Of a stretch of DNA of 32,080 nt, positions 1 to 32,080 are shown piece after piece (position 1 is the first letter of the stretch; every line of letters begins with the position of its first letter). The notes beneath the pieces were generated by a model. That model was not told the origin of the DNA. It saw nothing but the letters and a program-made list of their open reading frames with translations, and searched no databases. Source of the stretch: Sinomicrobium pectinilyticum (GTDB taxonomy: Bacteria; Bacteroidota; Bacteroidia; Flavobacteriales; Flavobacteriaceae); contig NZ_RJTM01000123.1 in the NCBI RefSeq assembly GCF_003725735.1, positions 1 through 32,080 of the forward strand. Reading direction: 5' to 3'. Position numbers and translations under genes: made by a program.

Positions 1-30
1 TAGAGGTCCCCTATGGGGGCTAGCCAAAGC

Positions 31-55
31 CACCTTCTTAGAAGGTGTGATTTTT
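31..55 (+). terminator. possible intrinsic terminator of a gene upstream of the window
   Basis: Perfect 7-bp stem CACCTTC / GAAGGTG with a 3-nt loop, followed by TGATTTTT. The stem is short, and the gene it would serve lies outside the window. It could equally be part of the palindromic repeat landscape that follows. Confidence 0.35.
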
Positions 56-113
56 ACTTTTGGAATGAGAGTTATTTGGTTATTAGGCAGGATGCTAGAA
101 AAAGGCATATAAA

Positions 114-320
114 AAAAGGCTCCTCCCTTGTGATGAAGGGAGGTACCCGAGCGCAGCTACGGGGGGAGGGTTTTGAAATCCCAAATCATAGGGATAACCC
201 CAAACGTTAAGGCAAATACGCTAAAGTTCGGGCTTGTCAAACTCCCCGTCCCGCAAAGCGGTCCACCCTTCTTCTCCCGATTGTCCCGATGTGTATCGGG
301 ATCGGGATGAAGAGGGAGCC
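114..320 (+). repeat. structured intergenic repeat, copy A
   Basis: First of five copies (A-E) of a roughly 0.2-kb intergenic repeat. The order of parts is: a 5' hairpin (CTCCTCCC.. / ..GGGAGG), a CCCGAGCG.AGCTACGGGG mini-hairpin, a GGGAGGGTTTTGAAATCCC segment, a less conserved centre, CTCCCCGTCCCGCAAAGCGG, and a terminal hairpin CCCTTCTTC / GAAGAGGG. In this copy the loop of the terminal hairpin has been replaced by a nested TCCCGAT/ATCGGGA palindrome (275-307). Stop codons and the fold pattern argue against a coding role. Confidence 0.85.
275..307. repeat. nested TCCCGAT/ATCGGGA palindromes inside the loop of repeat A
   Basis: The inner unit is TCCCGATGTGTATCGGGA (284-301; 7-bp arms, 4-nt loop). 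It sits inside a second, outer pair TCCCGA (275-280) / TCGGGA (302-307). The whole insert lies between CTTC (271-274) and TGAAG (308-312), exactly where repeat B has only ATC. A related 18-bp unit occurs at 31919-31936 inside a tRNA remnant. Confidence 0.8.
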
Positions 321-366
321 CGGTTGGATTATTATTGAGAGGCGAGTGCTATAGGAAATAAGATAC

Positions 367-732
367 ATGAAAAAAACGCCAATACATAATCTTAAACAAC
401 TCCGAGAATACCGGACCGAACTGCGTAAAAATATGACTCCCGCAGAAGCTTTTCTATGGAAACATATAAAAGCGAGGAAAATCCATGGATATCGTTTTAC
501 ACGTCAGCATAGTATAGGTAATTATATAGTAGATTTTTATTGTGCTAAGGCATGTCTTATTATCGAACTGGACGGAGAAGTTCACAACAATCCACAAGCG
601 GAAGAATACGATTTTATCCGAACAAAAGCATTGAATAAAAAAGGATATACCGTACTTCGTTTTGAAAACAAAATTGTCTTTGAGAACCTTGATGCTGTGT
701 TACAGGAAATCAAAGAACATTTAAAAGAATAG
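367..732 (+). CDS. DUF559 endonuclease-domain protein (Vsr-like fold)
   Basis: This 121-residue protein matches the small DUF559 / endonuclease-domain family, which shares the PD-(D/E)xK-type fold of Vsr mismatch endonucleases. Visible hallmarks are the N-terminal LRKNMTPAEAFLWKHIKAR (about 19-37), GYRFTRQHSIGNYIVDFYC (41-59) with the candidate metal-binding Asp56, and LIIELDGEVH (64-73) with Glu67, Asp69 and His73. It ends with a predicted helix (LDAVLQEIKEHLKE). The length is usual for the family and no signal peptide is seen. The gene stands alone between repeat copies A and B, with no partner methylase or other operon member. Family assignment is firm. The biochemical role of DUF559 proteins is poorly known, and any link with the repeats is inference. 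Confidence 0.85.
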   Translation: MKKTPIHNLKQLREYRTELRKNMTPAEAFLWKHIKARKIHGYRFTRQHSIGNYIVDFYCAKACLIIELDGEVHNNPQAEEYDFIRTKALNKKGYTVLRFENKIVFENLDAVLQEIKEHLKE

Positions 733-760
733 AGAAAGATCATTGATAACAGAAAAAATC

Positions 761-960
761 AAAAGGCTCCTCCCTTTAGAAAAAGGCGTTGTGCTGAGCG
801 AAGTCGAAGTAGAGGTATCCGAGCGTAGCAACGGGGGGAGGGTTTGAAATCCCGAACCATAGGATAAGCACATATGTTTAGGTCTATACGCTAAGGTTCA
901 GGCTTGTCAAAACTCCCCGTCCCGCACAGCGGTCCACCCCTCTTCATCTGAAGAGGGGAG
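761..960 (+). repeat. structured intergenic repeat, copy B
   Basis: Same family as copy A, with the intact terminal hairpin CCCCTCTTCA-TC-TGAAGAGGGG (937-958; 10-bp perfect stem) and CCGTCCCGCACAGCGG. Its 5' hairpin is split by a 25-nt foreign insert at 787-811. It is followed by a 40-nt spacer and copy C, an arrangement repeated at copies D-E. Confidence 0.85.
787..811. repeat. 25-nt CTGAGCGAAGTCGAAG repeat inserted in repeat B
   Basis: Removing these 25 nt restores AAAAAGG + GAGGTATCC, which matches the uninterrupted AAAAAGGGAGGTACCC of copy E with one substitution. The insertion is therefore clean: no target loss and no target-site duplication. The core CTGAGCGAAGTCGAAG is a short repeat I recall as widespread between genes in Bacteroidota; that recall cannot be tested here. 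Confidence 0.7.
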
Positions 961-1001
961 TCTTGTGGAGCTATAATGTGGAACAGTAAGAAGAAAAGAT
1001 C

Positions 1002-1160
1002 AAAAAGCTACAAGGCTAGCACAGCGCCTTGAGATGAAGAGAGGCACCTGAGCGTAGCTACGGGGGAAGGTTTGACCTCCCATGCCATAGGATAAGTGCA
1101 GATATAAGGGGATACATGCCAAAGTTCAGGTTTGTCCAGATTCCCCATCCCTAAAGAAAG
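1002..1160 (+). repeat. structured intergenic repeat, copy C (degenerate, 3'-truncated)
   Basis: It retains GAGGCACCTGAGCGTAGCTACGGGGGAAGG, the TTTGACCTCCCATGCCAT segment and a decayed TTCCCCATCCCTAAAG. The terminal hairpin is lost. It lies 40 nt after copy B. Copy E is likewise truncated after copy D, although not at the same point. Confidence 0.7.
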
Positions 1161-1224
1161 CGGAATTTCGGAGAAAGCTTTTGTCGTGGGAAATGAGTGA
1201 AGCTAATTATGGAGATATTGATTC

Positions 1225-1254
1225 CCTTCCGTCCCTGAGGTCCGGGACGGAGGG
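1225..1254 (+). promoter_or_regulatory. strong hairpin in the rfbB 5' leader
   Basis: CCTTCCGTCCC (1225-1235) pairs with GGGACGGAGGG (1244-1254) in an 11-bp stem with one T.G wobble and an 8-nt loop. It ends 24 nt before the rfbB ATG. It is followed by an A-rich stretch rather than T, so it is not a forward terminator. It may be an mRNA-stabilising leader structure or another palindromic repeat. Confidence 0.45.
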
Positions 1255-1278
1255 CAAACAAAAAAATAAACAAGAGAC

Positions 1279-2307
1279 ATGTCTGAAAAAAAGAACATAC
1301 TGGTTACCGGAGGATTGGGGTTTATAGGATCTAATTTCATTCCTTATTTTCTGGAGAAATACCCGGATTATCATGTGATCAACCTGGATCTGGTCACCTA
1401 TGCCGGGGAAGAAAAAAACCTGGCGGAACTGGAAAACCACCCGCGTTATACTTTGGTAAAAGGGGATGTGCGCGACAGGGACCTGGTGGAAACCATTTTT
1501 TATCGGTTCGATATCCGGGGAGTTATCCATTTCGCGGCGGAATCGCATGTGGATAATTCCATCAGTAATCCTGGCGTATTTATCGAAACCAATGTCAACG
1601 GTACTTTCATTCTTATAGATGTAGCTTACCGGTACTGGATGCAGCGGCCTTTTTATTGTAAGCCGGGCTATGCGGACTGCCGTTTTCACCATATTTCTAC
1701 AGACGAGGTTTACGGCACCCTGGGAGAAACGGGACTTTTTACCGAAGAAACTCCTTATGCCCCCAATTCGCCCTATTCCGCAAGCAAGGCATCGTCCGAT
1801 ATGATCGTAAGGAGTTATTACCACACATACGGAATGAACACCGTTACCACCAATTGCTCCAATAACTACGGGCCAAAGCAGCACGATGAAAAACTCATAC
1901 CCACCATTATCCGGAAAGCGTTGTCGGGAGCGCCTATTCCCATTTATGGCAACGGGGGCAATGTGCGCGACTGGCTTTATGTAAAAGACCATTGCCGGGG
2001 GATTGACCTGGCTTTCCATAAAGGCGATGCCGGGGAAGTGTATAATATCGGAGGGAAAAACGAAAAGGACAACAATTATATAGCCCGTACCGTCTGTGAT
2101 ATTCTGGATGAAATGTGCCCCGGGACATCCGGTCCTTATAAGGAGCAGGTCACGTATGTGGAAGACCGTGCCGGCCACGACAGGCGTTATGCGATAGATG
2201 CCTCCAAAATAGAAAATAAACTGGGCTGGAAAGCCGAAGAGAATTTCGAAAGCGGTATCCGGAAAACGGTGGAATGGTACCTGGAGAAGTATAAACAAAA
2301 AAATTAA
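1279..2307 (+). CDS. rfbB: dTDP-glucose 4,6-dehydratase
   Basis: Extended short-chain dehydrogenase that converts dTDP-glucose to dTDP-4-keto-6-deoxyglucose in the cytosol. The NAD-binding GGLGFIGS lies at 11-18. The catalytic STDEVYG at 140-146 gives the Asp142-Glu143 pair special to dehydratases. YSASK supplies Tyr166 and Lys170. CSNNYGPKQ and GNGGNVRDWLYVKDHC are typical RmlB signatures. Its 342 residues are normal. The usual partners rmlA, rmlC and rmlD are absent here, so they must lie elsewhere if L-rhamnose or another dTDP-sugar is made. It is separated from the main operon by 1.1 kb and is as GC-rich as the flanking genes, so it belongs to the conserved rather than the variable part of the locus. 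Confidence 0.95.
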   Translation: MSEKKNILVTGGLGFIGSNFIPYFLEKYPDYHVINLDLVTYAGEEKNLAELENHPRYTLVKGDVRDRDLVETIFYRFDIRGVIHFAAESHVDNSISNPGVFIETNVNGTFILIDVAYRYWMQRPFYCKPGYADCRFHHISTDEVYGTLGETGLFTEETPYAPNSPYSASKASSDMIVRSYYHTYGMNTVTTNCSNNYGPKQHDEKLIPTIIRKALSGAPIPIYGNGGNVRDWLYVKDHCRGIDLAFHKGDAGEVYNIGGKNEKDNNYIARTVCDILDEMCPGTSGPYKEQVTYVEDRAGHDRRYAIDASKIENKLGWKAEENFESGIRKTVEWYLEKYKQKN

Positions 2308-2553
2308 AGCGCTTCATTTTAGTCCTTATAAGCTTTTGCCACTGATACACGGATGTAAATAGTTTTTAAAATGATTCTTGTGTTCGTAGCACAAGCTTTC
2401 GGCCCTACGTAAACTGATGGACTTCAAATGTATGGTGGGTTAGAAACTGTTTAAATTTTATCTCCCGGTTTTTTGTGTTGTAGTAAACCATCTTATAGTT
2501 CTAATGTACCCCCATACCAATGCAGGATCTGGAAAATAAGCCCTTTTGTATGT

Positions 2554-2612
2554 GTTGAAGCCGCCCGGCCCACCCCAATGAGCAAAAGCAGTGTACCGGG
2601 CGTTGCTTCAAC
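2554..2612. repeat. bulged inverted repeat 1
   Basis: GTTGAAGCCGCCCGG (2554-2568) faces CCGGGCGTTGCTTCAAC (2596-2612). The arms pair over about 15 bp with a small internal bulge around a 27-nt loop. It immediately precedes a second inverted repeat of the same design. Confidence 0.65.
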
Positions 2613-2616
2613 TATT

Positions 2617-2667
2617 CCCGGTTTTCCCTTGAAAAGTACCTTCTATATTTACTGGGAAAACACCGGG
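2617..2667. repeat. bulged inverted repeat 2
   Basis: CCCGGTTTTCCC (2617-2628) faces GGGAAAACACCGGG (2654-2667). All 12 bases of the left arm pair, with a 2-nt bulge on the right arm, around a 25-nt loop. Arm length, bulge and loop size resemble the preceding element although the sequence differs. Confidence 0.65.
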
Positions 2668-3335
2668 CTAGTAAGATTTGAATGCTTGGGTACTACAAAG
2701 TTATCCTGTGCCGGATTTATTATTAATCCTTTACCATTTATTTTTAACTCTATTGCTAGACGAGGTCCTATCAGGTATCTTGAAATGCATACACCTCTAT
2801 GTTCAGGGAAGTGTATACGAACGTCAATGGTTCTTTTCCGTGGAAGATGTGCAGGAAAAATCCGTTCTTTATAAAGAAGATTATAACAGCTTTATACCTC
2901 CTGGTTCATCGGGAGAACAGTTCGGCAGCGGCCATACTCGGTAAGCACAACGGCAGGAGGCCAGGGCCTTGAAATGTACCGGCACCCGCGGTGCCAGCCG
3001 GGTTTTCGTAGTGTTCAAACGAGGACCAGTTGGGGTTTAGAATTCTGGTTTGTAGGTGTTTTTTCAGTTTTGCAAGAAATGGTTAGAATTAGAAGTAGTA
3101 TGTTTTCCCATAAAACTTCTGTTCACTTTTTAATAAATTGTAACTTCTTTATTAAATCTTACATTAAAAGTAGGTGAATACGTTATTTTTTAGTACTATC
3201 GCATCGCGTTTTGTCACCTTAGGGTTCTCGTTATGGTATGTTCTTTTTGGGTAGGAACACGGGAGTTTTTCAAATTGTGTATTTAGAATATAATTTATCC
3301 CGGAAATGCCCGTTGTAGGTACTGTGATTTTTTAA

Positions 3336-3366
3336 TTGCTTTTGCAGATGTAGAGTGGTACATTTG
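3336..3366 (+). promoter_or_regulatory. predicted promoter of the polysaccharide operon
   Basis: TTG at 3336-3338, a 20-nt spacer, then TACATTTG at 3359-3366, a full match to the Bacteroidota -7 consensus TAnnTTTG. Transcription would start near 3373, leaving a leader of about 50 nt before ugd. Because the following genes are tightly packed to 18550, this could drive the whole operon. Confidence 0.5.
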
Positions 3367-3425
3367 AGCCATGTAAGCCATAGGGCTTTTTGAGACTCAA
3401 TAATTCCATATTAGTACACAAATAA

Positions 3426-4817
3426 ATGAGTAAAAAAATAACCAAGATCTGTTGTATAGGGGCAGGCTATGTAGGAGGGCCTACCATGGCGGTCATAGCG
3501 CAGAAATGCCCGGATATAAAAGTTACGGTGGTAGATATTAATAGCAGGAGAATAGCGGCCTGGAATGATGAGGATGTCGATAAGATCCCGGTTTACGAGC
3601 CCGGTTTAAGCGAGGTGGTGGCCGAGGCCAGGGGGAGGAACCTGTTTTTCTCTACGGAAGTGGACAAGGCTATTGATGAGGCCGAAATGATATTTATTTC
3701 CGTAAACACGCCCACCAAGACCTATGGAAAAGGAAAAGGGATGGCGGCAGATCTTAAGTATATCGAACTCTGTGCCCGGCAGATCGCCAGGGTGGCGAAG
3801 GACGATAAGATAGTGGTGGAAAAATCCACCCTCCCGGTGCGTACTGCCGGGGCCCTGAAAAGCATATTGCAAAATACCGGTAACGGGGTGCGTTTCGATA
3901 TCCTTTCCAACCCGGAATTTCTTGCCGAAGGGACTGCCGTGCAGGACCTCCTGGCACCGGACAGGGTGCTGATCGGGGGAGACTCCGAAGAAAGCATCCG
4001 GGCATTGGCGGATGTGTACGCAAACTGGGTGCCGGAAAAAAATATATTAACCACCAATGTGTGGTCCTCGGAGTTGTCCAAACTCACAGCTAATGCCTTC
4101 CTGGCACAACGCGTGTCTTCCATCAATGCATTGTCCGAGCTTTGTGAAAAAACCGGGGCCGATGTCAATGAAGTGGCCAGGGCCATAGGAACGGACAGTC
4201 GTATAGGGCCTAAATTCCTGAAAGCTTCCGTAGGGTTCGGGGGATCGTGCTTTCAGAAGGATATTCTCAACCTGGTGTATATCGCCAAATCATATGGCCT
4301 CAATGAAGTTGCCGATTACTGGGAACAGGTGGTACTGATGAACGATCACCAGAAACACCGGTTTGCAGACAATATCATTACTACCTTGTACAATACCGTT
4401 TCCGGTAAAAAGATCGCTTTCCTGGGCTGGGCCTTTAAAAAGGATACCAATGATACCCGGGAGTCCGCGGCTATCCATGTGGCGGATTACCTGTTGAATG
4501 AACAGGCGGAGATCGTGGTATACGATCCCAAGGTAACAGAAGAGCAGATATATGCAGACCTCGACTATTTAAATACCCGTGATGAAAAAGAAAACAGGAA
4601 GCTGGTTACCGTGGTGAATGATCCTTATAAAGCCATGAAAGAAGCGCATGCCGTAGCGGTATTGACGGAGTGGGATGAGTTCAGGGCCTATGACTGGCAA
4701 AGGGTATATGATACAATGCTGAAACCTTCGTTTGTGTTTGATGGAAGAGCAGTACTGGATAGGGAGCAGCTAACTGATATGGGATTTGAGGTGTATACGA
4801 TTGGGGTAGGAAGATGA
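3426..4817 (+). CDS. ugd: UDP-glucose 6-dehydrogenase, animal-type
   Basis: Oxidises UDP-glucose twice with NAD+ to UDP-glucuronate. The N-terminal Rossmann motif is [10 protein letters not shown] (11-20). [10 protein letters not shown] (162-171), [17 protein letters not shown] (213-229) and FGGSCFQKD (271-279) carry Glu164, Lys219, Asn223, the catalytic Cys275 and Asp279. The C-terminal UDP-binding domain includes [12 protein letters not shown]. The whole wording, especially [15 protein letters not shown]-like and FGGSCFQKD, follows the animal/plant UGDH type rather than the shorter enterobacterial Ugd, and the catalytic Cys falls at nearly the same position as in the human enzyme (Cys276). 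First gene of the long operon, with a promoter just upstream. GC-rich like rfbB, so part of the conserved portion of the locus. Confidence 0.94.
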
Positions 4818-4862
4818 TTCCAAAAATCTGATGGAACTAGGAAATATAAGAAATATTGAGTT

Positions 4863-6014
4863 ATGATAAAAAACCTGATTGTTTTTGGTACACGACCGGA
4901 AGCTATTAAAATGGCTCCCCTGGTAAAAGAGTTTCAGAAATGCCCGGAAGATTTTGAAACCAAGGTTTGTGTAACGGCCCAGCATCGTGAAATGCTCGAC
5001 CAGGTATTGGACTTTTTTGAAATTATCCCGGATTATGACCTGGATTTGATGAAGCCAAATCAAAATCTGTATTCCTTAACTGCCGATATAATAACGGGAT
5101 TAAAACCTGTTCTGGAAGATTTTAAACCGGATTTCGTATATGTTCATGGCGATACGACTACTACAATGGCTGCAGGAATTGCTTCCTTTTATTCGGGAGC
5201 CAAAGTTTGCCATGTAGAAGCCGGGTTACGTACCTATAATAAGCGTTCTCCTTTTCCGGAAGAAATAAACCGGCAGGTAACCGGGCGAATCACGGATTTT
5301 CACTTTGCTCCTACTAGGACTTCCAGGGAAAATCTTTTACGTGAAAATACCCCTTCAGAAAATATCCTTGTTACCGGAAATACAGTAATAGATGCATTGT
5401 TGCAAAGTGTAGATAGGGTAGATAATATAGAGAACGCTGAAATCTCTGAATTAAAATCAAAGCTCGATTTCTCTAAAGAAACGATTTTGGTAACCGGACA
5501 CAGGAGAGAAAATCACGGACAGGGTTTTATTAATATTTGTAATGCTTTAAAGGAAATAGCCGAGATCAATCCGGATGTTCAGATCATCTACCCGGTCCAT
5601 CTCAATCCTAATGTAAAAGGACCGGTTTATGAAATATTAAAGGACATTGAAAATATTAAGTTGATCCATCCGTTGGCATATCCTGCTTTTGTCTGGTTGA
5701 TGAACCGTTCCCGACTTATCATCACGGATAGTGGAGGAGTCCAGGAGGAGGCACCCAGTTTGGGAAAACCTGTACTGGTAATGCGGGATACCACAGAGAG
5801 ACCGGAAGCAGTAGAAGCGGGAACAGTTATTTTGGTGGGGACAGATAAAGAAAAGATTGTAAAGGAATGTAATAATTTGCTCAATGATAAACAACGTTAT
5901 GAGCAGATGAGCAAATTACATAATCCGTACGGAGATGGAAAGGCATGTAGGAGAATAGCAGATTTTATCAGGGAATTAAAAGAAACAGATCAATACAATA
6001 CAATAAAAGGATAA
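4863..6014 (+). CDS. wecB: UDP-N-acetylglucosamine 2-epimerase (non-hydrolysing)
   Basis: Interconverts UDP-GlcNAc and UDP-ManNAc. GT-B-like fold with the family motifs [13 protein letters not shown] (8-20), [43 protein letters not shown] and [29 protein letters not shown]. Its 383 residues are typical. It begins 45 nt after ugd and ends 4 nt before the next dehydrogenase, so the two act together: UDP-GlcNAc to UDP-ManNAc to UDP-ManNAcA. UDP-ManNAc is not itself the substrate of the NeuB-type enzyme, but ManNAc could reach that branch by another route. Codon composition is intermediate between the GC-rich flanks and the AT-rich core that follows. Confidence 0.95.
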
Positions 6015-6018
6015 CGGA

Positions 6019-7227
6019 ATGAGTGAAAAAGTAGTTACCTTAGGGCTGGGTTATATCGGACTCCCTACCTCTGCTTTGATAGCAAGTAATCAAGTACATG
6101 TTCACGGGGTGGACATAAACCCGAAAGTGGTAGAAACCATCAATGCAGGGAAAATACACATTGTAGAGCCGGAGCTGGACGAAGTTGTAGAAAATGCAGT
6201 AAAAGAAGGTTACTTAAAAGCAGATACGCGACCCGTAGAAGCCGATGTTTATTTGGTTGTAGTCCCTACGCCCTTTAAAGGTAATCACGAACCCGATATT
6301 TCCTTTGTAAAATCGGCTACAACAACCATTTTACCATTATTAAAAGAAGGAGATCTATATATCATAGAATCGACTTCTCCTGTAGGTACTACGGAAAAAA
6401 TGAGGGATTATATCTATGCGGAAAGGCCCGAGCTTAAGGACAAAATTTATATTGCCTATTGCCCGGAAAGAGTGCTTCCCGGAAACGTAATGTATGAACT
6501 GGTGCATAACGACCGGGTGATCGGGGGAATTGATGGAGGATCTACTAAAAAAGCGGTACAGTTTTACCAAAGATTTGTAAAAGGAGAGTTGCATAAAACC
6601 AATGCTCGTACTGCTGAAATGTGTAAACTAACGGAAAATTCTTCCCGCGATGTCCAGATAGCTTTTGCCAACGAACTTTCATTGATATGTGATAAAGCAG
6701 GGATCAATGTTTGGGAGTTGATCAACCTGGCCAATAAACATCCCAGGGTAAATATCCTGCAGCCCGGATGTGGAGTAGGTGGACATTGTATAGCAGTGGA
6801 CCCCTATTTTATAGTTTCAGAATATCCGCTGGAGTCCCAGCTTATAGGAAAGGCACGTGAGATCAACAACTATAAAGCATTTTGGTGTGCGGAGAAAATT
6901 AAAAATACCCGGTTGGAATTTCAGTTAAGGGAAGGACGTAAACCTTCGGTAGCGATCATGGGACTGGCATTTAAACCGAATATTGACGATCTGCGGGAAT
7001 CTCCGGCTAAATATATTGCACAGAAAGTATTACAGGACGCCCAGGATGAGCATTATTATATTGTAGAGCCTAATATAGAGGAACATGAAATTTATAAGTT
7101 AACAACTTATAAAGAAGCAGTGGAGAAAGCAGATATTCTGGTCTTTTTGGTGGCTCATGACGAGTTTAGAAACCTGGATGTTTCAGAGGGGAAAGTAGTG
7201 TTAGATTTTTGTGGGGTTAAAAAATGA
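6019..7227 (+). CDS. wecC: UDP-N-acetyl-D-mannosaminuronate dehydrogenase
   Basis: NAD-dependent four-electron oxidation of UDP-ManNAc to UDP-ManNAcA. Rossmann motif LGLGYIGLPTS (8-18), IESTSPVGTTEKM (116-128), TENSSRDVQIAFANELSL (205-222) and the catalytic CGVGGHCIAVDPYF with Cys257. The C-terminal domain contains GLAFKPNIDDLRESPA. This is the WecC/WbpA type and clearly distinct from the animal-type Ugd upstream, so the two dehydrogenases probably serve different substrates (UDP-ManNAc and UDP-Glc). Directly coupled to wecB (4-nt gap), and its stop overlaps the ATG of the next gene in an ATGA arrangement, which suggests translational coupling into the nonulosonate module. Confidence 0.93.
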   Translation: MSEKVVTLGLGYIGLPTSALIASNQVHVHGVDINPKVVETINAGKIHIVEPELDEVVENAVKEGYLKADTRPVEADVYLVVVPTPFKGNHEPDISFVKSATTTILPLLKEGDLYIIESTSPVGTTEKMRDYIYAERPELKDKIYIAYCPERVLPGNVMYELVHNDRVIGGIDGGSTKKAVQFYQRFVKGELHKTNARTAEMCKLTENSSRDVQIAFANELSLICDKAGINVWELINLANKHPRVNILQPGCGVGGHCIAVDPYFIVSEYPLESQLIGKAREINNYKAFWCAEKIKNTRLEFQLREGRKPSVAIMGLAFKPNIDDLRESPAKYIAQKVLQDAQDEHYYIVEPNIEEHEIYKLTTYKEAVEKADILVFLVAHDEFRNLDVSEGKVVLDFCGVKK

Positions 7228-7976
7228 GTAATTTAGGCATTGTAATACAGGCTCGATTAGGATCTTCGAGATTACCTAATAAGGTTTTGCTCCCATTAAA
7301 AAATGGAAAGTCTATGCTTATGACGATTATAGAACGTCTGGAGCAATTAGATTTGCCGATAGTAGTTGCTACAACAAATTCTCACACAGACCTTTCTTTG
7401 GTAGATTATTTAAAGGAAAATAATATCAAATACACAAGAGGGGATGAGATGAATGTTCTGAGTCGATTTATAAAGGCTGGGGAAGAAAATAATTTTGACT
7501 TTATCATTAGAGTGTGCTCAGACAATCCATATATAGATATTACCTATATGAATAGGCTTATTCAATTATGGAAGGAAAATAAATCTCAAGATTATATTTC
7601 TTTTAGCTATAAAGGTAAACCGACCATTTTAAGCCATTTTGGAATATTTGGTGAGATCGTAAGTTTTAGTTCTTTATTAAAGATAAGTAAAATGTTCCCT
7701 CAGGATATTTCTTTCCAAGAACATGTGACCAAAGGGGTGTATAGTAATCCTTCGTTATTTAATATTGCGTTAACTGATATTGATAAAGAATTAGAGAAAT
7801 TTGATGGAATAAGGCTGACAGTTGATACTTTAGAAGATTATCATAACATTTGCGAAATAAATGAAAAATTTTCTGAAAATCCATTAGCAAATATAAAAGA
7901 TATTGGAAATTGGATACTAGGAAAAAAGAAAATGATACAAATAATGAATTATACTATAAATAAAAATTTAAAATAA
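7224..7976 (+). CDS. SpsF-type cytidylyltransferase, probable CMP-sugar synthetase
   Basis: A nucleotidyltransferase of the SpsF / CMP-NeuAc-synthetase-like family. The signature GIVIQARLGSSRLPNKVLLPL (5-25) binds the nucleotide triphosphate. TRGDEMNVLSRFIKA and IRVCSDNPYID give the metal-binding Asp region, and LTVDTLEDYHNI is the conserved end of the catalytic core. With 250 residues it is a single domain. It overlaps the wecC stop by 4 nt and is followed 1 nt later by a NeuB-type synthase, so it most likely activates the resulting nonulosonic acid as the CMP form. This gene marks the abrupt fall in GC content: the sequence line 7861-7920 holds 14 G or C in 60. Substrate specificity is inferred from context only. 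Confidence 0.82.
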   Translation: MSNLGIVIQARLGSSRLPNKVLLPLKNGKSMLMTIIERLEQLDLPIVVATTNSHTDLSLVDYLKENNIKYTRGDEMNVLSRFIKAGEENNFDFIIRVCSDNPYIDITYMNRLIQLWKENKSQDYISFSYKGKPTILSHFGIFGEIVSFSSLLKISKMFPQDISFQEHVTKGVYSNPSLFNIALTDIDKELEKFDGIRLTVDTLEDYHNICEINEKFSENPLANIKDIGNWILGKKKMIQIMNYTINKNLK

Positions 7977-7977
7977 A

Positions 7978-9027
7978 ATGAGCGACAAAGGGACATACAT
8001 CATTGGAGAAATTGGACAAAACCACAATGGTTCTGTTGATATTGCTAAATTAATAATAGATTTGGCTTGTAGGCCTATAGAGGAAGATTTGTTCAATCTG
8101 GACTTAAAACCGATGAATGCGGTTAAGCTAACTAAACGTGATTTAAATCAAGAATTGTCACAGTCCCAAATGGATGCACCTTATACCGGAGTAAATTCAT
8201 TTGGACCTACTTATGGGGAACATAGGGAGGCGTTGGAATTAAATGATGAAGAACATTTTGAAGTGTACAAATATGCTAAAGATAAAGGCATTGATTTTGT
8301 TGAAACACTATGTGCCATTGGATGCTTAAGCATGTTAAAATTATTTTCACCTGATTATTTGAAGGTTGCAAGTAGAGATTTGACAAACCTCCCTTTGTTG
8401 GCAGCACTTGCGGAAACAAAGATTCCGATGATAATCTCAACAGGAATGGCTGGAAAGGAGCAGTTGGATGAAGCTATTGATACAATATCGGCGTATCATA
8501 GCAATATTTCAATATTACATTGTGTCTCTCAATATCCAACAGAACCTCAAAATGTAAATTTATCGACAATTACATATTTAAAAAAGAACTATTCGCGTTT
8601 CAAAATCGGGTATTCTGATCATACAATTGGTATTTCAACTCCATTAGCAGCCGTTGCGATGGGTGCTGAAGTTATTGAAAAACATATTACTATTGACAGA
8701 AGGATGAAAGGTACGGATCAAATTGGGTCGTTGGGGCCAGATGGGGTTAATAGAATGGTTCGTGATATTAGAATTTTGGAAAAATCTTTTGGGGTTGAAG
8801 ATATTTTTATTGAAGAAAAAGTAGCTTCAGCAAGGAATAAATTAGAAAGATCTATTGCCACTAAAAGAAAAATGAACAAAGGAGAAATTATTACAGAGGG
8901 CGATATCCATTTATTATCTCCGGGAGATGGTTACAAATGGAGCAAAAGGAATTTAGTTATTGGAAAACGACTGATTAACGATATCGATGCGAATGAACTT
9001 ATTTATAATAATGATATCGAACAATGA
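7978..9027 (+). CDS. NeuB/NANS-like nonulosonic acid (9-phosphate) synthase
   Basis: Condenses phosphoenolpyruvate with a hexose or N-acylhexosamine to give a nine-carbon keto acid. TIM-barrel core with IGEIGQNHNGS (9-19), a PYT..SFGPTYGEHREALEL stretch (69-88), STGMA (154-158), HCVSQYPTEPQNVNL and GYSDHTIGI; C-terminal SAF antifreeze-like domain from about 285 (NKLERSIATKRKMNKGEIIT). The PYT..S.G.TYGEH block resembles the vertebrate Neu5Ac-9-phosphate synthase (NANS) more than enterobacterial NeuB, which suggests a 6-phosphorylated substrate. A roughly 14-residue enlargement near 31-46 is unusual. The KdsC-like phosphatase two genes downstream would remove the resulting phosphate. The product (Neu5Ac, KDN or a relative) cannot be fixed from sequence. 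Confidence 0.87.
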   Translation: MSDKGTYIIGEIGQNHNGSVDIAKLIIDLACRPIEEDLFNLDLKPMNAVKLTKRDLNQELSQSQMDAPYTGVNSFGPTYGEHREALELNDEEHFEVYKYAKDKGIDFVETLCAIGCLSMLKLFSPDYLKVASRDLTNLPLLAALAETKIPMIISTGMAGKEQLDEAIDTISAYHSNISILHCVSQYPTEPQNVNLSTITYLKKNYSRFKIGYSDHTIGISTPLAAVAMGAEVIEKHITIDRRMKGTDQIGSLGPDGVNRMVRDIRILEKSFGVEDIFIEEKVASARNKLERSIATKRKMNKGEIITEGDIHLLSPGDGYKWSKRNLVIGKRLINDIDANELIYNNDIEQ

Positions 9028-9581
9028 TAGCGGATTTATTAAATGAGATTCGCTATTTAAGCGATAAATCAGTGTTTAAACCTTCTTTAGATGCTTTAAC
9101 TAAAGAAGACTGGATTGATATATATGATAGCTTTAAGTATGATTATGAAAATTATTATCCAACGGGCTTTGACGTTCAGAATGTTAAATATTTTCCAGGA
9201 TTAATTGCTACGTTGTTTTATAGAATTTCTAGGCATCTGTTTTTGAATAATAAAATTACCGACGCACAAGAATATTCTTCTTTGGGTTATTCATATTCTG
9301 CTATGGAAATATACTATAGTTCGAATATCGGGAAATCATTAAAAATTAATCATGGAATAGGAACAATTATAGGTGCTAGAACGACAATTGGCGATAATGT
9401 AATTCTACATCATAATGTAACTTTAGGTGATAAAAATGGTGGCAGACCAACCCTGGGTAATAATGTTATTGTGTATCCAGGCGCGGTTATTGTGGGGGAC
9501 ATTAGTATTGGTGATAACAGTGTTGTAGGTGCTAATTCATTTGTAGATAAAAGTTATCCTTCTAATTCAATTATAAAATAA
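9024..9581 (+). CDS. serine-acetyltransferase-like hexapeptide O-acetyltransferase
   Basis: 185 residues. A helical N-terminal half (to about 100) ends in SLGYSYSAMEIYYSSNIGKSLKINHGIGTIIG. A left-handed beta-helix of hexapeptide repeats follows (IGDNVILHHNVTLGDKNGG, LGNNVIVYPGAVIVGDISIGDNSVVGANSFV). The catalytic His of the family falls in INHG or LHHN. The layout is that of CysE serine acetyltransferases, but the C-terminal tail ends early (SYPSNSIIK), without the usual PGxPAKxI extension. Start ATG overlaps the NeuB-like stop (ATGA), and the phosphatase follows after 3 nt. An acetyl transfer onto the nonulosonic acid or its precursor is more likely than cysteine synthesis in this context; that is inference. 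Confidence 0.75.
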   Translation: MIADLLNEIRYLSDKSVFKPSLDALTKEDWIDIYDSFKYDYENYYPTGFDVQNVKYFPGLIATLFYRISRHLFLNNKITDAQEYSSLGYSYSAMEIYYSSNIGKSLKINHGIGTIIGARTTIGDNVILHHNVTLGDKNGGRPTLGNNVIVYPGAVIVGDISIGDNSVVGANSFVDKSYPSNSIIK

Positions 9582-10091
<510 letters not shown>

Positions 10092-10106
10092 AGCAATCCT
10101 GTTAGA

Positions 10107-11342
10107 ATGATTTATCTATATCTTCTTGCCGCTTTATTGTTACCATTTATTGGCCTTTTCTATATAGAAGGAGGGGCTTTGGGAGGGTACCCTAACAATT
10201 CTACCTATCCCTATATGCTATATTTATTTTCCTTTTTTTTAGGATATCGGGTTTTTATTAAACGGGCAATAAAAGTAAAAAAGGGTGAGTTTGTTAATAC
10301 TATGAGAGTTCCTGCAAAGAACTTTAATTCTGTTAGACTTAAGAAACGGATTCTTTTTGGGCTTTTTGTATTGTTGTTTATTTCTTTATTTGCATTTAAT
10401 GGTATTGATGTTTTGATGGGTAGCATGTCAAAAGGTGAATTCAGGTCACAAATGGGCTATTTTGGTTTTATAATGGCCATCCCCACTAAGTATATATTCC
10501 CTGCTTTGTTTACCCGGTTATGTTGTGTTTACTATGTAAATAAAACACAAGGCCTCAAACGACTTAAGCTGGATTGGTTCTTTTACACTTGTTGTCTATT
10601 TGTTGTAATATTTGGATTTACATTCGGTGATAAGACAATGGCAATAACTATGCTGTTGTGTGGTCTAATTGTTTTGTTTTGGCAGAGAACAAGAATTTCC
10701 CATGTATTTTTTTTCGGTCTTTTTTCACTGGTTATTTTGATTTTAACCGGCTATTTATTTGATGATTTTTTAAAAGGAAGATCAATAGAAGGAGTACTGG
10801 ATTATATAGAAGTTAGGGCCTTTGCGTTGAGTGGAGAAAGCTCTTGGAAAGTATGGGACCTTTATATTCATGACAGGGTAAATTTTGACTATTTTTCAAC
10901 TTTATTGGGAGTTTTAGGCTCGGGACTTATTTATTTTCTGTTAGGGATTTCCAAATATAGTGTGATAGCGTACAAATTTAATTTTGGTACAGCAGTTACC
11001 GCCCTATTGTATCCGGGAGCTATAGATTTAATAAATTCAGGGTTATGGAACATAACCCCAACAGCTTATGTAGAAGGCCTTTTGGCAGGGGGGATAATTG
11101 GCATTATAATATTTGGGATATTTGGAGGTATAGTTTTTGCACATATTTATAGGAAAATTTCGAAGGGATTCTATACAAAAAACTATGCAAAGGTTAGCAT
11201 TTTTGTCGTGTACTTTGTAAATGCATACAGTGCTTGGTTAATGTCAGGAGGTATTACCACATTGTTCCATCCAGTGACCATTATGGGGATATTGGCTGCA
11301 TATTATGTCATAAGAATGTTCGAAAAAATTATTATAAAATAA
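10107..11342 (+). CDS. wzy: Wzy-like oligosaccharide repeat-unit polymerase
   Basis: A 411-residue protein made almost entirely of hydrophobic segments (about ten, from IYLYLLAALLLPFIGLFYI at the start to MGILAAYYVIRMFEKIII at the end). It has a larger polar stretch around 212-260 (FDDFLKGRSIEGVLDY, ALSGESSWKVWDLYIHDRVNFD), as expected for the periplasmic loop of Wzy. Wzy proteins share little sequence, so the call rests on topology, size, and position between sugar-synthesis genes, flippase and transferases. No other polymerase candidate exists in the locus, and export through Wza/Wzc requires one. The gene is AT-rich. Its start is preceded by a 15-nt gap lacking a Shine-Dalgarno match, normal for Bacteroidota. 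An O-acetylating membrane protein is a less likely alternative. Confidence 0.75.
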   Translation: MIYLYLLAALLLPFIGLFYIEGGALGGYPNNSTYPYMLYLFSFFLGYRVFIKRAIKVKKGEFVNTMRVPAKNFNSVRLKKRILFGLFVLLFISLFAFNGIDVLMGSMSKGEFRSQMGYFGFIMAIPTKYIFPALFTRLCCVYYVNKTQGLKRLKLDWFFYTCCLFVVIFGFTFGDKTMAITMLLCGLIVLFWQRTRISHVFFFGLFSLVILILTGYLFDDFLKGRSIEGVLDYIEVRAFALSGESSWKVWDLYIHDRVNFDYFSTLLGVLGSGLIYFLLGISKYSVIAYKFNFGTAVTALLYPGAIDLINSGLWNITPTAYVEGLLAGGIIGIIIFGIFGGIVFAHIYRKISKGFYTKNYAKVSIFVVYFVNAYSAWLMSGGITTLFHPVTIMGILAAYYVIRMFEKIIIK

Positions 11343-11368
11343 AAGAAGAAACAGATTAAAAAAATAAG

Positions 11369-12673
11369 ATGGTGCCTGTTTATAACAACAAAATATATGT
11401 AAAGATGGTGTATTTAAGCATCTTGATATTTATTCTTGTTGGTTTTTTTTATAATTATAAAAATAATTGGGGTAGGATTAGTGAATCCAGTGGTGGAGTC
11501 AAGGAAAATATTATTGAAAATTTTGATTCTACACCCCTTGTTAGACCAAAGTCTAGCGGGGAGACATCATTGGAAACTACAAAAATTGAGAATAGTCAGG
11601 GTGAGGAGTTAATCCATATAAATGCAAAAGAATTTGGTGCCAAGGGAGATGGTAAGACCAATGATAGAGTTGTCCTTCAAAAAGCGATAGATAGCATAGC
11701 CAATTCTGAATCGGGGGGAACACTGTTTTTACCCGAAGGGGTTTACGCTATTTATGATCAGTCTTTGGCATTGTGGGGAAATAACATCTCTTTAATTGGA
11801 GAAAATAGAGAAAGAACCGTTATTCTTAAGCGAGGAAATGCAGGACAATATGGGGATTGTGTAGATATCATCGGGAAAGTAAAAGGGCTTAAATATTTTG
11901 GCGATTTTGGGAAAGGTGCTTATAATAAGCGGACCACCTATCTGGGCAAAACAATACCGGCAAGGGATATTAAAATAGCAAATATTACACTGGACACTAA
12001 GTTAACTAAGGCCAACCCTTTGGCAAATAATCTTGGGATAATAAATTGTGAGAGGGCATTAATTGAGAATTGCAATATAAAAAACGCTCTTCAAAGTAAT
12101 GTGGCCATTGTTAATGTAACTAATCAACATAAAAACGGAAAAGTAAAATTTCGAAATTGTACATTCTCCAATTCAGGGACTCATAATGTTAGAGTTATTA
12201 GTTATAATCAGGGCAATTTGCTTGGTAATGACATAACATTTGAGAAATGCAGGTTTTTGGAGGTGTCTGGAGCAGATGTACATGTTAAGGAGCTAAAAAA
12301 AATTCTCAATGGCGAAAAAAAAGTTCATTTATGGTATCGTGGAGCAAAGGCAAGTGGAGCTACCAAGGTCTTGGTAAAAGATTCATATTTTGACTCTTCG
12401 GGGATAATATTTGCAAACGGAAATGTTAATGGCCTAATATTGACAGGTAATAAAATAGAATCCACCGTTTATATTCTTCATTCTTATCGAGATGATTTAT
12501 CCCCGGCAATTAGAATAAACAATAACAGGTTTTCGAAGAGAGTTGATCTTGTGAGGAAAACTCTTAAAAGATCTGAAAAAGATATTTTCTCTAAAAAGAA
12601 CAATGTTTATATATATCCGGGGATGTTATTGAAAAAAACGTCTGTGGATATAGATAACAATCCGATTGATTAA
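11369..12673 (+). CDS. membrane-anchored right-handed beta-helix protein (pectate-lyase-3-like)
   Basis: 434 residues. An uncleaved-looking N-terminal hydrophobic segment (MVYLSILIFILVGFFYNY, about 12-29) should anchor it or export it to the periplasm. A low-complexity linker follows. From about 82 comes the hallmark of Pectate_lyase_3 / glycosyl-hydrolase-28-like beta-helices (INAKEFGAKGDGKTNDRVVLQKAID, with GAKGDG at 90-95, then GGTLFLPEGVY). Later repeats (IANITLDT, INCERALIENCNIKNA, VKFRNCTFSNSG, ITFEKCRFLEVSG, VLVKDSYFDSSG) are successive beta-helix coils. Such proteins bind, cleave or epimerise polysaccharides; several exopolysaccharide loci carry one that trims the polymer. No catalytic residues can be assigned with certainty, so whether it is a lyase, hydrolase or a non-enzymatic structural protein is open. 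Confidence 0.7.
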   Translation: MVPVYNNKIYVKMVYLSILIFILVGFFYNYKNNWGRISESSGGVKENIIENFDSTPLVRPKSSGETSLETTKIENSQGEELIHINAKEFGAKGDGKTNDRVVLQKAIDSIANSESGGTLFLPEGVYAIYDQSLALWGNNISLIGENRERTVILKRGNAGQYGDCVDIIGKVKGLKYFGDFGKGAYNKRTTYLGKTIPARDIKIANITLDTKLTKANPLANNLGIINCERALIENCNIKNALQSNVAIVNVTNQHKNGKVKFRNCTFSNSGTHNVRVISYNQGNLLGNDITFEKCRFLEVSGADVHVKELKKILNGEKKVHLWYRGAKASGATKVLVKDSYFDSSGIIFANGNVNGLILTGNKIESTVYILHSYRDDLSPAIRINNNRFSKRVDLVRKTLKRSEKDIFSKKNNVYIYPGMLLKKTSVDIDNNPID

Positions 12674-12682
12674 AGAATTTTT

Positions 12683-14077
12683 ATGGCTGTTGATATCAAT
12701 GAAATAGAAAGAAAATACAATGTTGAAAGTGTTCAAAGTGGCGATCTTAAAATATGGCCGATTGTAAGATTTAAAATATGGGAAGAATTGGCAGCCAAAG
12801 CAGGGCGGAAATCCAGGACGGTAAAACTAAACCAAAGTACCCTTAAAATTGTAGCTAAGAGCTTGTTTTTCGGGTTGAGGAATTGGCGTCGTTTCCCTTC
12901 AAGCAAATATTGGGTGTTTACATCATCAGGGTATAGAAAAGTATTTTGTCAAAAAAATCATGATAGGGTTACCGAAGACTTGCCAGATTTATTGCAAGGA
13001 GTAATGATTTTCGAGAACCCGGTAGCTTTGGGGAAACATTATTCTTTAAAGTCGCTTCCTCACCCGAAGAATATAGTAAGTCAGTCTTTCCTTTATCTGG
13101 GAACCTTTTTATTTTCATTGCTGTATGGGCGTCGTAGAATTGAAAATGAGAGGTTTATAAATCAGATAATAAAAGACTTTGAAATATCAGTGAATTATAA
13201 GTCTATAATTGCCCGATTTTATGGACAGTATTTTTTCATGAAAATGGTTTTAAGGTTTAAAAAACCTAAAATGGTGTTTATGGTTTATACTGCTTCGTCA
13301 ATGGGACTTATTAAGGCATTCAAGGAGTTTGATGTGCCTGTTGTAGAACTTCAACATGGTGTGATAAATAATTTACACCCGGCTTATAATCAAATGATTC
13401 AATTTAGTTCAACCTTTTTTCCGGATTATCTGTTTACCTATGGGGTTCATGAACTTCAATATTTCGGTATGAATAACTACTTTATAAAAAAGAGCAATGT
13501 ATTCCCGGTAGGGTATTCCTTTATTGATAAATACCGGTATCAGGCTCCCCGAAATGAAGAGTATAGGAAAAAAAATTATGGTTCCTTTAATAGGATTGTC
13601 GCTTTCTCATTTCAAGAACCCATTGAAGATTTTACATTTGAATTTTTAAATAATGTAGGTGAGTTGGATCCCAGTATATTATACCTGATTGTCCCCAGGA
13701 ATCCGGACCTACAAAGTAGAGTGTCTTTAGCTTCGAATATTATTATCGAAAGAAAATTAAATATATATGATGCGATAAATATGTCGGATATACATAGTAC
13801 TGTAAATTCTACTTGTGCAATAGAAGCATTGGCATTAGGGAAACCCAATGTTTTGATTGATCATATGGGATTGGCCAGGTCATACTATTATGGAATATTT
13901 AAAGATTCCCTCTCTGTAAAGTTTGTTGAACCTGATCCGAAGGAATATTATGCGGCTATAAAAAAGCCTGATTTCCCACCATCTGAACGGATATCAAATG
14001 AAGGCAAGGTTTTTTTTGAAAAAGACTTCAAAAAGAATATTATTGACCTTCTTCGGAAACTCCCAAATATACAATAG
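12683..14077 (+). CDS. putative GT-B glycosyltransferase of the surface-polysaccharide type
   Basis: I do not recognise a named family for this 464-residue protein. No transmembrane segment dominates; a hydrophobic patch near 137-150 (FLYLGTFLFSLLYG) may aid membrane association. Two features suggest a GT-B fold like that of capsule, CDP-glycerol or sialyl/Kdo transferases: VPVVELQHGVINN (218-230, with Gln224-His225-Gly226) and, near the C terminus, MSDIHSTVNSTCAIEALALGKPNVLIDHMG (about 368-397), the usual serine-rich donor-binding turn followed by EAxxxGxP (Glu381). A basic N-terminal third (WRRFPSSKYWVF) fits interaction with a membrane lipid acceptor. In a cluster with a CMP-nonulosonate module and no recognisable sialyltransferase, it is the best candidate for the nonulosonate transferase; that is inference. 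Confidence 0.6.
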   Translation: MAVDINEIERKYNVESVQSGDLKIWPIVRFKIWEELAAKAGRKSRTVKLNQSTLKIVAKSLFFGLRNWRRFPSSKYWVFTSSGYRKVFCQKNHDRVTEDLPDLLQGVMIFENPVALGKHYSLKSLPHPKNIVSQSFLYLGTFLFSLLYGRRRIENERFINQIIKDFEISVNYKSIIARFYGQYFFMKMVLRFKKPKMVFMVYTASSMGLIKAFKEFDVPVVELQHGVINNLHPAYNQMIQFSSTFFPDYLFTYGVHELQYFGMNNYFIKKSNVFPVGYSFIDKYRYQAPRNEEYRKKNYGSFNRIVAFSFQEPIEDFTFEFLNNVGELDPSILYLIVPRNPDLQSRVSLASNIIIERKLNIYDAINMSDIHSTVNSTCAIEALALGKPNVLIDHMGLARSYYYGIFKDSLSVKFVEPDPKEYYAAIKKPDFPPSERISNEGKVFFEKDFKKNIIDLLRKLPNIQ

Positions 14078-14079
14078 AA

Positions 14080-15342
14080 GTGGTGCAACTAAAAAAACTA
14101 TTGGCTTCCCCGCTTTTCAAAGAGACGGCACTTTACGGTTTGACCAATGCCTTGTTTACTGGATTGCCGTTGATTCTCATGCCCTTTTTGGTAGCTGTTA
14201 TGGCACCTGAAGATTACGGTACCTTAGATCTATTTAAAAGCCTTACTTTGGTTTTAACACCGATATTGGGCCTGAGTACTATTCAATCCGTTACACGTTT
14301 TTACTATGATTTAGACACAAATGACTTCAGGAAGTTTTGTTCAACAGTTATTATATTTCATTTCATTAGTGCAATTTCGGCTTCTGTGGTGTTGTTCTTT
14401 GTGAGTTTAATGATCGAGTCTGAATATCTTATAATCGTTCTTTTATCTGTTGCTTTTTTTTTATTCAACCAAATAACCGAAGTTTTATTGATTATCTATC
14501 GCGTAAAAAAACAGCCAAAAAACTTTATGATAATCAGATTAGGCAGCGTGGTACTGGACTTATTGTTGTTAGTACTTTTATATCATCTCTACGATACATA
14601 TGATTGGCATTTTCGTGTAATTCCAAATGTAATCGCTACAGTTGCCATAGGGTTAATGTCGCTATGTATTTTACACTTCCAATTCGCCATCAAAACTACA
14701 TTTAGTTTGCGATTGTTTAAGGATGCAGTTGCTTTTAGTGCACCCTTAATTCTACATATGATTTCTGGTTACATATTGAATGTTGGAGATAGATTTTTTA
14801 TTGTTCATTTTTTGGGAGATAAGGCACTTGGGAGTTATTCCGTAGGATATCAGTTGGGTATGTCAATTAGTTTTTTCTATACCAGTTTTAACTTAGCTTG
14901 GACACCTACATTCTATGAGTGGATGAAATCCGGTAGGTTTTCAGCAATAGAAAAGGTGAAAAAAATTGTATTTTTCGGCCTTCCAATATTAGGGTTTGTT
15001 TTGGTTATCGCATGGCAGGGACTCTCAAAATACATTGATAACTTGGCAAAATACGATATCGATTTAAAATTGATCGTATCAATCGTCCTTGCGTATATTA
15101 TTCTATCTTATTATAAATTTAACGCAAACTATTTCTTTTACGCGAAAAAAACGAAAAAAATAGCTTCTATTACACTGTTGTCGGCTGTACTGTCCATTGT
15201 CGGTAATTTTCTGCTGATACCCCGACTAGGATTAATGGGAGCAGCTTATACAACATTGGTTTCATTTACTATTATGTCGATAATTGTTGTTCGAGTCAAA
15301 AATAAACTTACTATTGAAAAACATGAGAAGAGTATTCTATAA
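14080..15342 (+). CDS. wzx: Wzx-type polysaccharide flippase (MOP/MATE superfamily)
   Basis: 420 residues with about 12 hydrophobic segments, beginning ETALYGLTNALFTGLPLILMPFLVAVMAPEDYGTLDLFKS, the standard opening of RfbX/Wzx proteins: an amphipathic start, the first helix, then xxYGxxxLFxS. Middle landmarks include LHMISGYILNVGDRFFIVHFLG and LGSYSVGYQLGMSISFFYTSFNLAWTPTFYEWM. It moves lipid-linked repeat units across the inner membrane. The start codon is GTG: GTG at 14080 or the adjacent GTG at 14083, 2 or 5 nt after the stop of the upstream gene. No ATG is available before the conserved first helix. The 3' end overlaps the next gene by 20 nt. Confidence 0.88.
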   Translation: MVQLKKLLASPLFKETALYGLTNALFTGLPLILMPFLVAVMAPEDYGTLDLFKSLTLVLTPILGLSTIQSVTRFYYDLDTNDFRKFCSTVIIFHFISAISASVVLFFVSLMIESEYLIIVLLSVAFFLFNQITEVLLIIYRVKKQPKNFMIIRLGSVVLDLLLLVLLYHLYDTYDWHFRVIPNVIATVAIGLMSLCILHFQFAIKTTFSLRLFKDAVAFSAPLILHMISGYILNVGDRFFIVHFLGDKALGSYSVGYQLGMSISFFYTSFNLAWTPTFYEWMKSGRFSAIEKVKKIVFFGLPILGFVLVIAWQGLSKYIDNLAKYDIDLKLIVSIVLAYIILSYYKFNANYFFYAKKTKKIASITLLSAVLSIVGNFLLIPRLGLMGAAYTTLVSFTIMSIIVVRVKNKLTIEKHEKSIL

Positions 15343-15820
15343 AGTTAAACGTTTGGTGTTTAGTACGATTAGTTTCATTGCATGTAGAAATTCTAAGGTT
15401 TTTCGCTGTAAGATTAACAATTATACAAAGTTTAACGGGAAAGAGAAATTTGGAAAAAATGTCAATTTTAATGGATGTAGAGTTTATGGTAAAGGAACGG
15501 TAAGTTTTGGGGATAATTTTCATTCTGCAAAGGGACTCTGTTTTCTTACCTCATTTCATAATTACGATGGTGCGGCAATCCCATACGATCATACGGTTAT
15601 AACCAAAAATGTTATAATCGAAGATAATGTGTGGCTTGGGCTAAATGTTATAATAATGGGAGGGGTAACGATTGGTGAAGGAGCCATCATCCAAGCAGGA
15701 AGTGTAGTTGTCAATGATATTCCAAAATGTGCTATTGCTGGAGGGCATCCGGCAAAAGTTTTCTCTTATAGGGATAAGGAAAAGTATAATGAATTGAAAA
15801 AAGAAGGTAAGTTTTTTTAA
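15323..15820 (+). CDS. left-handed beta-helix acyltransferase (WbbJ/maltose-acetyltransferase-like)
   Basis: About 165 residues. Hexapeptide repeats run from about 35 to 140 (FGKNVNFNGCRVYGKGTVSFGDNF, IEDNVWLGLNVIIMGGVTIGEGAIIQAGSVVVNDI) and close with CAIAGGHPAKVFSYRD, the standard acyl-CoA-site tail. The catalytic His is expected in SFHNYDGAAIPYDH. It would O-acetylate a sugar of the repeat unit. The frame is open from an ATG at 15284, but that start would put 59 bases inside wzx and add a tail unlike the family. ATG 15323 (MRRVFYKVKRLVF) overlaps wzx by 20 nt and gives the usual length, so it is chosen. A basic N terminus suggests membrane association. Confidence 0.82.
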   Translation: MRRVFYKVKRLVFSTISFIACRNSKVFRCKINNYTKFNGKEKFGKNVNFNGCRVYGKGTVSFGDNFHSAKGLCFLTSFHNYDGAAIPYDHTVITKNVIIEDNVWLGLNVIIMGGVTIGEGAIIQAGSVVVNDIPKCAIAGGHPAKVFSYRDKEKYNELKKEGKFF

Positions 15821-15822
15821 AG

Positions 15823-17025
15823 ATGAAAATAGTCTACTTCTACCAGTATTTCGCTACGCCCAAAGGCTCTTGGGGAACCCGCGTGTATGAATTTGCCAGA
15901 GAATGGGTAAAAGAAGGGCATCAAGTTACTGTAGTTTCAAGTATTTATTCGAAATCTGACATCCAAGCCACTAAGTTAATTGAAGACCAATATTATGAAG
16001 ATATTCATGTCAAGGTATTGAATATTTTAATAGATAACAAACAGTCTTTTCTCAAACGGATTTGGTCTTTTTTCGCTTATAGTTTGCTTTCCTCGTATTA
16101 TGCATTGACGCTGAAGGCAGATGTGGTGATTGCTTCTTCCGGTCCTATAACTGTTGGATTACCTGGTTTGATTGCCCGATATCTACGAGGGAGAAAACTG
16201 ATTTTTGAAACAAGAGACCTTTGGCCGGAAGGGGCGATTGAATTGGGTATAATCCGAAACGCAACCTTGAAAAGAATTGCTTATTGGTTTGAGAAAAAAT
16301 GCTATAAAGCTTCTTCTCACATCATTACATTGTCTCCAGGTATGACAAAGAATATTAAAGAAAGGTTTGGTTTGACTAACGTAGATGATGTAACTAATGC
16401 AGCAAACATTGATTTATTCTCAACGATAGCGCCTTTCCAGGCGACAATGTTGAAACCTAAGTCGTATGCCATTTATACCGGCAATATTGGACAAGTAAAT
16501 AATTCATATTGGTTGTATAATGCGGCGAAGGCTTTAAAAAATAAGGGTAGGGAGGATATTGTTATCTTGCTGATAGGAGAAGGGCAGCAGCGAGAAGAAT
16601 TGGAAAGTCTAGCCGAAAAGGAGGGGATATCTAACTTTGTAAGATTAGGACTAATGCCTAAAAAAGATTTGGTTGGTTATATACAGAATGCGATGGTTTC
16701 GTTGGTTCCTTTGAAAGGTACGCCGGTATTGGATACGTCATCACCAAATAAATTTTTTGAGTCATTAGCAGCTGGAGTTCCGGTTATACAAAACACACAA
16801 GGTTGGATGAAAGATTTTTTAAGTGAGCATAACATTGGTTTAACGTTAAATCCAGATGACGCTAACGAGTTGGCTGATCGATTAATCTGGATGAAAGAAC
16901 ATCCGGAAGAGGTGACTGAAATGGGACAACAGGCGTCTGCAATTGCCAGAGAGTATTTTGATAAAGATTTTTTGGCTAATAAAATGTTGGACATCCTAAA
17001 GAAAGTTTGTAAGAATGCAAGATAA
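15823..17025 (+). CDS. GT4-family glycosyltransferase (WbuB-like)
   Basis: 400 residues, GT-B fold. The start MKIVYFYQYFATPKGSWGTRVYEFAREWVKEGHQVTVVSS matches the WbuB / WcaI subgroup of GT4, whose members often add an N-acetyl-6-deoxyhexosamine near the start of O-units. Further motifs are IFETRDLWPEGAIELG, VDDVTNAANIDLF, YTGNIGQVNNS, and the donor-site SPNKFFESLAAGVPVIQN (Glu of the EX7E-like motif in the FFESLAAG segment). Retaining transfer from a UDP-sugar is expected. It sits just upstream of the WbpV-like reductase, whose start overlaps its last 11 nt, and the initiating transferase follows. It is therefore likely to add the second sugar, or one whose donor the reductase makes. Confidence 0.87.
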   Translation: MKIVYFYQYFATPKGSWGTRVYEFAREWVKEGHQVTVVSSIYSKSDIQATKLIEDQYYEDIHVKVLNILIDNKQSFLKRIWSFFAYSLLSSYYALTLKADVVIASSGPITVGLPGLIARYLRGRKLIFETRDLWPEGAIELGIIRNATLKRIAYWFEKKCYKASSHIITLSPGMTKNIKERFGLTNVDDVTNAANIDLFSTIAPFQATMLKPKSYAIYTGNIGQVNNSYWLYNAAKALKNKGREDIVILLIGEGQQREELESLAEKEGISNFVRLGLMPKKDLVGYIQNAMVSLVPLKGTPVLDTSSPNKFFESLAAGVPVIQNTQGWMKDFLSEHNIGLTLNPDDANELADRLIWMKEHPEEVTEMGQQASAIAREYFDKDFLANKMLDILKKVCKNAR

Positions 17026-17944
17026 TAGCTATTTATTAACCGGAGCATCAGGGTTTCTTGGCAAGATATTACAACGAATGCTTATTGAGCAAAAAAATAA
17101 AGTCATTGGATTAGATCGGGGTGGACAACCTATACTGGCGGATATTACAAAACCTTTTGACATTGAAAAAAGATATTATTTTGATACTGTGGTACATTGT
17201 GCTGGGAAGGCCCATGTTGTTCCCCGTACACAAGCTGAGATTGATGCGTTTTATCACGTAAATTTCGAGGGAACAAAACATTTGTGCCAGGCATTGGAAC
17301 ATTTGGGGGCTAAACCCAAAGCCTTGATCTTTATCAGCACGGTAGCCGTTTATGGAAGGGATAGGGGCGAAAGAATTGACGAAAGCAGTCCATTGAACGG
17401 AAACACACCCTATGCCAAGAGCAAGGCAATGGCTGAGGAATGGTTAAATGACTGGGGCGCAAAAAATGAGATCAAAATTGGGATTATTCGGTTGCCTTTA
17501 TTAGCAGGTCCAAATCCCCCGGGCAATTTGGGAGCCATGATCCATGGAATTAAAACAGGGAAATACCTGAGTATAGGTAAAGCGAACGCGCGAAAGAGTA
17601 TGGTGTGGGCCGCAGATATTGCTAATTTAATTCCGCGCCTGGCGGAAATAGGAGGGACGTATAACTTGACGGATGGATATGATCCCTCGTTTCATGAATT
17701 AGAACAGGCTATAGCTAGTGAATTAGGCAAAAAGCCCCCGATTAAGATTCCTAAATTTGTAGCAAATCTCCTTGGTTATGCTGGTGATGTACTTGGTGAC
17801 AGATTTCCTGTTAATTCAGATAAACTAAATAAAATTACATCAACATTGACATTTGATGACAGTAAAGCGCGAAAAATACTAGGATGGAATCCAACGAGCG
17901 TGTTAGACCACATCAATGAAATGGTTAACCCCAATAATAAGTAA
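17015..17944 (+). CDS. NAD-dependent sugar-nucleotide reductase/epimerase, WbpV-like
   Basis: A 309-residue extended SDR. LTGASGFLGK (8-17) binds the cofactor, CAGKAHVV replaces the usual LAA segment, and ISTVAVYGRDR plus TPYAKSKAMAEEWL carry the Ser-Tyr-Lys triad. The ending LGWNPTSVLDHINEMV is shared by the group. CAGKAHV and the short C-terminal domain are typical of WbpV/WreQ-type proteins, which reduce the 4-keto product of WbpM-like dehydratases to UDP-QuiNAc (or, in related members, epimerise UDP-GlcNAc). The order GT4 / WbpV-like / initiating transferase / WbpM-like dehydratase resembles the end of Pseudomonas O-antigen loci (wbpV-wbpL-wbpM), which supports a QuiNAc or FucNAc primer sugar. 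It overlaps the upstream gene by 11 nt. Confidence 0.82.
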   Translation: MQDNSYLLTGASGFLGKILQRMLIEQKNKVIGLDRGGQPILADITKPFDIEKRYYFDTVVHCAGKAHVVPRTQAEIDAFYHVNFEGTKHLCQALEHLGAKPKALIFISTVAVYGRDRGERIDESSPLNGNTPYAKSKAMAEEWLNDWGAKNEIKIGIIRLPLLAGPNPPGNLGAMIHGIKTGKYLSIGKANARKSMVWAADIANLIPRLAEIGGTYNLTDGYDPSFHELEQAIASELGKKPPIKIPKFVANLLGYAGDVLGDRFPVNSDKLNKITSTLTFDDSKARKILGWNPTSVLDHINEMVNPNNK

Positions 17945-17998
17945 CAATAAATACCTGTTTCTTTTAACCAAAAACGATTATTAAATTTCATACAGATT

Positions 17999-18550
17999 AT
18001 GACGCGCGTTTTCGATTTTTTGTTTTCATTTTTTGGAATATTGTTATTATGGCCTGTCGGTTTGATATTGTGTATAATAGGTCTTTTCGATAGCGGTTCA
18101 CCTATTTTTAAACAAGAGAGAGTGGGAAAATATAAAAGATCATTTATACTATATAAATTCCGGACTATGCATATCCATACTGCATCAGTGGCTACTCATT
18201 TAGCTAATCAAAATATGGTAACCAGGTTCGGTTCATTTCTTAGAAAATCAAAACTGGATGAACTACCACAATTATTAAATGTTTTAAGAGGGGATATGAG
18301 TTTGGTTGGTCCCAGACCCTGTTTATTCAATCAATCGGAGTTGATCGAAGAACGAAGCAAAAGAGGGGTCTATAATCATTTGCCGGGGATAACGGGGTTG
18401 GCACAGATCAATGAAATTGACATGTCTACTCCTGTAAAACTTGCTGAAGTAGATGCTGAAATGCTACACAATTTGACCCTGGGAAAATACTTCAAATATA
18501 TTTTGGCTACAGTAACTGGTAAAGGTAGTGGAGATAGGATACAGGCGTGA
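17999..18550 (+). CDS. initiating phosphoglycosyl transferase (PglC/WcfS-like, small monotopic)
   Basis: Transfers a sugar-1-phosphate from a UDP-sugar to undecaprenyl phosphate and so starts repeat-unit assembly. Its 183 residues place it with the minimal PglC-type enzymes that have only the catalytic domain: one N-terminal re-entrant hydrophobic helix (DFLFSFFGILLLWPVGLILCIIGLF, 6-30), then QERVGKYKRSFILYKFRTM (39-57), the Asp87-Glu88 dyad in SKLDELPQLLN (84-94), GDMSLVGPRP (98-107) and HLPGITGLAQIN (127-138). Long WbaP/WcaJ-type N-terminal helices are lacking. It is 54 nt downstream of the WbpV-like gene, whose product is its likely donor. Last gene of the operon; followed by 780 bases without a gene. 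Confidence 0.93.
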   Translation: MTRVFDFLFSFFGILLLWPVGLILCIIGLFDSGSPIFKQERVGKYKRSFILYKFRTMHIHTASVATHLANQNMVTRFGSFLRKSKLDELPQLLNVLRGDMSLVGPRPCLFNQSELIEERSKRGVYNHLPGITGLAQINEIDMSTPVKLAEVDAEMLHNLTLGKYFKYILATVTGKGSGDRIQA

Positions 18551-19330
18551 GAGAATAAATGTTTCTTTTGATTTTAATATGATAAAAGATAGTTTTATCA
18601 TAGAATATGCTTATGTTTTCTGTTGGGGATTTTTTGAAATGGTTATTTATATCAGTATAGATAAGTAAAAATTCAACCCACCTGGTTCAAGCGATAATAT
18701 TATCATTTTCCTATTATTTGATACATAAATTTCTGTATTTTTTAAGTTGGTTTTACATTCCTTTAAATCACGATCTGTTATAATGAGATAGTCTTAGATT
18801 GACCAAAAAAGAAAGTTTATGTATTATATTTTTATAGGATATCTTTTATGAAAGTGCAATATTTTGAATGTATGACGTTTTTATATCAAGGATAGGAGAA
18901 GCTTAATCCAGTAGCAATTGAATAGAGGGATTTCAGTTCTCGAAAACAGTAAAAGGGTTGACAGAATTTTCCTGAGATTTGTTGAAAATGAAAAGAGAAA
19001 GATGGTGCTTTAAGGAGAATGCTCCAGGAATGTATATTTGATTAGAAATTTAACAATGGAGAAGAAATATGTGGAAATCGATTTCATAACATCCAATTCA
19101 TCTTGTCTAAACGTAGATAAAGAAAAAAAATCTTATTTTAGCAGGAAATAAGCTTGTTCATTGAAGGAAAATACAACAGATCAAAAAGAATGTTTTTCCC
19201 TTTTTATAAGGTTTTCTACCTGAATTTTAGATTAATTTTAACAAAACAGGGATTTTTTTAATACCTTTAGTTATTGTAAAGGTCAAAAAGTACTTGTTTT
19301 TTGAGTTTTACCGGGCAATTTTCGTAATAT
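18551..19330. other. 780-bp AT-rich gap between operon and pglF
   Basis: No gene is visible on either strand. At 18578-18602 there is a perfect AT-rich hairpin, TATGATAAAA-GATAG-TTTTATCATA, without a T-run after it; it may mark the operon end. GAAATCGATTTC (19074-19085) is a perfect 12-bp palindrome. TATATTTG at 19033-19040, with TTTA 20 nt upstream, matches the Bacteroidota -7 consensus and may be a distant promoter for the next gene. TACCTTTA near 19262 is a weaker alternative. The low GC matches the variable cassette upstream, not the gene downstream, so the cassette edge probably lies near 19300. Confidence 0.5.
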
Positions 19331-21403
19331 ATGAAAAAAATAAGTTGGGATAAGTTGAGGCAGGGGATGAAACTGGTGTTTCAACCCGGGAAGAGAAAAC
19401 TGGACTTAAAGAACATAGGCTACCTGCCGAGGTGGATTATATTGGCGATCGATATTTCCATACTGCTGTTTTCGGCCATAGTGACCTTTATGTTACTCCA
19501 GGGGCTTACCCTCAGTTTCTATACCCGGCTGACCCGCCTGGAAGAACTGCTTATGGTGGTAGGCGTGAATATAGTGTATTTTCTCCTGTTCCGTACCTAT
19601 GCGGGCCTCATAAGGTATTCTTCTTATATTGACGGCTTAAAACTCCTGTTTTCTACATTTTCCTCTTTTATCACCCTGGCAGGGATTAGCTATCTCAGTT
19701 ATTTTATTGCCGGGGAAAAGCTTTTCTTGGTGCCCGGGCTGTTTATGTACTTTATCATTTCTTTTGCTTTCCTGTTCCTGTTTCGTGTGGTGGTAAAACA
19801 GGTGTTTCACGCTTTTTTCGGGGAAACGCGAAAAGAAGAAAAGACAAAGGTGCTTATTTTCGGGGCGGATTCCAATGCTATCTCAGTGGCCAATGCCATT
19901 CGCACGGAGCAACCGGTCCGGTTTAAGATCCTGGGATTTGTGGATAAGAGCAATCACAATACCAGTAAGCGCATCCTGGACCTGCCTATACTGAGTAAAA
20001 ATAAACGGATGTCCGTACTCCTGAGGGCGCACGGTGCACAGGGGGTGATCCTTGCGGACAAACACCTGACCAAGGCCGAAAAGATAGAACTGGTAGACGA
20101 TTGCCTGGAAAACGGGTATAAAGTATTCACGGCACCGCTGGTGTCCGATTGGGAAAACGAACAGGATTTTTCCGGGCAGATCAAGAACATACAGATTGAG
20201 GACCTGCTGGAGCGAAAGCCCATAGTGCTGGACAACAAAAGTATTTCCAAAGAGCTGAAGGGCAAAAGGGTCCTGGTTACGGGGGCTGCCGGTTCCATAG
20301 GCAGTGAGATCGTACGGCAGGTGCTGAAATACGATCCGGAATTACTTATCATTGTGGACCAGGCCGAAACTCCCTTACATCAATTGCGGCTGGAACTGAA
20401 TAACCTGTCCGGGGAAGTGCAGTACGAAACGGTAATAGCCGATGTACGTAATTATGAGCGGATGAACCGTGTTTTTGAAGCTTTTGCCCCCCAGGTAGTT
20501 TATCATGCGGCAGCCTATAAACATGTGCCGCTTATGGAAGAAAATCCTTCGGAGGCAGTTTTTGTGAATATTATGGGGACCAAAAACATGGCAGACCTGG
20601 CCGTGGAACATCATACGGAAAAGTTTGTCATGGTCTCTACGGATAAAGCGGTAAACCCGAGCAATGTCATGGGGGCTTCCAAGCGTATTGCGGAGATGTA
20701 TGTCCAGTCCCTGTACTTTTCCAATAAAGAGAAGAAAAAGAAAACAACGCGGTTTATTACCACCCGTTTCGGTAATGTATTAGGCTCTAACGGTTCGGTA
20801 GTACCCCTGTTTAAGGAGCAGATCGCCAAAGGCGGGCCGGTAACCATTACCCACCCGGATATTATCCGTTACTTTATGACTATCCCGGAGGCCTGCCGCC
20901 TGGTACTGGAAGCCGGCGCTATGGGAAAAGGCGGGGAGATCTTTATTTTTGATATGGGCGAGGCCGTTAAGATCATGGACCTGGCCACCAAGATGATCCG
21001 CCTGGCCGGTTTTATCCCGGAAGAGGATATAACCATTGAGGTAACGGGGCTAAGGCCCGGGGAAAAGCTTTATGAGGAATTGCTCAGCGATAAGGCCAAA
21101 ACACTCCCCACACACCACGAAAAAATAATGATCGCTACGGAGACCATCGATGATCATGAATACGTAAAGAAAGCGGTACTTTCCATCTACGAGGTAGCGA
21201 GAAAATATAAAAACGACAAAACCGTAAAACTGATGAAAAACCTGGTCCCCGAATACAAGAGCATGAATTCCCTGTTCGAATCCCTCGACAGCGGTACTTC
21301 CGGACCCGGCCCGGCTGCGGATAACCTTCCTGCTGCTATTTCTGAAAAAGAGGAAAAACAAGTGTACGGGACCGGCAGGCACCGGGTAGGTTTCCCGGGA
21401 TAA
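19331..21403 (+). CDS. pglF: UDP-GlcNAc 4,6-dehydratase, membrane-bound (WbpM/PglF/CapD type)
   Basis: 690 residues. Four transmembrane helices (about 32-56, 73-93, 104-127, 131-154) are followed by a CoA-binding-like Rossmann domain (VLIFGADSNAISVANAI) and the catalytic SDR domain with TGAAGSIGSE (317-326). In the active site, VSTDKAVNPSNVMGASK shows Asp438, Lys439 and Met447-x3-Lys451; Met in place of the usual SDR Tyr is characteristic of this family. LGSNGSVVPLFKEQI and TGLRPGEKLYEEL are further signatures. It yields UDP-2-acetamido-2,6-dideoxy-4-ketohexose for the WbpV-like reductase. A roughly 40-residue low-conservation tail makes it slightly longer than usual. GC-rich, unlike the operon upstream, and isolated by 780 bases, so probably separately transcribed. 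PglF and WbpM differ little in sequence, and the symbol is approximate. Confidence 0.9.
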   Translation: MKKISWDKLRQGMKLVFQPGKRKLDLKNIGYLPRWIILAIDISILLFSAIVTFMLLQGLTLSFYTRLTRLEELLMVVGVNIVYFLLFRTYAGLIRYSSYIDGLKLLFSTFSSFITLAGISYLSYFIAGEKLFLVPGLFMYFIISFAFLFLFRVVVKQVFHAFFGETRKEEKTKVLIFGADSNAISVANAIRTEQPVRFKILGFVDKSNHNTSKRILDLPILSKNKRMSVLLRAHGAQGVILADKHLTKAEKIELVDDCLENGYKVFTAPLVSDWENEQDFSGQIKNIQIEDLLERKPIVLDNKSISKELKGKRVLVTGAAGSIGSEIVRQVLKYDPELLIIVDQAETPLHQLRLELNNLSGEVQYETVIADVRNYERMNRVFEAFAPQVVYHAAAYKHVPLMEENPSEAVFVNIMGTKNMADLAVEHHTEKFVMVSTDKAVNPSNVMGASKRIAEMYVQSLYFSNKEKKKKTTRFITTRFGNVLGSNGSVVPLFKEQIAKGGPVTITHPDIIRYFMTIPEACRLVLEAGAMGKGGEIFIFDMGEAVKIMDLATKMIRLAGFIPEEDITIEVTGLRPGEKLYEELLSDKAKTLPTHHEKIMIATETIDDHEYVKKAVLSIYEVARKYKNDKTVKLMKNLVPEYKSMNSLFESLDSGTSGPGPAADNLPAAISEKEEKQVYGTGRHRVGFPG

Positions 21404-21584
21404 TTATCTTTTTTTAACAGGTTATCCTGTGTTTCAGATCATATCATAAAAGATTTTTTGGAAATGCATATGTAACTATACGGATCTTCCTCCGTGCCAT
21501 GCTTTAGGTAATGTCATTTAGTTAGTGTTATGGTACTCTGAAAAGAGGTATAGGAGGAATGTTCTATATTTTATTAGAAAAACC

Positions 21585-21760
21585 AAAAGGCTCCTCCCTT
21601 TAGAAAAAGGGAGGTCCCCGAGCGTAGCTACGGGGGGAGGGTTTGACATCCCGGACCATTGGTATAACCGCAAACACTTGTGTATATATGCTAAGGCTTG
21701 CGCTGGTCAAAACTCCCCGTCCCGCAAAGCGGTCCACCCCTCTTCATCACAAGAGGGGAG
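21585..21760 (+). repeat. structured intergenic repeat, copy D
   Basis: The cleanest copy. 5' hairpin CCTCCCTTT / AAAGGGAGG, CCCCGAGCGTAGCTACGGGG, GGGAGGGTTTGACATCCCGG, CTCCCCGTCCCGCAAAGCGG, and the terminal hairpin CCCCTCTT / AAGAGGGG. Same orientation as copies A-C, about 20.8 kb from copy B. Confidence 0.85.
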
Positions 21761-21800
21761 TTCTGTGGAGTTATAATGTGGTACAGTAAGAAGAAAAGAT

Positions 21801-21940
21801 AAAAAGCTCCTCCCTTTAGAAAAAGGGAGGTACCCGAGCGTAGCTACGGGGGGGTGAAATCCCGGATCATTGTTTTAACCGCAAACGTTCGTGTATATGC
21901 GCTAAAGTTCCGACTGGTGAAAGCCTTTTGGCCCGCAAAA
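21801..21940 (+). repeat. structured intergenic repeat, copy E (3'-truncated)
   Basis: 5' hairpin and CCCGAGCGTAGCTACGGG are intact; the copy then decays and ends near GCCCGCAAAA without the terminal hairpin. The 40-nt spacer D-E (21761-21800) matches the B-C spacer (961-1000) at 36 of 40 positions by hand count, so B-C and D-E are two copies of one tandem unit. Confidence 0.8.
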
Positions 21941-22021
21941 TAGAAAGGACGATATGTTATGCTGAACACTGACAAAATGATAGAAGGGGAAAATTATAGC
22001 ATTCCCGGAAGAATTTAATTC

Positions 22022-22053
22022 GCAAATATTATATTTGCAGCAAATAATATACG
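22022..22053 (+). promoter_or_regulatory. palindromic operator-like site overlapping the wza -7 element
   Basis: GCAAATAT-T-ATATTTGC (22022-22038) is a perfect 17-bp inverted repeat. A further half-like GCAAATAATAT follows at once. The right arm contains TATATTTG (22030-22037), a full match to the TAnnTTTG -7 consensus. No TTG is found at the expected -33 spacing, which would fit a promoter needing an activator or one controlled by a factor bound to the palindrome. Confidence 0.4.
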
Positions 22054-22101
22054 CTTTGCCCTGTTTAACCGTTAAAGAAAGTGAAGTGATATAAACGACA
22101 G

Positions 22102-22899
22102 ATGATGAAAATAAAACGTTTAGTGCCTTACCATACCCCTGCCTTTTTCCTGCTGCTGTTCAGCATTGTTTTAATGACCTCCTGTGCTTCGCGTAAAAAC
22201 CTGGTATATTTCCAGGATATCGAAGAGATCGATAAACTGGCCAGCCGGGTGATTTACGATCCCGTATTGCAGCCGGATGACCTGCTGACGATTACAGTTT
22301 CTGCTCTCAATATGGAAACAGTGTTGCCGTTTAACCTGCCGGTAGTGGCCTATATGGATACCGGGCAACGGGCAAGCGGCACGCCGCAACTCCAGACCTA
22401 TTTGCTGGACAACCAGGGTAACCTGGAATTCCCGGTGATCGGGAGGATAAAGCTGGGAGGGTTGACCCGCAGTGAAGCGGTGGACCTGCTCCGGGAAAAG
22501 ATATCGCATTACGTAAAAAATCCTGTGATCAACATACGGATCATGAATTACCGGGTTACCGTACTTGGAGAAGTGGCGAGGCCGGGGTCTTATACCATTC
22601 CGAATGAACGTATTACTATCCCGGAAGCCCTGGGGCTGGCGGGGGACCTTACCGTATATGGCAAGCGGGATAACATCCTTATTATCCGGGACAAGAACGG
22701 GGAAAAGACCTATACCCGGGTGGATATTACCAAAAAGGATCTCCTCGAATCCCCGTATTACTACCTGCAGCAAAACGATGTTATCTATGTAGAACCCAAC
22801 AAAGCACAGGTGCAATCTTCAACTTATAACAGGAATGCTACCGTAGTGATCTCCATAGCTTCGGTGATCATAGCCCTGATCTCAGTATTAACACGATAA
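22102..22899 (+). CDS. wza: Wza-like outer-membrane polysaccharide export lipoprotein
   Basis: 265 residues. A lipoprotein signal (FFLLLFSIVLMTSC, lipobox Cys28) precedes the mature chain. The Poly_export domain (VIYDPVLQPDDLLTITVSALN, then LEFPVIGRIKLGGLTRSEA, about 110-130) and one SLBB-like domain (VTVLGEVARPGSYTIPNERITIPEALGLAGDL) follow. A C-terminal hydrophobic helix (TVVISIASVIIALISVL) is typical of short Bacteroidota Wza proteins, where it may cross the outer membrane. It is shorter than enterobacterial Wza because one SLBB domain is missing, which is normal in this phylum. Two consecutive ATG codons (22102 and 22105) make the exact start uncertain by one residue. It is followed 13 nt later by wzc, its periplasmic partner. 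Confidence 0.92.
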   Translation: MMKIKRLVPYHTPAFFLLLFSIVLMTSCASRKNLVYFQDIEEIDKLASRVIYDPVLQPDDLLTITVSALNMETVLPFNLPVVAYMDTGQRASGTPQLQTYLLDNQGNLEFPVIGRIKLGGLTRSEAVDLLREKISHYVKNPVINIRIMNYRVTVLGEVARPGSYTIPNERITIPEALGLAGDLTVYGKRDNILIIRDKNGEKTYTRVDITKKDLLESPYYYLQQNDVIYVEPNKAQVQSSTYNRNATVVISIASVIIALISVLTR

Positions 22900-22912
22900 T
22901 AATTTATAGATA

Positions 22913-25291
22913 ATGCAATCGGACCAGCAAATGCACCCCATCCGGCCCGCCGGGGATGAAGAGATTAACCTGAGAGACCAGTTGGAAGCTTATCTTATCC
23001 ATTGGAAATGGTTTGTGATCAGTGTTGTTGTATGTGTGGCACTGGCTTTTATATACCTTCGTTATGCCACTCCGCAGTATAATGTTTCTGCGACTATCAT
23101 GATCAAGGACGATAAAAAAGGAGGGATAACCTCCGAACTTTCCGCCTTCCAGGATATTGGCCTGTTTGGCAATGTGACCAACAGTGTGGATAATGAGATA
23201 GAGGTATTAAAATCCCGTACGTTGATGGAGAACGTGGTCAAAAAACTGGGACTTAATATCGCCTATTATACCAAAGGGAATATCCGGACTTCCGAGGCTT
23301 ATAAAAATGCTCCAGTACGTATTAACTTTTCGCTGCAGGACTCTGTTTTATACAAGGCAGACACAACCTTTACGGTACGGGTAGATTCGGCTACCCGCTT
23401 TACCTTATTGGATAGTGAAGGTGAGGATAAGGGAGCTCATGGCTTTGGAGAAAATGTGCAATTCGGTAGTGGGAAAATGACGGTGTTACCAGCATTTGAC
23501 AGTGTAGAAGAATTGAATACCCGTGATGTTGTAGTGGTGATAAAACCCCTGGCTAAAGTAACCTTGGGTTACAGGGAACAAGTCCAGGTAGCTGTGGTGG
23601 ATAAAAACACCAGTGTTATACGCCTGAATCTTAATGCTGCGGTAAGGCAAAAAGCGGAAGATATACTCAATACGCTTATAGAGCAATATAATATAGATGT
23701 CGTAGCTGATAAAAACCTGGTGTCCGCTAATACAGCCAGGTTTATCGAAAAACGTTTGGCGCTTATAGAAGCTGAACTAGGGGAGGTAGAGCAAAGCGCG
23801 GAAAATTTTAAAGAAACCAACCAGTTGACGGATATTACTTCGGAGGCGGGAATCACCCTGGAAAATGCCAGCGAGTATGCCAAGCAGATCGTGGCCGCGG
23901 AGACCCGGTTGCAACTCACCAACTTCCTGATCGATTACCTGGCGGGGATACAGGATAACAGCAGCCTTATACCGGCAAATGTAGGTACGGAGGACAGTAA
24001 TATAGGGCCTTCTATTATGGAGTACAACAAGCTGGTACAGGAACGGAGCCGCTTGATGCGGGGATCTACGGAAAACAACCCGGTGATCGTAAACCTGGAC
24101 AGCCAGATCTCCGGTTTGCGACAATCCATAAAACAGACCCTGGCCAACCTGAAAGCCTCCCAGGCCATAGCGTTGAATGACCTGAGACGGCAAGAAGAGT
24201 TATTGAATTCCAGGATATCCAATGTGCCCGGGCAGGAAAGACGGTACCGGGGCATACAGCGGCAACAGCAGATCAAGGAAACGCTTTACCTGTATTTATT
24301 GCAGAAAAAAGAGGAGACGGCTATTTCACTGGAGGTGACCGCGCCGAATTCCAAGATTATCGATAGTGCTTATGGATCGGATATTCCGGTAGCACCAAAA
24401 AGGAGAGTGATTTTAGTAGGATCTTTTGTATTGGGCCTTTTAATCCCCTTCGGGGTGATTTACCTGAAAGACCTGCTGGATACTAAGGTACAGGGAAGAA
24501 AAGACATAGAAGGGAAATTGTCGGTACCGTTTTTGGGAGATATCCCCAAATCCCTGTCCAACGACCAGACCATTTCCAGGGACAGCCGGAGCAGTGCGGC
24601 GGAAGCTTTCCGGATCTTACGGACCAACCTGGACTTTATGCTGGTTAATGTAAACGGGCATAAGGCGAAGAAAATTTTTATTACATCGACGGTAAGCGGC
24701 GAGGGGAAAACATTTGTCTCCATGAACCTGGCCGGGACTTTGGCCCTTTCGGGAAAAAGAGTATTGCTTATCGGTATGGATATCCGTAACCCTAAGCTTA
24801 CGGAATATATAGACCTGCCGCACCCAAGGGGACTGACCAACTACCTGACCAACGGGGGGCAGCCCCTGGAGGAAATGATCTTCAAATACGAGAAAGAAGG
24901 TTTTGATCATATGGATATCCTTACTTCCGGGGCCATACCACCCAACCCGGCAGAACTATTGATGAGTGATAAGATAGGAACGTTATTTGCGGAACTGGAA
25001 AATAAATACGACTACATTGTGGTAGATACTGCACCGGTAAGCCTGGTGACGGATACGTTGCTTGTCAGTAAACATGCTGATATGTTTGTCTACGTATGCC
25101 GGGCAGGATACCTGGATAAACGCTTATTGGTGATCCCGGAAAATCTCTATAGAGAAAAACGTCTACCCAACATGGCTATACTGATCAATGACTCCGATTC
25201 CAAAAAAGGCTATGGATACGGTTATGGCTACGGTTATGGACAGGAAGTAAAACCCTGGTGGAAACGGATCATGAAGAAATACGACGGGTAA
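22913..25291 (+). CDS. wzc: Wzc-like polysaccharide co-polymerase / BY-tyrosine kinase
   Basis: 792 residues. An N-terminal Wzz domain follows the first helix (WFVISVVVCVALAFIYL, about 34-50). A coiled-coil-rich periplasmic region (about 260-470) leads to a second helix (about 498-518). The cytosolic kinase domain has Walker A SGEGKT (595-600), Walker A' LLIGMD (618-623) and Walker B YIVVD (701-705). The C terminus has an alternating Gly-Tyr tract with tyrosines 767, 769, 771, 773 and 775 plus Tyr790, the autophosphorylation cluster. Phosphorylation cycling sets chain length and export with Wza. Kinase and membrane domains are fused in one protein, as in Gram-negative Wzc. No Wzb-like phosphatase gene is present in the window. 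Confidence 0.94.
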   Translation: MQSDQQMHPIRPAGDEEINLRDQLEAYLIHWKWFVISVVVCVALAFIYLRYATPQYNVSATIMIKDDKKGGITSELSAFQDIGLFGNVTNSVDNEIEVLKSRTLMENVVKKLGLNIAYYTKGNIRTSEAYKNAPVRINFSLQDSVLYKADTTFTVRVDSATRFTLLDSEGEDKGAHGFGENVQFGSGKMTVLPAFDSVEELNTRDVVVVIKPLAKVTLGYREQVQVAVVDKNTSVIRLNLNAAVRQKAEDILNTLIEQYNIDVVADKNLVSANTARFIEKRLALIEAELGEVEQSAENFKETNQLTDITSEAGITLENASEYAKQIVAAETRLQLTNFLIDYLAGIQDNSSLIPANVGTEDSNIGPSIMEYNKLVQERSRLMRGSTENNPVIVNLDSQISGLRQSIKQTLANLKASQAIALNDLRRQEELLNSRISNVPGQERRYRGIQRQQQIKETLYLYLLQKKEETAISLEVTAPNSKIIDSAYGSDIPVAPKRRVILVGSFVLGLLIPFGVIYLKDLLDTKVQGRKDIEGKLSVPFLGDIPKSLSNDQTISRDSRSSAAEAFRILRTNLDFMLVNVNGHKAKKIFITSTVSGEGKTFVSMNLAGTLALSGKRVLLIGMDIRNPKLTEYIDLPHPRGLTNYLTNGGQPLEEMIFKYEKEGFDHMDILTSGAIPPNPAELLMSDKIGTLFAELENKYDYIVVDTAPVSLVTDTLLVSKHADMFVYVCRAGYLDKRLLVIPENLYREKRLPNMAILINDSDSKKGYGYGYGYGYGQEVKPWWKRIMKKYDG

Positions 25292-25450
25292 AATTATCGT
25301 TCTCTTTTTTCAGGTTTTGTTTGTAAAGGTAGGGGCAATAAAAAGTATCCCGTGCCGTTTTGGGTAGGAGTGTGAAAAGAAGCCTGGAATTTGAGGTATA
25401 GTACAATCAGAATCAGGTTATACTCAAATCAATATAAAAACAAGACAAAA

Positions 25451-27298
25451 ATGTGTGGTATTGTAGGTTATATCGGTTACCGGGAAGCATACCCGGTAAT
25501 TATTAAAGGGCTTCAGCGCCTGGAGTATCGTGGCTATGACAGTGCGGGAATAGCATTGTATGACGAGAAGGATATCCGGTTGTCCAAAACAAAGGGAAAA
25601 GTGGCGGACCTGGACAAAAAGGCCAAAGGTGAGCTGGCCCTGGAAGGAACACTCGGCATAGGCCATACCCGCTGGGCTACGCACGGGGAACCCAATGATG
25701 TGAATTCGCACCCACACTATTCCAATTCCGGGGACCTGGTGATCATCCATAACGGTATTATCGAAAACTACGAGCCGCTGCGCCGGGAGCTGACCAAGCG
25801 GGGTTATACCTTTACCTCCGATACGGATACCGAAGTGCTGGTGAACCTGATCGAAGATGTGAAGAAGAACCACAACCTTAAACTGGGCAAGGCTGTACAG
25901 GTAGCATTAAACCAAGTACATGGGGCTTATGCCATCGTGGTATTTGACAGGACCAAACCTAATGAAATTGTAGCAGCCAAGCTGGGAAGCCCGCTGGCGA
26001 TCGGTGTCGGTGAAGATGAATTTTTTGTGGCCTCCGATGCATCCCCCTTTATTGAATATACCAACAATGCCATTTACCTGGAAGATGAAGAAATGGCGAT
26101 TTTAAGAAGGGGTAAGAAAATAAAGGTCAGAAAAATCAAGGACGATTCACTGGTGGACCCTTATGTACAGGAACTTCAGCTAAACCTGGAGCAGATCGAA
26201 AAAGGAGGGTGCGATCATTTTATGCTCAAGGAGATCTATGAGCAGCCGGAGGCTATCCGCGATACCTATAGGGGACGTTTACGGGTAGATGACGGGATTA
26301 TAAAAATGGCGGGTATGGAGGATAACCTGGAGAAGTTCCTTCAGGCCGACCGTATCCTGATTGCCGCATGCGGAACTTCATGGCATGCCGGTCTGGTTGC
26401 GGAATATATTTTCGAGGACCTGGCCCGGATTCCCGTAGAAGTGGAATACGCTTCCGAATTCCGGTACCGCAATCCTGTGATTACGGAAAGAGATGTACTG
26501 ATCGTGATTTCCCAGTCGGGGGAGACAGCCGATACCTTGGCTGCGATAAAACTGGCGAGGGAAAAGGGAGCATTCGTATTCGGGGTTTGTAATGTAGTAG
26601 GATCGTCGATAGCACGGGAAGCCCATGCCGGGGCCTATACGCATGCAGGTCCGGAAATCGGGGTGGCCTCTACCAAGGCCTTTACTACGCAGATCACGGT
26701 ACTGACGTTAATGGCCCTGAAGCTGGCGTCGGCCAAAGGGGCGATTTCCAGGACAGAATTACAGCAGCATCTTGCCGAAATGGAAGCTATTCCGGGTAAA
26801 GTGGAAGCCAGCCTCACGTCAGACAGCCATATCAAATATATTGCTTCCCTGTATAAGGAAGCGCCTAATTGCCTGTACCTGGGCAGGGGGTATAACTTTC
26901 CGGTAGCCTTGGAAGGTGCGTTGAAATTAAAGGAGATCTCGTATATCCATGCGGAGGGATATCCTGCCGCGGAGATGAAGCACGGCCCTATAGCCCTGAT
27001 CGATGAGCAGATGCCCGTTGTGATTATTGCTACTAAAAACGGGCATTACGACAAAGTGGTAAGCAATATCCAGGAGATAAAGTCCAGGAAAGGGAAGATC
27101 ATTGCGGTAGTAATGGAAGGCGATACGACGGTAAAGGAACTGGCCGATCATGTTATCGAGGTTCCGGAGACCACGGAAGCCCTGAGCCCGCTGATCACCA
27201 CCATTCCGTTACAGTTGCTGAGCTACCATATAGCCGTAATGCGCGGATGTAATGTGGACCAGCCGAGAAACCTGGCCAAGTCCGTAACAGTCGAATAG
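25451..27298 (+). CDS. glmS: glutamine-fructose-6-phosphate aminotransferase (isomerising)
   Basis: Makes glucosamine-6-phosphate from fructose-6-P and glutamine, the first committed step to UDP-GlcNAc. 615 residues. The class II glutaminase domain begins MCGIVGYIGYREA, whose Cys2 becomes the N-terminal nucleophile; RLEYRGYDSAGIA, GHTRWATHGEPNDVNSHPH and HNGIIENY follow. Two SIS domains carry AACGTSWHAGLV, SQSGETADTLAA, EIGVASTKAFTTQ and KLKEISYIHAEGYPAAEMKHGPIAL; it ends RNLAKSVTVE. The frame is open 60 bases further upstream, but the catalytic Cys must directly follow Met, so the start is 25451. No glmS-ribozyme-like leader is seen. It lies 159 nt after wzc, probably separately transcribed, and feeds the dehydratase and epimerase branches of this locus. 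Confidence 0.97.
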   Translation: MCGIVGYIGYREAYPVIIKGLQRLEYRGYDSAGIALYDEKDIRLSKTKGKVADLDKKAKGELALEGTLGIGHTRWATHGEPNDVNSHPHYSNSGDLVIIHNGIIENYEPLRRELTKRGYTFTSDTDTEVLVNLIEDVKKNHNLKLGKAVQVALNQVHGAYAIVVFDRTKPNEIVAAKLGSPLAIGVGEDEFFVASDASPFIEYTNNAIYLEDEEMAILRRGKKIKVRKIKDDSLVDPYVQELQLNLEQIEKGGCDHFMLKEIYEQPEAIRDTYRGRLRVDDGIIKMAGMEDNLEKFLQADRILIAACGTSWHAGLVAEYIFEDLARIPVEVEYASEFRYRNPVITERDVLIVISQSGETADTLAAIKLAREKGAFVFGVCNVVGSSIAREAHAGAYTHAGPEIGVASTKAFTTQITVLTLMALKLASAKGAISRTELQQHLAEMEAIPGKVEASLTSDSHIKYIASLYKEAPNCLYLGRGYNFPVALEGALKLKEISYIHAEGYPAAEMKHGPIALIDEQMPVVIIATKNGHYDKVVSNIQEIKSRKGKIIAVVMEGDTTVKELADHVIEVPETTEALSPLITTIPLQLLSYHIAVMRGCNVDQPRNLAKSVTVE

Positions 27299-27338
27299 GG
27301 ATATTGGAATATAAATATCCGCAATCTTTTTATTTATA

Positions 27339-27371
27339 AAGCCTTCCCTAGATCTGCAGGGAAGGCTTTTT
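27339..27371 (+). terminator. intrinsic terminator after glmS
   Basis: Perfect 11-bp stem AAGCCTTCCCT / AGGGAAGGCTT around an 8-nt loop, running into a T-rich tail. The opposite strand also has a T/A-rich tail (TTTATAAATAAA), so it may stop folA transcripts from the other side as well. Confidence 0.88.
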
Positions 27372-27542
27372 CCCGGATTTTGTGTTGTTCTTTCCGGTAT
27401 GTCACTCTCCCTGCGGGTATATGCCTGCCATTGGAGATTGCTGCCAGTCTGATGAGATTGCCACGCCCAAAGGGCTGGCAGAGACGTATATTTATTATGG
27501 TTTTGGGAAATACTTGAACCTGAACGGGAAGCGTCGTAATAT

Positions 27543-27609
27543 ACTTTGTGCTGTGGGTTTTATTTTACCACAGAGCCTCACAAAGCAGGCACAAAGGGGC
27601 GCAGAGAAG
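27543..27609. repeat. CACAGAG/CACAAAG foldback repeat, copy 1
   Basis: CTTTGTGCTGTGGGT faces ACCACAGAGCCTCACAAAG across a short AT-rich loop, and CAGGCACAAAGGGGCGCAGAGAAG follows. CACAGAGCCTCACAAAG (27569-27585) is the exact reverse complement of 29002-29018 in copy 3. With the terminator upstream, this accounts for most of the interval between glmS and folA. Confidence 0.65.
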
Positions 27610-27640
27610 TATGGGAAATAGAGTATAACCCGAAGACATT

Positions 27641-28138
27641 TTATTTCCCGGTCCCGGGTTTCTTTATATACGTAAGATAGGTAAAGTCGTAATTGTGCCT
27701 TTCGTCTTTGGAATGGTATTCAGAACCGGTTAACTCCCATTGTTCGGGATCAATTTCAGGGAAAAAAGTATCCGCTTCAAATTCCCCGTGTACCCTGGTC
27801 AGTTCTATTTTGTCCGTATAGGGCATGCCGAGGCGGTAAATTTCCCCGCCGCCTATAATAAAAGGCTGGTTATCCTCTTTAGCGAGCGCTAAGGCTTCTT
27901 CGATGGAATTTACGGTAATACAGCCTTCTTTCTGGTAATCCTCCTGTCTGGTCACGAGAATATGAACACGGTTCGGGAGGGGCTTCGGGAAGCTTTCGAA
28001 AGTTTTGCGTCCCATGATAATATGGTGCCCGGTGGTCAGGGCCTTGAAGCGTTTAAAATCGTCCGGAAGGTGCCATACAAGGTCGTTGTCTTTTCCTAAG
28101 GCATTGTTTTCTGCAGCAGCAGCTATTATGGTTACCAT
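27641..28138 (-). CDS. folA: dihydrofolate reductase
   Basis: Reduces dihydrofolate to tetrahydrofolate with NADPH, regenerating the cofactor oxidised by ThyA. 165 residues. MVTIIAAAAENNALGKDNDLVWHLPDDFKRFK (1-32) contains the substrate-binding acid, Asp27 by alignment with LPADL of E. coli FolA. HHIIMGRKTFESF (about 38-50) and FIIGGGEIYRLGMPYTDKIELTRV are the other family signatures. Single domain of normal length, cytosolic. It is the most distal of three minus-strand genes (thyA, 2TM protein, folA). The 91-nt gap to the 2TM gene contains a palindrome, so read-through or a separate promoter are both possible. Confidence 0.96.
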   Translation of the reverse strand: MVTIIAAAAENNALGKDNDLVWHLPDDFKRFKALTTGHHIIMGRKTFESFPKPLPNRVHILVTRQEDYQKEGCITVNSIEEALALAKEDNQPFIIGGGEIYRLGMPYTDKIELTRVHGEFEADTFFPEIDPEQWELTGSEYHSKDERHNYDFTYLTYIKKPGTGK

Positions 28139-28173
28139 GTTTTTATTTTAATTAGCCGATTTGATAATTAGTA

Positions 28174-28199
28174 AATTTGATAATATTAATTATCAAATT
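28174..28199. repeat. AT-rich palindrome plus ATTGAC tandem upstream of folA
   Basis: AATTTGATAAT-ATTA-ATTATCAAATT, perfect 11-bp arms. A partial earlier copy TTTGATAATTAG (28160-28171) precedes it, and a short tandem of ATTGAC(G/C/A)AATTG-like units follows to about 28230. It lies between the 2TM gene stop and the folA start. Confidence 0.6.
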
Positions 28200-28229
28200 G
28201 GCACATTGACGAATTGACCAATTGACAAA

Positions 28230-28613
28230 TTATTCAGTTTTACCCAGGTCTGAATTCAGGAATTCCTGTTCTACGTCTTTTTCCAGCCGGGCTATTCGCT
28301 CTTTTTGCTTCATGATCAGCTTTTCTCGCTGGGTTCTTTCCCATTCTTTCCCCATAAAACGGTTTGTTACAAATACGTTAAAGAAGTGGATTACAAATAA
28401 AAATGCCCAGAACGTAATGGCCCAGACAAACCAGTTGTATTGTTCCCCGTACTTCAGTATTTTATTGACAATGATAAGGAAAACACTGCCTATGAGAAAA
28501 ATGACAAAGTGGTAATACAATCTTCTTTTCTGGCGTATCCTGGCTTCTGCATTTTTGAGAAGTTCGTATTGATCCTCGTCTACCCTTTTTGTTTTTTTGT
28601 TTTTGAATAACAT
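28230..28613 (-). CDS. 2TM-domain membrane protein
   Basis: 127 residues. A charged N terminus (NKKTKRVDEDQYELLKNAEARIRQKRRLYYHF) is followed by two closely spaced hydrophobic helices (FVIFLIGSVFLIIVNKIL, about 36-53; FVWAITFWAFLFVIHFFNVF, about 62-81) and a basic coiled-coil-like tail (GKEWERTQREKLIMKQKERIARLEKDVEQEF). This order matches the 2TM domain (PF13239) found in Bacteroidota, where it also occurs fused to LytTR-type sensors or alone, as here. Its function is unknown. Lying between thyA and folA on the same strand, a placement I recall from other Flavobacteriaceae, it is probably co-transcribed with them, but no folate role is established. Confidence 0.82.
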   Translation of the reverse strand: MLFKNKKTKRVDEDQYELLKNAEARIRQKRRLYYHFVIFLIGSVFLIIVNKILKYGEQYNWFVWAITFWAFLFVIHFFNVFVTNRFMGKEWERTQREKLIMKQKERIARLEKDVEQEFLNSDLGKTE

Positions 28614-28720
28614 AAGATTAGTATAATATTAGTTCGATATAAGTCCGATAGTCCAAAAATGTCACTACGAGAGGAAACATTCGGATAACCACGTAAATTG
28701 ACAATGACATTTATAAAATT

Positions 28721-28807
28721 TTTGTGAAACTCTGTGGGTCTTTTGTGTGTCTCGGTGAAATAATTATTACACAAAGTTGCACAAAGCTTTCACAGAGAAC
28801 CACAGAA
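28721..28807. repeat. CACAGAG/CACAAAG foldback repeat, copy 2
   Basis: TTTGTGAAACTCTGTGGGTC at the left faces GCTTTCACAGAGAACCACAG at the right. Inside, TTTTGTGTGTCTCGGTGAAATAA faces TTATTACACAAAGTTGCAC. The unit folds on itself over most of its length, with mismatches. Confidence 0.65.
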
Positions 28808-28942
28808 TAAAATATGTCACCGATATAAAAAACAGCAGTCTCAGGGCTTGACCGTTACTCTTATACGTATAACAAATTTACACTTTTTTTGATTGAAAAA
28901 TCCTAAAATGCCCCCTGTGATCAAGGCAAGCACATCTTAAAT

Positions 28943-29026
28943 ATTACACAAAGTTTAATAGAGAGCCGCAAAGAATGGTTGCTCTGTGTGCCTCTGTGCT
29001 TCTTTGTGAGGCTCTGTGAAATAACT
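28943..29026. repeat. CACAGAG/CACAAAG foldback repeat, copy 3
   Basis: ATTACACAAAG..AGAGAGCCGCAAAGAA at the left faces TTCTTTGTGAGGCTCTGTGAAATAA at the right, with GCTCTGTGTGCCTCTGTGC in the loop. It shares CTTTGTGAGGCTCTGTG exactly, inverted, with copy 1. Confidence 0.65.
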
Positions 29027-29132
29027 CAAAACCATGTGGTGAAGACTTATGATGCATTTACCCTGCCTCTGTTGGTAAGATAGGATGTGCCGGTTGCCAT
29101 GCTACGTGATCATTATTATATGGGCTGGTTAA

Positions 29133-29978
29133 CTACACTGCAACGGCACCTTTGATATGCGGATGCGGATCGTAATCTGTTAAGGTGAAATCCTCGAATT
29201 TAAAACCGAAAATGTCCCTTACTTCGGGATTCAATATCATTTTGGGTAAGGGTCTGGGTTCCCTGCTCAGTTGCAGTTTTACCTGTTCCATATGGTTGTT
29301 GTATATATGGACGTCACCGAAAGTATGTATGAAATCCCCGGCTTCATATCCGCAAACCTGGGCCACCATCATGGTAAACAAGGCGTAAGAAGCGATATTG
29401 AAAGGCACACCCAGGAAAACATCGGCACTTCGCTGGTATAACTGGCACGAAAGTTTCCGGGCCTGTCCCGGGCCTGTTTGCGGGGCCACATAAAACTGGA
29501 AAAAAGCGTGACAGGGAGGTAACGCGGCTTTTCCCCGTGCGACATTTTCCGCAAAAGAGACCGAAGTATCGGGCAGTACTTCCGGGTTCCAGGCGGTAAC
29601 GATCATACGGCGGCTGTCCGGGTTGTTTTTCAGGGTTGCTATGACTTCGGAGATCTGGTCGATATCTTTACTGTTCCAGTTGCGCCATTGGTGTCCGTAA
29701 ACCGGTCCCAGGTCACCTTTTTCATCGGCCCATTCGTTCCAGATGCGAACCCCGTTTTCCTGCAGGTATGTTATGTTCGTATCGCCTTTAAGAAACCATA
29801 ACAGCTCGTGAATAATAGACTTTAGATGCAGTTTTTTTGTGGTGACCAGCGGAAAGCCCTCACTGAGGTCAAATCGCATCTGGTACCCGAACACACTCCG
29901 GGTTCCGGTGCCGGTACGGTCTCCTTTATCGTTTCCGTGCTCCAGTATATGGTGTAACAGTTGATGGTATTGCTTCAT
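29133..29978 (-). CDS. thyA: thymidylate synthase (ThyA type)
   Basis: Methylates dUMP to dTMP with methylene-tetrahydrofolate. It opens [15 protein letters not shown], followed by [19 protein letters not shown] and [28 protein letters not shown]. The catalytic Cys156 is in [12 protein letters not shown], and [19 protein letters not shown] and [14 protein letters not shown] are further signatures. The frame extends three codons upstream to a TTG, but MKQY is the conserved family start, so ATG 29978 is chosen (281 residues). Compared with the E. coli enzyme there are two insertions: about 13 residues just before the catalytic loop (within [20 protein letters not shown]) and about 8 after it (PQTGPGQAR). 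All key residues remain, so the enzyme should be active. Genes for folA and a 2TM protein follow on the same strand. Confidence 0.96.
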
Positions 29979-30124
29979 AACAGCCAAAAAATTTCAGGGA
30001 TAAAAGTAGGGAATACGTTTGTACAACCGGAAGATGCCTTGCTAAAATTATCCATATTTTATCAACTTTTTTATAGAGAGATTGTTTGGTACATGCCAAA
30101 ATTCAATTCCGCAGGATTTTCCTC

Positions 30125-30165
30125 TCCCGAAAGCCTGCCTGGCCGGCAAAGGCGGGCTTTCGGGA
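30125..30165. repeat. nested GC-rich palindrome
   Basis: Outer arms TCCCGAAAGCC (30125-30135) and GGCTTTCGGGA (30155-30165) pair perfectly over 11 bp. The interior (30136-30154) is itself hairpin-like (TGCC..GGCG around TGGCCGGCAAA). It lies between divergent genes, so it is not a terminator for either. The outer end TCCCGA/TCGGGA resembles the 18-bp palindromes at 284-301 and 31919-31936. Confidence 0.65.
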
Positions 30166-30184
30166 TTTTGACCCTGACCCTAAA

Positions 30185-30215
30185 GGGAGATTGAAATGCT
30201 AAAAATCAATCTCCC
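30185..30215. repeat. perfect 10-bp hairpin with following AATCTCC repeats
   Basis: GGGAGATTGA (30185-30194) and TCAATCTCCC (30206-30215) around an 11-nt loop. Two more TCAATCTCCat units follow within 35 bases, giving three copies of the right arm. Possibly a repeated protein-binding site in the thyA/rseP promoter region, or a repeat remnant. Confidence 0.5.
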
Positions 30216-30347
30216 GGCCCATCGGGGTTCAATCTCCATCAATCTCCATTCCATCTTTTAGACCACTCGCCGAAGAGATGAAACCTAAAACATTCTTAAA
30301 ACCCGGGGGTTGTACGGAATAAGTTTTATTAAGTAAACCGAAAAGAT

Positions 30348-30355
30348 TACTTTTG
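30348..30355 (+). promoter_or_regulatory. predicted rseP promoter (-7 element)
   Basis: TACTTTTG fully matches TAnnTTTG. TTTA at 30325-30328, 19 nt upstream, is a one-mismatch match to the -33 TTTG. It leaves a short leader of about 20 nt before the rseP ATG. Confidence 0.38.
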
Positions 30356-30382
30356 TGCGTTTTAGATGATTAAAATAATACA

Positions 30383-31738
30383 ATGGATATAGTTATTAAA
30401 CTAAGTCAGTTTTTATTGAGCCTTTCTTTGCTGATCGTACTTCACGAGTTCGGGCATTTTATCCCGGCGCGGCTTTTCGGTACGCGGGTGGAGAAGTTCT
30501 TTTTGTTCTTTGATGTGAAATTTGCCCTTTTTAAGAAAAAAATAGGAGATACGGTTTATGGTATAGGCTGGCTGCCCCTTGGCGGATATGTAAAAATATC
30601 CGGTATGATCGACGAGAGTATGGACAAGGAGCAGATGGAGCAACCGGCGCAACCGTGGGAATTCCGTTCCAAACCGGCCTGGCAGCGGCTCATTATTATG
30701 CTGGGAGGGGTTACGGTAAACTTTATCCTGGCATTTATCATCTATATAGGTATAGCCTATGCCTATGGCGATTATTATATTAAAAACAGCGATGTAAAAG
30801 ACGGTATCTGGGTTACCAACAGTGCTTTGGAAGAAGCAGGGTTCCGTACCGGGGATAAACTGGTATCCATAGACGGTAACCAGGTCGTGGATTTCTATGG
30901 GGCTACGGAGAGTTTTCTGCTTGCCAGGGAAGTGACCGTAGAGCGGAACGGAAGCCTGAAAACGATAACCATGCCGGTGGATTTTATAGACCGGTTAATG
31001 CAGAGCCGGGAAGAAGAGGGACGTGCTCCGGTACTGAATTTGCGTCTCCCGTTTGTCGTGGCACAGGTTTCCGAAGATTCTCCCAATACCGGGGTTTTGA
31101 AGCCAAGGGATATCCTGGTAAGCCTTAACGGCAGGAAAATTTCGTATGCGGATGAAATTATCGGGCAATTAGACGGGCTGAAGGGGCAGACCGTACCTGC
31201 GGTGGTACTTCGCAATGATGAAGAAAAAAAGATAAACCTGAAGTTCAATGAAGAGGGAAAGATGGGGGTAGCTCCTGCGGCAGGCCTCGGATTTTCGGAC
31301 CTGGAACGATTGGGCATCTACAAGGTAAGCAGGGAAGAATACAGTTTTATGGAGTCTATCCCGGAAGGGATAAGCAGGGGGAAAAACCGCCTGGTGAGTT
31401 ATGGCAAACAACTGAAAATGATCTTTACCCCCGAGACCGGTGCTTATAAAGGTGTGGGAGGATTTAAGGCCATATTCGATCTTTTTCCGCAAACCTGGAG
31501 CTGGCAGGCATTTTGGGAGATCACCGCTCTTTTATCTATTATGCTCGGTGTGCTGAACCTGTTGCCTATTCCGGCACTGGATGGCGGGCATGTGATGTTC
31601 CTGCTCTATGAAATCATATCCGGAAGAAAACCGAGCGACAAGTTCCTGGAGTACGCACAGATTGCCGGGTTCTTTTTGCTTATGGCGCTGGTGTTGTTTG
31701 CCAATGGTAATGATATTTACAGGTGGTTATTTAAGTAA
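30383..31738 (+). CDS. rseP: RseP-type site-2 intramembrane metalloprotease
   Basis: 451 residues. The first helix carries the zinc site LIVLHEFGHFIPARLFG, with His21, Glu22 and His25. A second hydrophobic helix (IIMLGGVTVNFILAFIIYIGIAYAYG) precedes two PDZ-like regions (about 130-300: WVTNSALEEAGFRTGDKLVSIDGN and VSEDSPNTGVLKPRDILVSLNGR). The C-terminal membrane part contains LGVLNLLPIPALDGGHVMF with the third zinc ligand Asp400, and a last helix ends GNDIYRWLFK. It cleaves anti-sigma factors and signal-peptide remnants inside the inner membrane. The two PDZ regions and the length match RseP. No dxr or bamA neighbour is present, unlike in proteobacteria. It is divergent from thyA and has its own promoter. 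Confidence 0.94.
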   Translation: MDIVIKLSQFLLSLSLLIVLHEFGHFIPARLFGTRVEKFFLFFDVKFALFKKKIGDTVYGIGWLPLGGYVKISGMIDESMDKEQMEQPAQPWEFRSKPAWQRLIIMLGGVTVNFILAFIIYIGIAYAYGDYYIKNSDVKDGIWVTNSALEEAGFRTGDKLVSIDGNQVVDFYGATESFLLAREVTVERNGSLKTITMPVDFIDRLMQSREEEGRAPVLNLRLPFVVAQVSEDSPNTGVLKPRDILVSLNGRKISYADEIIGQLDGLKGQTVPAVVLRNDEEKKINLKFNEEGKMGVAPAAGLGFSDLERLGIYKVSREEYSFMESIPEGISRGKNRLVSYGKQLKMIFTPETGAYKGVGGFKAIFDLFPQTWSWQAFWEITALLSIMLGVLNLLPIPALDGGHVMFLLYEIISGRKPSDKFLEYAQIAGFFLLMALVLFANGNDIYRWLFK

Positions 31739-31764
31739 TTTTTCCTCGTAAAAAACCTTTTTTA

Positions 31765-31802
31765 TTTGGTGCAAAAAATAAAAATAATATATATATTTGC
31801 AC
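31765..31802 (+). promoter_or_regulatory. predicted tRNA-cluster promoter with flanking palindrome
   Basis: TTTG (31765-31768), a 23-nt AT-rich spacer, then TATATTTG (31792-31799), a full match to the -7 consensus. GTGCAAA (31769-31775) and TTTGCAC (31796-31802) form an inverted pair across the spacer. No gene but the tRNA and its remnant follows, so it most likely drives them. Confidence 0.5.
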
Positions 31803-31904
31803 CCGCCTCGTGAAAAGCAATACGATGCATCCTTTTTCAATAAAGGATTTCCGGGGAAATGATTTTTTGAAATAAAGTATAGGAAATAAAATAATACTTT
31901 CCTT

Positions 31905-31957
31905 TCCTCCTTAGCTCATCCCGATAGTGATCGGGAGGTTAGAGCCCAAGAGAAGTG
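31905..31957 (+). pseudogene. decayed tRNA-Asn copy with a palindrome in its D-loop and no anticodon arm
   Basis: TCCTCCTTAGCTCA (31905-31918) equals the 5' end of the intact tRNA-Asn downstream. TCCCGATAGTGATCGGGA (31919-31936) then replaces GTT of the D-loop, and GGTTAGAGC (31937-31945) equals the rest of the D-arm. What follows, CCAAG, is what the T-stem of the intact gene requires, and AGAAGTG is a decayed acceptor 3' strand. The anticodon arm is missing, consistent with deletion between the two GAGC words in the D-arm and T-loop. The upstream flank AAATAATA..CTTTCC is also shared with the intact gene. The 3' end of the intact gene is outside the window and was inferred from base pairing. 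Confidence 0.6.
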
Positions 31958-32020
31958 AAGTGCTGCTGTAAAGCATGAGATTGACGTTCTTATTATTGAT
32001 ATTTTATAAATAATATACTT

Positions 32021-32080
32021 TCCTCCTTAGCTCAGTTGGTTAGAGCATCTGACTGTTAATCAGAGGGTCCTTGGTTCGAG
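32021..32080 (+). tRNA. tRNA-Asn (anticodon GTT), cut by the window end
   Basis: Acceptor 5' strand TCCTCCT, D-arm GCTC-AGTTGGTTA-GAGC, anticodon arm TCTGA-CTGTTAA-TCAGA with anticodon GTT, variable region, T-stem CTTGG and T-loop start TTCGAG. The window ends within the T-loop, so the T-stem 3' strand, acceptor 3' strand and CCA are not visible. Confidence 0.95.

Follow-up and report, generated by a model that had tools for sequence, protein, structure and literature searches.

Scattered copies of an 18-letter palindrome, TCCCGAT-N4-ATCGGGA, appear, on the basis of comparative sequence analysis, to have been copied into some of the hairpin loops of marine flavobacteria. We are inclined to regard these sequences as very short, non-autonomous mobile palindromes of the Flavobacteriaceae, each new copy of which usually replaces 3 bp, and sometimes 4-5 bp, of its target. 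The family itself, the empty counterparts of its members, the exchange of 18 bp for 3, the nesting of the palindrome in its own kind, and its recurrence in loops of tRNA-like sequences, repeat hairpins and RNase P RNA are all directly observed.

The window, that is, the whole stretch of 32,080 nucleotides of Sinomicrobium pectinilyticum DNA analyzed here, contains two copies (284-301 and 31919-31936); the number of matches with at most 2 mismatches is also 2, compared with a mean of 0.07 in shuffled sequences, none of 100 of which reached 2. The genome that includes the window (G000) harbors 57 exact copies of TCCCGATN4ATCGGGA, which amount to approximately 0.02% of the sequence (57 x 18 of 5.65 Mb), and none of the reversed pattern used as a control; for the looser pattern TCCCGAN6TCGGGA, the corresponding counts are 66 and 1. 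At least one copy was detected in 176 of 397 Flavobacteriaceae genomes, with a maximum of 90, and the six genomes of the genus Sinomicrobium carry 57, 12, 1, 70, 0 and 20 copies, respectively. The RseP (rseP) identity between the window genome and the named Sinomicrobium relatives is 78 to 87%, and 61% or less for the next genera. The most common center of the palindrome is AGCT (29 of 84 de-duplicated non-nested sites). By raw count, at least 120 stretches in viral contigs match as well. In the open-licence literature, we found no published account of the 18-mer sequence and, among the matches listed, no palindrome of bacteria for which a rule of loop placement is given.

Several palindromes of this kind can be discerned in the window (Table 1). 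The initial annotation described an 18-bp palindrome enclosed in a second TCCCGA/TCGGGA pair within the hairpin loop of repeat A, where repeat B has only ATC, and a third palindrome with TCCCGA/TCGGGA ends that is itself nested; both descriptions are borne out, the third palindrome consisting of TCCCGAAAG, 23 nt and CTTTCGGGA. The 33-nt nested block in repeat A is flanked, within the terminal hairpin, by CTTC on one side and TGAAG on the other, and its inner 18-mer substitutes for three bases of the outer one, the un-nested relatives being CTTCTCCCGATAG-ACA-TCGGGATGAAGAT and CTTCTCCCGATAA-TCA-TCGGGATGAAGGG. Given that 33 - 3 = 30 = 2 x (18 - 3), the block corresponds to two successive steps of +15, and so reads as two consecutive insertions, each of which adds 18 bp and removes 3 bp. 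In the place of the palindrome at 30125-30165, other copies of the same repeat hold TCCCGAAAGCTTTCGGGA or plain GAT. The R elements (105-1160 and 21576-21950) contain several hairpins and lie around the DUF559 gene, with which they may form a separate mobile unit.

Table 1. Palindromes and associated features of the window
Feature	Position	Strand	Basis or remark
R element, repeat A	105..327	+	
Terminal hairpin of repeat A, host of the nested block	267..316	+	stem 267-274 with 309-316; RNA fold of the joined flanks (L056)
Nested block: remnant of the outer 18-mer TCCCGATTG (275-283), inner 18-mer, TCGGGA (302-307)	275..307	.	
Inner 18-bp palindrome TCCCGATGTGTATCGGGA	284..301	.	window sequence, pattern counts
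DUF559 (PF04480) ORF, 121 aa, flanked by two R elements	367..732	+	
ATC, empty loop of repeat B at the equivalent place	946..948	+	
Additional R element copies	near 752-975, 1006-1160, 21576-21790, 21792-21950		boundaries approximate
Sister-type palindrome TCCCGAAAG / CTTTCGGGA, interrupted at its exact center by 23 nt from another palindrome	30125..30165	.	
Pseudo-tRNA-Asn: acceptor 5' strand, palindrome-bearing D-arm, then CCAAGAGAAG	31905..31955, end approximate	+	fuller relative L222
18-bp palindrome in place of GTT in the D-loop of the pseudo-tRNA-Asn	31919..31936	+	
tRNA-Asn(GTT), intact copy, start at ~32021, runs off the contig end	32021..32080	+	RNA scan (L057 3022-3081)

The initial annotation also proposed a comparison of orthologous sites with and without the palindrome, and such empty sites are indeed present. 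When 13 flanking bases on each side were searched in the collected sequences with at most 2 mismatches per side and the gap of the best match was recorded, 50 of the 159 contexts tried yielded an empty counterpart and 109 did not. The replaced length was 3 bp in 30 of these 50 contexts, 5 in 8, 12 in 4, 9 in 3, 4 in 2, 10 in 2 and 6 in 1; with one self-match (L031) dropped, 29 of 49 usable contexts show a 3-bp replacement. A number of the longer gaps reflect the comparison of one palindrome variant with another. By a count made by eye, the 30 contexts comprise 16 nested sites, which were scored against un-nested palindromes in similar surroundings, 6 repeat R hairpins, 3 tRNA sites, 4 others and the self-match. 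Copies that lie in repeat families may have been carried along as the repeat multiplied, so these 30 swaps do not represent 30 independent events.

The exchange is particularly clear in the R hairpin CTCCCTTC-loop-GAAGGGAG, which in five genomes of the genus has a 4-nt loop in 45 of 54 places and the 18-mer instead of 3 of the 4 loop bases in 7, the remaining 2 places containing, respectively, a 24-base insert and a different palindrome. The same kind of swap is seen where no hairpin is evident at the junction, namely, in AACTCCA-AAA-CTCATCAACTCC, in the folds of L004 and L009, and in the S element GATTTTCCTC-GAT-TCACCC, which is empty in two loci and filled with the 18-mer in one repeat copy. 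The replacement of approximately 3 bp by 18 bp is a more constant feature than the placement in loops. In another genome (G340; L231, L234), the 18-mer lies within CTG...TTGTTTCAG, and the putative empty form, CTGAACTTGTTTCAG, comes from a different genome (L088), with 3 bases replaced. We also considered stem grafting, whereby the three replaced bases are kept as the center of the new palindrome; this fits some of the R-element and tRNA copies, but it was set aside upon inspection by eye because most of the D-loop copies are centered on AGCT, which is also the most common center of the de-duplicated non-nested sites, and other sites do not fit.

Nesting, defined as the presence of both outer arms around an inner 18-mer with one mismatch permitted per arm, was assessed in 46 distinct contexts of the 57 copies in the window genome, the first 22 of the 70 copies in G003, and 68 contexts from ten genomes of other genera. 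Nested copies account for 14/46 and 9/22 contexts in the two Sinomicrobium genomes, that is, 23/68 together, and for 0/68 contexts in the ten genomes of other genera, so that nesting was seen in Sinomicrobium only. The first two bases of the inner and outer centers are unlike in 11 of 18 parsable nested sites, as transfer from elsewhere would give. Equal centers are found in the other 7 of 18, compared with 3.9 expected (111 of 5000 permutations were as high), an excess which suggests that some of the nesting may be local duplication. The array TCCCGATCCCGATCCCGATAATTATCGGGATCGGGATCGGGA (L014) is an example of nesting.

A second type of target is tRNA. ARAGORN calls no tRNA within the window, and yet the second palindrome of the window had been assigned to a tRNA D-loop in which it replaces three bases; this assignment stands with one correction, the bases being GTT and the host a pseudo-tRNA-Asn that has lost the anticodon arm and half of the T-arm, apparently by deletion between two GAGC words. 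The corresponding pattern, AGCTCA-18-mer-GG, is present at 18 loci, which are distributed over 15 of 397 genomes and 14 of 237 genera and lie in copies of tRNA-Asn (13 loci, of which L212, L222 and L223 were put to Asn by eye), tRNA-Trp (3), tRNA-Met (1) and tRNA-His (1). An intact tRNA of the same kind lies downstream in 15 of the 18, the exceptions being L212 and L223 (the window), where the contig ends, and L222, which is followed by another tRNA. A search with free offset, performed in 65 genomes that were picked by copy number save for two (G153, G162) added after fixed-position pattern matches, produced 24 matches, of which 18 replace GTT, 3 replace AGTT, 1 is nested and 2 are outside tRNA-like sequence; thus, beyond the 18 exact GTT cases, 17 of which were already known from the fixed-position pattern, there are 4 variants in the same D-loop.

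Many of these loci share a further gene. By eye, a GIY-YIG-like ORF can be recognized between the pseudo-tRNA and the intact tRNA at 9 of the 13 Asn loci, two of the nine being in tandem on one contig and one having its ORF split over two frames; two of the proteins encoded beside tRNA-Asn copies were confirmed as PF01541. At the five Met, Trp and His loci, inspection by eye of up to four ORFs listed per locus revealed no such ORF. In G003, a tRNA-Asn copy of nearly full length, whose D-loop holds the 18-mer, is followed by a GIY-YIG gene and an intact tRNA-Asn. In the tRNA-Phe copies of G329 and G209, the D-loop carries the palindrome, and a variant of it is found at the anticodon loop. In G015, a unit made up of a tRNA-Met, a GIY-YIG gene and a 3' half tRNA, the last bearing the palindrome in its anticodon loop, is present twice in tandem. 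Other tRNA loops (anticodon, variable and T; by eye) are hit in L291 and L292, with variant palindromes, and in L293, L149 and L272.

Among the 136 contexts examined for nesting, which were not chosen for tRNA, 6 match one of 36 tRNAs from the loci, with positions, judged by eye, in the D-loop (L057, from the window, and L251), in the T-loop (L272) or just past the tRNA (L248, L266), and one doubtful (L014); L238 looks tRNA-like and was not flagged in the matching. Another 25 contexts, some of them picked as resembling tRNA arrays, added 6 matches, namely, D-loops in L299, L304 and L310, and replacement of the whole anticodon arm in L299 and in two contexts of the L298 array. None of the 12 tRNA-matching contexts has the palindrome in the acceptor stem.

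Several additional arrangements were noted around tRNA genes. Truncated or near-full pseudo-tRNAs adjoin an intact tRNA of the same kind at L209-L226, L141, L157, L289 and L293; at many loci, a small GIY-YIG gene is found between the two, and the unit is in tandem in G015 and G319. In L290, tRNA-Trp is preceded by a tandem pair of 48-bp mini-tRNA-Trp units, which consist of the acceptor strand, a capped D-arm and ACCACAAAA. L298, from G328, contains five 18-mers at a spacing of 355 bp, the flagged contexts being tRNA-Arg-like with TCCCGATTTTAATCGGGA for the anticodon arm. In Sinomicrobium N-1-3-6 (L148, 3989 and 4221), tRNA-Asn copies contain a sequence of the CCTGCCGGCAGGCAGG type in their D-loop and TCCCGACTTTTCGTCGGGA in place of the anticodon arm; these belong to a different palindrome family that occupies comparable positions.

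An RNA scan of 15 loci gave hits above threshold for RNase P RNA, two cobalamin riboswitches and two tRNAs. In the RNase P RNA gene, rnpB, the 5' helix, which we take to be P3, carries the 18-mer in the window genome, a 4-nt loop in G002 and G004, and a decayed palindrome in G003; a pattern search found the 18-mer at this site in two of the above 65 genomes. A cobalamin riboswitch has a nested copy. The variable helices of rnpB in G011 (L095) and G024 (L107) contain other palindrome-like sequences, e.g. CTGAAATAAATTCAG and TAAGTTCAGGA.

The broader claim of the initial annotation, that the palindrome lands in hairpin loops, is upheld in part. Copies were folded without the 18-mer, and a junction was assigned to a loop when it fell in a predicted hairpin loop with a stem of at least 4 at a probability above 0.5 in sampled folds; the controls were randomly re-paired flanks and random places, and the Mann-Whitney p values refer to the loop probabilities rather than to the counts. 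De-duplicated non-nested sites are in loops in 21 of 67 cases, compared with 62/268 for re-paired flanks (p 0.003) and 76/398 for random places (p 0.008). When repeats are retained, the respective fractions are 29/100, 83/400 (p 0.006) and 123/593, the last difference not being significant (p 0.08). Outside Sinomicrobium, 19/48 sites are in loops (controls 41/192 and 68/282), whereas within this genus, there is no loop excess (4/19; controls 21/76 and 19/114). A stricter test that requires at least 6 consecutive pairs no more than 4 nt from the junction retained 4 of the 67 de-duplicated non-nested sites, compared with 35/2888 random places, with 6 of 2000 flank re-pairings as high, and showed no excess within the genus (1/15 and 0/9); this test is too strict for larger loops, hence our use of sampled folds. 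Landing in loops is real and specific for the palindrome's own loops, R hairpins, tRNA loops and the 5' helix of RNase P RNA; outside these targets, the excess is modest, and non-nested Sinomicrobium sites are at the control level. Loops are thus preferred, and strongly so at certain special targets, but they are not obligatory.

Such a preference could, in principle, result from survivorship: if insertion were random, copies would persist where they are least harmful, i.e. in the loops of structured RNAs. This possibility deserves serious attention even if we do not favor it, given that 46 of the 67 de-duplicated non-nested sites are outside predicted loops and that the copies in rnpB and in the cobalamin riboswitch fit. 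However, a pseudo-tRNA with an intact tRNA next to it should be tolerant of insertion at any position, and yet the same D-loop position is occupied in 14 genera according to the pattern that specifies it, and recurs in the search that left the offset free; moreover, nesting at the palindrome's own center in a third of the Sinomicrobium contexts is hard to obtain from survival alone. Under another, improbable scenario, the palindrome is not inserted but grown, by template switching or slippage that lengthens the arms of existing hairpins. Nested arrays such as that of L014 and the small excess of equal inner and outer centers are compatible with such local mutation, but the same 18-mer recurs in contexts as unlike one another as tRNA, the R and S elements and rnpB, with none of it in the empty forms, and since several empty counterparts lack any TCCCGA or TCGGGA word, local mutation is weak as a full account.

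The initial annotation named REP/RAYT or IS200-like systems as the kind of machinery that might be involved, and movement of a REP-like element by a Y1 transposase (RAYT or IS200/IS605) is indeed suggested by the palindrome being short, dispersed and non-autonomous, and by the correlation of Y1 matches with copy number (rho 0.49, or 0.24 after genome size, in 60 genomes with kinship uncorrected). Nevertheless, we find this agency quite improbable. PF01797 (Y1 transposase, E <= 0.001) has no match in 6 of 20 copy-bearing genomes, several of which are drafts where a gene could be missed, and the correlation in 31 family genomes outside the genus is weaker (rho 0.30, p 0.10). There is no GTAG or CGTC tag, or any other fixed tetranucleotide, beside the palindrome: across the 168 flanks of 84 de-duplicated non-nested sites, no bases are fixed at -1 to -6 and only weak preferences are apparent (T is rare at -1, 6/168, and a pyrimidine is common at -3, 129/168). 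Finally, the loss of approximately 3 bp at the target is unlike the behavior of IS200/IS605. A selected function not involving mobility, such as a recurrently arising terminator or protein-binding site, is brought to mind by two copies just past tRNA-Asp genes (L248 and L266, by eye) but is very unlikely, considering that tRNA-like D-loops, rnpB, the riboswitch and self-nests are not terminator positions and that copy number is highly patchy within one genus.

We therefore return to the mobile palindrome. In the mechanism that we envisage, a copy of TCCCGAT-N4-ATCGGGA would be placed at a new site, usually in exchange for 3 bp, by an agent acting in trans, and loops would be favored if the machinery cuts or joins a single-stranded loop, either in a DNA hairpin formed on a single strand or in RNA. 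The likeliest agents would be structure-cutting endonucleases, with subsequent repair joining in the hairpin, and the small GIY-YIG and DUF559 enzymes appear to be the best-placed candidates: a DUF559 ORF adjoins a window copy, and GIY-YIG genes are beside some of the tRNA copies. In 60 genomes, with kinship uncorrected, copy number correlates with the DUF559 count (rho 0.69; 0.57 after genome size) and the GIY-YIG count (0.59; 0.31 after genome size), as well as with genome size as such (0.57), so these two counts track copy number somewhat better than Y1 does, which, kinship being uncorrected, is a hint only. A more specific and rather doubtful version, loop capping, would have GIY-YIG/DUF559-type endonucleases cut the loops of tRNA genes, repeat hairpins and the palindrome itself, after which repair would seal the break with a free 18-base hairpin whose stem the enzyme can no longer open. 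If that were the case, each palindrome would be the scar of a process driven by endonucleases and would, at the same time, mark its site as immune; the unit would owe its spread to the transfer of hairpins and not to a transposase.

How palindromes that are only tens of bases long and devoid of genes are disseminated is an old question that extends from the GC clusters of yeast mitochondria to Rickettsia. The palindrome described here adds a case from bacteria in which empty sites exist, the exchange follows a rule that can be counted (usually 18 bp gained and 3 bp lost), and the targets, tRNA foremost, have a known fold, so that whether the machinery sees a loop becomes testable. It would also explain odd tRNA fragments and extra stems in the RNase P RNA of flavobacteria.

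Among the known systems, IS200/IS605 elements insert beside a fixed target without loss of bases, unlike the 18-mer, with its 3-bp replacement in most usable contexts (29/49). For elements linked to homing endonucleases, the mark would be an endonuclease gene at the inserted site, and here the picture is divided, with a GIY-YIG-like ORF at 9 of 13 tRNA-Asn loci, none among the listed ORFs of the five Met, Trp and His loci, and a DUF559 ORF next to a window copy. The short tandem repeats in cyanobacterial rnpB are tandem heptamers in a peripheral helix; in both cases, such a helix of RNase P RNA accommodates repeats, and the difference is that the 18-mer is a palindrome. The palindromic elements of Rickettsia are much longer and are known for in-frame insertion in proteins, and it is this description, not sequence, that sets the 18-mer apart from them; the two have in common the dispersal of palindromes across a bacterial genome, also within genes. 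The Rickettsia elements are mentioned in PMC3733652. REP/BIME sequences with RAYT (PMC3733652, PMC2817692) are likewise short, dispersed, non-autonomous palindromes; the 18-mer differs from them by having neither the GTAG/CGTC tag nor a consistent Y1 gene, and by loop landing at some targets. The nearest in behavior, by analogy, seem to be the mobile hairpin elements of mitochondria, namely, the repetitive hairpin elements of sponges (PMC2800124), the GC clusters of yeast (PMC4478555), the palindromes of Fusarium (PMC7218506) and, as cited in these papers, the double-hairpin elements of Allomyces. Like elements of the mitochondrial type, the 18-mer is a dispersed short hairpin that is optional among close relatives. 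The shared features further include the very small size, the presence of some copies in rRNA genes, loops that are more variable than stems, and the merging of units. The 18-mer is distinct in that it resides in a bacterial chromosome and that its own loop, like the loops of tRNAs, is a recurrent landing site; and whereas the yeast GC clusters are described as having short flanking repeats that resemble a target duplication, the 18-mer, at sites with an empty counterpart, takes the place of approximately 3 bp and leaves no duplication.
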